A stretch of DNA of 64,000 nt, taken from Leptotrichia wadei (GTDB lineage Bacteria; Fusobacteriota; Fusobacteriia; Fusobacteriales; Leptotrichiaceae). The stretch covers positions 186,001 through 250,000 of the forward strand of contig NZ_AP019829.2 of NCBI RefSeq assembly GCF_007990545.2, read 5' to 3'. Below the pieces are notes generated by a model. The model was given only the letters and a program-made list of their open reading frames with translations, had not been told where the DNA came from and did not search any database. Both the position numbers and the translations under genes were made by a program. Within the stretch, counting starts at the first letter, position 1. Each line of letters opens with the position of its first letter. Positions 1 to 64,000 of the stretch are shown here, piece after piece.

Positions 1-1
1 T

Positions 2-100
2 GTAGAGTTGTCTACAAAAAATTCAAAAGTTAAAGTTTATAAGATTGAAACGGCTGAAGAACTTGTAATTGCAAGAGATACTTATGAATTGACAAAATAA
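2..100 (+). CDS. C-terminal 32 codons of an unidentified protein
   Basis: An open frame enters from the left edge and ends at TAA 98-100. The visible tail ends in ETAEELVIARDTYELTK, which looks like an amphipathic C-terminal helix. Too little is present to name the family. It lies on the same strand as the flavodoxin gene but is separated from it by about 200 bases that include a hairpin, so it probably ends a separate transcription unit. Confidence 0.5.
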   Translation, partial: VELSTKNSKVKVYKIETAEELVIARDTYELTK

Positions 101-171
101 ATGCTGCATTAATAAAATTTTTTAAATTTTTGTAAAATTATAATTTTCAATAAATTGTGAGTAAGAGGTTA

Positions 172-256
172 GACCTGTTCGATAAACTATACAAACTTAG
201 AGTTTAATGAAATAAATGTCCTGAAGCAAGGGGTCAAGACCCCTTGTATAGAAAAA
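172..256 (+). repeat. Dispersed intergenic repeat copy 1 with hairpin
   Basis: This stretch resembles 4486-4572. Both start with CTGTTCGATAA, continue with an AT-rich TTTAAT(G/A)AAATAAAT stretch, and end with CTGAAGCAAGGG followed by a hairpin. Here the hairpin is GCAAGGGGTC/GACCCCTTGT. It lies between the upstream gene end and the flavodoxin gene and may act as a terminator or processing site. Confidence 0.6.
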
Positions 257-308
257 AATCGAACATTTCTACTGTGAAAATTGAATAAGTAAAGAGAAAG
301 AGGGAAAT

Positions 309-731
309 ATGTCAACATTAAATATAATTTATTATACAGGTACTGGAAATACTGAAGAGATGGCAAAATATATTGGTGAAGGTGCAGAAAATGCTGGGGC
401 TGCTGTAAAACTTATAAATGTGGAAGAAGCTAATGAGAGTGCAATAGATGCGGATTTTATTGCGTTTGGGTCTCCTGCAGTTGGAGCAGAGGAAATTGCG
501 CCGGAAATGGTGGAATTTTTTGAAGGAATAAAGGATAAAATCATTGGTAAAACAGTTGGGCTATTTGGTTCGTATGACTGGGGACAAGGTGGCTGGATGG
601 AAACTTGGCGTGAGGAAATTATAAATGAAGGGCTTTCTGTTGTGAATGATGGACTTATTATTCATTTGGCTGTTGATGATGATGAAAAAATTGAAAAATG
701 TAAGGAATATGGAAGAGCAATAGTTGGTTAA
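309..731 (+). CDS. Flavodoxin, short chain
   Basis: A small FMN-binding electron carrier of 140 residues, the usual short-chain flavodoxin length. The phosphate-binding loop is visible near the N-terminus as YYTGTGNTEEMA (about residues 8-19). The later FGSPAVGAEE and LFGSYDWGQGGW segments match the loops that sandwich the flavin ring. It is cytosolic and would donate low-potential electrons to reductive enzymes. The ATG follows an AGAGGGAAAT ribosome site. It stands alone between two hairpins, so it is probably monocistronic. The family assignment is firm; the redox partner is unknown. Confidence 0.9.
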   Translation: MSTLNIIYYTGTGNTEEMAKYIGEGAENAGAAVKLINVEEANESAIDADFIAFGSPAVGAEEIAPEMVEFFEGIKDKIIGKTVGLFGSYDWGQGGWMETWREEIINEGLSVVNDGLIIHLAVDDDEKIEKCKEYGRAIVG

Positions 732-734
732 ATA

Positions 735-757
735 ACAAGGGTTAAAAATTCCCTTGA
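735..757 (+). terminator. Hairpin after flavodoxin gene
   Basis: An ACAAGGG ... CCCTTG inverted repeat starts four bases after the flavodoxin stop codon. The T-tract is weak. The same CAAGGG/CCCTTG stem recurs near 230, 49730, 56636 and 59656. Confidence 0.5.
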
Positions 758-797
758 TACTGATAGATTAGTTATCTATTAAAAAATGGAGGAAAAA

Positions 798-1424
798 TTG
801 GAAAATTTGTTAATCCAGCTTGCCATAATGGTTTTTGTTGGAATACTCATAGGATGGTTTACAAATTATTTGGCGATAAAATTGTTATTTAGGCCCTATA
901 AGGAAGTAAACTTCCTATTTTTCAAAATACAGGGATTAATTCCCAAAAATAGAGATAAAATTTCAGAAAATATAGCGGATACGATAGAAAAGGAACTTAT
1001 TTCAGTAAAATATATTACTGAAAAGCTAAAAGATAGCGGTGTTATAAATGATGAAGTTTTGGATAAACTATTGGACAAAATTATAGGAGAAAAGCTGAAA
1101 AAAAGCATATTAGAAAAAAATCCGCTATTAAAAATGTTTTTAAATGATTCAGTAATTGAAAAAATAAAAGCGTATTTTAAAAAGGCAATTTTAGAAAATA
1201 AAGAGGAAATAGTGGAGGAAATCTTAAAAATTGCAGAAGATAAAATTGATTTTAAGGAAATCATGCTTGAAAAAATGAAAAATTTTTCATTAGAAGAAAT
1301 GGAAAAAATAATTTTGTCTGTGTCTAAGAATGAATTAAAGCATATTGAAATTATTGGTGGAGTATTGGGAGGAATAATTGCATTATTTCAGTTTTTTATA
1401 ATGTTATTATTAAAACAGATATAA
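798..1424 (+). CDS. DUF445 family membrane protein
   Basis: The N-terminus carries the DUF445 signature: a hydrophobic helix followed by GWFTNYLAIKLLFRPYK, then FKIQGLIPKNRDKISENIA. A charged helical middle and a C-terminal hydrophobic helix (GGVLGGIIALFQFFIMLLL) follow. At about 208 residues it is a short member. An ATG exists at 786, but GGAGG at 788-792 overlaps that frame start and is ideally spaced for TTG 798, so TTG 798 is preferred. Members are inner-membrane proteins of unknown function. ruvB starts 61 bases downstream, so co-transcription is likely. Confidence 0.75.
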   Translation: MENLLIQLAIMVFVGILIGWFTNYLAIKLLFRPYKEVNFLFFKIQGLIPKNRDKISENIADTIEKELISVKYITEKLKDSGVINDEVLDKLLDKIIGEKLKKSILEKNPLLKMFLNDSVIEKIKAYFKKAILENKEEIVEEILKIAEDKIDFKEIMLEKMKNFSLEEMEKIILSVSKNELKHIEIIGGVLGGIIALFQFFIMLLLKQI

Positions 1425-1485
1425 AATAATATTTTAAATAAAAACAATTAGACTAGAGGATTTAAAGAATTATTGAGGAGAAAAA

Positions 1486-1613
1486 ATGAATGAAGAAAGA
1501 ATATTGGAACCTAAGGAATTGGGAGAGGACAATATTCAGAAAAGTTTACGGCCAAGGACTTTTAAGGAATATATTGGCCAGCAGGATTTGAAAGAGAAGA
1601 TGAATATATTTAT
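1486..1613 (+). CDS. ruvB: Holliday junction helicase RuvB, exon 1 (gene split by an intron)
   Basis: RuvB is the hexameric AAA+ motor that drives branch migration of Holliday junctions with RuvA. This first exon encodes the conserved N-terminus (ERILEPKELGEDNIQKSLRP, then TFKEYIGQQDL) after a GAGGAG ribosome site. Unspliced, it stops at TAG 1618-1620 after 44 codons. Joining T1613 to A3549 removes exactly 1614-3548 and gives [13 protein letters not shown], the normal RuvB order, with no frame error: 128 + 883 bases = 337 codons including stop, 336 residues. The first 47 residues are fixed by this join. Full-length protein requires intron splicing, or else initiation at an internal start that would lack the N-terminal segment. 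Confidence 0.9.
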
Positions 1614-2130
1614 TAAATAGTGCAAGAACACTCGCGACTTTAGTCGTGATATGAATTGCACAAAAATTTTAGTAAGCATATAGGGAAACTTGTATGTGGA
1701 CACGGAGCAAAACCGTGCAACAAAGAAACTGAATTGCTGGGAACTCTTAAAGCTAGTATAACCACAACATAATATCTAAGTGAAAACATGGTATAAGTGT
1801 GATGGTGGCGAAAGCAGAAAAAATATACTAGATGGTGTAAGGTTAAATCCTAAGTGCTAAGATAATAGACAATCAGCAACTAAGCCTGAAAAGGAAAGTT
1901 CAACGACTATCCCTCGTGAGGGGAGTACAATACAAGCGGTTGGTATTGGAAGTGGTTTCGCCTAAGTCCTTGAAATAGGATATGGATAAGATATAGTCTG
2001 TGCTTGTTAGAGATAACAAGAAGTTCAAGGCTAATCTCCTTAATTTATTAAGGAGTATATATGCCATGAGAACTGCATAAGCAGTAGCGCACTTATGTGA
2101 ACGACGCTTCCCACTGTTGTGGGGTTTTAA
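1614..2130 (+). ncRNA. Group I self-splicing intron, 5' ribozyme portion
   Basis: The group I core elements are visible in order. P is GAATTGCTGGGAAC (1731-1744). Q is ACAATCAGCAACTAAG (1869-1884). R is GTTCAACGACTA (1898-1909). S is AAGATATAGTC (1988-1998). GCTG of P pairs with CAGC of Q (P4), and GACTAT pairs with ATAGTC (P7). P8 is CCCTC/GAGGG (1911-1922) and P9 is CTTGTTA/TAACAAG (2003-2020). The internal guide GTAAG at 1672-1676 pairs with the 5' exon TTTAT, ending in the required U.G pair. The 3' splice site is about 1.4 kb away, after tnpB, at G3548. Confidence 0.88.
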
Positions 2131-2187
2131 AAACTTTAAAAATAAATAAAAAATATTACTTTTTTGACAGATAAAATGTAGAATACA

Positions 2188-2196
2188 TGGTATAAT
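2188..2196 (+). promoter_or_regulatory. Extended -10 promoter for tnpB
   Basis: TGGTATAAT gives an extended -10 (TGn plus TATAAT). A TTGACA at 2164-2169 is 21 bases upstream, longer than the optimal 17, so the extended -10 probably matters more. It sits 29 bases before the tnpB start, between the ribozyme and the gene, and would let tnpB be transcribed without ruvB. Confidence 0.6.
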
Positions 2197-2224
2197 ATCT
2201 CTGATGAAAAGGAGGTGATTATAT

Positions 2225-3469
2225 ATGTATTTAACATTAAAACAACAAGTAAAACATCTTAGTAAAAAAGAGTTTAAAAACTTAAAATATTTGTGCCATA
2301 TAGCTAAGAATTTAAAAAATCAAGCTATATACAATGTTAGACAACACTATTTTAAAAATAAAAAGTATTTAAGCTATAATGAAAACTATAAGATACTTAA
2401 AAATAGTGAGAATTATAAGAAGTTAAATTCTAATATGGCTCAACAAATTTTAAAAGAAGTAGATGAAAGTTTTAAATCATTCTTTGCACTTTTAAAACTT
2501 GCTAAGAATGGTCAATATAACAGTAAAATAAAATTACCTAATTATCTTGATAAAGATGGTTTTACAACTCTTGTTATAGGTTTTGTTAGATTAAAAGATG
2601 ATATGCTGATAGTTCCTTATTCAAATTCTTTTAAGAAAACTCATCAGGAAGTTAAAGTTAAGCTACCATCAGTATTAAAAGACAAGAAGATAAAAGAAAT
2701 TAGAATAATACCAAAACAACATTCTAGGTACTTTGAAATTCAATACATTTATAAGGTAGAAGAAGTTCAAAGGGAATTAAATAAAGAAAATGTACTAGGA
2801 ATTGATTTAGGTATAGATAATCTTTGCACTTGTGTTACAAATGCTGGAGCTTCATTCATAATAGATGGTAGAAAATTGAAATCTATTAATCAATACTATA
2901 ACAAGACAAATGCAAAATTGCAAAGCATTAAAGATAAGCAAAAGATAGAGCACACAACATTAAGGCAAAAGAGAATAGCTAGAAAGAGAAATAATCGCAT
3001 AAATGATTATCTTTCAAAAGCAGCAAGAATAATTATAAATTATTGTCTTAATAATGATATAGGAAAACTAGTTCTAGGATATAACGAGAATTTTCAAAGA
3101 AATTCAAATATAGGAAGTATAAATAATCAAAACTTTGTAAATATACCATATGGAAAATTAAGAGATAAATTAATATACCTATGTAAACTATATGGAATAG
3201 AATTTAAACTGCAAGAAGAAAGTTATACATCAAAAGCAAGTTTCTTTGATGGAGATGAAATCCCAATATACGATAAAGAAAATCCGCAAGAATATATATT
3301 CAGTGGAAAAAGGATAAAAAGAGGACTATATCAAACAAGTAAAGGCTATCAATTAAATGCAGATTGTAACGGAGCATTAAATATATTAAAAAAAAGTAAA
3401 GTTGTGGATTTAAGCGTCCTATACAATAGAGGTGATCTGAACACGCCTAAAAGAATAAGGGTAGTGTAA
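2225..3469 (+). CDS. tnpB: IStron RNA-guided nuclease TnpB
   Basis: A 414-residue TnpB (IS605 OrfB) protein, an RNA-guided DNA endonuclease ancestral to Cas12. The N-terminal half is the Lys/Asn-rich nucleic-acid-binding region. The RuvC-like catalytic triad is intact: D194 in GIDLGIDN, E288 in VLGYNENF and D380 in LNADCNGALNIL. Unlike the two 365-residue TnpBs in this window, it has no CxxC zinc ribbon; that position holds YTSKASFFDGDEIP and FSGKRIKRGLYQ, typical of a zinc-free subgroup. The ATG follows AAAAGGAGGTGATTATAT, a strong ribosome site. It lies inside the ruvB intron, downstream of the ribozyme core. It probably helps retain the element by cutting element-free sites. Confidence 0.9.
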   Translation: MYLTLKQQVKHLSKKEFKNLKYLCHIAKNLKNQAIYNVRQHYFKNKKYLSYNENYKILKNSENYKKLNSNMAQQILKEVDESFKSFFALLKLAKNGQYNSKIKLPNYLDKDGFTTLVIGFVRLKDDMLIVPYSNSFKKTHQEVKVKLPSVLKDKKIKEIRIIPKQHSRYFEIQYIYKVEEVQRELNKENVLGIDLGIDNLCTCVTNAGASFIIDGRKLKSINQYYNKTNAKLQSIKDKQKIEHTTLRQKRIARKRNNRINDYLSKAARIIINYCLNNDIGKLVLGYNENFQRNSNIGSINNQNFVNIPYGKLRDKLIYLCKLYGIEFKLQEESYTSKASFFDGDEIPIYDKENPQEYIFSGKRIKRGLYQTSKGYQLNADCNGALNILKKSKVVDLSVLYNRGDLNTPKRIRVV

Positions 3470-3548
3470 AGCTATCAAACTTCTTAGAAAATTTTTAAAT
3501 ATTTTTAAAGATTTTAGAACCCTGCGACTTTAGTCGTGGGAGGTTCAG
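3440..3548 (+). ncRNA. Predicted omega RNA (TnpB guide scaffold) and 3' splice site
   Basis: TnpB guide RNAs are normally read from the 3' end of tnpB through the right end of the element, with the next host bases as guide. Here the right end holds a GCGACT/AGTCGT hairpin and ends GGGAGGTTCAG at 3548, which is also the predicted intron 3' end (terminal G). The guide would therefore begin at 3549, in ruvB exon 2. The 5' boundary is not determined. Splicing and guide formation should compete for the same RNA. Confidence 0.6.
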
Positions 3549-4431
3549 AAAGGCTGCTAAAATGAGAAATGAGTCGCTTGATCATATTTTATTATATGGG
3601 CCTCCAGGATTGGGAAAAACTACACTTGCAGGAGTTATTGCCACAGAAATGGGAGTAAATCTGAAAGTAACGACTGGACCTGTGCTGGAAAAGGCGGGAG
3701 ATTTGGCGGCTATTTTGACGTCTTTGGAGGAAAATGACATTTTGTTTATTGATGAAATTCATAGATTGAATACATCTGTGGAGGAAATTCTGTATCCTGC
3801 GATGGAAGATGGAGAACTGGATATTCTTATTGGGAAAGGGCCGTCTGCTAGGAGTATACGTGTGGAATTGCCGCAATTTACGTTGATTGGGGCAACTACA
3901 AGGGCAGGGCAGTTGAGTACGCCGCTTAGGGATAGATTTGGAGTTACTCACAGGATGGAATATTATAAGCTGGAAGAATTGAAGGAAATTATACGAAGAG
4001 GGGCGAATATTCTTGATATTTCCTATGATGAGGATGGAATTGCGGAAATTGCTAAAAGAAGTCGAGGAACGCCTAGAATTGCTAATAGGTTATTGAAAAG
4101 GGCAAGGGATTTTGCGCTTGTGGAAGGTTCGGGAGTTCTGGAAAAAGAAAGCGTGGATGGAATCCTGAAATTGCTAGGAGTGGATGACAATGGCCTGGAT
4201 GAGCTTGATAGGAATATTTTGCTGTCGATTATAAATGTTTATAATGGCGGTCCTGTTGGAATTGAAACTTTGTCGCTTTTGCTCGGGGAGGACAGACGGA
4301 CAATTGAAGAGGTTTATGAGCCGTATCTTGTAAAAATTGGGTTTATAAAAAGAACTCCACGTGGAAGAGTTGTGACAGAATTAGGATATAACCATTTAGG
4401 AATTGAAAAAATATTTAGTGAAAAAAAATAA
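3549..4431 (+). CDS. ruvB: Holliday junction helicase RuvB, exon 2
   Basis: This exon carries nearly all of RuvB. In spliced numbering, Walker A GPPGLGKT is at about residues 60-67, Walker B/DEIH at 111-114, sensor 1 in LIGATTRAG, and the arginine-finger region in STPLRDRFG. The winged-helix C-terminal domain ends with [20 protein letters not shown]. The first in-frame ATG within the exon is 3562 (residue 48). It has no good ribosome site of its own, only GGTTCAG and GGCTG upstream, so translation from it is doubtful. Loss of the first 47 residues would remove part of the N-terminal lid but keep the ATPase motifs. No ruvA or ruvC is adjacent. Confidence 0.95.
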
Positions 4432-4485
4432 AAATTTAAAGATAACAATTGACACTAAACTCCAATTAAAAAGCCAAATTATACT

Positions 4486-4575
4486 AGATCTGTTCGATAA
4501 CAAAAAAAATTTATAATTTAATAAAATAAATATACTGAAGCAAGGGATCTTGACATCTTGTAAAAATAAAAAAAC
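4486..4575 (+). repeat. Dispersed intergenic repeat copy 2
   Basis: It begins CTGTTCGATAAC and ends CTGAAGCAAGGG plus a weakened hairpin (AAGGGATCTTGACATCTTGT). It matches 172-256 with scattered changes. It fills most of the 253-base gap between ruvB and rsmE. No reading frame is evident. Confidence 0.6.
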
Positions 4576-4684
4576 TTAGGTTATTGAATATATCTATTGG
4601 ATTTTGAACTTTTTCAAAGAATTTATAGTAAATTTGCTATTTAAGTGGAAAATGATATTAAGTAAAAAATGAGGTGAAAAACTG

Positions 4685-5398
4685 TTGTTGACAGTAATAG
4701 CGGAAAAAGAAAATATTGATGAAAATAATGGAAAAATTTTGATAAAAGACAGATTAGACTGTAATCACGTTCAAAATGTGTATCGTTTAAATATAGGTGA
4801 TGAATTGCGGGTAATTGACGGGGAATGTGAATATTTTACAAAAATTGCTGAAATTTCAAAAAAGGAAATAGCTGTAAAAATATTAGAAAAAAAAGAAGAC
4901 AGTTATTCTTTGAGTATAAATATTGATATTGCGATGGGGATTTTGAAAAATGATAAAATGAATTTGGCAATACAGAAATTGACGGAAATTGGTGTAAACA
5001 GGATAATTCCTTTAAAAACTGAGCGAGTTGTTGTAAAAATTAATGAAAAAAAGGAAAAATGGGATGTTGTTGCAAGGGAAACGCTGAAACAATGCAGAGG
5101 AATAAAATTTACTGAAATTACACCTGTAAAAAAACTTTCGGAAATTGATTATCAAAAATATGATAAAATAATTTTTGCCTATGAAAATAGTGGCGAATCT
5201 AAATCTTTATCAGAAATAATAAAAAAGGAAGATAAGAGCATTTTGTATATAATTGGTCCTGAAGGTGGAATTACAGCGGATGAAGTTGATTTTCTGAAAA
5301 ATAATAAGGCAATAGAAATTAGTTTGGGAAAAAGGATTTTACGGGCAGAAACTGCGGCAATTGTTGTTTGTGGCATTATTGCTAATTTTTATATATAG
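4685..5398 (+). CDS. rsmE: 16S rRNA m3U1498 methyltransferase RsmE
   Basis: RsmE methylates N3 of U1498 in 16S rRNA using S-adenosylmethionine. The protein has 237 residues, a normal length. The N-terminal PUA-like part includes DCNHVQNVYRLNIGDELRVID. The SPOUT methyltransferase part includes QKLTEIGVNRIIPL, ARETLKQCRG and the knot-forming cofactor site IGPEGGITADEVDFL ... LGKRILRAETAA. The start is TTG 4685, after GAGGTGAAAAAC; a second TTG follows directly. The prmA-like partner often seen upstream is absent here. Confidence 0.93.
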   Translation: MLTVIAEKENIDENNGKILIKDRLDCNHVQNVYRLNIGDELRVIDGECEYFTKIAEISKKEIAVKILEKKEDSYSLSINIDIAMGILKNDKMNLAIQKLTEIGVNRIIPLKTERVVVKINEKKEKWDVVARETLKQCRGIKFTEITPVKKLSEIDYQKYDKIIFAYENSGESKSLSEIIKKEDKSILYIIGPEGGITADEVDFLKNNKAIEISLGKRILRAETAAIVVCGIIANFYI

Positions 5399-5704
5399 CT
5401 TTTTATTTTACTAAAATTAAGAAATAAATTGAAAATTAGCTGAATATATAATATAATATACCATAGTAGTGATAAATAACTTATACAAGGATTTTTGTAC
5501 AGTTATTAAATATTTTAAGTTAATTATTAATAATTTTTTTATTTGATGCCTATTTTCTTTTTGACTAAATTTTTGATTGATATTTGTTTTAGTTAAATTG
5601 GTTATTATAGTTAAACTTAAATTGTATTGATTTTTTTGAATAGAAATTAAAGTAAGAATAATTTGATAAATAAAAAAATATAAAAAAGAAAGGAAGTTTA
5701 GGGA
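5399..5704 (+). other. AT-rich intergenic region before rsfS
   Basis: About 300 bases with no supported gene. The only open frame here runs on the minus strand, lacks a ribosome site, is low-complexity, and overlaps the start of rsfS. GAAAGGAAGTTTAGGGA just before 5705 is the ribosome site of rsfS. No clear terminator was seen. Confidence 0.5.
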
Positions 5705-6055
5705 ATGAGTGAAGTGAGTCATAATTATGAAAAGGAAGTTCAGGAAATAATTGATATTATGGAGGATAAAAAGGCGCAGGATATAAAGGTATATGATATG
5801 AGGGGAAAATCACCTTTTTTTGACTACTCAATATTGTGTACTGGGAGTTCTTCTAGAAATATTGAAGCGATAGCGACTGATATAAAGAAAAGCCTTGAAA
5901 ATGTGAAAAATGTGGAAGGGCTTGAGGAGGCTAACTGGGTTCTTATTGATGCCGGAGATCTAGTTATAAGTGTGTTTAGTAAAGATGCCAGAGATTACTA
6001 CAGACTGGATGATTTTTATAATGGCGTGAATGAAGGAAACGAGGAAACAGAATAG
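5705..6055 (+). CDS. rsfS: Ribosomal silencing factor RsfS
   Basis: RsfS (Iojap family) binds L14 on the 50S subunit and blocks subunit joining when nutrients are scarce. The 116 residues include the family core: KKAQDIKVYDMRGKSPFFDY, CTGSSSRNIEAIA and WVLIDAGDLVISVFSKDAR, then YYRLDDFY. It is 24 bases upstream of the PBP2 gene and likely shares its transcript. A nadD/yqeK pair, often next to rsfS, is not in the window. Confidence 0.93.
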   Translation: MSEVSHNYEKEVQEIIDIMEDKKAQDIKVYDMRGKSPFFDYSILCTGSSSRNIEAIATDIKKSLENVKNVEGLEEANWVLIDAGDLVISVFSKDARDYYRLDDFYNGVNEGNEETE

Positions 6056-6079
6056 ATAACAGTTATAAAGAGGAAAATT

Positions 6080-8056
6080 ATGAGAGAATTAGATAAAGAA
6101 GAGAAAAATGTACGATTTATTGCCTTTCTTATTCTTGTTGGAGCTGTTTTTCTAATATTAATCGCACGTCTGTTTACATTGCAGATATTAGAGGCTTCAC
6201 AATATGCAGAACAGGCATTGCAAAATAGAATTAGAACAAATATAATAAAGGCTACACGTGGAGAAATTTACGACAGGGAAGGTAAATTGCTTGCTAAAAA
6301 TACAACAGGATATCAGCTGGTTCATATGCATACATATACGTTAGATCCAAATGACTTGAAACTTTTAAAGGAAGTTAAGGGAATGACGCCAGAACAGATG
6401 GATGCTAGGCTTGCTAACGAACGTAAGGCTGTGGCAAAACGGATTAAGGAAACAATGGGCGATATAAATACTATAAGCCAGCTTACAGGATATCAGGTTG
6501 ACTATCTTATAGATAGATTTTATAAGCAGCAAAGAATGGGAACTGATAAAAAGATACTTGTTATTGAAGATTTAGACAAGCAGGTGGCATTAAGGGCAAT
6601 TGAAAAAATTAATAATGACAGAATCGACATTGTGGAGTATAATAAGAGATTTTATCCTGAAGATGCGCTTGCATCGCATGTTATTGGATACGTAAAGCCT
6701 ATTAGTGAAAAAGAATTCAAGGATCTGGAAAAGGATGGATATAGAAATAGTGACCTGATTGGTAAAAAAGGTGTTGAACGTTCTTACGACAAGGAAATGA
6801 AAGGTCAAGACGGTAGGGAAAATGTTGAAGTTGATGCTAAAGGAAATGTTATAAGGCAAGTGGAGGCAACAGAAAGTGTTGCAGGAAAAAATGTCTACTT
6901 GTCAATTGACATGGAATTGCAAAAATATATGACAGATGCATTTTCAGGTAAAAGCGGGGCTTTTATTGCAATGGAAGCTAAAACTGGAAAAATAATTACA
7001 TTTGTAAGTAATCCTGAAATCAGCTTGAATTTATTAAGTTCGAGAATACCTGATAATCAATGGACTGAACTGGTAAATTCAAAGGCAAAGCCGCTTGTTA
7101 ATAAGGGAATTGCTGGACTTTATCCACCAGGATCGACTTTTAAAGCGGTAACGGGAATGGGAATACTGGAATCTGGAATTTCTCCTTATGCTACTGTAAA
7201 TTCAACTGGACAGTACAGATACGGGAAGTTAATATTTAGGGATTCGCATAAATCTGGAAACGGAATTACCAATTTTGCAAAATCCATAGAGCAATCTGTA
7301 AATACATATTATTATGTATTTTCACAAAAAGCTGGAATTAACAATATTGTAAAATATGCAAAGGAATTTGGAATTGGATCTAAGACGGGAATTGACATTC
7401 CTGGAGAATTGACAGGAACATTGCCTAGTCCTGAATGGAAGAAGAAAAGATTTAAGAAGAAACAGGATCAGAGATGGCTGCCTGGAGATTTGATAAATAT
7501 GTCAATTGGACAAGGATATGTTTTGGCAACTCCAATTCAAATTGCCTCAGTTTATCAAACTATAGCTAATAATGGTGTAAAATTAAGACCTACGGTTGTT
7601 GACAGATTTGTGACATATTCAGGAAAAGTTGAAAATAATAAGCCTGTAGTAATAAAAAAATTGAAGGTAAGTCCAAAGAATTTGAAACTATTACAAAATG
7701 CCTTGAGATTGCCGGTAAGTGGTCCAGGTGGAACAGTTAAAGTTTTATATATACCAAATTATCCAGTTTCAGCAAAAACAGGGACTGCACAAAATTCAGG
7801 ATTTGGAGATAACCACTCGTGGATTGCGGGATATTTTCCATCTGATAATCCTCAAATTGTTTTTGTATCAATTGTAGAAGGTGGAGGATATGGAGGAGTA
7901 GCCTCAGGAGCTATGGCACAAAAATTCATATACAAATATAGAGATAAATACGTCTTGAAAAAACAGGATGCTGAGAAAAAGAAACAGGAAGAAGAAAAGA
8001 AAAAGCAAGAGGAAAAAAATAAGAATTTAAAAAATAATAACAATGTAAAAAATTAA
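6080..8056 (+). CDS. mrdA: Penicillin-binding protein 2 (elongasome transpeptidase)
   Basis: A class B PBP that cross-links peptidoglycan during elongation. The order is a short cytoplasmic tail, one membrane helix (about residues 13-33), a dimerisation domain beginning near RGEIYDREGKLLAKN, and a transpeptidase domain. The three active-site motifs are present: SxxK as PPGSTFK (Ser352), SxN as SVN in IEQSVNTYYY, and KTG in SAKTGTAQN. The length of 658 residues is normal for PBP2. The last ~30 residues are a Lys/Glu/Gln-rich repeat (KKQEEEKKKQEEK) ending in an Asn run, an unusual tail beyond the catalytic domain. No rodA is adjacent. RNase J starts 22 bases downstream. Confidence 0.93.
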   Translation: MRELDKEEKNVRFIAFLILVGAVFLILIARLFTLQILEASQYAEQALQNRIRTNIIKATRGEIYDREGKLLAKNTTGYQLVHMHTYTLDPNDLKLLKEVKGMTPEQMDARLANERKAVAKRIKETMGDINTISQLTGYQVDYLIDRFYKQQRMGTDKKILVIEDLDKQVALRAIEKINNDRIDIVEYNKRFYPEDALASHVIGYVKPISEKEFKDLEKDGYRNSDLIGKKGVERSYDKEMKGQDGRENVEVDAKGNVIRQVEATESVAGKNVYLSIDMELQKYMTDAFSGKSGAFIAMEAKTGKIITFVSNPEISLNLLSSRIPDNQWTELVNSKAKPLVNKGIAGLYPPGSTFKAVTGMGILESGISPYATVNSTGQYRYGKLIFRDSHKSGNGITNFAKSIEQSVNTYYYVFSQKAGINNIVKYAKEFGIGSKTGIDIPGELTGTLPSPEWKKKRFKKKQDQRWLPGDLINMSIGQGYVLATPIQIASVYQTIANNGVKLRPTVVDRFVTYSGKVENNKPVVIKKLKVSPKNLKLLQNALRLPVSGPGGTVKVLYIPNYPVSAKTGTAQNSGFGDNHSWIAGYFPSDNPQIVFVSIVEGGGYGGVASGAMAQKFIYKYRDKYVLKKQDAEKKKQEEEKKKQEEKNKNLKNNNNVKN

Positions 8057-8077
8057 AATGAAGGAGGTGTTTGCTAA

Positions 8078-9949
8078 ATGTCAGAAAAGGAAAAAGGCGA
8101 GTTCGGTAATCAAATCTTAAAAAGAAATTTTTCCAAGAAGGAAGATATTAATAAAATAAAATCTGGAATGAAAAGATTTAGAAGGAAAAGTACGAATCGA
8201 AGACATTTAGATGAAAAAAATGAAATACGTTATATTCCAAGAGTAAATGATAGGAATAGACATATAGACAGAAAAGTGGATGGAAAAGAAGAAAAAATGT
8301 ATGTAATCCCACTTGGAGGTCTTGAAGAAGTTGGAAAAAATATGACAGCTTTTCAATACAAGGATGAAATTATTGTGGTGGATGCTGGTCTTACATTTCC
8401 AGAAGATGAGCATTTGGGAATAGATGTTATAATTCCTGATTTTTCATATCTGGAATCAAACCGTCATAAAATAAAGGGACTTTTATTGACGCACGGACAT
8501 GAAGATCATATAGGGGCAATCCCTTATTTTTACCAAAAGTTAGGGACAGAAAATATACCAATGTACGGTGGAAGATTAACACTTGCACTTGCAAGGGCAA
8601 AATTTGAAAAAAAGGATGCAAAATTACCAAAAGAGAAGGTTATTAGCGGAAGAACTATTTTAAAGGTGTCAAAATATTTTACGGTTGAGTTTGTAAGTGT
8701 AACACACAGTATAGCAGACTGCTATGCAATTTGCATTAAGACTCCTGCAGCAACTATTTTACATTCTGGAGATTTTAAGGTTGATTTGACGCCTGTTGAT
8801 GGGGAAGGATTTGACTTTGGAAGATTGGCTCAGCTGGGAGAAGAAGGAGTGGATCTTTTGCTTTCAGATAGTACAAATGCACAAATACCAGGATTTACGC
8901 CATCTGAAAGAACAGTTGGAGAAAGTTTGAAGGATGAATTTGCAAAGGCTAAGGGAAGAATAATTTTGGCAGCTTTTGCTTCACACGTTCACAGATTGCA
9001 GCAAATTGTAAATATTGCGACAAAACATGGAAGAAAAATTGCAATTGACGGAAGAAGCATGGTAAAAATCTTTGAAATATGTTCAAATCTTGGATATTTA
9101 AAAATACCGAGAGATACAATGATTGATATTGACAAAGTTGAAACCTATCCAGCGAATAAGGTGCTTATATTATGTACTGGAACACAGGGAGAACCGCTTG
9201 CGGCACTTTCCAGAATTGCAAACGGGACACACAAGCATATTTCATTAAGAGAAGGAGATACAGTTGTAATTTCTGCAACACCTATTCCTGGAAATGAAAA
9301 AGCTGCTACCAAAAATATAAATCAGCTTATGAAACGGGATGCAAATGTTGTTTTTGAAAAAGGAATTGGAATACACGTATCAGGACATGGCTGCCAGGAA
9401 GAACAAAAATTGATGATAAATCTTGTAAAACCTAAATATTTTCTGCCTGTGCATGGGGAATATGCAATGATTAAAAAACATAAGGAATTGGCAATGGCAG
9501 TTGGAATACCTGAAAAAAATGTTATTTTGACAGAAAATGGAGCAAAATTGGAATTGTCTAAAAATAGTTTCAGATCTGTTGGAAGAGTGCCGAGCGGGGC
9601 TACATTTATTGATGGATTTGGAATTGGCGATGTTGGAAATGCTGTGCTGAAGGATAGACAAAATCTGGCAGATGATGGAATTGTAATTATTACGATTTCT
9701 CAATATAGAAATGGAAAATTTAATAGGCAAATAGAGCTTGTAACACGTGGATTTGTGTATAATAAGGATGCGGAAAGCTTGCTTTCTGAAACAAAGAAAC
9801 TTGTTAGAACAGAGCTTGCTAATATGGAAAATGAAGGAATAAAGGAAATTGGAAAAATTAAACAAAAAATAAGGGCAAAAGTTGGAGAATTCCTTAATAA
9901 GGAAACAGATAGAGAGCCTATAATTTTACCAATTATAATGGAGGTTTAG
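8078..9949 (+). CDS. rnj: Ribonuclease J
   Basis: A metallo-beta-lactamase/beta-CASP ribonuclease with 5'-3' exonuclease and endonuclease activity in mRNA decay and rRNA maturation. Its 623 residues include a basic, Arg/Lys-rich N-terminal extension of about 70 residues, longer than in Bacillus RNase J. The zinc-binding motif HGHEDH is at 139-144, and a further metal ligand region reads LHSGDFKVD. The beta-CASP domain contains DGRSM and CTGTQGEP, with HVSGHG and LPVHGEY further on. A consensus AAGGAGG ribosome site precedes ATG 8078. yhbY begins one base after its stop, indicating tight translational coupling. Confidence 0.95.
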   Translation: MSEKEKGEFGNQILKRNFSKKEDINKIKSGMKRFRRKSTNRRHLDEKNEIRYIPRVNDRNRHIDRKVDGKEEKMYVIPLGGLEEVGKNMTAFQYKDEIIVVDAGLTFPEDEHLGIDVIIPDFSYLESNRHKIKGLLLTHGHEDHIGAIPYFYQKLGTENIPMYGGRLTLALARAKFEKKDAKLPKEKVISGRTILKVSKYFTVEFVSVTHSIADCYAICIKTPAATILHSGDFKVDLTPVDGEGFDFGRLAQLGEEGVDLLLSDSTNAQIPGFTPSERTVGESLKDEFAKAKGRIILAAFASHVHRLQQIVNIATKHGRKIAIDGRSMVKIFEICSNLGYLKIPRDTMIDIDKVETYPANKVLILCTGTQGEPLAALSRIANGTHKHISLREGDTVVISATPIPGNEKAATKNINQLMKRDANVVFEKGIGIHVSGHGCQEEQKLMINLVKPKYFLPVHGEYAMIKKHKELAMAVGIPEKNVILTENGAKLELSKNSFRSVGRVPSGATFIDGFGIGDVGNAVLKDRQNLADDGIVIITISQYRNGKFNRQIELVTRGFVYNKDAESLLSETKKLVRTELANMENEGIKEIGKIKQKIRAKVGEFLNKETDREPIILPIIMEV

Positions 9950-9950
9950 A

Positions 9951-10286
9951 ATGATACAGCTTTCAAGTAAGGAGAGAGCTTTTTTAAGAAAATTGGCACA
10001 TAATTTAGATCCGATTGTGAGAATTGGGAAGGATGGAATTGATGAAAATGTGATAAATTCCATTGCAGAAGTTGTGAAAAAAAGAGAATTGATAAAAGTA
10101 AAAATATTGCAAAATTCATCAGTTAAATTTGACAGGGAAATGGGAGATGAAATCGCTAGAGGTACAAAATCAATATTTGTTGATAAAATAGGGAATATAT
10201 TGATTTTTTTCAAGCCTAAACATAAAAAGGATGCAAAAATTACTCCTGAATTTGACAAGTTTAGAAAAAGTAAAGCTAAAAAATAG
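9951..10286 (+). CDS. yhbY: YhbY-type CRM-domain RNA-binding protein
   Basis: A small RNA-binding protein (111 residues) with a CRM domain, linked in other bacteria to 50S ribosome assembly. The signature is LSSKERAFLRKLAHNLDPIV then RIGKDGI and the basic C-terminus. Its ATG lies one base after the RNase J stop, with the ribosome site GGAGG inside the end of rnj. Pairing with RNase J fits a shared role in RNA processing. Confidence 0.88.
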   Translation: MIQLSSKERAFLRKLAHNLDPIVRIGKDGIDENVINSIAEVVKKRELIKVKILQNSSVKFDREMGDEIARGTKSIFVDKIGNILIFFKPKHKKDAKITPEFDKFRKSKAKK

Positions 10287-10310
10287 GAAGAAAATAGAGA
10301 GGAAAAATAA

Positions 10311-10772
10311 ATGAGTGGAGGAATACTGTTTGGAAATAGATTACTTGATGTTGCGGTAATTTCATGTTTTTCGGCACAGTTTTACAAAGTTTTTTTCCCT
10401 TTATTCAAGGGTCAAAAGCCTCAATGGGCAAGGCTTATCCAGACTGGCGGAATGCCAAGTTCCCATGCTTCGACAGTAGTTTCCCTTGTAACAGGCGTAT
10501 TTTTACTAAAGGGATTCAGGTCAGTTGAATTTGCGATTGCAATGGTGTTTGCCGGGATTGTGCTGTATGATGCGACAGGAGTAAGACAGCAGGCAGGAAA
10601 GCATGCAAGAGCTATAAATAGGCTGGTGGATGCCATTGAACATAACGATGGTATAGAAATTATTAATGAAAAATTTAAGGAGCTTCTGGGACACACTCCA
10701 ATTGAAGTATTTTGGGGAAGTATTTTAGGAATTGCTGTTGGACTTTTATTTAAAGGATATATATTGGGATAA
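10311..10772 (+). CDS. DUF212 / divergent PAP2 family membrane protein
   Basis: A 153-residue protein of the YuiD/DUF212 group, distantly related to PAP2 acid phosphatases. It shows the conserved TGGMPSSHAS segment (about residues 44-53) and YDATGVRQQAGKHA, with hydrophobic helices at both ends. The biochemical substrate is not established for the family. A GAGAGGAAAAATAA ribosome site precedes ATG 10311. It ends the rsfS-to-here gene group, followed by a strong terminator. Confidence 0.88.
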   Translation: MSGGILFGNRLLDVAVISCFSAQFYKVFFPLFKGQKPQWARLIQTGGMPSSHASTVVSLVTGVFLLKGFRSVEFAIAMVFAGIVLYDATGVRQQAGKHARAINRLVDAIEHNDGIEIINEKFKELLGHTPIEVFWGSILGIAVGLLFKGYILG

Positions 10773-10792
10773 ATAAAAATATTTTTACTGGA

Positions 10793-10828
10793 AAATCACA
10801 GTTATTAATTTAGCTGTGATTTTTTTAT
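10793..10828 (+). terminator. Rho-independent terminator
   Basis: AAATCACAGTTA ... TAGCTGTGATTT forms a long stem followed by a T-run. Almost the same hairpin sequence is used after secG at 40354-40389. Confidence 0.85.
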
Positions 10829-10878
10829 TGAAATATGAAGGAGTTAAAAAATTTTATATGTATATACAAAAATAATTC

Positions 10879-10907
10879 TTTACAAATAAATTTTTTTATA
10901 GTATAAT
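10879..10907 (+). promoter_or_regulatory. Sigma-70 promoter of the amino-acid ABC operon
   Basis: TTTACA (10879-10884), 17 bases, TATAAT (10902-10907). It is about 70 bases upstream of the first permease gene. Confidence 0.8.
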
Positions 10908-10978
10908 ATTTTTATATACAAATATAAAAGATAAAAAAAGTAAAATATACAATAATATTTTTAGAAAGGAAAAACAAA

Positions 10979-11638
10979 ATGGACTTTAATTTTATAGTAG
11001 AAAATATTCCTAAATATTTAGAAGCAATGAAATTGACTGTGTTTATAGGAATTTTTGGAATTATATTTTCAATATTGATTGGGATAGCTTGTGCATTGGT
11101 GCTTTATTATAGAGTTCCAGTGGTTAGGCAGATTGTGGGAATTTATATTGAACTTTCGAGAAATACGCCACTTGTAATACAGCTGTTCTTTCTGTATTTT
11201 GGGCTTCCAAAAATTGGGATTACATTTAATTCGTATGTCTGTGCTGTGATTGGATTATCTTTCCTTGGCGGAAGTTATATGTGTGAGGCATTTCGGAGCG
11301 GACTGGAGTCAGTTTCAAAAGGGCAGCGGGAATCTGGACTAAGCATCGGGCTTACAGAATCACAGCTTATAACTAATGTGATACTGCCACAGGCATTTAC
11401 AGTTTCCTTTCCAGCGATAGCGGCAAATATAATATTCCTTTTAAAGGAAACTTCAGTAATAGGAATTTTGGCTTTAATGGAACTGATGTACCTGACTCGG
11501 GATTTGATAGGGCTATATTATAAAACGAATGAAAGCCTGTTTATGCTTGTTGCAGCATATTTGATTATTATTTTACCAGTTTCGTTTGTTTTAACAGTAA
11601 TTGAAAGGAGAATAAGATATGCAACTGTCGGGAATTGA
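10979..11638 (+). CDS. Polar amino-acid ABC transporter permease 1
   Basis: An inner-membrane permease of the HisMQ/GlnP type (219 residues). It has about five hydrophobic helices, the N-terminal ELSRNTPLVIQLFFLYFGLP segment typical of the family, and the EAA loop (ESGLSIGLTESQLITNVILPQAF) that docks the ATPase. The ATG follows AGAAAGGAAAAACAAA. It overlaps the second permease gene by 20 bases, so the two are translationally coupled and likely form a heterodimer. Substrate specificity cannot be read from the sequence. Confidence 0.92.
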   Translation: MDFNFIVENIPKYLEAMKLTVFIGIFGIIFSILIGIACALVLYYRVPVVRQIVGIYIELSRNTPLVIQLFFLYFGLPKIGITFNSYVCAVIGLSFLGGSYMCEAFRSGLESVSKGQRESGLSIGLTESQLITNVILPQAFTVSFPAIAANIIFLLKETSVIGILALMELMYLTRDLIGLYYKTNESLFMLVAAYLIIILPVSFVLTVIERRIRYATVGN

Positions 11639-12296
11639 TGTTATTTTTAAAGGAGTCAATTTACAAAGACTTATGGGCGGGCTTATTGTGACAGGACAAA
11701 TTGCCCTTGTTTCCATAGTGTTTTCAATATTATTTGGATTAATTTTAGGAATAGTTATGACTTCAAAAAATAAAATTATTTATTGGACTTTAAAATTTTA
11801 TCTGGAAAGTATGAGAATCATTCCCTTGCTTGTGTGGCTGTTCATAATTTATTTTGGAATTGCGAAAGGCTTTGATTTACATATTGATTCAGAGACTACG
11901 ACAATAATAGTGTTTGTGATTTGGGGAACGGCTGAAATGATGGATATTGTGAGGGGAGCAATTATTTCTCTTCCAAAAATTCAAGGGGAAAGTGCAAAGG
12001 CTCTGGGGCTTGATACAAGTCAAGTTTATAGATATGTGCTGCTTCCACAGGCAGTAAGAAGAATTGCACCTGCAGCGGTAAATCTTATAACAAGAATGAT
12101 TAAGACAACTTCACTTGCGATTTTTATAGAAGTTGCAGAAGTTCTAAAAATAGGACGGCAAATTATAGAATTTTCAAGCAGGAAAAATCCAATGGCGCCA
12201 TTCTGGGTGTATCTGTTCATATTTTTTCTATACTTCATAATTTGTTATCCAATTACATTATTATCAAAGAAAATGGAGAAAAAATGGGCTGTTTAA
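11619..12296 (+). CDS. Polar amino-acid ABC transporter permease 2
   Basis: A second HisMQ-type permease of 225 residues, paralogous to the preceding one. It shows ESMRIIPLLVWLFIIYFGIA and the EAA loop in GESAKALGLDTSQVYRYVLLPQAVR. Its start lies within the end of permease 1, with AAAGGAGAATAAGAT as ribosome site. The ATPase gene follows after about 27 bases. Confidence 0.92.
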   Translation: MQLSGIDVIFKGVNLQRLMGGLIVTGQIALVSIVFSILFGLILGIVMTSKNKIIYWTLKFYLESMRIIPLLVWLFIIYFGIAKGFDLHIDSETTTIIVFVIWGTAEMMDIVRGAIISLPKIQGESAKALGLDTSQVYRYVLLPQAVRRIAPAAVNLITRMIKTTSLAIFIEVAEVLKIGRQIIEFSSRKNPMAPFWVYLFIFFLYFIICYPITLLSKKMEKKWAV

Positions 12297-12323
12297 AAAA
12301 TAAAGGAAATGGAGGTAAGCAAA

Positions 12324-13106
12324 ATGGCAGATTTGAAAGTTTTATTGGAGCTTTCTGATATAAAAAAAGAATATAAAAAAGGCGTACCCGCACTAAAAGG
12401 AGTTTCACTTTCAGTAAATAAAAGCGAGGTTGTAGTAATACTGGGGCCTTCTGGATGTGGGAAAAGTACACTTTTAAGATGTATAAACGGACTTGAAGAA
12501 ATTCAGTCTGGAGAAATAAAATTACAAGGAAATGTTATTAATAAAGACAAGACAAAATGGCATTTAATACGCCAGAGAATAGGAATGGTATTTCAAAGTT
12601 ACGAATTATTTGATCACATGACAGTTATGCAAAATCTTCTGTTAGGACCGCTTAAAGTACAGAAAAGGGATAAAAAGGAAGTTGCGGAGCAAGCGGAAAA
12701 ACTGCTCGAAAGAGTAGGACTTCTAGATAAAAAGAACTCATATCCAAGAGAACTGTCAGGAGGGCAGAAGCAAAGAATAGCAATTATAAGATCACTATGT
12801 ATGAATCCAGAAATAATGCTGTTTGATGAAGTTACAGCGGCACTTGATCCTGAAATGGTAAGAGAAGTGCTGGATGTAATGCTGGAACTGGCAAAGGAAG
12901 GAATGACAATGATAATCGTTACTCATGAAATGGAATTTGCTAAAGCGGTTGCGGATAGAATAGTATTTATGGATTCTGGAGAAATCGTTGAAACAAATTA
13001 TCCACTGGAATTTTTTAGAAATCCAAAAACTGAAAGGGCTAAGAAATTCTTAAATATATTTAATTTTGAAAAAAAAGATAAGATGGAATCGGCTTTGCTG
13101 ATTTAA
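12324..13106 (+). CDS. Polar amino-acid ABC transporter ATPase
   Basis: The GlnQ/HisP-type ATPase that energises the two permeases. Walker A is GPSGCGKST, the Q-loop is in [10 protein letters not shown], the signature is LSGGQKQRI, Walker B is [12 protein letters not shown], and the switch His is in IVTHEMEFA. An ATG at 12309 is in frame, but the sequence there is ATGGAGGTAAGCAAAATG: the GGAGG is the ribosome site for ATG 12324, which is preferred (260 residues). DEVT in place of DEPT is common in this subfamily. Confidence 0.93.
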
Positions 13107-13162
13107 TTAATATGAATTGTGTTTATAAAAAACAAAAAATATAAATAAACTTGGAGGTAATT

Positions 13163-14011
13163 ATGAAAAAAAATTTTGAAAGGTTTGTAAAAATTATTGC
13201 AATCTTAGTTTTAGGAGTATTTGCAATAAGCTGTGGAAAAGGTGGAAAGGGAAGTGCTGAGCCAGGATCAATTGAGGCAATAAAAAAAGCGGGAAAAATA
13301 AGAATAGGAGTATTCGGAGATAAGCCGCCATTTGGATTTGTGGATGAAAATGGGAAAAATCAAGGATATGATATTTATTTGGCAAAAAGACTTGCTAAAG
13401 ATTTATTAGGCGACGAAAATAAAATAGAATTTATCACATTAGAAGCTGCAAACAGAGTGGAATATTTATTATCAAATAAAGTTGACATTATTCTAGCAAA
13501 CTTTACAGTAACAGACGAAAGAAAACAAAAAGTTGATTTTGCAAAGCCTTATATGAAAGTGTCGCTAGGAATTGTTTCGCCAGAAGGTGCTCCAATAAAA
13601 GATGTGAAGGAGCTGAAAGGTAAAAAATTGATAGTGAACAAAGGAACAACAGCAGAGATTTACTTCACTAAAAATTATCCAGATATAGAATTGTTGAAGT
13701 ATGACCAAAACACAGAAACATTTAACGCATTATTAGATAAAAGGGGAGCTGCACTCGCACATGACAATACTCTAGTATTCGCATGGGCAACAGAAAATCC
13801 AGGATTTGTTGTGGATATTAAACAGTTAGGGGAACAGGACTACATTGCTCCAGCTGTAAGAAAAGGGAACAAGGAACTGCTAGACTGGCTAAATACTGAA
13901 ATAGATGCTCTTACTAAGGAAGGATTCTTTGAAAAAGCATATAAAGCAACTCTTGAGCCTGTTTACGGAAATAAAGTTGATCCAAAAACAGTAATTATCG
14001 AAAATAAATAG
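13163..14011 (+). CDS. Amino-acid ABC transporter substrate-binding lipoprotein
   Basis: The solute receptor of the transporter, an SBP family 3 protein. A lipoprotein signal (basic start, hydrophobic stretch, then FAISC) predicts lipid attachment at the Cys near residue 24. The mature part begins with a Gly/Lys/Ser linker and then IRIGVFGDKPPFGF, the classical family-3 opening, with ANFTVTDERK and KGKKLIVNKGTTAE later. TTG 13151 is in frame, but GGAGG at 13153-13157 serves ATG 13163. It is the last gene of the operon and is followed by a bidirectional terminator. The ligand is probably a polar amino acid. Confidence 0.92.
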   Translation: MKKNFERFVKIIAILVLGVFAISCGKGGKGSAEPGSIEAIKKAGKIRIGVFGDKPPFGFVDENGKNQGYDIYLAKRLAKDLLGDENKIEFITLEAANRVEYLLSNKVDIILANFTVTDERKQKVDFAKPYMKVSLGIVSPEGAPIKDVKELKGKKLIVNKGTTAEIYFTKNYPDIELLKYDQNTETFNALLDKRGAALAHDNTLVFAWATENPGFVVDIKQLGEQDYIAPAVRKGNKELLDWLNTEIDALTKEGFFEKAYKATLEPVYGNKVDPKTVIIENK

Positions 14012-14045
14012 ACTAATTAAATAATAAATTTATAAAAATAAAAAA

Positions 14046-14078
14046 GTAAACTGCTTCAGAATATTGAGGCAGTTTTAT
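14046..14078. terminator. Bidirectional terminator
   Basis: AAACTGCTTC ... GAGGCAGTTTTATTT. The stem has a T-run on the plus strand and an A-run before it, so it can end both the ABC operon (plus) and the LtrA-like gene (minus). Confidence 0.8.
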
Positions 14079-14113
14079 TTGTGTTATAAAATTTTATTTG
14101 CTGCAATTATGCT

Positions 14114-15214
14114 CTAAGATTGTGTTTTTCTATATTTTCTAGCAATTATCAGTAAAATTGAACAAGTTAGAAATAATATCGAAAATTCCATAATTATCAA
14201 ATTTTGTCTAAAAATAAAAATTGCTGCAAATGAAATAGTTAAAATTCCTAAAATTTTTGAAAAATCCTTTTTGTTTAGACGTTTTTCTTTGTCCAGGTAA
14301 ATACTATTTGCGAATAACATTAAGTAAAAGCCTGTATATCCAAGAATATAAAAAAATGCTAAAAAAGTTTTATTCGGCTCTTGTCCAATTAAATTCCAAG
14401 CGGAAGTTATAATTCCTAAACTAATTAGCAGGAAAAAATGTGAATACATCAGTACCAATCCACGTGTTACCAGATGATGGTTTATCATTTTGTTTATCAA
14501 GATTGTATATGTTCCAAATAGTGAAAATATTGCAATTAAAGCGATAAATGGATAAATTGTAAAATGCTTTATATCAAAATATTTTGTAATTCCGACAATC
14601 ATTTCTCCAAAGAACAAAATTGTCAATAATTCAAATCGTTCTTTTAAATGTCCAAACTTAGCAACATTATTATCAAATTCAATTTTGTAAATTACAGGAA
14701 GAAAAGCTCCTGAAAAGGTTGTAATTATAAGAAGTATTGATCCAATATAAAAATTTACGAACAGACTGATTATAAGCAATGAACTAACGACTAAAAGAAT
14801 ATTTCTTGCATTAACAGCTTCTTTTTCGCCAAATCCTTTTTTCATCGCTTGACAGTGATACAAAAATGCTACACTCAAAGCCATAATTAACATTGAAATT
14901 GTAAAAGGATAGTAGGCTTGACTCCAATCTGCTAAAAAAGAATTAGACAAATAAATCGCTGCCGTCATATTTACACACATGGTCATAATTTCACGAAAGT
15001 TAAATGTCCCAAACCTATTCAAATAATTTGTCATATACAGCCATTCCTGTAAGACAACGAGCGATGCTAATACAAAATTAAAAAATGTCCAAGGCTCAAT
15101 CACTCCATGATGAGGGTGATGAATAATTCCTGATATTTTTGAAATAGCATAAACAAATATCAAATCATAAAAAAGTTCAATATTTTCAACTTTTCTTTCT
15201 TTAATTAAACTCAT
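14114..15214 (-). CDS. LtrA-like membrane protein
   Basis: A 366-residue integral membrane protein with about ten hydrophobic helices. The N-terminal VENIELFYDLIFVYAISK segment is the hallmark of the bacterial low-temperature-requirement A (LtrA) family, and HLKERFELLTILFFGEMIVG is the second conserved block. The molecular function of the family is unknown. AAGGAGATAATACAAAA precedes the ATG. It is transcribed alone, opposite to its neighbours, from the promoter at 15251-15279. Confidence 0.85.
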   Translation of the reverse strand: MSLIKERKVENIELFYDLIFVYAISKISGIIHHPHHGVIEPWTFFNFVLASLVVLQEWLYMTNYLNRFGTFNFREIMTMCVNMTAAIYLSNSFLADWSQAYYPFTISMLIMALSVAFLYHCQAMKKGFGEKEAVNARNILLVVSSLLIISLFVNFYIGSILLIITTFSGAFLPVIYKIEFDNNVAKFGHLKERFELLTILFFGEMIVGITKYFDIKHFTIYPFIALIAIFSLFGTYTILINKMINHHLVTRGLVLMYSHFFLLISLGIITSAWNLIGQEPNKTFLAFFYILGYTGFYLMLFANSIYLDKEKRLNKKDFSKILGILTISFAAIFIFRQNLIIMEFSILFLTCSILLIIARKYRKTQS

Positions 15215-15250
15215 TTTTGTATTATCTCCTTATTTTTTTTATGTTTCTTT

Positions 15251-15279
15251 ATTATATACTAAAGTTTTAAATTTGTCTA
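15251..15279 (-). promoter_or_regulatory. Promoter of the LtrA-like gene
   Basis: Read on the minus strand: TAGACA, 17 bases, TATAAT. The -10 (15251-15256) is about 37 bases upstream of the start codon. Confidence 0.75.
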
Positions 15280-15545
15280 TTATTTTCTCAATAAAATTAT
15301 AAATAATTACTTATCTAAATATAAATTTTAACATATAGTAATTTTATTTTAAAACAAGAGTAAAAGATTAAATTTATTACTTTTTACATATTTTTGTAAC
15401 AAATGTTTGACATTTATACAATTAGTAGTATTTTTATTCTTTCAAAATATGGAAAATTTAAACAAATTATGGTATTATTATAGTAAAATCAATTTGATTT
15501 AGTATATACAGATTTAATTTCAAAAGTAATATAAATAAGGCGGAA
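15280..15545. other. Divergent intergenic region between the ltrA-like gene and recG
   Basis: Very AT-rich with no gene. TTGACA at 15407-15412 lacks a good -10 at 17 bases, so the recG promoter cannot be placed with confidence. AAGGCGGAAATGACT before 15546 provides the recG ribosome site. Confidence 0.4.
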
Positions 15546-17621
15546 ATGACTATGAAAACATATAACTTGCTTTATGAAAATTTGGAAAATGTAAAAATAA
15601 AAGGTGTTACAAAAACAAATATTCCAAAATTTAAAAAATTGGGAGTTTCTACACTTTATGATCTGCTTTATTTTTTCCCAAGAGCTTATGAAAATAGAAA
15701 TAACTATAAGAAAATTGGAGAAATATTGGCAGATGAATTTGTGATTTTGCAGGGAACAGTTGTAAATGTGGCTAATCAGTATATAAAATCTGGAAGGACT
15801 ATGTTTCGGGCTGTTTTGAGTGATGATAGCGGAATGATTGAGCTTGTGTGGTTTAATAACAGGTTTGTGAAAAATGGAATTCATATTGGGGATGAGATTA
15901 CGGTTTATGGAAAAGTGAGAAAAACTATGAAATTTCAGCTTGTAAATCCTGAATATAAAAAAATCAAGCAGGCTAGTTTTGATATACAGGAACAAAAGCA
16001 GATATTGCCAATTTATCCATCTACAGAATCACTTAGACAGCAGGCAATCAGAAAAGTTATGGAAAATGCCCTGATGGACTATGGATATTTGCTGCAGGAA
16101 AATTTGCCAAAGGAGTTTTTACAGAAGGAAAAATTGCTTGGAAGAAAAGAAGCAGTTTTGAATATTCATTTTCCAGAAAATGAGGAAAAGCAGAGCAAGG
16201 CACGGAAAAGATTTATGCTTGAAGAAATTTTGCTTCTGGAAATGGGAATTTTGCAAAATCGTTTCAGCGTTGACAAGGCAAATAAAAATATTTATAAACT
16301 TGAAGATAATAAAAGTCTTGTAAGCAAATTTATAAAAAGTTTGGATTATAAATTGACAAGAGCGCAAAAACGTGTGATTAAGGAGATTTATTCTGAATTA
16401 AAGGCTGGAAAGATTGTAAATAGGCTGATTCAGGGGGATGTTGGCTCTGGAAAGACGATTGTTTCATTTATAATGCTTCTTTATATGGTTGAAAACAATT
16501 ATCAAGGTGTAATTATGGCGCCTACAGAAATTCTTGCAATGCAGCATTATCTGGGAATTATAGATGAATTTATGAATCTTGATGTACGAGTGGAACTTTT
16601 GACTGGGAGTGTGAAGGGAAAGAAAAAGGAAAAATTGCTGAACGAGATAAAAGAAGGACTTGTTGATATTGTAATTGGAACACATTCTTTAATTGAAGAT
16701 AACGTAATTTTCAAAAATTTGGGACTAATTGTAATTGATGAGCAGCACAGGTTTGGAGTAACACAAAGAAAACTCTTACGTGATAAGGGAAATCTTGCCA
16801 ATTTAATTGTTATGAGTGCCACTCCAATTCCACGTTCGCTTGCACTTACAATTTATGGAGATTTGGATGTTTCGATTATTGACGAGCTGCCTGCTGGAAG
16901 AAGTCCGATTAAGACAAAGTGGATACAAAATGAAATTGACAGACAAAAAATGTATAATTTTATGGAAAAGAAAATGAAGGATGGACGGCAAGTTTATATA
17001 GTGTCGCCGTTAATTGAAGAAAGTGAAACTTTGAATGTAAAATCGGCACAGGAAACTTATGAGGAATATATTTCAATTTTTCCAAATAGAAAAATTGGGC
17101 TTATGCACGGACGTCAAAGCTACAAGGAAAAGCAGAAAGTCATGGAACAGTTTAAAAATCACGAACTTGACATTTTAGTTTCCACAACAGTAATCGAAGT
17201 TGGAGTAAATGTGCCAAATGCTTCGATTATGGTAATCCGTGATGCTCAAAGATTTGGACTTTCTTCGCTTCATCAGCTGCGTGGAAGAGTTGGACGTGGG
17301 AAATATCAGTCCTACTGCTTTTTGGAATCTGAAACGACAAATGAAATTTCGGTAAAAAGATTGAAAGCTATGGAAGAAACAACAGATGGATTTAAAATTG
17401 CTGAAGAAGATTTGAAATTACGTAATTCTGGGGAAATTTTAGGAACAAGGCAAAGTGGAGTGTCTGATATGCTTTTTACGGATATTGTAAAAAATGTGAA
17501 GGAAATTAAACTTGTGCATGATTTTGTGGTGGAATATTTGGAAAAAAATGATGGGAAAATAGAAAATGAATTTTTGAAAATGGATATTTATAAAAAGTTT
17601 TTCAATAATTCAGAAGATTAA
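15546..17621 (+). CDS. recG: ATP-dependent DNA helicase RecG
   Basis: RecG remodels stalled replication forks and Holliday junctions. The 691 residues contain an N-terminal wedge/OB region (GVSTLYDLLYFFPRAYENR and the FVILQGTVVNV strand), then SF2 helicase motifs: Walker A GDVGSGKT, DEQH box in VIDEQHRFGV, SATPIPRSLALT, and motif VI in HQLRGRVGRG. The length matches the family. ATG 15546 is chosen for its upstream GGCGGA; ATG 15552 is an alternative. RuvB and RecG are both in this window but not linked. Confidence 0.95.
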   Translation: MTMKTYNLLYENLENVKIKGVTKTNIPKFKKLGVSTLYDLLYFFPRAYENRNNYKKIGEILADEFVILQGTVVNVANQYIKSGRTMFRAVLSDDSGMIELVWFNNRFVKNGIHIGDEITVYGKVRKTMKFQLVNPEYKKIKQASFDIQEQKQILPIYPSTESLRQQAIRKVMENALMDYGYLLQENLPKEFLQKEKLLGRKEAVLNIHFPENEEKQSKARKRFMLEEILLLEMGILQNRFSVDKANKNIYKLEDNKSLVSKFIKSLDYKLTRAQKRVIKEIYSELKAGKIVNRLIQGDVGSGKTIVSFIMLLYMVENNYQGVIMAPTEILAMQHYLGIIDEFMNLDVRVELLTGSVKGKKKEKLLNEIKEGLVDIVIGTHSLIEDNVIFKNLGLIVIDEQHRFGVTQRKLLRDKGNLANLIVMSATPIPRSLALTIYGDLDVSIIDELPAGRSPIKTKWIQNEIDRQKMYNFMEKKMKDGRQVYIVSPLIEESETLNVKSAQETYEEYISIFPNRKIGLMHGRQSYKEKQKVMEQFKNHELDILVSTTVIEVGVNVPNASIMVIRDAQRFGLSSLHQLRGRVGRGKYQSYCFLESETTNEISVKRLKAMEETTDGFKIAEEDLKLRNSGEILGTRQSGVSDMLFTDIVKNVKEIKLVHDFVVEYLEKNDGKIENEFLKMDIYKKFFNNSED

Positions 17622-17647
17622 TTTGAAATATAGTAAGGAGAAATTTT

Positions 17648-18532
17648 GTGAAACAGTATTTGGCAGATTTTGGGCTGCTTTTTGTGGGGATATTTTGGGG
17701 ACTTGGATTTGTATTTGTAAAAATTGGGTTAAATACTGGAATTGATCCATTTTATTTATCGGCGATTAGATTTCTTGTGGGAGGGCTTATTCTTTACGGG
17801 ATTTTCTTTAGAAAAATTGGTAACTTTACAAAACATGATATTTTTGCTGGATTGATAGTTGGAATTTTTCAGTTTTTTGGATATGCCTTTCAAACTTATG
17901 GGGCAATGCTTACAACTGCCAGTAAAAATGCTTTTTTTACTTCGATTAATGTTATAATTGTGCCTTATATTTTTTGGCTGCTGCATAAAAAGCGTCCCGA
18001 TGTTTTTGCATTTCTGGCTTCAGTCATTTGTGTGATGGGAGTTGCTGTAATTAGTTTTGACAGGAAGATGAATCTTGCAAACCTTAATTTTGGAGATATT
18101 TTGACAATTATAAGTGCGGTGTTTTTTGCAGGGCAGATTGCAACGAATGGATATTTTAGTAAAAAAGTTGAGCCGTTAAAATTGGTCATTATGCAAATGC
18201 TTGTGGCGGGAATATTATTTGTAGCAAACTTTTTTATTTTTTCAGATGTGAGTAAAGTTGAAAAGCCTGCTGGAATGATGCTAGTTTCGATAATTTATTT
18301 GACAATTTTTTCAACGGCGATACCGACAGTGCTGCAGACATTTTGCCAAAAATATACGACTTCTACGAGGGCTTCAATTTTAATGTCGACAGAATCGTTA
18401 TTTGCTCCACTTTTTGCATTTTTTATATTAAGTGAAAGATTATCACTTAGAGTGGCAGTTGGAGCAGGATTAGTGCTTTTTGCGGTGCTAGTATCAGAAA
18501 CTAAATTGGGATTTAAGAAAATTGAGGAATAA
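17648..18532 (+). CDS. EamA/DMT-family transporter
   Basis: A 294-residue drug/metabolite-superfamily permease with ten predicted helices in two EamA repeats. The first opens with LLFVGIFWGLGFVFVKIGL and the second ends with FFILSERLSLRVAVGAGLVL. It starts at GTG 17648, with AAGGAG at about 17634-17639. The substrate is not predictable. It lies 27 bases after recG and could be read through from it. Confidence 0.88.
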   Translation: MKQYLADFGLLFVGIFWGLGFVFVKIGLNTGIDPFYLSAIRFLVGGLILYGIFFRKIGNFTKHDIFAGLIVGIFQFFGYAFQTYGAMLTTASKNAFFTSINVIIVPYIFWLLHKKRPDVFAFLASVICVMGVAVISFDRKMNLANLNFGDILTIISAVFFAGQIATNGYFSKKVEPLKLVIMQMLVAGILFVANFFIFSDVSKVEKPAGMMLVSIIYLTIFSTAIPTVLQTFCQKYTTSTRASILMSTESLFAPLFAFFILSERLSLRVAVGAGLVLFAVLVSETKLGFKKIEE

Positions 18533-18629
18533 AATAAAAAATTAATTGATGTTTTGTATTAAAATTTATCAAATAATATGATAAAATAAATGTGCGATAA
18601 TGAGTTTAATAAGGAGAGAAAAAATAAAA

Positions 18630-19145
18630 ATGAAAATAGTTTTATATGGACATCCAACTTTACGAGAAAAAGCGGAAAAAGTTGATGAAGTTGATGATAA
18701 TGTAAGAGAAACTTTGGATGAAATGGTTGCTCTTATGAGAAAGGCTAATGGAGTGGGACTTGCAGCAAATCAAGTGGATATTGCCAAAAGATTTTTTGTG
18801 CTTGAGCACGACGGGATTTTAAAAAAGGTTGTTAATCCTGAAATTCTGGAATTTTCTGAGGAAATTGCAGATATGGAGGAAGGATGCTTGAGTATTCCTG
18901 GGGTTTATAAAAGGGTTAATCGTCCTGCAAAAATCAAAGTAAAATATTTGAATGAAAATGGGGAAGAAGTTGTTGAAGAATTGGAGGAAATGTGGGCTAG
19001 GGCATTTCAGCATGAATTTGACCATATTGAAGGGATTTTGTTTACAGATAGGCTTTCAATTTTGAATAAAAGGCTTGTTGCTAAAAAGCTGGATGTTTTA
19101 AAGAAGGATTTTGCTAAAGGTAGAGTTTACAGGGACTTGGATTAG
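18630..19145 (+). CDS. def: Peptide deformylase
   Basis: Removes the formyl group from nascent N-terminal methionine using a metal ion. All three motifs are present: GVGLAANQ, EGCLSIPG (Cys ligand) and QHEFDH (two His ligands and catalytic Glu). An in-frame ATG at 18600 precedes AAGGAG (18610-18615), so ATG 18630 is preferred (171 residues), starting MKIVLYGHPTLREKAE. It is followed by fmt, its functional partner in the formylation cycle, 65 bases downstream. Confidence 0.95.
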   Translation: MKIVLYGHPTLREKAEKVDEVDDNVRETLDEMVALMRKANGVGLAANQVDIAKRFFVLEHDGILKKVVNPEILEFSEEIADMEEGCLSIPGVYKRVNRPAKIKVKYLNENGEEVVEELEEMWARAFQHEFDHIEGILFTDRLSILNKRLVAKKLDVLKKDFAKGRVYRDLD

Positions 19146-19210
19146 AATATTATTTTTATTTAAATAAAATAAATGAATTTTGAAAAAAGTCAGGAAAGTG
19201 GGGAAATTAA

Positions 19211-20161
19211 ATGAAAACAATATTTATGGGAACACCTGAATTTGCAATACCAAGTTTGGAAGTTGTATTTAAAAATACTGATTTACAGCTTATTTTTACA
19301 AAAGAGGACAAAAGAAATGCTAGAGGGAATAAAATAATATTTTCTCCTGTAAAGCAGTTTGGAATTGATAATAATGTGGAAATTATTCAGCCTAGAAAAA
19401 TGAAAGATGAGGAAGTTATTAATAAAATTAAGGAAATAAATCCTGATTTGATTGTAGTTGTAGCTTATGGAAAAATTTTACCAAAAGAAATTATTGATAT
19501 TCCCAAATACGGGATAATAAATGTTCATTCTTCACTTTTGCCAAAATATCGGGGAGCTTCGCCTATTCATTCTGCTATTTTAAATGGAGATGCCGAAACT
19601 GGAGTGAGCATAATGTATATTGAAGAAGGGCTTGACTCTGGAGATGTGATTTTGAGGGAATATTGTGAAATTACAGAAGATGACACTCTTGGAACTTTGC
19701 ACGATAAATTGAAGGAATTAGGAGCAGATGGGCTTACTAAGGCTTTGAAATTGATTGAAAATGGGGAAGTTCAGGCGGAAAAGCAGGATGACAGCAAGGC
19801 TACTTTAGTGAAGCCGATTACAAAGGAGCAGGCAAAAATCGACTGGAATAATACAAAGGAAGTCATTTATAATCAGATACGTGGATTGAATCCGTTTCCG
19901 GCGGCATATACTTTTAATGAAAAAGGTGAAAATATAAAAATTTACAAAAGTGAAAAAATTGATAAAAAGTATGAGGATGAAAATGGAAATGAAATAGAAA
20001 ATGGGACAGTTGTTGAGATTATTAATAAAAAAGGGCCTGTTGTGAAAGTTGCAAATGGTGGGCTATTGATTTTGCAGGCAAAATTTGAAGGGAAAAAGCT
20101 TCAAAGGGGAGCCGATATTATTAATGGACGTAAAATGACAGCTGGAGAAAAGTTATTATAG
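19211..20161 (+). CDS. fmt: Methionyl-tRNA formyltransferase
   Basis: Formylates initiator Met-tRNA from 10-formyl-THF. The 316 residues begin with MKTIFMGTPEFAIPSLE. The catalytic region reads INVHSSLLPKYRGASPIHSAIL (Asn, His) and GLDSGDVI. The C-terminal domain includes IRGLNPFPAAYT. The start follows GTGGGGAAATTAA. The def-fmt order is a common arrangement. folD, 0.9 kb further on, makes the formyl-folate precursor. Confidence 0.95.
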   Translation: MKTIFMGTPEFAIPSLEVVFKNTDLQLIFTKEDKRNARGNKIIFSPVKQFGIDNNVEIIQPRKMKDEEVINKIKEINPDLIVVVAYGKILPKEIIDIPKYGIINVHSSLLPKYRGASPIHSAILNGDAETGVSIMYIEEGLDSGDVILREYCEITEDDTLGTLHDKLKELGADGLTKALKLIENGEVQAEKQDDSKATLVKPITKEQAKIDWNNTKEVIYNQIRGLNPFPAAYTFNEKGENIKIYKSEKIDKKYEDENGNEIENGTVVEIINKKGPVVKVANGGLLILQAKFEGKKLQRGADIINGRKMTAGEKLL

Positions 20162-20188
20162 CGTCTATCTTAAAATGTGGGTAGAAAG

Positions 20189-20220
20189 TTAGGCTATATT
20201 TATAGCTAATCTATTTTTTT
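20189..20220 (+). terminator. Terminator after fmt
   Basis: TTAGGCTATA/TATAGCTAA forms a stem followed by CTATTTTTTT. It separates def-fmt from rex. Confidence 0.75.
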
Positions 20221-20276
20221 GAATGTTTTATTATAATTTTTAAGTGGATAATTTTCTAATTTTCATAGGAGGAAAT

Positions 20277-20942
20277 ATGAAGTTAAAAAAATTGGAAATT
20301 TCAGAAAGAGTTGTACAAAGATTGACAGAATATTTATCTATTCTAAAGGAAGCGAGAAAACAGGATAATGAAATAAATTCAATTGAACTTGCTAAAATTA
20401 TGAATACCACTTCTGCTCAAGTGCGTAAGGATTTATCGACATTTGGTGAGTTTGGTGTGCGTGGAAAAGGTTATGATGTTGATAAATTGATAGAAATTAT
20501 TACAGAAATTCTTGGAATTGACAAAATTAACAATATTATAATTGTAGGGCACGGTAAAATGGGAGAAATGCTTTCATCAAATTTAGATGTTCTAGGTGAA
20601 GGATTTAAAATTGTTGGAATATTTGACAAGGATAGTAATAAAATTGGAAAAATAGCTGCAAATGATTTGATTGTTCAAGATATTAGAAATGTAGGAGAAT
20701 TTATAAAAAATATGAAAAATGATTCTAATACGAAAATTGATATGGCAATTTTGGCAGTTGTAAAGGAACAGGCACAAATTGCAGCGGAAGGACTTGTAAA
20801 AAATGGGATTTCTGCGATACTCAATATGACGACTTATAAATTGGAACTAGGTGAAAATGTAAAAGTTGTGGATATGGATATTTCAGCGAAGTTGCAGGAA
20901 TTGAATTTCTGGAGAATAAATAATATAAGTGAAAAAATATAA
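20277..20942 (+). CDS. rex: Redox-sensing transcriptional repressor Rex
   Basis: Rex senses the NADH/NAD+ ratio and represses fermentation and respiration genes when NADH is low. The N-terminal winged helix contains TTSAQVRKDLSTFGEFGVRGKGY, recognisable as Rex. The C-terminal Rossmann domain contains NIIIVGHGKMG. An upstream in-frame start at 20244 is rejected because ATAGGAGGAAAT is correctly placed for ATG 20277 (221 residues). No obvious Rex box was found in front of neighbouring genes. Confidence 0.94.
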   Translation: MKLKKLEISERVVQRLTEYLSILKEARKQDNEINSIELAKIMNTTSAQVRKDLSTFGEFGVRGKGYDVDKLIEIITEILGIDKINNIIIVGHGKMGEMLSSNLDVLGEGFKIVGIFDKDSNKIGKIAANDLIVQDIRNVGEFIKNMKNDSNTKIDMAILAVVKEQAQIAAEGLVKNGISAILNMTTYKLELGENVKVVDMDISAKLQELNFWRINNISEKI

Positions 20943-21022
20943 AAATAAGAGTTTAAAATATTGTATAAATTAGGTTTTACAGACTTTTATGAATAATAAA
21001 AAATAATATTGAAGGGAGAGCT

Positions 21023-21880
21023 ATGACTATAATTGATGGAAAAGCACTTTCAGAAAAGACTTTGGAGAAAATCCAAGAAGTACACGGTGAATTGCAGGAA
21101 AAGGTTGGCAGAAAAGCTGGACTTGCTGTAATTATAGTAGGAGAAAATCCAGCTTCTAAGATTTATGTGAGAAATAAAATAAGAGCTTGTGAAAAAGTTG
21201 GATTTCATTCTGAAACAATTAGACTTGATGAAAATATTTTAGTGGAAAATTTACTTTTGGAAATTAAAAAATTAAATAATGATGACAGTATAGACGGTAT
21301 TCTGGTTCAACTGCCGCTTCCAAAGCATATTGATGAACTTGAGGTTATAAATGCAATTTCAGCAGAAAAGGATGTTGATGGATTTCATACGACTAATATT
21401 GGGAAAATGATGATCGGAGATGAAACAGGATTTTTGCCTTGTACACCCTTTGGAGTAATTCAAATGTTTGAAGAATATGGCATTGAATTGACGGGAAAAG
21501 ATGTTGTTGTAATTGGTCAAAGTAACATTGTAGGGAAACCAATGTCGCTTTTATTGATGCAAAAGCATGCAACAGTTCAAACTTGTAATTCAAAAACTAA
21601 AAATTTGTCTAAAAAACTTCAAAAGGCTGATATTATAATAGCTGCAGCTGGATCTCCAAAATTAGTTAAAGGTTCGGATGTGAAAGATGGGGTTGTTGTA
21701 ATCGATATTGGAATAAATAGAGTAGATGGGAAATTATGTGGAGATGTGGATTTTAATGAAGTTTCAAAAAAAGCCTCATTTATTACTCCTGTCCCTGGCG
21801 GAGTTGGTCCAATGACAATTGCAATGTTAATAAAGAACACATTTGAATCATACAAACAGAGAATAAAGAAATCTAAATAA
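21023..21880 (+). CDS. folD: Methylene-THF dehydrogenase/cyclohydrolase FolD
   Basis: A bifunctional enzyme interconverting 5,10-methylene-THF and 10-formyl-THF. The 285 residues include ASKIYVRNKIRACEKVG (catalytic Lys region Y-x3-K), DGILVQLPLPKHI, and the NADP site GQSNIVGKPMSLLL. The C-terminal TPVPGGVGPMTIAML block is intact. GAAGGGAGAGCT precedes the ATG. It lies between rex and the biotin carrier gene. Confidence 0.96.
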   Translation: MTIIDGKALSEKTLEKIQEVHGELQEKVGRKAGLAVIIVGENPASKIYVRNKIRACEKVGFHSETIRLDENILVENLLLEIKKLNNDDSIDGILVQLPLPKHIDELEVINAISAEKDVDGFHTTNIGKMMIGDETGFLPCTPFGVIQMFEEYGIELTGKDVVVIGQSNIVGKPMSLLLMQKHATVQTCNSKTKNLSKKLQKADIIIAAAGSPKLVKGSDVKDGVVVIDIGINRVDGKLCGDVDFNEVSKKASFITPVPGGVGPMTIAMLIKNTFESYKQRIKKSK

Positions 21881-21900
21881 AAAAGAAAGTGAGAAAATAA

Positions 21901-22380
21901 ATGAAGGATAAAATTAAATTTATTGAAAAATTAGCTGAAAGTATGAATGAAAACAAAATTGAATCGGTAAAATATGAAGATAATGATTTTGAAATTTCAT
22001 TAACTAAGAAAAAGAAGGAAAGAAATGTTATTTTTGGAAGTCCAATAGCTCAACCTGCGATATCTTCAAATATTTCACAGGAAGTGCAAGTTCAAGAGGA
22101 AGAAGTTACCGCTCCAGTACAGCAGGAGACTCCAGAAGAAATTTCAGGAACAAAAATTACTTCTCCAATGGTTGGAACTTTTTATGCTTCTCCATCGCCA
22201 ACAGCAGGACCGTTTGTAAAGGAAGGAGACTCTGTTACAGAAGGGCAAACACTTTGCATAGTTGAGGCAATGAAACTTATGAATGAAGTTAAATCAACAG
22301 TTTCAGGAAAAGTGAAAAAGATTTTTGTGAAGGATAACGAAAGTATAAAAAAAGGTCAAACATTGATGATTATTGAATGA
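21901..22380 (+). CDS. accB: Biotin carboxyl carrier protein
   Basis: 159 residues with an N-terminal helix, a Pro/Glu/Gln-rich linker (about residues 55-85), and a C-terminal biotinyl domain. The biotin attachment Lys is in EAMKLMNE. Its layout matches acetyl-CoA carboxylase AccB. No accC, accA or accD is in the window, so service to another biotin enzyme, such as a decarboxylase, cannot be excluded. It follows folD by 20 bases. Confidence 0.85.
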
Positions 22381-22420
22381 TTATTATAAAAAATATAAAT
22401 AAAAAAAGAAGGGATAAAAT

Positions 22421-23734
22421 TTGGAAGAGAAAAGGATTTTGTTGAATGTTATTCTATTGTTAGTTTTATTGTTTTTTACATCATTTTTATCAGCTGCAGA
22501 ATCTGCGTTATCATCACTTAAACAGATTCATTTAAAAAGCGATTCAAAAGAAAAGGAAGTGACTAGGGAAAGCGAACTTTTAAAGCTTTGGTTGGAAAAT
22601 CCAAATGAATTGCTTACAACGCTTTTGTTTATAAAGACAATTTCTTATTCTTCAATGGTTTTTACAGGAGTTTATTTAATAAAAAAAATCTATGAAAAAG
22701 GTTTTTATGTGGGAATCTCATTTTTTGTATTAATTATTTTTATTTTATTATTTTCAGAATTAGTTCCAAGATTGGTAGCTAGAAATAACATTTATGGGGT
22801 TTCTAAAACATTGATAATACCGCTAAATACAGTAAGAATTATTTTAAGACCATTAATTCAGTTGTTTATACATATTTCAAGATTTGTTGTTGGAATATTT
22901 AAAATAAAAGTAAAGGATCAAATGTTTGAGATAACAGAAGATGAAATTTTGACTTTTTTAAAGGCTGGAACAGAAAGCGGTGTATTTGAAGAAGGCGAAG
23001 AGGAAATGATAAGCAGTATTTTTGAATTTTCAGAAACAACTGTCAAGGAAATACTTACTCCTAGAATAGATGTTTTTGCATTGGAGGCTGAAAGCAGAAT
23101 TGAAGATGTATGGAATGAAATTTTAGATCAAGGATTCACACGTATTCCTATTTATACCGAAACGATTGACAATATTGTAGGAACAGTTCATATGAAGGAC
23201 TTACTTCACTATGATAGGCAAACAGGTGAAAATCCCCCTATAAAAGATTTTATGAAGGAAGCTTATTTTGTCCCAATTACAAAGCCATTAGTTGAATTGC
23301 TGGAGGAATTCAAGTTAAAACAGCTTCATATGGCAATTGTAATTGATGAATATGGAGGAACTCAGGGAATAGTTACAATCGAAGACTTGCTTGAGGAAAT
23401 TGTTGGTGAAATAAGAGATGAATTTGATCAGGAGGAAGAAAATATTCAACAAATTCGTGAAAAAATATTTGATATAAGAGGAGACACCCCCATTGAAGAA
23501 ATAAACGACAAATTGGAAATAGAAATCCCGTTGTCTGAAGAATATGATACAATTTCTGGTTATATTCAGGATAAATTGGGAAAAGTTGCCGAAGTTTTTG
23601 ATCAAGTAAAGGAAAATAACTTTATATTGAAAGTAACTGATGTGGATAATAAGCGTGTTGAAAGAGTAAGAGCGATTATTATTGAACAAAAGAAAAATGA
23701 TGAAGAAGCAAGGAGAGAAAATGGAAGAGACTAG
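22421..23734 (+). CDS. CBS-domain membrane protein (HlyC/CorC, TlyC-like)
   Basis: A 437-residue protein with an N-terminal DUF21 membrane domain (several helices; FLSAAESALSSLKQIHLKS is the family motif), a CBS pair (VKEILTPRIDVFAL and QLHMAIVIDEYGGTQGIVTIEDLLEEIVGEI), and a C-terminal CorC/HlyC domain. Related proteins take part in magnesium or cobalt efflux; the older haemolysin label is poorly supported. It starts at TTG 22421, after GAAGGGATAAAAT. The Nudix gene starts 14 bases before its stop. Confidence 0.88.
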   Translation: MEEKRILLNVILLLVLLFFTSFLSAAESALSSLKQIHLKSDSKEKEVTRESELLKLWLENPNELLTTLLFIKTISYSSMVFTGVYLIKKIYEKGFYVGISFFVLIIFILLFSELVPRLVARNNIYGVSKTLIIPLNTVRIILRPLIQLFIHISRFVVGIFKIKVKDQMFEITEDEILTFLKAGTESGVFEEGEEEMISSIFEFSETTVKEILTPRIDVFALEAESRIEDVWNEILDQGFTRIPIYTETIDNIVGTVHMKDLLHYDRQTGENPPIKDFMKEAYFVPITKPLVELLEEFKLKQLHMAIVIDEYGGTQGIVTIEDLLEEIVGEIRDEFDQEEENIQQIREKIFDIRGDTPIEEINDKLEIEIPLSEEYDTISGYIQDKLGKVAEVFDQVKENNFILKVTDVDNKRVERVRAIIIEQKKNDEEARRENGRD

Positions 23735-24173
23735 ACCTCGAATACGTGTAGCAGGAATTCTTATTGAAGATGACAAAATTTTACTAATTCAGCATCATAA
23801 AAATAATAAAAAATACTGGCTTATTCCTGGTGGAGGAAATGACTGGGGTGAAACTGCAAAGGAAGCATTAATTCGAGAATATAAGGAAGAAACAAATATG
23901 AATATAGAAGTTGATGAATTTTTATTTTTTTCAGAAACTATCTATCCAAATAAAGAACGTCATATTTTAAATTTATTTTTTAGAATACACCGCAATGAAA
24001 AAAATAATAGTATTATAAAATTAGGAGATGAAGCTGTTTTAACAGATTTAAAATTCGTGACAAAAGAAGAACTAAAAACAATGATAGTTTATCCAAATAT
24101 CAAAGAAAATTTATTAAAATTAATGAATGGTGAAAAGATAGAAAATTATTTAGGAAGTTTATGGAATGAATAA
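23721..24173 (+). CDS. Nudix hydrolase
   Basis: A 150-residue Nudix enzyme cleaving a nucleoside diphosphate linked to another moiety. The Nudix box is intact: GGGNDWGETAKEALIREYKEET (catalytic REYKEE). ATG 23721 follows AAGGAGAGAAA and overlaps the preceding gene by 14 bases, implying translational coupling. The upstream in-frame start at 23682 lies inside the previous gene and lacks a ribosome site. The substrate is not predictable. Confidence 0.88.
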   Translation: MEETRPRIRVAGILIEDDKILLIQHHKNNKKYWLIPGGGNDWGETAKEALIREYKEETNMNIEVDEFLFFSETIYPNKERHILNLFFRIHRNEKNNSIIKLGDEAVLTDLKFVTKEELKTMIVYPNIKENLLKLMNGEKIENYLGSLWNE

Positions 24174-24218
24174 AAAATGCTAATATAATTAAATTTTAGA
24201 AAAGAGGAAAAAAATAAA

Positions 24219-24749
24219 ATGACAATTGAAGAAAAAGAAGAATTAAAGAAATTAGTACGTTCAGTAGAGGATTTTCCAGAAAAGGGAGTAATTTTTAGAG
24301 ATATTACAACAGCTTTAAAAAATAAAAAAGGATTGAAAATTATTATAAAAGATTTTACAGATAGATATAAAGATAAGGGAATTGATTATGTAGTAGGTGC
24401 CGATGCAAGGGGCTTTATTTTTGGAGCTGCTATTGCATATAATATCGGAGCTGGATTTGTACCTGCAAGAAAACCTGGAAAATTGCCAGCAGAAGTGGAA
24501 AGTGTGGAATATTCATTAGAATATGGGAAAAATAGCATAGAAATTCATAAAGATGCCTTTGAAAAAAATTCAAAAATATTAATAGTGGATGATTTGTTAG
24601 CAACTGGAGGAACAGCTAAAGCAATGGTTGAACTAGTGGAAAAATTAGGAGCCAAAGTTTATGAATTGGCATTTATGATAGAATTGGCTGATTTAAAAGC
24701 TAGAGACTTGTTGAAAGATTACAAAGTGTACACTCAATTAAAATACTAA
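24219..24749 (+). CDS. apt: Adenine phosphoribosyltransferase
   Basis: Salvages adenine to AMP using PRPP. The 176 residues include VEDFPEKGVIFRDITT, the substrate loop GADARGFIFGAAIA, and the PRPP-binding motif ILIVDDLLATGGTA. The length is typical. GAAAAGAGGAAAAAAATAAA precedes the ATG. A hairpin terminator follows, before the rRNA promoter. Confidence 0.95.
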   Translation: MTIEEKEELKKLVRSVEDFPEKGVIFRDITTALKNKKGLKIIIKDFTDRYKDKGIDYVVGADARGFIFGAAIAYNIGAGFVPARKPGKLPAEVESVEYSLEYGKNSIEIHKDAFEKNSKILIVDDLLATGGTAKAMVELVEKLGAKVYELAFMIELADLKARDLLKDYKVYTQLKY

Positions 24750-24762
24750 GTAATCGAAAAAT

Positions 24763-24798
24763 AAAGTGCCTAAGATTAATAATTGGGTACTTTTTTTA
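24763..24798 (+). terminator. Terminator after apt
   Basis: AAAGTGCCTAA ... TTGGGTACTTTTTTT forms an imperfect stem with a T-run. Confidence 0.7.
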
Positions 24799-24886
24799 AA
24801 ACTGTCTAAAATACTTAAAACATAGTGTTTGATGAAAAATTTCAAATCAAATTTTACAATACACTAAAAAAATTTCAAAAAAGTAG

Positions 24887-24915
24887 TTGACAAACAATCC
24901 CTTTTATGATAATAT
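24887..24915 (+). promoter_or_regulatory. Strong rRNA operon promoter
   Basis: TTGACA (24887-24892), 17 bases, TAATAT (24910-24915). The remaining ~145 bases to the 16S start form the leader, which should hold the processing stem and antitermination sites. No gene was seen in it. Confidence 0.85.
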
Positions 24916-25060
24916 ATATCTTGTCGATACGAAAATGTATCATGGACAATAGAGATATTAATAATGTAAAGAAGCAATTAAGTGTATAATCAACAAGTCA
25001 AGCATCTTGAAAAAGATGGCGTCAAGACTAATTAGGTGAATTTAAATATATGCGAATATA

Positions 25061-26568
<1,508 letters not shown>

Positions 26569-26677
26569 AAGGAGCAATAAGCACTGCTTCTTTACATATC
26601 TTTATATCTGTCAGGACAATGGGAAATGAATAGTAGGTAAAAGATTATAACTGAACTGGAGTAAAAAAAGTTATTCT
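26569..26677 (+). other. 16S-23S spacer without tRNA
   Basis: About 110 bases with no tRNA-Ile or tRNA-Ala. Only AT-rich processing sequence is visible. Confidence 0.8.
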
Positions 26678-29585
<2,908 letters not shown>

Positions 29586-29639
29586 CTTTTACTTCTGCTA
29601 TTTATTTCTCATTGTCTTGATAGGCAGCATATATATCCA

Positions 29640-29753
29640 GTTTGGTGATGATAGCGACAGGGATACACCCGGTAACATTTCGAACCCGGCAGTTAAGTCT
29701 GTTAGCGCCTAAAATACTTGGACTTGTCCTGGGAAGATAGGCGGTTGCCAAAC
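29640..29753 (+). rRNA. rrf: 5S ribosomal RNA
   Basis: The terminal stem GTTTGG/CCAAAC closes a 5S-like fold with the conserved CCCGGTAACATTTCGAACCC and AAGTC segments. It lies about 55 bases after the 23S end. Confidence 0.9.
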
Positions 29754-29769
29754 TTTTTTGAATATGTGT

Positions 29770-29846
29770 GTCTCCGTAGCTCAGCTGGTTAGAGCATCTG
29801 ACTGTTAATCAGAGGGCCGTTGGTTCAAGTCCAACCGGGGACGCCA
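29770..29846 (+). tRNA. tRNA-Asn (GTT)
   Basis: A full cloverleaf of 77 bases with encoded CCA. The acceptor stem is GTCTCCG/CGGGGAC and the anticodon loop CTGTTAA reads GTT. It is the distal gene of the rRNA operon, followed by a T-run. Confidence 0.95.
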
Positions 29847-30186
29847 TTTTTTTTATTTATAAGGAAATTAGGTTTAATACTAAACCCTATTAAAATAATG
29901 AATTTATTATAAATCTTTTAGTAGATTAAATCTGATATTTGTTTTCAGATAATTAAAGTAAATAATAGTATTTATCTTATTAATTATAAAAAATTAAATT
30001 TATACTAAAACATGGAGTTTGACAGTGATGACTGTTTTACTCCATGTTTATTATTGTTTTATTAATTTTAATATTTAATATAAATGTTATATATTGATAG
30101 ATTGTATAATAAAATGCAACAAATTTAAAATAAAATATATATGATTTTTGGTTAAGAATAGATAGTTATTTTAATTAAATTTGATC
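29847..30186. other. Non-coding gap with a repeat and a large hairpin
   Basis: No gene is visible. After tRNA-Asn comes a T-run, then a dispersed repeat (29881-29970). A large palindrome follows at 30007-30049: AAACATGGAGT ... ACTCCATGTTT enclosing a second inverted pair, GACAGTGATGACTGTT. The palindrome could terminate transcription from both sides, including the minus-strand phosphatase gene. Confidence 0.55.
29881..29970 (+). repeat. Dispersed AT-rich repeat, copy R1
   Basis: The stretch from ACCCTATT through AATGAATTTATTATAAATCT to GATATTTGTTTTCAG matches, in reverse complement, 56738-56808. Its second half also resembles 51716-51790. All copies are intergenic. Confidence 0.6.
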
Positions 30187-30813
30187 TTACAATGTTATGT
30201 ATTTTCCATTTTTGAAGGTAAATATTTTATATTGCCCGTTACCGATTAATTTCCGCTCATCTAAATCATCGGCTTCTTTATTTTGGATATAGTTAAAAAA
30301 TAATTCTAAAACAGTTCCATGTGTTACGATTAGAATATTTCCTGATTTTTGTTCTTCTCTAATTTTTTTTAAACCCTTTAAAAAACGTTCTAATCCATCT
30401 TTTAATTCTTCTCCTTTTATATTTTTGGCATTGTAATTTTTTACATCATAAAAGTAATTATGGGCTTCTTTGGGAAATTTAAGAAAAGTTTCTTTAAATG
30501 TCATACCTTGCCATTCTCCAAAGTGAATTTCATTTAGTTCAGGTAATTTTTTCAATTTTAATTTTTGATCTGAAGTTTTTTCTTGTTCATAATTATTATT
30601 TTGTAAAATTATTTTTGCAGTAGCGAATGTCCTTCCCATTTGACTTGTGTAACCTGCTTTAAATTTTATATTTTTAAGTTTTTCAGCAGTTTCTTTTACT
30701 TTTTCAATTCCTTCTAATGTAAGTGGTGAATTTAACTGTCCTTGAAATTTTTCCAATACATTCCACTCAGTTTGTCCATGTCTAACAATATACAGTTTTA
30801 ACTCATTATCCAT
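30187..30813 (-). CDS. Histidine phosphatase family protein (phosphoglycerate mutase-like)
   Basis: A 208-residue enzyme of the branch-2 histidine phosphatase/dPGM-like superfamily. The catalytic RHG motif is in LYIVRHGQTEWN, and the second catalytic His is in NILIVTHGTVLELF. Members include cobalamin-pathway phosphatases (CobC) and general sugar or nucleotide phosphatases, so the substrate is open. It is divergent from the cobK-like gene, which makes a cobalamin-related role conceivable but unproven. The start follows GAAAGGATAATAAAAAAT. Confidence 0.87.
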   Translation of the reverse strand: MDNELKLYIVRHGQTEWNVLEKFQGQLNSPLTLEGIEKVKETAEKLKNIKFKAGYTSQMGRTFATAKIILQNNNYEQEKTSDQKLKLKKLPELNEIHFGEWQGMTFKETFLKFPKEAHNYFYDVKNYNAKNIKGEELKDGLERFLKGLKKIREEQKSGNILIVTHGTVLELFFNYIQNKEADDLDERKLIGNGQYKIFTFKNGKYITL

Positions 30814-31282
30814 ATTTTTTATTATCCTTTCAATTTTTATATGAACTCAAAATATTATTTATTATTTAATTTAGAAATTCGAGTCAGCTTAATATTTTAT
30901 ATCATATCGGAAAAATTTTTTCAACTTTTATTTTTTGAAAATATTTTAATAAAAAAATTTGGTAAAATGTCGCAATTAATATTGCAATTTATGATATAAA
31001 AAAATAATTTATTAATTTAGAATGGTATTTATATAATTTTCTAAAAAAATATAAATTATTATTTTAAAACAAATATAATTAAATTAACAGAATCATATTA
31101 ATTTTAAGTCATAAATTAAAATTTTTAAAATAAGTATAAATAAAAAATAAATAATGTGGTATAATTAAAAAGTAGTAATTTAGAATATAAAATATAGAAT
31201 TAGTATATATTTTATATTATGTTAAGAGAAATTGGGGGGGTATAATTGGAGGAATTTAAATTATATAGGAAAGGGAAATTAG
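30814..31282. other. Divergent intergenic region before the cobK-like gene
   Basis: About 470 very AT-rich bases without a gene. An extended -10, TGGTATAAT (31157-31165), reads toward cobK. Cobalamin riboswitch landmarks such as a B12-box GCCACTG were looked for and not seen. AGGAAAGGG at 31267-31275 is the cobK ribosome site. Confidence 0.5.
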
Positions 31283-31492
31283 ATGATTTGGATAATTGGT
31301 GGAACAAAAGATTCTAGGATTATTTTAGATGAGGTTATGAAAGTTAGAGAAGATGATATTATGGTAAGTACAGCTACTGAATATGGTGGAAAATTGCTTG
31401 AAGATGTGTCTAAAGATAAGCGGATACATGTAATCTCAGAAAAATTAAGTATATTGCAAATTGAAAATATAATTTTTGAAAAAAATATTGAT
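31283..31492 (+). CDS. cobK: Precorrin-6A reductase CobK/CbiJ-like, exon 1 (gene in three exons)
   Basis: CobK/CbiJ reduces the macrocycle of (cobalt-)precorrin-6A in cobalamin synthesis. Exon 1 encodes the N-terminal nucleotide-binding start, IWIIGGTKDSRIILDE. Unspliced, it hits TAA at 31493-31495 after 70 codons. Removing 31493-32038 and 32456-33001 joins KNID to LIIDASHPYAQ and NYKID to YLITKESGETGG, giving one 264-residue protein (210 + 417 + 168 bases, in frame), normal for the family. All expected motifs then appear in order. No other cobalamin biosynthesis gene is in the window, so it looks like an orphan here. The family call rests on motif order and is fairly sure. Confidence 0.85.
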
Positions 31493-32038
31493 TAAATAGC
31501 ATAGCCGTGAAATTAAGAAAGGCAATGTAAATATAGTCAGCATATATAGAAATATGTATGTGAAGGTGGTTAAAAAGCTGCCTAATACTGCTTGAATTGC
31601 TGGAAAACCCTAAAGCCAATTTAACAACAACATAATATCTATTAAAAGCTCTTTATATGAAAAAAATTTAGATATAAGTGTGACTGTTGCGAAAGCGGAA
31701 AAAATAAATTGGATGGCATAAAGATATAAAATTTATTATGGTTAAAACCTAAGTGCTGAAATTAAATAGAATAATGGGCAATCAGCAGCTAAGACCGAAA
31801 GGTAAAGTTCAACGACTATTCCATTTAGGAAGTACACCAAAGCTGGTGGAAGTGGGCAGACCCAAACAGATAAAGCTGTGGGATAAGATATAGTCTGTGC
31901 TTAATAGAAATATTAAGAAGTTTAAAAGTATCTTTAAAAAATATAAGATATTAAGAGAACTGCATAGGAAGTAGCGAATCTATGTGAACAACAACTTCTA
32001 AAGATTAAATCAATTTTTGATTTTATTAAGAGGTTCAG
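31493..32038 (+). ncRNA. Group I intron 1 of cobK
   Basis: 546 bases starting after exon TTGAT and ending TTCAG. The core elements are P TTGAATTGCTGGAAAACC (31592-31609), Q GGCAATCAGCAGCTAAG (31777-31793), R GTTCAACGACTA (31807-31818) and S AAGATATAGTC (31885-31895). P7 pairs GACTAT/ATAGTC, P8 pairs TTCC/GGAA, and P9 pairs CTTAATA/TATTAAG (31900-31917). The internal guide GTCAG (31536-31540) matches the 5' exon TTGAT. There is no reading frame of note and no tnpB. Confidence 0.87.
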
Positions 32039-32455
32039 TTAATTATTGATGCAAGTCATCCATATGCACAAAATATTAGTAATACTGTTATTTCAATGAT
32101 AAGTTATTTGAATGAGCGGAATATAGCAGGGGGAAAAATAAAATATGTAAGATTTGAAAGAAAAATATTAGATTATGGAACTGAAAATGTATTTCAGTTT
32201 AAAAATTTGCAGGAAATAAATGTATTTTTAAATAAATTTGAAAATAAAAATATATTGAGTACATTGGGATCAAATACTTTAGCAGAGTTAAGAGGTATAG
32301 CAGAAAAAAATAATTTGTTTATTAGAATATTGCCAACAACAACTTCTATACAAAATGCAGAAAAACTTGGATATTTGCCAAAGAATATAATTGCTATGCA
32401 AGGACCTTTTTCTAAAGATATGAATGCTGCAATATTGAAAAATTATAAAATTGAT
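32039..32455 (+). CDS. cobK: CobK/CbiJ-like, exon 2
   Basis: This middle exon encodes 139 residues. It starts LIIDASHPYAQNIS, the conserved CobK/CbiJ block, followed by YVRFERKIL, STLGSNTLAELRGI, ILPTTTSIQNAEKLGY and MQGPFSKDMN. Only codons from ATG 32096 could be read as a free-standing frame, and that ATG has no ribosome site and would lose the conserved opening, so it is an exon and not a separate gene. It ends at GAT 32453-32455. Confidence 0.87.
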
Positions 32456-33001
32456 TAAAACTACAACTATAAAATATACAATTGAAACTAAAAATTGTAA
32501 ATTAACTTGTAAAGTATAGTCAGCATATATAGAAATATGTATGTATAGGCAGTTAAAAAACTGTCTAATACTGCTTGAATTGCTGGAAAACCCTAAAGCT
32601 GATTTGACGACAACATAATATCTACTTTAAAATAAATATAAATATAAAGATATAAGTGTGATCGTTGCGAAAGCGGAAAAAATAAATCAGATGGCATAAA
32701 AAATAAAAATGGTTAAAACCTAAGTGCTAAAAGAAAATTTATCAAAAGAACAATGGGCAATCAGCAGCCAAGACCGCAAGGTAAGGTTCAACGACTATCC
32801 CTTTAGGGAGTACACCAAAGCTGGTGGAAGTGGGCAGACCCAAACAGGTAAAGCTGCGGGGTAAGATATAGTCTGTGCTTAATAGAAATATTAAGAAGTT
32901 CAATAATATCTTAAAAAAATATAAGGTATTAAGAGAACTGCATAAGAAGTAGCGAGCTTTTGTGAACTAAACTCTCTCTCTAATAAAATGAGAGATTTCA
33001 G
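32456..33001 (+). ncRNA. Group I intron 2 of cobK
   Basis: Also 546 bases, after exon TTGAT and ending TTTCAG. The core is clearly homologous to intron 1: P TTGAATTGCTGGAAAACC (from about 32576), Q GGCAATCAGCAGCCAAG (32756-32772), R GTTCAACGACTA (32787-32798), S AAGATATAGTC (32863-32873). P8 is TCCC/GGGA. The guide GTCAG (32519-32523) pairs with TTGAT. The first ~60 bases and the last ~40 bases differ from intron 1, the latter having a CTCTC/GAGAG hairpin. Confidence 0.87.
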
Positions 33002-33169
33002 TATCTTATTACAAAGGAAAGTGGAGAAACAGGTGGAGAACTTCAAAAGGTTCAAGCATGTCAAGAATGTGGAGTCATTATTTTAACAATAAAACGTCCA
33101 ATATTGGACTATGGGACAGTTTTTAATACGATTAAAGAATTAATTGAATTTGTAAGTCAAGAAAATTGA
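33002..33169 (+). CDS. cobK: CobK/CbiJ-like, exon 3
   Basis: The final 55 codons begin YLITKESGETGGELQKV, the conserved C-terminal block of CobK/CbiJ, and end with a helix finishing FVSQEN and TGA at 33167-33169. There is no start codon or ribosome site near its beginning, so it can only be expressed by joining to exon 2. The yigZ-like gene follows 41 bases later. Confidence 0.87.
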   Translation, partial: YLITKESGETGGELQKVQACQECGVIILTIKRPILDYGTVFNTIKELIEFVSQEN

Positions 33170-33210
33170 TTGGATAGTGGTAAAATTATGAAAGGAAGGG
33201 AAAATTAGGA

Positions 33211-33801
33211 TTGAAAAGTGTACAAAAGGAAACAATAATTGAATTTGAGGAAAAAAAATCTAAATTTATTGGATATATTAAGCCAGTTTCAGCAGTAATT
33301 GAAGCAGAAAAATTTATTGATTCAATAAAAAAAATACATCCAACAGCAACCCATAATGTCCCGCTTTATAGAGTTGTAGAAGATGGGCAAGAATATTTTA
33401 AATATAATGATGACGGTGAGCCTAGCAATACAGCTGGAAAACCTATGGCAGAAATATTAAAAATTTTAGATATTTATAATGTTGCACTAGTTGCTACAAG
33501 ATATTTTGGAGGCATAAAACTTGGAGCGGGAGGACTTATAAGAAATTATGCTAAAACTGCAAAGTTAGCTGTTAATGAAGCAGGGATTGTAGAGTATGTA
33601 AAAAAGTCTATTTTTATTTTAGATTATGATTATGAAAATATATCTGAAACTGAAGCATTTTTAAGTGGAAATGCTCGAAAATTTGGAATAGAAATATTGG
33701 AAAAAAATTATTTAAATAGAGTAACGATGAAAATATCAGCGAATGATGAAATTGAAACTGAATTAAATAGATTGCAAAAAATTATTGTAATAAAAATATA
33801 A
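33211..33801 (+). CDS. YigZ/IMPACT family protein
   Basis: A 196-residue protein of the UPF0029/IMPACT family. The signature blocks are HPTATHNVPLYRV, DDGEPSNTAGKPMAEIL and LVATRYFGGIKLGAGGLIRNY. The C-terminal DUF1949-like part is shorter and less conserved. Eukaryotic IMPACT modulates translation control; the bacterial role is not settled. It starts at TTG 33211, after AGGAAGGGAAAATTAGGA. It may be co-transcribed with cobK. Confidence 0.9.
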   Translation: MKSVQKETIIEFEEKKSKFIGYIKPVSAVIEAEKFIDSIKKIHPTATHNVPLYRVVEDGQEYFKYNDDGEPSNTAGKPMAEILKILDIYNVALVATRYFGGIKLGAGGLIRNYAKTAKLAVNEAGIVEYVKKSIFILDYDYENISETEAFLSGNARKFGIEILEKNYLNRVTMKISANDEIETELNRLQKIIVIKI

Positions 33802-33854
33802 AAAAGGGAAAATAGAAAAACTTGAAGAAATATAAATTTTTTAAAAAAAAGTTG

Positions 33855-33883
33855 TTGACAAATAATTTTAAATATGGTATCAT
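33855..33883 (+). promoter_or_regulatory. Promoter of the tRNA cluster
   Basis: TTGACA (33855-33860), 17 bases, TATCAT (33878-33883). It lies 50 bases upstream of tRNA-Glu and is very similar in form to the rRNA promoter. Confidence 0.85.
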
Positions 33884-33933
33884 ATTTCTTGTCTGTGAGT
33901 ATTAAAAAAGTAAATAGATAAGAGTATGAATGA

Positions 33934-34008
33934 GCGGCCTTCGTCTAGTGGTTAGGACTCCAGGTTTTCATCCTGGCAACAGGGGTTCGATCCCCCTAGG
34001 CCGTACCA
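33934..34008 (+). tRNA. tRNA-Glu (TTC)
   Basis: A 75-base cloverleaf with encoded CCA. The acceptor is GCGGCCT/AGGCCGT and the anticodon TTC sits in CCAGG-TTTTCAT-CCTGG. Confidence 0.94.
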
Positions 34009-34048
34009 AATTTAAAATTGAATATAAAATTTAAATGGTGATTATTAT

Positions 34049-34124
34049 GGTCGCATAGCTCAGTTGGGAGAGCACCTGCCTTACAAGCAGGGGGTCATTG
34101 GTTCGAGCCCAATTGTGACCACCA
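34049..34124 (+). tRNA. tRNA-Val (TAC)
   Basis: A 76-base cloverleaf with encoded CCA. The acceptor is GGTCGCA/TGTGACC and the anticodon TAC lies in loop CTTACAA. Confidence 0.95.
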
Positions 34125-34128
34125 TTAT

Positions 34129-34205
34129 GGAGGTGTAGCTCAGCTGGTTAGAGTGCTTGCCTGTCACGCAAGATGTCGCGAGTTCAAGTCTCGTCACTTC
34201 CGCCA
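34129..34205 (+). tRNA. tRNA-Asp (GTC)
   Basis: A 77-base cloverleaf with encoded CCA. The acceptor is GGAGGTG/CACTTCC and the anticodon GTC lies in TTGC-CTGTCAC-GCAA. It starts four bases after tRNA-Val. Confidence 0.95.
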
Positions 34206-34210
34206 TTTAT

Positions 34211-34286
<76 letters not shown>

Positions 34287-34309
34287 CTATTTAAAATTTA
34301 GAATGTTGT

Positions 34310-34394
34310 GGAGAGGTTCCCGAGTGGCCAAAGGGATCAGACTGTAAATCTGCCGGCTCAGCCTTCGAAGGTTCGAATCCTTCTCTCTCCACCA
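34310..34394 (+). tRNA. tRNA-Tyr (GTA)
   Basis: An 85-base class II tRNA with a long variable arm and encoded CCA. The anticodon GTA lies in CAGA-CTGTAAA-TCTG. It is the last of the five clustered tRNAs and is followed by a T-run. Confidence 0.95.
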
Positions 34395-34461
34395 TTTTTT
34401 TTTATAAAGATAAAAATAGTTATAAATATAAAATTATAATTCGTAGGAGGAATTATTAGCT

Positions 34462-34821
34462 ATGGTTAGAAAAATAAAAGGAGCAGGAAATAAATCAGGT
34501 GGGAATCAACAAGATATAATTAAACAGGCTCAGGTAATGCAACAGGAAATGTTAAAAATTCAAGAAGGATTGAAAGATAAATTTGTAGAAAGTTCAGTAG
34601 CAGGTGGTGGAATTACTGTTAAAGCCAATGGTCAAAAAAAATTAGTTGATTTATCAATTTCTTTGGATGTTTTAAAAGATGCAATTGAAGAAAATGATTC
34701 AACAATTGTTTCAGATTTAATTATAAATGCAGTAAATGAAATTTTAGATAAAGCTGAAGAAATGGCTGAAAAGGAAATGGAAGTGGTTACTGGCGGAGTA
34801 AGTATTCCAGGATTATTTTAG
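34462..34821 (+). CDS. YbaB/EbfC nucleoid-associated protein
   Basis: A 119-residue DNA-binding protein that forms tweezer-like dimers and coats the nucleoid. The family core is QAQVMQQEMLKIQEGLKDKFVESS, then AGGGITVKANGQKKLVDLSI, and a C-terminal helix KAEEMAEKEMEVVTGGVSIPGLF. Its N-terminus is basic and Gly-rich. GTAGGAGGAATTATTAGCT precedes the ATG. In many genomes it is next to dnaX and recR; neither is here. Confidence 0.92.
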   Translation: MVRKIKGAGNKSGGNQQDIIKQAQVMQQEMLKIQEGLKDKFVESSVAGGGITVKANGQKKLVDLSISLDVLKDAIEENDSTIVSDLIINAVNEILDKAEEMAEKEMEVVTGGVSIPGLF

Positions 34822-34856
34822 TGAAAAAAATAAAATTATTTTAAGTAGATGCTATT

Positions 34857-35144
34857 ATGTCAGAAAGTAATTTACCTAAGAATATAGAAAATAGAGAACC
34901 TAAATGTAATAAAGTAATCTATTGTTTGTTAGCTTGGTTTTTTGGAACTTTTGAAATTCATGCATTTTATGCAGGTAGAAAACAAGAAGGAATATACTTT
35001 TTAATCGCGGGAATAATAGGAACACTAACAACTTTTATTTTAGTTGGTTATGTAATTATTCTTATTGAATTTATAATATGTGTTATTCAAATTGTAAACG
35101 CAATACAAAAACCATCTGATGAATTTGGAAGAATATCAGATTAA
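34857..35144 (+). CDS. TM2-domain membrane protein
   Basis: A 95-residue protein with the TM2 pattern: KVIYCLLAWFFGTFEIHAFYAGRKQEGIYFLI, i.e. two membrane helices joined by a short G-R/K turn, followed by a hydrophobic IVNAIQ segment. Function is unknown in bacteria. The ribosome site is weak (AAGTAGATGCTATT), so expression may depend on the ybaB gene 35 bases upstream. Confidence 0.75.
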   Translation: MSESNLPKNIENREPKCNKVIYCLLAWFFGTFEIHAFYAGRKQEGIYFLIAGIIGTLTTFILVGYVIILIEFIICVIQIVNAIQKPSDEFGRISD

Positions 35145-35168
35145 TTAATAAAAGAATACTTAAAAAAT

Positions 35169-35213
35169 AAAGGGCTGTTTTTAATTAAGTTAGAAATAGC
35201 TTTTTTTATTTTA
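35169..35213 (+). terminator. Probable terminator after the TM2 gene
   Basis: AAAGGGCTGTTTTT ... AGAAATAGCTTTTTTTATTTT. The stem is imperfect with wobble pairs, but the T-run is long. Confidence 0.55.
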
Positions 35214-35394
35214 TAAGAAAAATAAATTTATTTTTAACAATTTTTATCCCTTTATTTACTATTTCTTGTAATATTATAAAAAAAGACTAATAAAAATATA
35301 AAAAATATGGTAAAATAATATTGTATATTCAAACTTAAAAAAGGATTTATTATAAAATTATTGAAAAAATGGAAAATGAAAAATGGAGGAAAAT

Positions 35395-36720
35395 ATGAAA
35401 CATACAGTAGCAATTGTTGGTAGACCCAATGTTGGGAAATCAACCTTATTTAATAAATTAGTGGGGGACAGGCTGTCAATTGTGAAGGATGAGCCTGGAG
35501 TTACTAGAGATAGGCTATATCGTGAGATGGAGTGGAGCGGGAAAGAATTTATACTGGTGGATACTGGTGGGCTTGAGCCACGAACTGAGGATTTTATGAT
35601 GGGGAAAATTAAGCAGCAGGCACAAGTTGCAATTGATGAAGCGGATGTAATTATATTTTTAGTGGATGGGAAAGCTGGGATTACTGGGCTCGATGAAGAT
35701 GTGGCAACTGTACTTAGAAAGCAGGATAAAAAAGTTGTTGTGGCTGTAAACAAAATTGACAATTATATGCGTGATCAGGAAAATATTTTTGAGTTTTATG
35801 GACTGGGATTTGAGGAAGTTATTGGAATTTCCGGAGAGCATAAGACAAATTTAGGAGATTTGCTGGATGCTGTAATTGATAAATTTGAGGATAAAAAGAT
35901 AAAGCAAACTGAAGATGGACTTAGTATTGCTATTTTAGGAAGACCAAATGCTGGAAAATCTTCACTTGTAAATAAACTTTTAAATGAGGAGCGTTCTATT
36001 GTAAGTGATATTGCAGGAACAACTAGAGATACGATTGATTCCAGCTTGAAATATGATGGAGAAACTTATACTTTAATTGATACGGCAGGAATTCGTAGAA
36101 AGTCAAAAGTGGAAGATGATATTGAATATTATAGTGTATTACGTGCAATGAAATCTATAAAAAGGGCGGATGTATGTGTGCTTATGCTGGATGCGACAGA
36201 GCTTTTGACGGATCAGGATAAGAGAATTGCAGGAATGATTTATGAAGAGAGAAAACCGATTATAATTGCTATAAATAAATGGGATTTAATTGAAAAGGAT
36301 AATAACAGCGTAAAGGAATTTACTGAACTTGTGAAGGCTGATTTGGCATTTTTAGATTATGCACCGATTGTTACAATTTCTGCATTGACTGGAAAAAGAA
36401 CTTTGAATATTTTAGAGCAGGCTAGATTTATTAATGAGGAATATCATAAAAAGATAACTACTGGTCTTTTGAATCAGATTTTGTCAGAAATAATAGCGCA
36501 AAATCCGGTTCCAACGAGAAAAGGTCGAGCAGTAAAAATAAATTATGCAACACAAGTAAGCCAAGCACCGCCGAAATTTGTATTTTTTGCAAATAATCCA
36601 GAATTAATACATTTTTCTTATCAAAGATATATTGAAAATAAATTGAGGGAATATTTTGGATTTGAAGGATGTCCGATTGATATTGTATTTAATAAGAAGA
36701 GTGAAAAGTCTTTTGGATAG
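35395..36720 (+). CDS. der: Ribosome assembly GTPase Der (EngA)
   Basis: A double-GTPase factor needed for 50S subunit maturation. The first G domain has GRPNVGKST and DTGG; the second has GRPNAGKSS, DTAGIRRKSK and NKWD. The C-terminal KH-like domain includes QAPPKFVFFANNPELIHFSYQRYIEN. An in-frame ATG at 35383 is rejected because it belongs to ATGGAGGAAAATATG, whose GGAGG serves ATG 35395 (441 residues). It appears monocistronic, with an extended -10 (TGGTAAAAT, 35309-35317) upstream. Confidence 0.95.
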   Translation: MKHTVAIVGRPNVGKSTLFNKLVGDRLSIVKDEPGVTRDRLYREMEWSGKEFILVDTGGLEPRTEDFMMGKIKQQAQVAIDEADVIIFLVDGKAGITGLDEDVATVLRKQDKKVVVAVNKIDNYMRDQENIFEFYGLGFEEVIGISGEHKTNLGDLLDAVIDKFEDKKIKQTEDGLSIAILGRPNAGKSSLVNKLLNEERSIVSDIAGTTRDTIDSSLKYDGETYTLIDTAGIRRKSKVEDDIEYYSVLRAMKSIKRADVCVLMLDATELLTDQDKRIAGMIYEERKPIIIAINKWDLIEKDNNSVKEFTELVKADLAFLDYAPIVTISALTGKRTLNILEQARFINEEYHKKITTGLLNQILSEIIAQNPVPTRKGRAVKINYATQVSQAPPKFVFFANNPELIHFSYQRYIENKLREYFGFEGCPIDIVFNKKSEKSFG

Positions 36721-36796
36721 ATTTATAAATTTAGAATTACTGTTTAATAAAAATTTTCTATATTTTAGAAACTGGTGTTATAGAAAGGAAAAGTAA

Positions 36797-38017
36797 ATGA
36801 AATTTTACAATGAGGAAAAGCTGTTAAAATTAAGAAATATTTTAATTGTAACAGTATTGGCACTTTTAGCACTTTTGTTATTTTTTAGAGTTTACGATAA
36901 TTTCGCAAAACAAATAAAACTTGTTACAAGTACAATTTTTCCATTTATTTTATCGTTTATAATCGTATACTGTCTTATGCCTTTTATTGATATGATAAGT
37001 GAAAAAAACAAAAATGACATTTTTTTAAAAAATGATAAACTTAATGAGCTGGAAAAAGTGGAAAAGATGAATATAAGCGATTCAGAAAAAAGAAAAAAAA
37101 TAGAGTTGTTTAATGAAATTTCACAGAGTAAGAAGAAAAAAAGAATTAAATTAAATCGTACATTTGCAATTTTACTTGTACTAACTATATTTTTTGTGAT
37201 TTTTCTTTATATTGTTTTGACAATTGTGCCAATATTTACAAAGCAGGTATCGAGTCTTATTGATTTTTTGCTAAAAAATCAGGAAAAGCTTCAAAATAAT
37301 TTTTTTGGATTTCTTAAAAGTAATAATATTGACCTTAAAAGTTCTCTGATGAGTTCTAAGGATATAATTGTATCCAATGTTATAAAAGTATTAAGTTCAA
37401 GTTTTTCGTTGATAAGCAGCACATTCAGTCTGCTGTTTATGACTCCTATTTTTACAATAATGCTTATTTTCAGTTATGATAACATGGAAAATGGAGTTAA
37501 AAGAGCATTGCAGAATATGGATAGAGAAGACTTGATTGTTCTTATAAAAAATATGGATGAAACAATAGGGAAATATATTCTTGTAACAGCACTTGACAGT
37601 ATGATAGTTGGAGTTGTATCATTTATAATATTTTATTTTTTGAAAATGGATTACAGTATGCTTTTTTCAGTAATTATAGGTTTTGGGAATGTGATTCCGT
37701 TTATTGGACCGTTTATTGGACTGATTCCGGCTATACTTTATGCTTTTACAAAATCATTTAAATTAGTGATTTTTATTGTAGTGCTAATTACGATTGTGCA
37801 AACTGTAGAAGCAAATATTGTAAAACCGTGGCTTACTGGAAAATCTGTGGAAATGCATCCAATTACGACACTTTTAGTAGTTCTTATTGGAGGGGCTTTA
37901 TTTGGAATTGGAGGAGCATTTATTGCAATTCCTGCATATATCATTATTAAATTAACTTTCCTGTTTTTTTGGGAAAAATATACTGTAGATAATAAATTAA
38001 ATAAAAATAGAAAATGA
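36797..38017 (+). CDS. AI-2E family transporter (YdiK/PerM-like)
   Basis: A 406-residue membrane protein with a helix pair at the N-terminus, a charged Lys/Glu loop (about residues 70-118), and several C-terminal helices. The conserved block GFGNVIPFIGPFIGLIPAILYA and VEANIVKPWLTGKSVEMHPITTLL are diagnostic of PF01594. The family was named for autoinducer-2 export, though many members do other things. luxS is in this window, 22 kb away. It ends 19 bases before the MarR regulator, suggesting one operon. Confidence 0.9.
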   Translation: MKFYNEEKLLKLRNILIVTVLALLALLLFFRVYDNFAKQIKLVTSTIFPFILSFIIVYCLMPFIDMISEKNKNDIFLKNDKLNELEKVEKMNISDSEKRKKIELFNEISQSKKKKRIKLNRTFAILLVLTIFFVIFLYIVLTIVPIFTKQVSSLIDFLLKNQEKLQNNFFGFLKSNNIDLKSSLMSSKDIIVSNVIKVLSSSFSLISSTFSLLFMTPIFTIMLIFSYDNMENGVKRALQNMDREDLIVLIKNMDETIGKYILVTALDSMIVGVVSFIIFYFLKMDYSMLFSVIIGFGNVIPFIGPFIGLIPAILYAFTKSFKLVIFIVVLITIVQTVEANIVKPWLTGKSVEMHPITTLLVVLIGGALFGIGGAFIAIPAYIIIKLTFLFFWEKYTVDNKLNKNRK

Positions 38018-38036
38018 GAAAAGGGAGTGAAAATTT

Positions 38037-38522
38037 ATGGGTAATAAAGGAAAAATGGAAATTCAAAAATGTATTTATTTTTCAATTTCAAAAATGTTTA
38101 GAATAGTTAATAAAATAGCGGAAGAATCATTTGAAAAGATAGATATTTATCCAACACACGGATTTTTGATGATTATATTGAAGGAAGAAGAAAATGGGCT
38201 TACAGTAAATCAAATATCTGAAACATTGGCAATAGCTCCATCGACAGTTACACGCTTTGTGGATAAATTAATTTCCAAAGGATATGTGAAAAGGGAAAAG
38301 TCTGGAAAAAATTCAATTACTAAAATAACTGAAGAAGGTCTGAAAATAATACCTGACATTTACAAATCGTGGGATGGAATTTCAGAAAAAATAGAAGAAG
38401 TTGTAGGAAATGAAGAGTATTTAAGAAAAACTGGCGAAAATTTTAAGGAATTTGCAGATGTACTTGGAAAAGATAAAAAATATGACAAAATAAGTGAAGA
38501 CTTTGATTTTTGGATTATATAA
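38037..38522 (+). CDS. MarR-family transcriptional regulator
   Basis: A 161-residue winged-helix regulator. The helix-turn-helix reads LTVNQISETLAIAPSTVTRFVDKLISKGYVKRE, followed by a beta wing KSGKNSITKITEEGLK. The dimer helices flank it. A GGGAGTGAAAATTT ribosome site is present. It probably regulates itself and the adjacent AI-2E-family exporter; no palindromic operator was identified. Confidence 0.88.
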   Translation: MGNKGKMEIQKCIYFSISKMFRIVNKIAEESFEKIDIYPTHGFLMIILKEEENGLTVNQISETLAIAPSTVTRFVDKLISKGYVKREKSGKNSITKITEEGLKIIPDIYKSWDGISEKIEEVVGNEEYLRKTGENFKEFADVLGKDKKYDKISEDFDFWII

Positions 38523-38563
38523 ATTAATTTAAACTCTGTTTAAAGACAGAAGTTATATTTTAT

Positions 38564-39083
38564 TAAATAGTGCAAGAACACTCGCAACTTTAGTCATGAG
38601 ATGAATTGCACAAAAATTTTAGTAAGCATAGGGAAACTTGTATGTAGATACAGAGAGAAGCTGTACAACAAAGAAACTGAATTGCTGGGAACTCTTAAAG
38701 CTAGTATGACCACAACATAATACTTAAGTGAGAATATGGTATAAATGTGATGGTGGCGAAAGCAGAAAAAATATACTAGATGGTGCAAGGTTAAATCTTA
38801 AACATTATGATAATAGACAATCAGCAGCTAAGCCTGAAAAGGAAAGCTCAACGACTATCCCTCGTGAGGGGAGTACAATACAAGCGATTGGTATTGGAAG
38901 TGGTTTCGCCTAAGGTGTTGAGATACACTATGGATAAGATATAGTCTGTACTTGTTAGAGATAACAAGAAGTTCAAGATATTCTTTTCTCCTTAACTTGT
39001 TAAGGAGTGAAAATATTAGGAGAACTGCATAAGTAGTAGCGAACTTATGTGAACGACGCTTTCCACTGTCGTGGGAGGTTCAG
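38564..39083 (+). mobile_element. TnpB-less IStron relative (group I intron) between marR and tpiA
   Basis: 520 bases after TTTAT (38559-38563), ending GGGAGGTTCAG. The sequence is nearly the same as the 5' part of the ruvB element, and the last bases match its 3' end. P (GAATTGCTGGGAACTC, from 38680), Q (AATCAGCAGCTAAG), R (CAACGACTA), the P8 hairpin CCCTC/GAGGG, S (AAGATATAGTC) and P9 are all present. The guide GTAAG (38622-38626) pairs with TTTAT. It keeps both transposon end sequences but has no tnpB. Inserted between genes, it interrupts no reading frame. The short open frame inside (38728-38913) covers ribozyme core and is not a gene. Confidence 0.87.
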
Positions 39084-39179
39084 ATTATTTGCTATTAAGA
39101 GTTTTTGGATTCTTGTAAGCCTGCTATTCAAATGGGAAATAGTATAAAATATTCGCGAAAAAAATTCGATGTATCAGCA

Positions 39180-39208
39180 TTGATAAAAAAAGTAATATAT
39201 GGTAAAAT
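39180..39208 (+). promoter_or_regulatory. tpiA promoter
   Basis: TTGATA (39180-39185), 17 bases, TAAAAT (39203-39208) preceded by TGG (extended -10). It lies 40 bases upstream of the tpiA start and downstream of the intron insertion, so tpiA expression need not cross the intron. Confidence 0.75.
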
Positions 39209-39247
39209 AAAAGAAAATGTATTAAATAAATAATGGAGGAAAAAACT

Positions 39248-40015
39248 ATGAGAAAAGTAATAGTAGCTGGAAACTGGAAAATGAACAAAACTGCGAAAGA
39301 AGCAGCAAAATTCTTTAATGAATTGAAACCTTTAGTAGCAGATGTTAAAAATGCAGGAATTATAATTGGAGCACCTTTTACTGCATTGGAAACAGCAACT
39401 AGAGAAACTGCAGGAAGCAACATTAAAATTGCCGCTGAAAATATGAACGCTAAAGAAAGTGGAGCATATACTGGAGAAGTTTCACCATTAATGTTAAAAG
39501 ATTTAGGTGTGGAATATGTAATTTTAGGACATTCTGAAAGAAGAGAATATTACCATGAAAATGATGAAATTATCAATGAAAAAGTAAAATCAGCATTAGC
39601 TCACGACTTAAAACCAATTTTATGTATTGGGGAAAAATTAGAACAAAGAGAAGCTGGAACAACTAATGATGTTGTAAAAACTCAAATTGTTGGTGGATTA
39701 AAAGACGTTACAGCTGAACAAATGGCAAATGTTATACTTGCTTACGAACCAGTATGGGCAATTGGAACAGGTAAAACTGCAACTCCAGATCAAGCTCAAG
39801 AAGTTCATGCATTCATCAGAGGATTATTAACTGATCTATATGGAAAAGAAGTTGCAGAAAATGTAACAGTTCAATATGGTGGTTCAATGAACGATGGAAA
39901 TGCAGCTGACTTAATTGCTCAAACAGACATTGACGGTGGATTAGTAGGAGGAGCAAGTTTGATTCCTGAAAAATTTGCTGTAATAATAAAAGCTGGAGAT
40001 GCAGCAGCTAAATAA
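39248..40015 (+). CDS. tpiA: Triosephosphate isomerase
   Basis: Interconverts dihydroxyacetone phosphate and glyceraldehyde 3-phosphate in glycolysis. It opens VIVAGNWKMNKT (catalytic Asn and Lys). The catalytic His is in ILGHSERR, and the catalytic Glu and loop 6 are in AYEPVWAIGTGKTATPDQAQE. The phosphate-binding YGGSMND and GLVGGASL are intact. ATG 39248 is chosen over in-frame ATG 39233 because GGAGG at 39235-39239 lies between them. Codon choice is more biased than in the surrounding genes, consistent with high expression. Confidence 0.97.
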   Translation: MRKVIVAGNWKMNKTAKEAAKFFNELKPLVADVKNAGIIIGAPFTALETATRETAGSNIKIAAENMNAKESGAYTGEVSPLMLKDLGVEYVILGHSERREYYHENDEIINEKVKSALAHDLKPILCIGEKLEQREAGTTNDVVKTQIVGGLKDVTAEQMANVILAYEPVWAIGTGKTATPDQAQEVHAFIRGLLTDLYGKEVAENVTVQYGGSMNDGNAADLIAQTDIDGGLVGGASLIPEKFAVIIKAGDAAAK

Positions 40016-40087
40016 TTGTTTTTATTTTAAAAATAAAAAATAATTAACTATTCTCTTGTTTTTTAGATTATAGGAGGAACTAATAAA

Positions 40088-40294
40088 GTGTTAGAAAATT
40101 TGTTAATAGTAGCTTTAGTAATTTTATCAATCATTATGATAAGTGTAATTTTACTACAGCCAGACAGAAGCCAAGGTTTAGCAAAAAGTTCTGCAAATAT
40201 CTTGGATGAAGAAAAAGAAGGAATTGAAAAATTTACAGAAATCGTTGCAACATTATTTCTAGTTGTTGCAATTTTATTCCAAATTGTAAGATAA
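40088..40294 (+). CDS. secG: Preprotein translocase subunit SecG
   Basis: A 68-residue two-helix membrane protein that supports SecYE during protein export. It has the hydrophobic first helix, LLQPDRSQGLAKS (the conserved cytoplasmic loop), and the second helix FTEIVATLFLVVAILFQIV. It starts at GTG 40088, after TAGGAGGAACTAATAAA. The tpiA-secG order is common in other bacteria. Confidence 0.9.
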   Translation: MLENLLIVALVILSIIMISVILLQPDRSQGLAKSSANILDEEKEGIEKFTEIVATLFLVVAILFQIVR

Positions 40295-40353
40295 ATAATT
40301 TTGAATAGAAATTTTAAAAAGTAAATTTTTTTGTTTTTTTGTAAAAATATTAG

Positions 40354-40389
40354 AATCACAGTTAAGAATATTAGCTGTGATTTTTTTTT
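40354..40389 (+). terminator. Terminator after secG
   Basis: AATCACAGTTA ... TTAGCTGTGATT followed by nine T. The stem sequence matches the terminator at 10793-10828. Confidence 0.88.
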
Positions 40390-40681
40390 CAGTTTTTTTC
40401 AGAAAAATGTTATAATAATAAAAGATAATTTATAAAGTGAGTTTTTGTCAATAAAAATTTTTTCTGTAGTTTTTTGTTTTTTCATTTTTTAACAAAAAGA
40501 TAGCAAGAAGTCTCCGACTTCTATAAGTGGGAGATGAATTGCTTTTTTTGTAAAAAAATTAAAAAAAGGATATGTCTATGATACAATTTTTGTATAAAAT
40601 ATCGAAAAGAAGTTATAAATAATAAAATTTCTAAAGAAATAATTAAAAATAATATTCAAAATCAAAAGGAGGTGTAATTTT

Positions 40682-41779
40682 ATGAAATATAATTTAGCAT
40701 TCAGATACAGAATTTATCCAAATAAAGAGCAGAAATTATTGATAAATAAGACTTTTGGATGTGTTCGTTTTGTTTACAATACGATCTTGTATGCTGCAAA
40801 TAAATTTTATGAAGAAACGGGAAAAAATAAAATAATTACACCTGCCAGTTTGAAAAGTGAAAACCAATTTTTGAAAGAAGTTGACAGTCTGGCACTTTCA
40901 AATGCTCAATTGAATGTAAAACGATCGTTTACAAATTTTTTTCAGAAGAGAGCGAAGTTTCCAAAGTTCAAATCTAAAAAGAATAATATTAAAAGTTACA
41001 CAACAAATTGTGTAAATAATTCGATACGAATTGAGGAAAACGAATATTTGGTTTTGCCAAAATTGAAAAAAGTAAAATTGAAATATCATAGAGAAATAGC
41101 AAAGGATTACAGAATAAAGTCGGTAACACTAACAAATAGTAATGGAAATTACTATGTTTCTGTTTTGGCGGAATTTGAAAAAGAAATTCAAAAGGTAGCT
41201 AGTAAAGATAAAGTGATTGGACTTGATTTTTCAATGTCTGAATTATTTGTCAGTTCTGAAAACCAAAGGGCTAATTATCCAAGATATTTTAAGATGTTGG
41301 AAGAAAAATTAAAGAAATTACAAAAATCATTGTCAAGAAAAGTAAAATTTTCTAAAAATTGGTATAAGCAAAAAGCGAAAATATCAAAATTGCATGAATA
41401 TATCAAAAATTGTCGAAGAGATTTTTTGCATAAATTATCAAAAAAATTATCTGAAGAGTATAATGCTATGGTTGTTGAGGATTTGAATATGAAAGGGATG
41501 AGCCAGTCATTAAATTTTGGTAAAAGTGTAGGAGATAATGGGTGGGGAATGTTCTTGAGGATGCTTGAGTATAAACTGATGTTTTTAGGAAAGCAATTTT
41601 TGAAGATAGATAAGTGGTTTCCATCGTCGAAAACTTGTAGTAAATGTGGAAATGTTAAAGAGGAACTGAAATTATCAGAAAGAAGTTATAAATGTGAATG
41701 CTGTGGGATTGAAATTGATAGAGATTACAATGCAGCATTGAATATAAAAGACATTGGAAAATCGATGTTGGAATATTAA
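40682..41779 (+). CDS. tnpB: IS605 OrfB-type RNA-guided nuclease TnpB, copy A
   Basis: A 365-residue TnpB with a helix-turn-helix-like N-terminus (YRIYPNKEQKLLINKTFGCVRFVYN), a basic central part, and a RuvC nuclease domain. The catalytic residues are D182 (IGLDFSMSE), E266 (VVEDLN) and D348 (DRDYNAALNI). The zinc ribbon is complete: C319/C322 in SKTCSKCGN and C338/C341 in YKCECCG. The ATG follows AAAAGGAGGTGTAATTTT. By eye it differs from copy B at about 24 of 365 positions, with all catalytic residues kept. It is only distantly related to the IStron TnpB. Confidence 0.93.
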   Translation: MKYNLAFRYRIYPNKEQKLLINKTFGCVRFVYNTILYAANKFYEETGKNKIITPASLKSENQFLKEVDSLALSNAQLNVKRSFTNFFQKRAKFPKFKSKKNNIKSYTTNCVNNSIRIEENEYLVLPKLKKVKLKYHREIAKDYRIKSVTLTNSNGNYYVSVLAEFEKEIQKVASKDKVIGLDFSMSELFVSSENQRANYPRYFKMLEEKLKKLQKSLSRKVKFSKNWYKQKAKISKLHEYIKNCRRDFLHKLSKKLSEEYNAMVVEDLNMKGMSQSLNFGKSVGDNGWGMFLRMLEYKLMFLGKQFLKIDKWFPSSKTCSKCGNVKEELKLSERSYKCECCGIEIDRDYNAALNIKDIGKSMLEY

Positions 41780-41893
41780 GAAAATAAAAGAAGACAGGGT
41801 AGGAACTACCCGAAGAGCTTGGTAAATATATTTGGCTAGCAAAAGCAGATACTTCCCAAGAAGCTCCCGCTTCTAAAAGCGGGAATAGTTCAC
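41780..41893 (+). ncRNA. Predicted omega RNA of TnpB copy A
   Basis: The stretch after the tnpB stop holds two stems: GGGTAG/CTACCC (about 41798-41812) and CCCGCTTCTAAAAGCGGG near the right end. In copy B the first stem reads GGGCAG/CTGCCC, a paired change. Guides would be the host bases beginning about 41894. The 5' boundary, probably inside tnpB, is not determined. Confidence 0.65.
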
Positions 41894-42049
41894 TTAATAT
41901 AAATTTCAAGTAAAGTTTAAAAATATAAATGGGGTTATTAATTAAGTTAGTTCTTTATGAAAATTAGAAAAAATTATTAAATAAAACATTAATTATAGAA
42001 TTAAAAATTTGAAAGAGGAAAATTTCAACATTAGGGAGGGAAGGATATT

Positions 42050-44923
42050 ATGGAAATTAACTACAAAAATATTGGATCTGATTTAAAAGAGATATTATTT
42101 GAAGAATTTAGGAAAAATGAAGATGTGCTTTTTGTGTTTGAAAATTCGGCTTCGTTTTTTGAGATTAAAAGGGAGTTTTTACGAGATGAGGAGATACAGC
42201 AGGAATTAGGGATTTTTCAGAATTTCAAGATGATGAATAGCTATGATTTTTATGAAAATCTGTTTGTTACTGATAAAATTGTTGTGAAAGAGGAAAAACA
42301 AGTTGTCCTGTTTTACAATTCGTTGGATGAAAAGTTGAAAAAGAGATTGGAAGTGTCGAGTTATTATGATATTATCGACATTGCTTATAATTATTACAAT
42401 TTGTTTGCGGAATTACAGGAGCATAAGATTAATTTGGAAAAGGTTGAATTGGAAAAATGGCAGGAAGAATTGTTTGAGACGCTGAAAATGGTGGATAAAA
42501 AGGTGATGGAAACTTGTCAGCTGAAGGGGCTGATTTTGCCATATATGCTTAGAAATGTGAAAAATATTTCGGATAATTTTTTGAAAAGATATAAAAAGAT
42601 TTATTTTGTGAATAAAGTCAGATTTTCTCCATTTGAAAAGGAACTTGTGGAAAAATTTGAGGAAAAAGGGATAATTGTGGAAAATATTTTGCAATTGTTG
42701 GAAAATGATTTTGATGAAAAAGAATTGAAAATATCTGAAGGTTTTTCATTACCAGCGAAGGAAGTTTTTAATGAGAAGAATATAAATATTGAAATTCATG
42801 AATTTGGCAGTAAATTTGGAGAATTGCTGGGACTGGTTAGAAAATTAGAGAAAGTTGAGAAAGAGAATAAAAAATCAAGCAGCAAAAATGAGCTTCTGAA
42901 ACAAAATTATCGGATTTTTGAAGCACAAGAAAATGCAGAAGAGATGAAAAGTGATTATCAGCTTTTGAGACAGAAAAAGATTTCTTCAAATTTGGAAATA
43001 ACAATGAAGGATACAAAAATCTATCGAATCTTGAATTTGATTTACAATTTGTTGGATAATGTGAAAGAAATTGACAGGAAAAATAAGGAAAAATTACTTT
43101 TATTTCGAATGAAAGATTTTTATGATGCTTATAAATCAAATGATTTATTGGAGATTTTTGACTTGAAGGAAAGTTATTATATTTTTCAAGATTTGGTTTC
43201 AAAGGATTACAAGTACATTTCAAAAGAGGAATTGGAGCGAATAAATCAAGAAGTTTTGGAAAAATTAGAAAAAGAGAATCAAAAGCAAAAATTTAAGGAA
43301 ACTTACAAGCAAAGAATGATGGCTGTTGGTAAAATTATTAAATTTGTTGAAGAGTTAGAAGAGATTTGTGGGTATACGACATTGAAGGAATACAGTGATT
43401 ATTTGGAAAAAATTTATTTGGATAATGAGGAGAAAGTGAAACAGGACAAGAATGTAAAAGACAAGTATTTTGAGGCTTTGTCAGAAATGGTTGTGCTGGA
43501 AGATTTTAGCTTTGACAATTTGTGGGATAAATTTTTTGATGAAAATGTTTCATCTAATTTATTGAAATTGTTTTTGAAATATTTGGATAAAAAATCAATT
43601 GGATTGAACTTGGAAGACAGTATTGAAGATGAATCTGAAGATGCTTTTTCAATAAATTCCTTTGCAAATATTTCTGAAAATACGAAGGAAAATATAATTA
43701 TTTTAAATTTACAAGATTCATTTCCAAAGGTGAAAATTCATAACTTTTTGTTTTCAAAAGTTCAGCGTGCGAAAATGGGTCTTCCTACAAGTGATGATAA
43801 AAAATTGATTGAAATATTTAAAATTTATCAAAATATTCTTGCAGCGAAAAATGTGTATTTGGCGTATGTTAAGGATTTGGAAAGCAATGTTGATTCGGCG
43901 AGTGTTATTGAGGAATTGAAGTTGAAGTATGGAATTGGAGTTATAAAAGGTGAGATAAGTGAAGCAGAAGAACTTTTTTTTGCAAAGAAATATTTTTTGA
44001 AGGACAGAACAGAGAAATGGGTGCAAAAGGAAATTGGTGAGTTTATTCCATCGAAATTGGAGAAAAATTTTGAAAAAATAAGAAATGAAAAATTGAGTTT
44101 GGGATATTATTCATTTGAGAAAATGAGAGATTTTGAGTATGGATATTATTTGGAAAAGGCAATTGGTGAGCAGGAAGTCGAAGAAATCGAAGATGAAATA
44201 AATGTTAAGATTTTTGGAACTATAATTCATGCATTTTATGAAAATGTTGTAATGGAAAATAAGGTTGCTTTGGAAAATAAAATTTTTAAGATTGATCGGA
44301 ATCAGTTATCAGAAATTTTGAAAAGAGTTCTAAATTCATTTGATTACAAGGTTCCTAAGGAATATTTAGAATTTTATAGAAAAGTTTCGTTTGAAGAAAT
44401 TTTAAATTCGGCAGAGAAATATTTCAGGGAATTTACTGAAAAATTGAAAGAGGAAGAGGATATCGAAATTCATTTTGAGGAAAGAATAAAGCTCTCTTCA
44501 GAAAAAGAATTGTTTGAAAATGTGTTTGTTAATGGAGTTACGGATTTACATATAAAAACTAGTGATAAGGATTATTTATTTGATTATAAATCCGGGAAAT
44601 TGAAAGACAGTAAAAAAGGTTATAAAAATTATAAGGTTGACAAGGCATTGGAACAGTTGGATTATTATTCGTTAATGCTGGAAAATGATGGAGAGAAAAA
44701 AATTGAGAAAATAGTTGTTGATACTTGGGAAGGGAAATTGGTGTCAGATGAAAGAAATGAAGATAAGATATTGACTAAAAAAACTGTTGAGGAAATTATT
44801 ACAAGATATCAAACTGAAAAATATTATGATTTAGGGAATTTTAAAGATCAAAAAAATTATTTTTACAAAGAGTATAAAAGTATTTGCAGAGGGGAGGATG
44901 AAGTAGGTGATGAGGAAGAATAA
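42050..44923 (+). CDS. addB: AddB/RexB-like PD-(D/E)XK nuclease subunit
   Basis: A 957-residue protein upstream of, and overlapping, the AddA helicase gene, so it is most likely the partner subunit for double-strand break resection. The C-terminus carries a RecB-type nuclease motif: VNGVTDLHI then LFDYKSGK (Asp845, Lys847 region). HAFYENVV earlier in the domain supplies the conserved His. The N-terminal part is divergent, with no Walker A motif, and the four-Cys iron-sulfur cluster of Bacillus AddB is not seen; a lone Cys is near the end. It may therefore be a fusobacterial variant. The start follows AGGGAGGGAAGGATATT. Confidence 0.75.
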   Translation: MEINYKNIGSDLKEILFEEFRKNEDVLFVFENSASFFEIKREFLRDEEIQQELGIFQNFKMMNSYDFYENLFVTDKIVVKEEKQVVLFYNSLDEKLKKRLEVSSYYDIIDIAYNYYNLFAELQEHKINLEKVELEKWQEELFETLKMVDKKVMETCQLKGLILPYMLRNVKNISDNFLKRYKKIYFVNKVRFSPFEKELVEKFEEKGIIVENILQLLENDFDEKELKISEGFSLPAKEVFNEKNINIEIHEFGSKFGELLGLVRKLEKVEKENKKSSSKNELLKQNYRIFEAQENAEEMKSDYQLLRQKKISSNLEITMKDTKIYRILNLIYNLLDNVKEIDRKNKEKLLLFRMKDFYDAYKSNDLLEIFDLKESYYIFQDLVSKDYKYISKEELERINQEVLEKLEKENQKQKFKETYKQRMMAVGKIIKFVEELEEICGYTTLKEYSDYLEKIYLDNEEKVKQDKNVKDKYFEALSEMVVLEDFSFDNLWDKFFDENVSSNLLKLFLKYLDKKSIGLNLEDSIEDESEDAFSINSFANISENTKENIIILNLQDSFPKVKIHNFLFSKVQRAKMGLPTSDDKKLIEIFKIYQNILAAKNVYLAYVKDLESNVDSASVIEELKLKYGIGVIKGEISEAEELFFAKKYFLKDRTEKWVQKEIGEFIPSKLEKNFEKIRNEKLSLGYYSFEKMRDFEYGYYLEKAIGEQEVEEIEDEINVKIFGTIIHAFYENVVMENKVALENKIFKIDRNQLSEILKRVLNSFDYKVPKEYLEFYRKVSFEEILNSAEKYFREFTEKLKEEEDIEIHFEERIKLSSEKELFENVFVNGVTDLHIKTSDKDYLFDYKSGKLKDSKKGYKNYKVDKALEQLDYYSLMLENDGEKKIEKIVVDTWEGKLVSDERNEDKILTKKTVEEIITRYQTEKYYDLGNFKDQKNYFYKEYKSICRGEDEVGDEEE

Positions 44924-47900
44924 TATAATTTTAAAGGCTAGTGCAGGAACAGGGAAAACATACAGATTGTCGCTAGAATTTATAGCTAACTTAATAAGAG
45001 GTGTTAATTATAAAAATATAGTTGTAATGACGTTTACAAAAAAGGCGACTGCTGAAATTAAAGAGAGAATTTATGATTTTTTGCATCAAATTGCTTTTAA
45101 TGAAGGAAATAGGGTAGAATTAGAAAAAAACTTAAAAGAAATTTATAAATTTGATAATTTGAATAAAAAGGAATTGCAAAATATTTATTTTGAGATGATA
45201 AAAAATAAAGAGGATATTCGGATTTCCACGATAGATGGTTTTACAAATCAAATTTTTAAAAATGCGATTGCACCGTATTTTAATACTTATAATTATGAGA
45301 TTCTAGATAAGGAAACTGATGAATTTTATTCAAAAATTTTGATTAAAATTATTGAAAATAAGGAAATTTTTAAAGATTTTGAATTTATTATTGATGAAAA
45401 AAAAGAGAAGAAAAATATTAAAAAATATATGGAAATTATTGAAGAGATATTGGGGATGCAGTCTAATTTTGTTTTGGCTAAAGATTTTGAGATGATGGAA
45501 AATGAAGAGAAAGTATCGTATAATTTTTTAAATAATCTAGATGATATTGTGGATACATTAAAAAAAGCACATGATAAAAAGAAAAGTAAAAGCATATACA
45601 GAAAAAAGTATGAAAATTTCTTTTGTGAATATATAAAAATTTTAGAAAACCAAAAGTTAAATGAAAATGAAAAATTAAAAGAAAAAATAAAATTAGTTGA
45701 ACAAAATGATGCTCTTTTAGTGATGGTTGAAGATAAAGAACCATATTGGATAAATGCTGTTGTAGGTGATACTAAAAAAATAGATATGTCGGATGAAAGG
45801 GAAAGTGCTGAAAAAAGTAAGGATCAATTAAAAGAGAGATTGTCTAAATATATCTATTTAACAAAAATTTTGCCATTAGACAAAAAATTAAAGAATATAG
45901 CCCAAATAATATTTAATATCGCTAAAAAAATAAAAATTTCTTCCAAAAGACTTACTTATAATGATATTCTAGTGTATACGTATGAATTTATTTTCAATAA
46001 AGATTTAAAATTTGTAAAAGATGATAAGGTAACGGAAGACTTTCTTGAATTAATTGGTGGAAAAATAGATACGATTATGATTGATGAGTTTCAAGATACG
46101 AGTGTTTTACAATGGAAAATTTTGAAATTGCTGATGAATACTTCGGAAAATATTATTTGTGTTGGTGATGAGAAACAGAGTATTTATAACTGGCGTGGCG
46201 GTGAGAAGGAGCTATTTGAGAAATTGGAGACGATGATCGAAGGAAATGTTCAGAATTTGGATAAATCGTATAGAAGTTATAAGGCTATTATTGAAAATGT
46301 TAATAAAATCTTTAATGGTTATGATGCAAAATGGAATTATGCTGATTCAAATTACAGAGATGACAAAGAGTACCAGAAGGGATATTTTGGATATTTTATT
46401 CAAAATACAAAAGAAGAAGCACCAAGAATTTACATGAAAATTATTGAAATGATAGAAAATGGTCAAATAAAAAATTTAGGAAAAAGTGCAATCATTTGTC
46501 GTACGAACACACACCTGAAAGAAATTGCAGATGTGCTGAATGAGGCGAAAATTCCGTATACACTTGAAAGCAAAACAACAATTTTAGAGTATAAGCCAAT
46601 TGTTCCGATGTATCAGCTAATTAAATTTTATGCATTTGATAATTTCAAATATCTGTTGGAATTTATGAGAAGTGATTTGATAGGTGGATTGAATAGCCAT
46701 GTAAAATATTTGCTTGAAAATAAAAATGAGATTATTAAGTATATTAATGGAAATAGCTTTGAGAAGGTTAATAAAAATTCAAAAATAATTAGTTTTAAAG
46801 AGTTTATTGATATGCAGGAAGATGAAAATACAAAAGAAGAACTTTTGAAATATGAAAGAATTAATATTCTAGAAAGAAACGGCTTGATTTTTGAGAAAAT
46901 TCTTGAAAAAGTTAAGGAATTGAGAGCATTGTCGATTGACTTGAATAATAAATATGAAAAGGAAAATTTTTCGAGAAAACTTGTTGAGAACTTTGAGATA
47001 ACGAAATTTTATTCGACAAATAGTGATTTAAAGAATATTTTCATATTTTTTAACATTTTGAAGAAATACAGTAATTTGTATGAATTCATTACGTTTATTG
47101 AGGAAAGAAAGGACAATTTTAGACAGGTCAGCAGTAAGGATATTAATGCAATAAATTTGATGACAATTCATGCTTCAAAGGGATTGGAATTTGATACGGT
47201 ATTTTATTATAAGCGTAAATCAAACAAGGGAAATAACGATAAAGAAAATTTAAAAAGCTATTTAGATTTTGATGAAAAATTTTCTGATGTGAAAAAATTT
47301 ATATTATTGTTTTCAGGTTATGATAAGAAAATGATTAAAAATGACTTGAGTAAAATTATAGATAAAAATGCTCAAAAGGAAGAAATGGAAGAAATTAATA
47401 ACGATTATGTCGCATTGACTCGTGCCAAGAAAAATTTGATATTGTTATTCGATGCTGAAATTACTGACAAAAATGGATATACAGATACTCTAGCAAAGAG
47501 AATGATTGATGTCTACGGAGATGAGAATAGATACAAAATAGGTGAAATCGTAGAATCAGAAATTCCTGAAGAAACAACAGATACTTCAGATGTAAAAATT
47601 AGCAATAGTTTATTTAAGACATATTTTGACGATGATAAGTTTATTGTAAAAACATCGCTAAATACGTTGGAAAATGAGTTTAAGCGTAAAAAAGGTCTTG
47701 CAATGCACTATTATTTCGAACATATTCTGAATGATTTAGAAAATGAGAAAAAAATAGCAAAATCTGCACTTTTGAGCCGATATGGGAATATGCTGGGGAA
47801 AAAAATTGTGGAAGAACTGATTGTCAGAATGGATAAATTTATTGAAAAGAATAGCGGTATTTATGATGAGAAATACAAAGTTTATACAGAATTTGAAATC

Positions 47901-48104
47901 TATGATTCTGATGGAAAAAAGCGTATTATTGATAGAATTAATATTGATGAGAATAACAGGAAAATTTATATTTATGATTACAAGACTGGATTTGAGCCTG
48001 AAACGAAAAAAGAATATCAGGAGCAAATTGAGGAATATAAGAATATTTTAAGGGGAAAAGTTTCAGAGGATTATGAAATTGATGTAAAATTATTGGAAGT
48101 TTAA
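44910..48104 (+). CDS. addA: AddA-like helicase-nuclease
   Basis: A UvrD/Rep-family helicase fused to a RecB-type nuclease, about 1,065 residues. Walker A is ASAGTGKTYRL at the very N-terminus, motif Ia is VVMTFTKKATAEIKER, Walker B is MIDEFQDTSVLQW (about residue 393), motif IV is SIYNWRGGE, motif V is TIHASKGLEFDTV, and motif VI is ALTRAKKNL. The C-terminal nuclease shows RIIDRINID and IYDYKTG (about residue 1024). The start is GTG 44907 or ATG 44910, inside the end of addB, served by GGGGAGG at 44891-44897. Function: DNA end resection feeding RecA, upstream of RuvAB and RecG. Confidence 0.88.
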   Translation: MRKNNIILKASAGTGKTYRLSLEFIANLIRGVNYKNIVVMTFTKKATAEIKERIYDFLHQIAFNEGNRVELEKNLKEIYKFDNLNKKELQNIYFEMIKNKEDIRISTIDGFTNQIFKNAIAPYFNTYNYEILDKETDEFYSKILIKIIENKEIFKDFEFIIDEKKEKKNIKKYMEIIEEILGMQSNFVLAKDFEMMENEEKVSYNFLNNLDDIVDTLKKAHDKKKSKSIYRKKYENFFCEYIKILENQKLNENEKLKEKIKLVEQNDALLVMVEDKEPYWINAVVGDTKKIDMSDERESAEKSKDQLKERLSKYIYLTKILPLDKKLKNIAQIIFNIAKKIKISSKRLTYNDILVYTYEFIFNKDLKFVKDDKVTEDFLELIGGKIDTIMIDEFQDTSVLQWKILKLLMNTSENIICVGDEKQSIYNWRGGEKELFEKLETMIEGNVQNLDKSYRSYKAIIENVNKIFNGYDAKWNYADSNYRDDKEYQKGYFGYFIQNTKEEAPRIYMKIIEMIENGQIKNLGKSAIICRTNTHLKEIADVLNEAKIPYTLESKTTILEYKPIVPMYQLIKFYAFDNFKYLLEFMRSDLIGGLNSHVKYLLENKNEIIKYINGNSFEKVNKNSKIISFKEFIDMQEDENTKEELLKYERINILERNGLIFEKILEKVKELRALSIDLNNKYEKENFSRKLVENFEITKFYSTNSDLKNIFIFFNILKKYSNLYEFITFIEERKDNFRQVSSKDINAINLMTIHASKGLEFDTVFYYKRKSNKGNNDKENLKSYLDFDEKFSDVKKFILLFSGYDKKMIKNDLSKIIDKNAQKEEMEEINNDYVALTRAKKNLILLFDAEITDKNGYTDTLAKRMIDVYGDENRYKIGEIVESEIPEETTDTSDVKISNSLFKTYFDDDKFIVKTSLNTLENEFKRKKGLAMHYYFEHILNDLENEKKIAKSALLSRYGNMLGKKIVEELIVRMDKFIEKNSGIYDEKYKVYTEFEIYDSDGKKRIIDRINIDENNRKIYIYDYKTGFEPETKKEYQEQIEEYKNILRGKVSEDYEIDVKLLEV

Positions 48105-48382
48105 AAATATACTTGAACCCATTCAAAATTAAATTATTAAAAATTATATAAACTTAGGATTTGAGTAAAATAGTCATAGTTTTTGAAATTCAGTTTTAAT
48201 TCAATTCAGTCTTACTATAAATTATAAAAGTATTTGATGAACTAATTAACAAAGAACGAGAACTCTTGCTTTAGAATATCTATTATTTTAAGTTTTTTTC
48301 AAAAAATGGCTTTTTCTATTTCAAAAATAAGATTAATAGGTTATAATAATATAAAATGATTAAAATTTAGGAGGAAAAAAAT
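48105..48382 (+). other. Intergenic region before ppaC
   Basis: No gene or clear terminator is visible. TATAAT at 48342-48347 is a plausible -10 for ppaC, without a good -35. Confidence 0.4.
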
Positions 48383-49303
48383 ATGTCAATATTAGTTTTT
48401 GGACACAAAAATCCAGATACAGATACAATTTGTTCGGCAATTGCTTATGCGGAACTGAAAAATAAATTGGGAAAAGATGTAAAGGCTGTAAGACTTGGGG
48501 AAATCAATGAAGAAACTAAATATGCCTTGAATTATTTTAAAGTTGAAAAGCCTGAATTGGTAAAAAATGTGGCTGGAAAGGAAATTATTTTAGTAGATCA
48601 TAATGAAAGAACTCAAACTGCTGATGGATTTGAAGAAGCAAAGGTTTTGGAATTGATTGATCATCACAGAATTTCAAACTTTAATGTGGATGAACCATTG
48701 TACGCAAGAGTAGAGCCTGTTGGGTGTACTGCAACTATTATTTTAAAATTATTTAAGGAAAATGGTCTTACACCAAGTAAAGAAACTGCTGGACTTATGT
48801 TAAGTGCCATTATTTCAGATACATTATTGTTCAAATCTCCAACTTGTACACAATGTGATGCGAAGACTGGAAAGGAATTAGCTGAAATTGCTGGAGTAGA
48901 TTTAAAGGAATATGGACTTGAAATGTTAAAAGCTGGAACTGCACTTGGAGATAAATCTGAAGCGGAACTTCTTAATATGGATATGAAAATCTTTGAGATT
49001 GACGGTGCAAAAATTGGTGTGGCACAAGTTAATACTGTAAATGAAGCAGAAGTTTTGGAAAGAAAAGAAAAATTATTAGCTGAAATTGATAACATTATTG
49101 CAAAAGAGGGGCTAAAGTTCTTTATGCTTGCAATTACAAATATTTTGACAAATGATTCTGCTGCTTTAATTTCTGGTGATGGAAATGATATTGTTGAAAA
49201 GGCATTTGGAGAAAAAGTTGACAGTAATTTAGTAACTTTGAAAGGTGTAGTTTCAAGAAAGAAACAAATTATTCCGCCATTGACAAAAGCAATTCAAGGA
49301 TAA
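48383..49303 (+). CDS. ppaC: Manganese-dependent inorganic pyrophosphatase
   Basis: A family II (DHH) pyrophosphatase of 306 residues. Metal-binding motifs are FGHKNPDTDTICSA, LVDHNE and ELIDHHRISN, and the C-terminal DHHA2 domain ends with VSRKKQIIPPL. No CBS domains are inserted, so it is the unregulated short form. It hydrolyses pyrophosphate released in biosynthesis. TAGGAGGAAAAAAAT precedes the ATG. Confidence 0.95.
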   Translation: MSILVFGHKNPDTDTICSAIAYAELKNKLGKDVKAVRLGEINEETKYALNYFKVEKPELVKNVAGKEIILVDHNERTQTADGFEEAKVLELIDHHRISNFNVDEPLYARVEPVGCTATIILKLFKENGLTPSKETAGLMLSAIISDTLLFKSPTCTQCDAKTGKELAEIAGVDLKEYGLEMLKAGTALGDKSEAELLNMDMKIFEIDGAKIGVAQVNTVNEAEVLERKEKLLAEIDNIIAKEGLKFFMLAITNILTNDSAALISGDGNDIVEKAFGEKVDSNLVTLKGVVSRKKQIIPPLTKAIQG

Positions 49304-49335
49304 GATTACAAAAATAAAAAATAAGGATTTTAAAA

Positions 49336-49689
49336 ATGGCAATAATAAAATTTAAAAAAAGGGAAGAGCTAAAAATCTTGTTTGCGATAAAACTTCCAAT
49401 GATAATTTCTGAACTTTATAAAGAAGCTAGAAATAAAAGAGAAGCAAATGAAATAATAAGAAATTCCCTTAACATGAAAAAAAATAGAGTAATTAACACA
49501 TTGGAGCTGGTTGACGGATTTGGAAACCAGTTTTCCGTCCTTGTAATTTATGATAATATTATGGAGGAAAAGGAGCTTCTAAAATATAATCTAGATGTAG
49601 AGGAAATTAATTTTAGGATTTTAGAATTTGACTTTAATAATAAAATTGAAGTTGAAGAAACTATAAAATATATAAAAAGGACACGTTAG
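49336..49689 (+). CDS. Hypothetical protein, 117 aa
   Basis: Not recognised. The protein is charged and helical in its first half (KFKKREELKILFAIKLPMIISELYKEARNKREANEIIRN), then a beta-rich part with VDGFGNQFSVLVIYDN. There is no signal peptide or membrane helix. It begins 32 bases after ppaC, with AAGGATTTTAAAA as a moderate ribosome site, so it may share the ppaC transcript. It is probably a real gene, given its codon pattern and spacing. Confidence 0.6.
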   Translation: MAIIKFKKREELKILFAIKLPMIISELYKEARNKREANEIIRNSLNMKKNRVINTLELVDGFGNQFSVLVIYDNIMEEKELLKYNLDVEEINFRILEFDFNNKIEVEETIKYIKRTR

Positions 49690-49727
49690 TTTTTTGGATA
49701 ATTATATAAATTTTAAAAATATTATTT

Positions 49728-49752
49728 AGCAAGGGGCGACTCCTTGTTATGA
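49728..49752 (+). terminator. CAAGGG-type hairpin
   Basis: AGCAAGGGGCGACTCCTTGTTAT. It is the same hairpin family as after the flavodoxin, lptD and ddl genes. The rest of the ~240-base gap to 49929 shows nothing else. Confidence 0.5.
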
Positions 49753-49929
49753 TGTAAATAAAGTTTAAAGTAGCTAATAATAACAATTTTTGTTAAATTT
49801 AGTATAGGCATTAAGTAGGTCATTTATTAAGGTTATAAAAAATCTTAATAATAAACTTGAGAAATAGAATTTCTTGAAATTCTCGTTTTTTAAGAACTGT
49901 AATTTAAAATAAAAAAGTGAGGGAGAATA

Positions 49930-50571
49930 GTGAAGAAAATAACGATATTGGTTAGCATGTTAATGCTTTTAATGGTTAGTGTTGTGAATGCTAAAGGACA
50001 CAGAAATCAGCAAAAAAAAGAAGATAAAAAATTTGAGAAAGCAATGAAGGATTTTCAGATGGAAGCTGTAATGAAAACTACAAAGGGGGATATTACATTT
50101 TTTTTGTATCCTGAAGCTGCTCCAAAAAATGTCGCAAATTTTGTATTTTTAGCAAAAAATGATTTTTATAATGGTTTGAAATTTTTTAGAGTTGTTCCAA
50201 ATGGGCTTGTTCAGGGGGGAGACCCCGCTGAAAATGGAACTGGTACAACAGGATACCTTATTCCAGATGAAATAAAAAAATGGTTGAATTTTGATGTTGA
50301 AGGAATATTAGCAATGTCGAATTCAGGTCCAAATACTAACAGCAGTCAGTTTTTTATTACTATGCAAGCAATGAAGGAATTAAATGGAAAATATACAATC
50401 ATTGGAGGAATAAAATCTCGTGAAGATTTGAGTATATTAAGAACTTTAAGAGAGAATGACAAAATATTAAATATTGATATTAAAGGAAAAAAAATAGACA
50501 AGTTCTTAGATTATTTTCCTGATGAAGTTAGTGAATGGGAATCAAAATTAGAAAAAACATCAAATCAATAA
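49930..50571 (+). CDS. Exported cyclophilin-type peptidyl-prolyl isomerase
   Basis: 213 residues with an N-terminal signal peptide (ITILVSMLMLLMVSVVNA, cleavage after Ala). The cyclophilin domain includes FRVVPNGLVQGGDPAENGTGTTGY and AMSNSGPNTNSSQFFIT, so the active-site Arg and the substrate-pocket Gln/Phe residues are present. It should act on folding of envelope proteins in the periplasm, perhaps including outer-membrane proteins such as LptD. It starts at GTG 49930, after GGGAG. A hairpin terminator follows. Confidence 0.9.
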   Translation: MKKITILVSMLMLLMVSVVNAKGHRNQQKKEDKKFEKAMKDFQMEAVMKTTKGDITFFLYPEAAPKNVANFVFLAKNDFYNGLKFFRVVPNGLVQGGDPAENGTGTTGYLIPDEIKKWLNFDVEGILAMSNSGPNTNSSQFFITMQAMKELNGKYTIIGGIKSREDLSILRTLRENDKILNIDIKGKKIDKFLDYFPDEVSEWESKLEKTSNQ

Positions 50572-50577
50572 ATACAT

Positions 50578-50620
50578 GAAACTCCTGATTTTGATTGGGA
50601 GTTTTAAAAATTTTTTATTT
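50578..50620 (+). terminator. Terminator after the cyclophilin gene
   Basis: GAAACTCC ... GGGAGTTTT with a following AT/T-rich stretch. Confidence 0.75.
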
Positions 50621-50757
50621 ATTCCAAAAAATGAATATTCTTGATTTTCATCAGTTTGATATTAAGAAAGGTTCAGTATAGAGTTAAAAATTCTTGATAT
50701 ATTTAAAAAAAAATGTTAAAATTCTAGTGTAAAATAAAATAATGAAAGGATAAAAAA

Positions 50758-51612
50758 ATGAATGAATTAAGAAAAATGTTAAAAAGTGAAAAACTAAGTT
50801 TATCTCAATATTTTGAAGAAGCATATAAACTTTTTAATGAAATGATTAGAAATGATAATAAAGATATGATAATTATTATAGTTTTATCATTAATATCAAT
50901 ATTGTTTAGTAAAATTCAGTCATTAGATTTTATTGGAACTTTAGTATCATTTGCTACTTTAATCAGAACATGGATTTTTTACAGAAAAGTTATTTTTAAG
51001 ATTGAGGAAAAAGAATACGAAGCAGGTAATGTAACTGTAAAATCATTCATATTGCTTGGAATCGTAATATTAGCAGGATTTTTGTCAGCTCTTCTTCTGC
51101 TTCCGTTTATGGGCGGAATAATAGGAATGGCATTATATGGTAGAGCAGGTATTGGATTTTTAGTGGCTATAATTATTCCAATTCTTATTCTAATAGCTGT
51201 TTTTATTATTATATCACTATTTATATTATATTTTATACCTGCATATATGTCTAGAAGAGGAAGTATTGGCGAAACATTTAAATATAATCTTTTTCTTTGT
51301 CGGGGAAATAGAATTAGAATGTTTTTACCTTTGGTCATTTTATCTGCTATAGGACTTTTAATAGGAGTTATATTGGGGTTTTTAGGAACTATAGGAACTA
51401 TTATAGGAACACTTATAAGTTCAATTGTTAGTATACTTCAAGTAATAATTGTTTCAATAGTTTATTTAAATGTAGAATATAATACTGAAATTCCTTCAGA
51501 ATTTTATTTTGCTAGAGAAAATTATGAAAATGAAGCAAATAAAGTGGAAGATGAAAGTAAAAGAATAGAAACACAGTTATTAAATGAAAAAAAAGATGAG
51601 GAAAATAATTAA
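50758..51612 (+). CDS. Polytopic membrane protein of unknown function
   Basis: 284 residues with about six hydrophobic helices between residues 38 and 240, some Gly/Ile-rich (LGFLGTIGTIIGTLISSIVSI). A short charged N-terminus and an acidic C-terminal tail (ENEANKVEDESKR) lie in the cytoplasm or periplasm. The family is not recognised; a DUF4013-like fold is possible but unsupported. GAAAGGATAAAAAA precedes the ATG. It is flanked by terminators, so likely a single-gene unit. Confidence 0.7.
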   Translation: MNELRKMLKSEKLSLSQYFEEAYKLFNEMIRNDNKDMIIIIVLSLISILFSKIQSLDFIGTLVSFATLIRTWIFYRKVIFKIEEKEYEAGNVTVKSFILLGIVILAGFLSALLLLPFMGGIIGMALYGRAGIGFLVAIIIPILILIAVFIIISLFILYFIPAYMSRRGSIGETFKYNLFLCRGNRIRMFLPLVILSAIGLLIGVILGFLGTIGTIIGTLISSIVSILQVIIVSIVYLNVEYNTEIPSEFYFARENYENEANKVEDESKRIETQLLNEKKDEENN

Positions 51613-51715
51613 TAAAAAAAATACTTGATTTTATGAAAAAGCTGCTTTGACTATTTATTAGTGAATTAAGGTGGTTTTTTTATACTGAACTTTACTTGAA
51701 TAACGAATATATTTA

Positions 51716-51790
51716 GATCAAACCTAATATTTATTTTCAAATAATTAAAATAAATATTTGCTTTTTAAATGGGGAATAGTATTAATTATA
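51716..51790 (+). repeat. Dispersed AT-rich repeat, copy R3
   Basis: GATCAAACCTAATATTTATTTTCAAATAATTAAAATAAAT resembles the second half of R1 (29881-29970), followed by a GGGGAATAGTATTAA tail. Tails of the form GGGNAATAGTATNA recur near 39135, 52660 and, on the minus strand, 56700. Confidence 0.5.
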
Positions 51791-51797
51791 TCTATTC

Positions 51798-51826
51798 TTG
51801 ACATTCCTAATAATTGAAGGTATAAA
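51798..51826 (+). promoter_or_regulatory. Consensus promoter of the clpL remnant
   Basis: TTGACA (51798-51803), 17 bases, TATAAA (51821-51826). The promoter is still near-perfect although the gene behind it is broken. No CIRCE or CtsR operator was seen. Confidence 0.7.
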
Positions 51827-51880
51827 TACATATTTAGGATTGTATAATTTTAGAAATATAAAAAAGCGAGGTAGAAGCTT

Positions 51881-52580
51881 ATAAACAGAAATTTTGACAG
51901 TATGGATGATCTTTTTAACCAATTGATGGGAGGTATGGGGATTCAATTCTGAAAATCGTCGTTATATGATAAATGGAAGAGAAGTTACACCTGAAGAATT
52001 TGCACAGTATCGTGTAACTGGAAAGTTACCAATGAGTAATGAAGTACAGGTTCAATCACCGAAAGGTCAAGGTGTGAAAAAAGACGTAATTCTTGCGCTT
52101 GGACGTAATTTAACACAGGAAGCTCGTGATGGGAAATTAGATCCAGTTATTGGACGTAATAAAGAAATTCAAGAAACGGGAGAAATACTTTCACGTCGTA
52201 CAAAATTTCCGTCCAGAATTTTTAAACCGTTTTAACGCTGTGATTGAATTTTCTCATTTGAATAAAAAAGATTTATCACAAATTGTTGACTTAATGCTTA
52301 TTGAAGTAAATAAAACTCTTTCTAAAAAAGAAATTGATTTAGCAGTTTCTGATGCAGCAAAGGAATTTTTAACAGAAGAAGGATGGGTGTACAGCCATTA
52401 CGTCGTGTTATCGAACAACAAATACGTGATAATGTAACTGATTTTCATCTTGAAAATCTTGATGCAAAACATCTTATAGCTGATTTGGAAGACGGAGTTT
52501 TAGTTATTAAAGAAAAAAATTAAAAATCAGAAGAAAAGAAAAAAGATGAAGTTAAAAAATCATCAAAAAAGGATAATTAA
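51881..52580 (+). pseudogene. clpL: Decayed ClpL chaperone ATPase gene
   Basis: The fragments match ClpL of streptococci and lactobacilli in order. [18 protein letters not shown] comes first, then a frameshift near 51943. Next come [23 protein letters not shown] and [34 protein letters not shown] large internal deletion near 52206 removes both Walker A sites. The sequence resumes at [22 protein letters not shown], and a small deletion at 52383 shifts to MGVQPLRRVIEQQIRDNVTDFH. An in-frame TAA at 52521 splits off a Lys/Glu-rich tail ending at 52580. The expected start codon is ATA (51881) behind GAGGTAG. ClpL is a stress chaperone absent from most fusobacteria, so transfer followed by decay is likely. 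Confidence 0.85.
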
Positions 52581-52608
52581 CAGTAAATCATTTGAAAGGA
52601 AACATAAT

Positions 52609-52650
52609 AAAGACTCCAGTTAAGATTAACTAGCTGGAGTCTTATTATTA
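52609..52650 (+). terminator. Terminator of the clpL remnant
   Basis: AAGACTCCAGTTA ... TAGCTGGAGTCTTATTATT forms a perfect long stem. It survives intact behind the broken gene. Confidence 0.8.
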
Positions 52651-52931
52651 TATTATTATTGGGGAATAGTATAAGATTTTTTATTTGTTTTCTCAAAGAC
52701 AAAAAATTTGAAACATTTTGTTACTTATGATATAATAAAAACAATAATTAAGTATGTCAAATACGGATGATTTTGAACTGGAACGGTAAAGGAATTAAGG
52801 AATTAAGGATGTTTTCTAGAATAATATAAATAGCCAAAAGGCTTATTGATTTAATTGTAGCAGATTCAAAACATAGAGGTGTGATATAATTTTAGTGATT
52901 GATAAGATATTATATAAAAAAGGTTGAAGAA
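52651..52931 (+). promoter_or_regulatory. lptD promoter and long leader
   Basis: TTGAAA (52708-52713), 17 bases, TATAAT (52731-52736) form a good promoter about 200 bases before lptD. The leader contains a duplicated GGAATTAA and a small AGCC/GGCT hairpin. The region also holds a GGGGAATAGTATAAG repeat tail (about 52660). No gene is visible. Confidence 0.6.
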
Positions 52932-55900
52932 ATGAAAAGAATGAAGAAATATAAAGTATTGTTTATTTTGCTGTTTTATATCATACTTTGTGGCAAGCTG
53001 AACGCTGCTGGGGAAGTAATAGATTTGGAAACAGAAAAATCTAGAATAAATCTGGAAACAGAAGAGATAGAAACAGAAGGTAACGTTACTGTAAAATATG
53101 GAGATTATACAATAAATGCTGATAAATTAAAAAAGATTGCTAATAAAAATATTCTTTCAGGTTCTGGAAACGTTGAATTTTCTCAAGGTTCTCAAATAAT
53201 AAAGGCTGATAACCTTATTTTTGATATGGATACAAAGCTAGCGAAAATATTTAATTCTGAAAGTTATAATGCTGACCTGAAATTACGTTATGGTGGTGAA
53301 GAAACTTTAAGTTTAGGAAATAAGGCAATTTTTATAAAAAATGGATGGTTTACTACGAGTCCTTATGAGAATCCAAGTTATAAAATAAATGCAGAAGAGT
53401 TGGAAATTTATCCAAATAGAAAAGCTGTTGCAAGAAATATCGGTTTTTTTGCAGGAGGAAAAACTTGGTTTAAATTACCATATTATGTAACTTCCCTAAA
53501 GCCATCAACTCAAAGGGCTACACTATTTCCTTATGTTGGGATGGATAGCGACAGAGGGCTTTTTGGAATTATGGGATTTGACTATGATTTAGGTCCACTT
53601 GCACAGGGATTTGTTGATTTTGAGCTAAGTACAAAGCAAAAGCTAGCTTTAAAAATTTCAAATGATTATTCTTTCTGGGGGAATAATTCTGGTAATATAT
53701 TTGTAAATAGGGTTGTTGTTCCAATTGGAAATCATAAAAAGGAATGGGATTTTAAGTGGAATCATAAAGTTATAAATGTACCCAAAAAGGCTAAAGAAGA
53801 TAGAAAATTTTATGATGTAGGTTATGGAATCTGGAATTTAAATTATCAAAATATTACAACTAATTTAATGTATGCGGTTGATGGTGCAAAATTAAAGGAT
53901 GACTATACGGCATTTGTAGATAAATACAGACATATTGGTTTCTGGGATATGAATATTAATCAGGAGCTTGGTCAGAATGGAGAATTTAATGCAAAATATT
54001 ACTGGACACAGGATAAACATGCATTAAAGGCATTGACTGATATAAATGACAAGATTATGAAGGATGATGATCTTGATCCACGTAGAACAGATGTTGATTT
54101 GTTTAAGAGCATAAAATATACAAATGGTAATAAAGATGTGGAAATAACAGTAGATAATGAAGATTTTCGAGATATTAATCCTGGATATGTTGGAGATTTG
54201 AATTCGTATAGAAAGAAAAGGAATTATGGAATTAACTTTAGAGGTCCAAAAATAAAATTTGATTATCTTAATACAGATAAGGATGAATATGGTGAACTTT
54301 TAGGAATGCGTGATCGTGGCGATGATAAAACTATTCATTGGGTTCAAAATATTGCTTATGATAAGAGAAAGGAATGGGGATTGACATTTGGAAATTATTA
54401 TCCATTTAGAGAAAGTGACTTTTTTGGATATCAACCTCGTACTGGTTATCAAAATTTAACAAATACATTATATTTTGGGGTACAGGCAAAACAAGTTGAA
54501 ATAATAAAAAAAGAATATGAATATGATTATACAAGAGATAATGAAAATTATAATTCACTATTTTTAAATCCAGCAACAACTGATGAAAGCCGTATTTATA
54601 AAGTCTATGAAGATAATGGGAAAATACGTCGTCCTAAAAAAATTGTTTATGAAAAATATAGGGCACAAAAATTTAATATGGGTAATGACAGAATTGATAT
54701 TCCATTACGAAATTCATTTATTGGGTATAACTTAGCATTTGAAAATCGTGATTATAGCAGTTTGCCAGTACCTGAATTTAGAAATGGAAGAAAAATAGAA
54801 GATTTAAATTCAAAAACAGGATATAAAGTTGTAAGAGATGCAAGTGGAGATACGATAAAGCAAAGTCCATCAATGAAAATTTTTACATTGGATACAAGAT
54901 TATTTACAACAATTTTTGATAATACATCTAAAAATAATAACAAGTATGATGTAAAAATTACAAATGATGCAACAATCAGTTTTCAGCGGACAACTGCTGA
55001 TAGTGCAACTTATGGAGGATATGACATTGTTGAAATTCCGACAAATGCGATTGGACTTAGAAATGATTTTAATTATCATATAGGAAATATAACATTTAAC
55101 TATAATTTATCAATGAGAGATGATAGACATTTCATGGATCACTGGTTAAAAAATAGATATGTGAGAAATTATTTTAAAGCAGATATCGCAAATAAACGTT
55201 TTGTAAGTCTTAATTTTGAAAATAATGATGAATATGAATTTAAAGATTTTAAATCTGAAAGAGATTTTAATAGGGAAATTCAATATGGATATGTATCAGA
55301 TGATGGAGATAACTTCCTATATAAATTTTCTGATAAAAATAAACAGTTATTTCCGTATAATACTAGTCTCGGATGGAATCAGAAAATATACAAGGAATCT
55401 CTAAAGGAAAGAAGTTTTGGGGTTAATTTTAATGAATGGGGATTTGAATACACAAATACATTAAATAAAGTAAATGATATTTATGGAAATATTGCAACAT
55501 TTGGATATCCAGCATTAAAATTAAAAACGAACTATCATAAATTAGGATTTGTTTATGATACTTCAAAAATGAAAAATAAAAAATTTGAGTCAGACCATTA
55601 TTTTAGAATAAATCTTGGATTTGGTAAAAAAATATACAGAGATTTGAAAAATACTCCAATCATTACTTCAGACGATAGATATATACGTGGAAATGACTAT
55701 ACTACAATTGGATTTTTATATAAATATGAAAATAATGCTAAACCTAGATATGCTGCTGATTTAGATAAAAAGGAAAAAGATAGAGGAGCAGAAATTGTAA
55801 AATCAGAAAATCAAATTAAAGATATAAATATGGTAAAAAATTCAAATATACAGGAATTTTCTATTAATAACGCCAATAAATCCAATATAGATAATATTGT

Positions 55901-56615
55901 CGTAAATAGTGATGATAGACTATTTTTAAGTAGTGAAGAGGAAGAAGCATATAAAAGTTATGTGGAAGAAGAAAATTATCGTCAAAATAAGTTTAGTTTA
56001 AATGATTTTAATGCTAAACTTCAAAATTTGAGAAGTCATAAAAAATATTTTCAAATTGGGATGGATATGCAAATAGATGGTTCTGATGCGGCTAATCCTA
56101 GTGGAATGAAGGGATTTGACAAAATTAATGATTTGACTTTTAAAGTTGAGGCTGGATATTTGGAAAAAATGTTTGTGAGATATGCTTTTATAATGGAAAG
56201 ACCAGATAGAATATACCGTAGAGATTCGACTCGTAACAGTACTTTTGACTTTAGAAAACATGAATTTGAAGGAAAATATATGTTTTCGCGAGATCCAGAT
56301 AAGCCATGGTGGGTTGGAGGAAAGATCCAATATGTGCAAAATGGAGCACCAAAATCTTCTGATCCTGAAATTTATGAAAGTTCATGGTATGCTAAGAAAG
56401 TTAATAAATTAACTTTGGGAATGGCAACACTGACACATAGATTTGAAAATGTCGAATGGGAAATTGGAGCAGGAATGAAATGGGATAAACCTAATAATAA
56501 AAAATTAGGATATTATCCAGTAGTTTCACTAAAATTTGGAGTAACTCCATTCCCAGAAAAAAATGCACAGTTTAATTATTCTGGAAAAGGATTTGAATTT
56601 GGAGCAGGATTATAG
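52932..56615 (+). CDS. lptD: LPS-assembly outer-membrane protein LptD
   Basis: LptD forms the outer-membrane barrel that inserts lipopolysaccharide in the outer leaflet. The frame opens with a signal peptide (KYKVLFILLFYIILCGKLNA). An OstA/LptA-like jellyroll follows: INLETEEIETEGNVTVKYGDYTINADKL and ILSGSGNVEFSQGSQIIKADNL. The large beta-barrel part is rich in aromatic strands and ends GKGFEFGAGL. At about 1,227 residues it is longer than the E. coli protein (about 780), and a low-complexity Asn/Lys segment lies near residues 955-1020. ATG 52932 is preferred over an in-frame TTG at 52899, which would precede the signal peptide. No lptA, lptB or lptE is adjacent. Confidence 0.85.
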   Translation: MKRMKKYKVLFILLFYIILCGKLNAAGEVIDLETEKSRINLETEEIETEGNVTVKYGDYTINADKLKKIANKNILSGSGNVEFSQGSQIIKADNLIFDMDTKLAKIFNSESYNADLKLRYGGEETLSLGNKAIFIKNGWFTTSPYENPSYKINAEELEIYPNRKAVARNIGFFAGGKTWFKLPYYVTSLKPSTQRATLFPYVGMDSDRGLFGIMGFDYDLGPLAQGFVDFELSTKQKLALKISNDYSFWGNNSGNIFVNRVVVPIGNHKKEWDFKWNHKVINVPKKAKEDRKFYDVGYGIWNLNYQNITTNLMYAVDGAKLKDDYTAFVDKYRHIGFWDMNINQELGQNGEFNAKYYWTQDKHALKALTDINDKIMKDDDLDPRRTDVDLFKSIKYTNGNKDVEITVDNEDFRDINPGYVGDLNSYRKKRNYGINFRGPKIKFDYLNTDKDEYGELLGMRDRGDDKTIHWVQNIAYDKRKEWGLTFGNYYPFRESDFFGYQPRTGYQNLTNTLYFGVQAKQVEIIKKEYEYDYTRDNENYNSLFLNPATTDESRIYKVYEDNGKIRRPKKIVYEKYRAQKFNMGNDRIDIPLRNSFIGYNLAFENRDYSSLPVPEFRNGRKIEDLNSKTGYKVVRDASGDTIKQSPSMKIFTLDTRLFTTIFDNTSKNNNKYDVKITNDATISFQRTTADSATYGGYDIVEIPTNAIGLRNDFNYHIGNITFNYNLSMRDDRHFMDHWLKNRYVRNYFKADIANKRFVSLNFENNDEYEFKDFKSERDFNREIQYGYVSDDGDNFLYKFSDKNKQLFPYNTSLGWNQKIYKESLKERSFGVNFNEWGFEYTNTLNKVNDIYGNIATFGYPALKLKTNYHKLGFVYDTSKMKNKKFESDHYFRINLGFGKKIYRDLKNTPIITSDDRYIRGNDYTTIGFLYKYENNAKPRYAADLDKKEKDRGAEIVKSENQIKDINMVKNSNIQEFSINNANKSNIDNIVVNSDDRLFLSSEEEEAYKSYVEEENYRQNKFSLNDFNAKLQNLRSHKKYFQIGMDMQIDGSDAANPSGMKGFDKINDLTFKVEAGYLEKMFVRYAFIMERPDRIYRRDSTRNSTFDFRKHEFEGKYMFSRDPDKPWWVGGKIQYVQNGAPKSSDPEIYESSWYAKKVNKLTLGMATLTHRFENVEWEIGAGMKWDKPNNKKLGYYPVVSLKFGVTPFPEKNAQFNYSGKGFEFGAGL

Positions 56616-56632
56616 TCAAATATATTTATTGT

Positions 56633-56662
56633 TTAACAAGGGACTTTGGTTCCTTGTTATTT
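56633..56662 (+). terminator. Terminator after lptD
   Basis: AACAAGGGACTTTGGTTCCTTGTTATTTTTTT. A good stem with a T-run, and the clearest terminator among the CAAGGG-type hairpins. Confidence 0.85.
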
Positions 56663-56737
56663 TTTTGCAGTAAAATCAAGATGTTTTATAAGGATTTAAT
56701 ACTATTTCCCATCTAAAAATCGAAGGTTTGTTTCATT

Positions 56738-56808
56738 ATTTAAAAATAAATATCAGATTTAACCTACTAAAAAGATTTATAATAAATTCATTATTTAAAT
56801 AGGGTTAT
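56738..56808 (-). repeat. Dispersed AT-rich repeat, copy R2 (inverted relative to R1)
   Basis: AAATATCAGATTTAACCTAC and AGATTTATAATAAATTCATT followed by AGGGTTA are the reverse complement of the R1 copy at 29881-29970. Between lptD and the OmpA-domain gene nothing else but terminators is seen. Confidence 0.6.
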
Positions 56809-56816
56809 TAATAAAT

Positions 56817-56862
56817 ATAAAAAAACGCCAATTACCATTGTAATATAGGTATTTTGGCGTAA
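56817..56862 (-). terminator. Terminator of the OmpA-domain gene
   Basis: Read on the minus strand: ACGCCAAAATACC ... GGTAATTGGCGTTTTTTT. It sits directly downstream of the minus-strand gene. Confidence 0.8.
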
Positions 56863-56882
56863 TTTGATAATCGTATGGGATA

Positions 56883-57404
56883 TTAATTTATAAATTGAAT
56901 TTCAATACGTCTATTTGCAGTTCTGCCTTCTTCCGTGTCATTTGAAGCTATTGGATTGCTATCTCCTTTTCCTTTTGTTTCAATAACTTTTTCAGGAGGA
57001 AGTCCAAGTTCAATTAATTTTTCTTCAACACTTTCAGCTCTTCTTAAAGATAATTCTCTATTGTACTCTTTAGTTCCTTTAGAATCAGTGTATCCAGTAA
57101 TTGAAATTTTACAATCTTTAGATTCAATATAATCTTTTAATTTTTCCAATATAGGATTATATTCTTCTTTTATTGTGGCACTATTAAAGCCAAATTTCAA
57201 TTTACTTGTATCTAATATGACAACATTAGGATCATTTTCACTTTTTGATATTTCCAAATCATCTATGTTTGTTCCATCAACTTCAATTGCGGTTGATCTC
57301 ATTGTATTGTCACGTAGATTTGATGTTGTAATTTTTTTAGCTGTAGTTGGAGCTGAAACTAATAATACAGATAACATTGCTGTTATTTTAGATTTTTTTT
57401 CCAT
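56883..57404 (-). CDS. OmpA-domain outer-envelope protein
   Basis: 173 residues with a signal peptide (MLSVLLVSAPTTA) and a C-terminal OmpA/MotB peptidoglycan-binding domain. The domain reads KLKFGFNSATIKEEYNPIL, ISITGYTDSKGTKEYNRELSLRRAESVEEKLI and GDSNPIASNDTEEGRTANRRIEI, with the Asp and Arg that grip diaminopimelate. There is no lipobox Cys and no barrel domain, so it may be periplasmic, tethering other envelope parts to the wall. GAGAGGTTTAAT precedes the ATG. It is convergent with lptD. Confidence 0.88.
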   Translation of the reverse strand: MEKKSKITAMLSVLLVSAPTTAKKITTSNLRDNTMRSTAIEVDGTNIDDLEISKSENDPNVVILDTSKLKFGFNSATIKEEYNPILEKLKDYIESKDCKISITGYTDSKGTKEYNRELSLRRAESVEEKLIELGLPPEKVIETKGKGDSNPIASNDTEEGRTANRRIEIQFIN

Positions 57405-57741
57405 ATTAAACCTCTCTTCCTTTTTAATTTTTTGCAGTATATTAAATTTTAAAAATCTGATTTTTTTTATAATTTTTAGTAATTAAATAAAAAAGTATAA
57501 ACATATTTGAATTATACTTTCCTTTATTTAGTATAACATATTTTTTTTAATTTTCATAGATTTTTTTTTGATAAAAGTTTCAGAAAAAGTAAAAGTAAAA
57601 AATGAATTGCCTTGTTTTTTTGTATAGAATATGATATTCTAGTAATATGATTTTGAAAGCATAATTAAATTTATTTAAAATCAAATTGATAAAAATTAAT
57701 ACTATAATGTAGTGTTAAAATAGAAGAGGGATGTAAAAAAT
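57405..57741. other. Divergent promoter region between the OmpA-domain gene and hslO
   Basis: No gene is visible. On the minus strand a TATAAT (57511-57516) may serve the OmpA-domain gene. On the plus strand TTGCCT (57607-57612), 17 bases and TATGAT (57630-57635) form a likely hslO promoter, about 110 bases before the start. Confidence 0.55.
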
Positions 57742-58680
57742 ATGGAAAAATCAAAAATAATTAGAGGTACAAGCAAATGTGCAAGATTTTTTGTTTGTGA
57801 TACGACAGAAATTGTGAGAGAAGCAAAAAAAATACACGATCTTGATCCAATAGCAACTACAATTTTTGGAAAATTGCTGACTGCGACTGCTATGATGGGG
57901 AAGGATCTGAAAAATGAAAAGGATTTGGTGTCGGTTAGAATTAATGGGGACGGGCCTTATGGAAATATGCTTGCAACTGGGAATATAAATGGAGAAGTAA
58001 AAGGTTATATTGCAAATCCTGAAGAAAAATTTCATCAGATTGTGGATGAAAATGGTAATTTTATAAAGGATGAAACAGGGCAAATAAGATTTATTGGAAA
58101 TGGAACAATGCAGGTTATAAAGGACTTGGGATTACGTGATCCGTTTTCTGGCGTTACTAAAATAAATGGAGAGGATATTGCTGATATAGTTGTCCATTAT
58201 TTTCTTTTGTCTGAGCAAATAAAATCCGTTGTTACACTAGGGGTGAAATTGGATGAAAATGGCGAAGTAAAAAGGGCTGGCGGTTATTTAATCCAGTTAT
58301 TGCCAGGAGTGGAAGATGGATTTATTGATAAATTGGAAAATAAATTACAGCAAATTAGAACAATTACTGAACTTTTAGAAGGTGGAATGAGCCTTGAACA
58401 AATTGTGGAGCTGCTTTATGAGGATATTTCAGTATTTGAAGAAGAAACTGATGTTGATGGTGCCCATAAAAAAGTTTATGTGGAAGATTTTGAAATTTTG
58501 GAAAAATCAGATTTGGAATACAAGTGTAACTGTACAAGGGATAAGTTTTACAGGGGATTAATTACACTTGGAAAAGATGAAATTAATAAGATTTTGGAAG
58601 AAGAAGGAAAAATTGAGACTGAATGTCATTTTTGCAGAAAAAAATATGAATTTACAAAAGATGATTTTAATTGGGATTAA
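57742..58680 (+). CDS. hslO: Redox-regulated chaperone Hsp33
   Basis: Hsp33 is a holdase activated by oxidation. The 312 residues end in the zinc/redox switch: CNC in YKCNCTRDKF and CHFC in TECHFCRKKY, all four Cys present. The N-terminal chaperone core includes LTATAMMGKDLK and GPYGNMLATG. GAAGAGGGATGTAAAAAAT precedes the ATG. It lies 27 bases before ddl. For an anaerobe exposed to oxygen in the mouth, a role in oxidative protection is expected. Confidence 0.95.
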   Translation: MEKSKIIRGTSKCARFFVCDTTEIVREAKKIHDLDPIATTIFGKLLTATAMMGKDLKNEKDLVSVRINGDGPYGNMLATGNINGEVKGYIANPEEKFHQIVDENGNFIKDETGQIRFIGNGTMQVIKDLGLRDPFSGVTKINGEDIADIVVHYFLLSEQIKSVVTLGVKLDENGEVKRAGGYLIQLLPGVEDGFIDKLENKLQQIRTITELLEGGMSLEQIVELLYEDISVFEEETDVDGAHKKVYVEDFEILEKSDLEYKCNCTRDKFYRGLITLGKDEINKILEEEGKIETECHFCRKKYEFTKDDFNWD

Positions 58681-58707
58681 TTATAAAATAAGAAGGAGAT
58701 GAAAAAA

Positions 58708-59634
58708 ATGTCAAAATTAAGAGTAGGTGTAATACGTGGGGGAGTTTCGACTGAAAGGGAAGTGTCGCTTAAAACAGGAAGTGAAATTGTAGCAAATTTA
58801 AATAGAGATAAATATGAAGTTTTTGATATTGTTATTGATACTGAAAAGGAAGTTTATGAAAAAATAAAAGACTTGAATCTAGATTTTGCGTATATTGCTT
58901 TACATGGTGTATTTGGAGAAGATGGAAGAATACAAGCAATTTTACAAAGTTTTGGAATTGCTTACAGTGGACCTGGAGTAATGTCAAGTGCGGTTTGTAT
59001 GGATAAGGAATTTTCAAAAAGAATTGTTTCTGAATACGGAGTTAGAATTGCAAAATGGAAAAGTGTTCGTGTAGGAGAAACAGTTGATTTTGAAACAGTA
59101 AAAAAAGAATTAGGAGATCATCTTATAGTAAAACCAAATAACGGTGGTTCAAGTATTGGAGTAAGTTTTGTGGAAACTGAAGAAGAATTGAAAAAAGGGC
59201 TAGAACTTGTATTTGGAATGGATAAAGAGGCTTTAATTGAAGAAGTATTGCATGGAGTGGAAATAAGTGTGCCAGTAATTGGTGGAAAAGTTTTCCCAAC
59301 AATAAGAATTGAAGCGCTTGCTGGAGATTACTTTGACTATGAATCAAAATATGCAAAAGGTGGAGCAAAAGAATATGTGTTTGAATTTCCAGAAAAAGTA
59401 CAAGCTGAAATTAACAAATTTGCACAAGATAGCTATTATGGATTAAAATGTGAAGGATTCGCAAGAATTGACTTTATGGTAGTAAACGAAGAAACACCAT
59501 ATTTCATGGAAGTAAACACATCACCAGGAATGACAGCTGCAAGTTTATTGCCAAAAAGTACAGCTTCAAAAGGATACAGCTACTCAGAAACACTAGATTT
59601 ATTAATTGAATCTTCGTTAAAAGTGGAAAGATAA
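58708..59634 (+). CDS. ddl: D-alanine--D-alanine ligase
   Basis: An ATP-grasp ligase making the D-Ala-D-Ala dipeptide for peptidoglycan. It begins VGVIRGGVSTEREVSLKTG. The substrate and ATP sites include HGVFGEDGRIQAIL, VKPNNGGSSIGVS, EEVLHGVEISVPV, and FARIDFMVVNEE with PYFMEVNTSPGMT. ATG 58699 also exists, but AGAAGGAG at 58691-58698 overlaps it and is well spaced for ATG 58708 (308 residues). The other wall gene in the window, mrdA, is not linked. Confidence 0.95.
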   Translation: MSKLRVGVIRGGVSTEREVSLKTGSEIVANLNRDKYEVFDIVIDTEKEVYEKIKDLNLDFAYIALHGVFGEDGRIQAILQSFGIAYSGPGVMSSAVCMDKEFSKRIVSEYGVRIAKWKSVRVGETVDFETVKKELGDHLIVKPNNGGSSIGVSFVETEEELKKGLELVFGMDKEALIEEVLHGVEISVPVIGGKVFPTIRIEALAGDYFDYESKYAKGGAKEYVFEFPEKVQAEINKFAQDSYYGLKCEGFARIDFMVVNEETPYFMEVNTSPGMTAASLLPKSTASKGYSYSETLDLLIESSLKVER

Positions 59635-59653
59635 ACTATAGTAAATATTCATA

Positions 59654-59684
59654 AAGCAAGGGGTTTTATCCCCTTGTTATTAAA
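59654..59684 (+). terminator. CAAGGG-type hairpin after ddl
   Basis: AAGCAAGGGGTTTTATCCCCTTGTTATT forms a strong stem with a short T-rich tail, 20 bases after the ddl stop. Confidence 0.65.
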
Positions 59685-59710
59685 TATATCAAAAATATGG
59701 AGGAGAAAAT

Positions 59711-60190
59711 ATGGAAAGAATAGCAAGTTTTACAGTAGATCATAAAAAATTAAACAGAGGAATCTATGTGTCAAGAATTGACGAAATTAATGGAAATTAC
59801 ATCACAACTTTTGATGTGAGAATGAAGTTGCCAAACAGGGAACCAGTAATAAATATCGCAGAACTTCACACAATGGAACATTTAGGAGCGACTTTTTTAA
59901 GAAATCATCCAACTTGGAAAGATGAAGTTATATATTTCGGACCAATGGGTTGTAGAACTGGATTTTATGTAATTTTAAAAGGAAAATTAGAATCAAAGGA
60001 CATCATTGACTTAATGAAAGAACTTTACAAATTCATGGCAGAATTTAAAGGTGAAATCCCAGGAGCAACTGCAATTGAATGTGGAAACTATTTGGATCAA
60101 AACTTGGCGATGGCTAATTTTGAATCGAAGAGATTTTTGGAAGAAACTTTGGAGAATTTGACGGAAGCGAATTTGGTTTATCCTGAGTAG
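59711..60190 (+). CDS. luxS: S-ribosylhomocysteine lyase LuxS
   Basis: LuxS splits S-ribosylhomocysteine to homocysteine and DPD, the precursor of autoinducer 2. The metal site HTMEH is at residues 53-57, the catalytic Cys is in GPMGCRTGFY, and the third ligand Cys is in IECGNYLDQ. The 159-residue length is standard. AATATGGAGGAGAAAAT provides a strong ribosome site. No mtnN/pfs or met genes are adjacent. Confidence 0.96.
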   Translation: MERIASFTVDHKKLNRGIYVSRIDEINGNYITTFDVRMKLPNREPVINIAELHTMEHLGATFLRNHPTWKDEVIYFGPMGCRTGFYVILKGKLESKDIIDLMKELYKFMAEFKGEIPGATAIECGNYLDQNLAMANFESKRFLEETLENLTEANLVYPE

Positions 60191-60240
60191 AAATACTATG
60201 AGCATCTTTAAGAAGTATTTAAAAATAAGGTGGTAAAAGG

Positions 60241-61668
60241 ATGGAAGAACTAAATACATTTGAAAAAACTTTACTAGATAAATTGGATTTTCTAATTAAA
60301 TTGAAGCAATTTGTGAGTTTAGAAAAAAATAGTTTGGAAAAAGTTAGTTTAGCAGTTATTTTTTTAGAATTAATGCAGAAAAATGGAAAAAGTGCAGAAA
60401 TAAAAAAGATTAATGGACTTGAATATGTTTATGAAAATTTAACAGGATATTATTTTTTAGTTAGCTCAAAAAAATCAGGAAATTGTTATGATTATATTAT
60501 AAAAATTTTTCATGAAAAGTTATTTCCAAATGGAGTAATTGATAAAATAATAGGAGATTATTTTTCTTTTGATAGTATAAAAGAAAGAGCAGAATATTTG
60601 TTAAGTAGATGGATAGAAATTGGGAAATTAGATTTTTATGTTTCATTACTGGATTTTGAAAATATAAATTTAAAAATGGAAAAATTAAAAGTTGAAAATA
60701 AATGGAAATTAATTATATATGAAAATATAAAAACTTCATACATTAAAGATTATTATTTGGCTACAGAAGAAGCACTGTATTGTGATATTTTTTTGGAAAA
60801 ATTAAAAATAGAACCTTTGTATGATAAAATTCAATATAATGAATTTTTGAAAAATATATCTCCTTTATTGAAAAAGGAATTATTAGATACAGCTGAAAAT
60901 TATGAAATTGAAATATTAGTTGACAAATATCCGATCACAAATAATAAAATGCAATTTTTAGATGATGAAATGGATATTTATATTACTAAAAATGATTCAA
61001 ATATGCATCCTTTGGAAAGTTATCCTGAAATATATTTTAGAGATACAGTAAATTCTTGGAAAAAATGTGAGATTGTAAAAAGCCGAAAGCAAAAAATATT
61101 TATTCTAAATATAGAGCTTAGTGATGAAAAATGGGAAAAATTGCCAGAATTTAAGATAATGCCTAAAATAGAGCATAAAAATGTATTCCCACCTGTTTTT
61201 AAAAAAATAGAAAATAATATTTTCGATATAGTTTATATTCCTAGAGAATGGGATGATGATGACCTTGGATTTAGTATATCAGAAGAATTATTAAAGAAAA
61301 TGATAGGATTGGGTTATGATGTTGAAATTATAAGTAATAAGGATAGGTTTTTTAATACGCATTCACCATATAAACTAAAAACGGAAAAAGATATTTTATG
61401 GATTTATGATTATGAAAATAATTGGTATATATTGCCACTACTGGATTTTGATACATTAGAACGAAAGGTTGTAGATGGAGAAGTTATAACATACACGACT
61501 ACCTCTGTACAAGTATATCATGAAAAATATTGTCCAGACGGGAAGTTGTATTTTCAAAAATCAGAGATAAAAGATTATGGGATAAGCGATGCAATTCATT
61601 TGGGATTTGGTGAGTGGGTCGTTAATGAATATCAAAAGCTGATTGAAAGTTATAAAAGTAAAATTTAA
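60241..61668 (+). CDS. Hypothetical protein, 475 aa
   Basis: Not recognised. A large soluble-looking protein with no signal peptide or membrane helix, rich in Lys, Glu, Ile and Tyr. The middle contains LEIYFRDTV-like and IVYIPREWDDDDLGFSISEELL segments, and the C-terminus reads DAIHLGFGEWVVNEYQKLIE. Both halves look globular. The ATG follows AAGGTGGTAAAAGG. Its stop codon TAA is the last three bases of the TTTAA after which IS copy B is inserted, so the insertion leaves the frame end intact. A further frame, LNEVKKEHLVEELKHYNF, lies just beyond the element and may be a displaced remnant. Confidence 0.65.
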   Translation: MEELNTFEKTLLDKLDFLIKLKQFVSLEKNSLEKVSLAVIFLELMQKNGKSAEIKKINGLEYVYENLTGYYFLVSSKKSGNCYDYIIKIFHEKLFPNGVIDKIIGDYFSFDSIKERAEYLLSRWIEIGKLDFYVSLLDFENINLKMEKLKVENKWKLIIYENIKTSYIKDYYLATEEALYCDIFLEKLKIEPLYDKIQYNEFLKNISPLLKKELLDTAENYEIEILVDKYPITNNKMQFLDDEMDIYITKNDSNMHPLESYPEIYFRDTVNSWKKCEIVKSRKQKIFILNIELSDEKWEKLPEFKIMPKIEHKNVFPPVFKKIENNIFDIVYIPREWDDDDLGFSISEELLKKMIGLGYDVEIISNKDRFFNTHSPYKLKTEKDILWIYDYENNWYILPLLDFDTLERKVVDGEVITYTTTSVQVYHEKYCPDGKLYFQKSEIKDYGISDAIHLGFGEWVVNEYQKLIESYKSKI

Positions 61669-61858
61669 CAAAAAGATAGCAAGAAGTCGTAGGCTTTCTA
61701 CAAGTGGGAGATGAATTGCTTTTTTTGTAAAAAAAATTGAAAAAAGGATACATCCATGATACAATTTTTGTATAAAATATCGAAGAGAAATCACTAATGA
61801 TAAATTTCTAAAGAAATAATTAAAAATAATATTCAAAATCAAAAGGAGGTGTAATTTT

Positions 61859-62956
61859 ATGAAATATAATTTAGCATTCAGATACAGAATTTATCCAAAT
61901 AAAGAGCAGGAATTATTGATAAATAAGACTTTTGGATGTGTTCGTTTTGTTTACAATACGATTTTGTATGCTGCAAATAAATTTTATGAAGAAACGGGAA
62001 AAAATAAAATAATTACACCTGCCAGTTTAAAAATTGAAAACCAATTTTTGAAAGAAGTAGACAGCTTGGCACTTGCAAATGCTCAATTAAATGTAAAACG
62101 ATCGTTTATGAATTTTTTTCAGAAGAGAGCGAAGTTTCCAAAGTTCAAATCTAAAAAGAATAATATTAAAAGTTACACAACAAATTGTGTAAATAATTCG
62201 ATACGAATTGAGGAAAATAAATATTTGGTTTTGCCAAAATTGAAAAAAGTAAAATTGAAATATCATAGAGAAATACCAAAGGATTATAAAATAAAGTCGG
62301 TAACATTGACAAACAGTAATGGAAATTACTATGTTTCTGTTTTGACGGAATTTGAAAAAGAAATTCAAAAAATGCCAAGTAATGATAAAGTGATTGGACT
62401 TGATTTTTCAATGTCTGAATTATTTGTCAGTTCTGAAAACCAAAGGGCTGATTATCCAAGATATTTTAGGATGTTGGAGAAAAAATTGAAGAAATTACAG
62501 AAATCATTGTCAAGAAAAGTGAAATTTTCTAAAAATTGGTATAAGCAAAAAGCGAAAATATCAAAATTGCATGAATATATCAAAAATTGTCGAAGGGATT
62601 TTTTGCATAAATTATCGAAAAAATTGTCTGAAGTGTATAATGCTGTGGTTGTTGAGGATTTGAATATGAGAGGGATGAGCCAAACATTAAATTTTGGTAA
62701 AAGTATAGGAGATAATGGGTGGGGAATGTTTTTGAGGATGGTTGAGTATAAACTGATATTTTTAGGAAAGCAATTTTTGAAGATAGATAAGTGGTTTCCA
62801 TCATCGAAAATTTGTAGTAAATGTGGAAATGTTAAAGAGGAACTGAAATTATCAGAAAGAAGTTATAAATGTGAGTGCTGTGGAATTGAAATTGATAGAG
62901 ATTACAATGCGGCATTGAATATAAAAAACATTGGAAAAGCGATGTTGGAATATTAA
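61859..62956 (+). CDS. tnpB: IS605 OrfB-type RNA-guided nuclease TnpB, copy B
   Basis: A 365-residue TnpB, full length and in frame, about 93% identical by eye to copy A. The catalytic D182, E266 and D348 and the zinc-ribbon Cys residues (SKICSKCGN, YKCECCG) are unchanged. Most of the ~24 differences are conservative, so both copies appear to be under selection or recently duplicated. The strong AAAAGGAGGTGTAATTTT ribosome site is identical. Confidence 0.93.
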   Translation: MKYNLAFRYRIYPNKEQELLINKTFGCVRFVYNTILYAANKFYEETGKNKIITPASLKIENQFLKEVDSLALANAQLNVKRSFMNFFQKRAKFPKFKSKKNNIKSYTTNCVNNSIRIEENKYLVLPKLKKVKLKYHREIPKDYKIKSVTLTNSNGNYYVSVLTEFEKEIQKMPSNDKVIGLDFSMSELFVSSENQRADYPRYFRMLEKKLKKLQKSLSRKVKFSKNWYKQKAKISKLHEYIKNCRRDFLHKLSKKLSEVYNAVVVEDLNMRGMSQTLNFGKSIGDNGWGMFLRMVEYKLIFLGKQFLKIDKWFPSSKICSKCGNVKEELKLSERSYKCECCGIEIDRDYNAALNIKNIGKAMLEY

Positions 62957-63070
62957 GAAAATAAAAGAAAACAGGGCAGGGACTGCCCGAAGAGCTTGGT
63001 AAATATATTTGGCTAGCAAAAGCAGATACTTCCCAAGAAGCTCCCGCTTCTAAAAGCGGGAGTAGTTCAC
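62957..63070 (+). ncRNA. Predicted omega RNA of TnpB copy B
   Basis: Stem GGGCAG/CTGCCC (about 62976-62990), where copy A has GGGTAG/CTACCC, then the conserved GAAGAGCTTGGTAAATATAT and the terminal CCCGCTTCTAAAAGCGGG hairpin. The guide would start near 63071. Confidence 0.65.
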
Positions 63071-63170
63071 TTTTCTAAATTAAATGAAGTAAAAAAAGAG
63101 CATCTTGTTGAGGAATTGAAACATTATAATTTTTAAGTTTGATTTCAAAAGTGAAAAGGAGAGATTTTTT

Positions 63171-63605
63171 ATGAAAAAACTAATAATTGTAGTTGTAAGT
63201 TTAATGGTTACAACTAGCAGTTTTGCTGGTTATACGAGTGATATGATTAATAGAATGGAAATTAAAGAGAAAAGTGTGGAGAAATCCTTTGGAGGAAGTA
63301 ATGCTGAAATGAAAGAAGCGACTTCGGTTATTTTGGAGGGGTGGGATAGCGAATTGAATAAAGTTTATAAGTTGTTAATGAAGAAATTATCAAAAAGTGG
63401 GCAGATAAAACTTATAAATGAAGAAAAATTGTGGATAAAAAGTAGAGATAATAAGGCAAAAGAAATAGCCAATGAATTTTGTGACACTGTAAATGGAGAA
63501 AGACTTTGTGGAACTGGTTATGGTTTGGCGTACACGCAATCATTAGTAGAGTCAACTAAAGATAGAGCGGTTGAATTGTCAAAAAGATATGAAAAATTGA
63601 AATAA
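63171..63605 (+). CDS. Exported LprI/DUF1311-domain protein
   Basis: 144 residues with a signal peptide (LIIVVVSLMVTTSSFA, cleaved before GYTSD). The C-terminal half matches the LprI (DUF1311) pattern: WDSELNKVYKLLMKKLS, then EEKLWIKSRDNKA and two Cys in ANEFCDTVNGERLCGTGYG, likely a disulfide. Mycobacterial LprI inhibits lysozyme, so a defence against host lysozyme is possible, but the domain is widespread and mostly uncharacterised. GAAAAGGAGAGATTTTTT precedes the ATG. Confidence 0.8.
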   Translation: MKKLIIVVVSLMVTTSSFAGYTSDMINRMEIKEKSVEKSFGGSNAEMKEATSVILEGWDSELNKVYKLLMKKLSKSGQIKLINEEKLWIKSRDNKAKEIANEFCDTVNGERLCGTGYGLAYTQSLVESTKDRAVELSKRYEKLK

Positions 63606-63652
63606 AAATATGATAGGAATTAAAAATTTTTTGTAACAAAGGAAGGATTGAA

Positions 63653-64000
63653 ATGGCAAAGATAATAGACACACATACACACATTTACGACGAGCAATTT
63701 GCAGAAGATTTTGATGAAGTTTTGGAACGGATTGAGGAGCAGATGGAAAGCGCTGTTGTTATTGGATGTGATTTGGAAACTTCGCTTACGAGTGTGGCTC
63801 TTGCGAATAAATATCCGTTTATTTATGCGGTGATTGGAGTTCATCCTGTGGATATTAAGAAGTATAATGATGAAGTGGAAAAAGAATTGGAGCAACTGGC
63901 TTTGAATGAGGAAAAGGTTGTTGCGATTGGGGAAATTGGACTGGATTATCACTGGATGGAAGATCCAAAGGATGTTCAGATTGCTGTGTTTAAAAAACAG
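63653..64000 (+). CDS. tatD: TatD-family metal-dependent hydrolase (partial)
   Basis: The first 116 residues of a TatD-type TIM-barrel DNase, cut by the window edge. It opens KIIDTHTHIYDEQF, containing the metal-binding HxH, and continues with AVVIGCD, YAVIGVHPVDI and VVAIGEIGLDYHWM (Glu ligand). GGAAGGATTGAA precedes the ATG. Related enzymes act as 3'-5' exonucleases in DNA repair or RNA quality control. Confidence 0.92.
   Translation, partial: MAKIIDTHTHIYDEQFAEDFDEVLERIEEQMESAVVIGCDLETSLTSVALANKYPFIYAVIGVHPVDIKKYNDEVEKELEQLALNEEKVVAIGEIGLDYHWMEDPKDVQIAVFKKQ

Follow-up and report, generated by a model that had tools for sequence, protein, structure and literature searches.

A twice-interrupted cobK gene

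Positions 31283-33169 of the 64,000-nt stretch of Leptotrichia wadei DNA analysed here (the window) pose a twofold question: does a cobK/cbiJ gene that is interrupted twice still work, and where did the interruptions come from? The original prediction placed three exons of 210, 417 and 168 nt at this locus, separated by two 546-nt introns (31493-32038 and 32456-33001), and the sequence bears out this layout:

31283-31492, + strand: cobK exon 1, 210 nt, 70 codons, ending ...AAT ATT GAT
32039-32455, + strand: cobK exon 2, 417 nt, 139 codons, starting just 5' of IDASHPYA and ending ...AAA ATT GAT
33002-33169, + strand: cobK exon 3, 168 nt, 55 codons plus stop, starting TAT CTT ATT ACA AAG (YLITKESG)

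The joined frame is open over 264 codons and encodes, as anticipated, a complete CobK/CbiJ protein, which aligns with Pfam CbiJ (PF02571) along nearly the whole profile, positions 2-233 of 234 (E 7e-61, 206 bits), and scores 198.6 against TIGR00715 (precorrin-6A reductase; cut-off 129.85). The separate pieces divide the profile between them – exon 1 covers positions 2-65, the exon 2 ORF extends up to 185 and exon 3 covers 186-233 – and both junctions are free of gaps in alignment with CobK from intron-free Leptotrichia (KNID joined to LIIDASHPYA, and YKID to YLITKESG). The comparison with homologs that had been proposed as a check was made: CobK/CbiJ homologs, both in Pfam and among the intron-free orthologs, align with the whole joined protein and not with fragments alone. 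Conventional gene calling had been expected to break up the gene, and indeed a listing of ORFs of at least 60 amino acids contains only a 70-residue and a 120-residue ORF and misses exon 3. Tetrapyrrole methylases, other candidates for the anaerobic B12 pathway, were found in the same genome. The evidence points to a working precorrin-6A/cobalt-precorrin-6A reductase gene (cobK/cbiJ) that is very probably spliced and used, because its exons are under purifying selection and the helices of its ribozymes have been kept by compensatory changes.

Anatomy of the introns

Each intron has the full set of group I elements P, Q, R and S and is directly preceded by the pentamer TTGAT; both points agree with the earlier reading of the locus.

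31488-31492, + strand: target pentamer TTGAT at the 3' end of exon 1, pairing partner of the internal guide sequence GTCAG
31493-32038, + strand: intron 1, 546 nt, group I (IA2-like), opening with TAA (in-frame stop) and closing with TTCAG; apparent IStron relic without ORF
31536-31540, + strand: intron 1 internal guide sequence GTCAG (P1 3' strand)
31595-31606, + strand: intron 1 P element AATTGCTGGAAA
31780-31789, + strand: intron 1 Q element AATCAGCAGC
31807-31818, + strand: intron 1 R element GTTCAACGACTA
31885-31895, + strand: intron 1 S element AAGATATAGTC, forming P7 with R
31993-32035, + strand: intron 1 terminal inverted-repeat stem, apparent IS-flank remnant (arms 31993-31999 and 32029-32035)
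32451-32455, + strand: target pentamer TTGAT at the 3' end of exon 2, pairing partner of the internal guide sequence GTCAG
32456-33001, + strand: intron 2, 546 nt, group I (IA2-like), opening with TAA (in-frame stop) and closing with TTCAG; apparent IStron relic without ORF
32519-32523, + strand: intron 2 internal guide sequence GTCAG
32578-32589, + strand: intron 2 P element AATTGCTGGAAA
32759-32768, + strand: intron 2 Q element AATCAGCAGC
32786-32797, + strand: intron 2 R element GTTCAACGACTA
32863-32873, + strand: intron 2 S element AAGATATAGTC
32975-32995, + strand: intron 2 terminal inverted-repeat stem (arms 32975-32980 and 32990-32995)

The group I core (P3-P8, P7) is present in both introns, with P7 100% paired, and the U.G at the 5' splice site, the pairing of the internal guide sequence (IGS) with the 5' exon and the terminal G all fit group I rules. 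Rfam model RF00028 matches 31536-31917 (45.8 bits) and 32519-32895 (44.7 bits), with E about 1e-9 in 2 kb; both scores fall just below the gathering score of 50, and the introns are missed at that threshold and found by a relaxed search. We looked for meaning in the equal lengths of 546 nt and regard them as coincidence: the orthologous introns of two other species measure 648/542 and 532/546 nt.

Pentamer and guide correspond in all the copies that we read, TTGAT with GTCAG (in one case GTCAA) and TTTAT with GTAAG, and when exon end and intron start are folded together without constraints, the TTGAT-GTCAG P1 forms in six of six cobK introns. Judged from these sequences, the third position, where G-C is replaced by U-A, shows a compensatory change linking the DNA insertion site with the RNA guide, such that a single pentamer would be constrained by insertion and splicing alike. 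The main text of the IStron survey by Tourasse et al. (2014, PMC4227781) treats P1 group by group, and we found no statement of this covariation there.

Inheritance and selection

In a sample of 33 genomes of the family, cobK is interrupted by the two introns, at identical codons, in three Leptotrichia species – this genome (G000), G011 and G016 – and is whole in the other Leptotrichia. The three group together in the cobK tree at 100/99, and TTGAT stands at the vacant sites in most of the Leptotrichia relatives that lack the introns. Relationship by position – intron 1 with intron 1, intron 2 with intron 2 – is favoured over relationship by genome by the site patterns (31:5, 18:5 and 21:6). 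Some segments of the two introns are more alike within a genome; gene conversion between them is at most minor, given that the site patterns favour orthology.

Among the three species exon dN/dS is 0.18-0.22 at dS 0.32-0.49; exon 3 alone gives 0.32-0.54, a figure that reflects few changes in a short exon. Across the six introns 99.3% of the cells in 95 predicted pairs are standard pairs, a value that is partly by construction since the pairing structure was derived from the same sequences and their relatives; the compensatory changes carry more weight. Ten pairs are doubly substituted; slid-strand controls give 31-39% standard pairs and 0-2 doubly substituted pairs. The three orthologous introns 1 alone contain seven doubly substituted pairs, and a wider set of 19 copies shows double changes in 36 of the 95.

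The cobK gene of G016 carries, in addition, a third IStron (G016:C1:226722-228621; L149:223-2122), 1900 nt long, of TTTAT type and with a frameshifted tnpB. It interrupts the last exon following GTIFY; beyond it the frame resumes with TIKELIEYVVKS, giving four exons in all. Open and selected exons, paired helices, TTGAT at the empty sites and an in-frame third insertion would otherwise be hard to explain, and for this reason we infer that the precursor is spliced. The interpretation of the interruptions as introns, put forward in the original prediction, is backed by Pfam coverage, intron-free orthologs, the positions shared by three species, purifying selection and compensatory pair changes.

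Relationship to IStrons

Group A IStrons are chimeras of a group I intron and an IS200/IS605 element. As the survey describes them, they insert after TTGAT, ATTAT or TTTAT, end in TCAG at the 3' side, have an IA2 core, and carry after P9.2 a GAAC motif (listed as GAACGA, GAACAA or GAACAC) followed by an inverted-repeat stem around IS200/IS605 ORFs; LbISt1 of Leptotrichia buccalis is the published example from this genus (Tourasse et al. 2014, PMC4227781). Both cobK introns follow TTGAT without target duplication, and membership of the IStron family would explain why the two share this target. The 3' terminus is TCAG, and a terminal stem is predicted beside the 3' splice site, in all six cobK introns. 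The GAAC motif reads GAACAA in intron 1 and GAACTA, which is off the published list, in intron 2. In contrast to group A elements, neither intron contains an ORF, and hence neither contains tnpB, and both of the subterminal palindromes recognised by TnpA are absent from all six. These palindromes are present near both ends in the TTGAT element D1570 and in the G014 and G005 copies (in D1570, for example, GTCGCACACTTGTGACGTAAGAAGTGAG at the left end and CCCTGCGACGCAAGAAGTGGG at the right).

Homology to the IS flank nonetheless extends beyond the ribozyme: intron 1 of G011 has GAACGACAACCTTCTAAA at the position of GAACGACAACCTCTAAAA in the full IStron D1570, and terminates in AGGTTCAG, matching the right end of D1570. 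Core identity of the cobK introns is 83-84% with the copy at G000:C1:1569019-1570810 and 85-87% with the G014 copy, and the same core, TTGAT and IGS occur in TnpB-bearing elements at these two places and in G005. In the core tree the cobK introns fall with the TTGAT kind, closer, at moderate support (95/92), to ORF-less introns of G002, a genome from another genus of the family, than to TnpB-bearing IStrons; intron 1 is not resolved as a clade, and such a clade is not rejected (p-AU 0.38). The G002 introns, of TTGAT type and without end palindromes, lie in a DUF2278 gene and a MarR gene (L135 and L136).

The cobK introns thus appear to be ORF-less, immobilised relatives – relics – of group A IStrons; we call them relics, not active IStrons, because neither has an ORF. 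The direction from IStron to ORF-less intron is not proven, because the core tree puts the cobK introns nearer the ORF-less G002 introns, and the ORF-less TTGAT lineage may predate the cobK insertions.

Other IStrons in the genome

Intron 2, used as a query of its own genome, retrieves the two cobK introns along with six further copies, and an OrfB/TnpB gene follows five of the six. Five are of TTTAT type and one, in a LysR gene (G000:C1:1569019-1570810), is of TTGAT type. Two of the TTTAT copies lie in the window. One, at 1614-3548, is a complete IStron with a 416-codon tnpB frame inside ruvB; the joined frame matches RuvB_N (PF05496), and this conserved DNA repair gene appears, from its sequence, to depend on IStron splicing. 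The other, at 38564-39083, is a 520-nt ORF-less, MITE-like group A copy with both end palindromes, located in the intergenic space upstream of a tpiA-like gene. Elsewhere, IStrons reside in mutL (G000:C1:112238-114142), a DUF956 gene (537697-539651) and a nagB-like gene (2194524-2196446); in these three genes, and in the LysR gene, the joined frames are open. A cognate TnpA for the IStrons was not found in this genome, whose four IS605 copies with intact tnpA (L047-L050) differ in target and ends.

Proposed origin and splicing

In all likelihood 31283-33169 is a working cobK/cbiJ whose two group I introns are self-splicing and derive from a TTGAT-specific, LbISt1-like group A IStron. The exon and intron anatomy, the orthology, the selection, the covariation and the loss of ORFs and palindromes are read from sequence; from them we infer splicing and its chemistry, descent from an IStron, and a role for the UAA triplets. 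Two IStron copies would each have inserted precisely after a TTGAT of cobK in an ancestor of the three Leptotrichia species, and would afterwards have shed the transposon ORFs and both of the subterminal palindromes required by the TnpA transposase, leaving of each copy a ribozyme, its IGS-target pairing and a terminal stem. In the pre-mRNA the guide GUCAG of each intron would pair with the UUGAU that ends the preceding exon, placing U.G at the splice site; attack by guanosine, then exon joining after the terminal G, would yield an uninterrupted cobK mRNA. The UAA immediately after each 5' splice site may halt ribosomes on unspliced RNA ahead of the ribozyme. Because the introns share UUGAU and guide, and because exon 2 is 139 whole codons, cross-splicing of exon 1 to exon 3 is conceivable and would produce an in-frame 125-residue CobK without its middle – exon skipping, a bacterial form of alternative splicing – although we consider this improbable.

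Alternative explanations

The alternative with most to be said for it is that the introns are real and splice, yet come from a TTGAT-specific lineage of ORF-less group I introns in which no IS was ever present, of the kind represented by the Fusobacterium periodonticum intron, which Tourasse et al. keep separate from IStrons (PMC4227781). The want of ORFs and TnpA palindromes in six of six cobK introns is what such a lineage would show, as is a core tree that groups them with the ORF-less G002 introns (95/92) and away from TnpB-bearing copies. The cobK introns have, however, the TTCAG end and terminal inverted-repeat stem that are reportedly missing from the F. periodonticum intron (PMC4227781). 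Moreover, the homology of G011 intron 1 to D1570 extends into the IS flank as far as the right end, and the G002 MarR-gene intron shares the same flank and the TTCAG end. It is mainly because this 3' IS flank is still recognisable that we prefer a reduced IStron, and we judge a lineage that never carried an IS to be unlikely.

Could cobK instead be a pseudogene holding two dead IStron copies, whose excision in silico merely recreates the old frame? An insertion that is precise and duplicates no target will in every case leave an open frame once removed in this way, and the transposon parts are indeed dead; but all three exons have stayed open in three species separated by dS 0.32-0.49, with purifying selection acting on them, compensatory changes have kept the ribozyme helices over the same span, and the G016 gene, with two introns already in place, gained a third IStron and still has its fourth exon in frame. 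Selection and covariation lead us to rule the pseudogene out, at a very small residual probability. We give still less credence to the view that the insertions are mobile ORF-less, MITE-like IStrons moved in trans by TnpA/TnpB encoded elsewhere, with repeated insertion at the same sites accounting for the three species. The genome does contain TnpB-bearing IStrons and the ORF-less, palindrome-bearing copy at 38564-39083, yet the cobK introns are without both end palindromes, and the site patterns support orthology by position. Mobilisation by a resident TnpA was rejected, the four intact stand-alone IS605 copies that encode this transposase differing in ends and targets.

Comparison with known systems

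LbISt1 and other group A IStrons resemble the cobK introns in TTGAT insertion without target duplication, the TCAG end, an IA2-type core with two P7-domain hairpins, the GAAC motif followed by an inverted-repeat stem, and a 5' UAA (PMC4227781); LbISt1 is also from the same phylum and genus. The cobK introns differ in having neither ORF A/B nor subterminal palindromes, and in occurring two to a gene (three in G016) at the same codons in three species. The G005 copy, at 1755 nt, is probably LbISt1 itself, which is reported as 1760 nt (PMC4227781). ORF-less copies are listed in the main text of the survey for the group B element BcISt1 only. In emetic Bacillus cereus these copies, like the cobK introns, keep ribozyme and inverted-repeat stem and are inherited vertically at orthologous loci; unlike them, they belong to group B (IS607, GG target, CGG end) and occur within very closely related strains (PMC4227781).

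Outside the Fusobacteriia the closest database matches are Clostridioides difficile-type records, at 66-67% identity. CdISt1 of C. difficile, the founder of group A, shares the TTGAT target, and its splicing has been shown in vivo; unlike the cobK introns it has IS200/IS605 ORFs and is present in 9-24 copies per strain.

The presence of two group I introns in one gene, flagged from the outset as unusual, is so without being unique. We know of no transposon origin for the introns of phage Twort orf142, the precedent. Like cobK it is a protein-coding gene with several related IA2 group I introns, three in number; it differs in being a phage gene and in the skipping of a 23-nt exon (PMC10136302). 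The introns of bacterial recA, nrdE and nrdF are likewise group I introns in protein-coding hosts with an in-frame stop at the start, but are of phage-like or homing-endonuclease type, reside in genes of DNA metabolism and are not IStrons (reviewed in PMC3984707). IStrons are already known; group A ORF-less relics that form two or three introns per gene across species look new against the main text of the survey.

Significance

A dead transposon seems here to have been turned into a permanent part of a working gene. The apparent passage from transposon to fixed introns has left the mobility genes and transposase-binding ends behind and retained the ribozyme, presumably kept in working order because the interrupted metabolic gene depends on splicing. 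Standard annotation fragments intron-split genes such as cobK. A single genus offers a series whose steps are open to test, comprising vacant TTGAT sites, copies with TnpB, relics without ORFs common to three species, and a fresh third insertion in the same gene.
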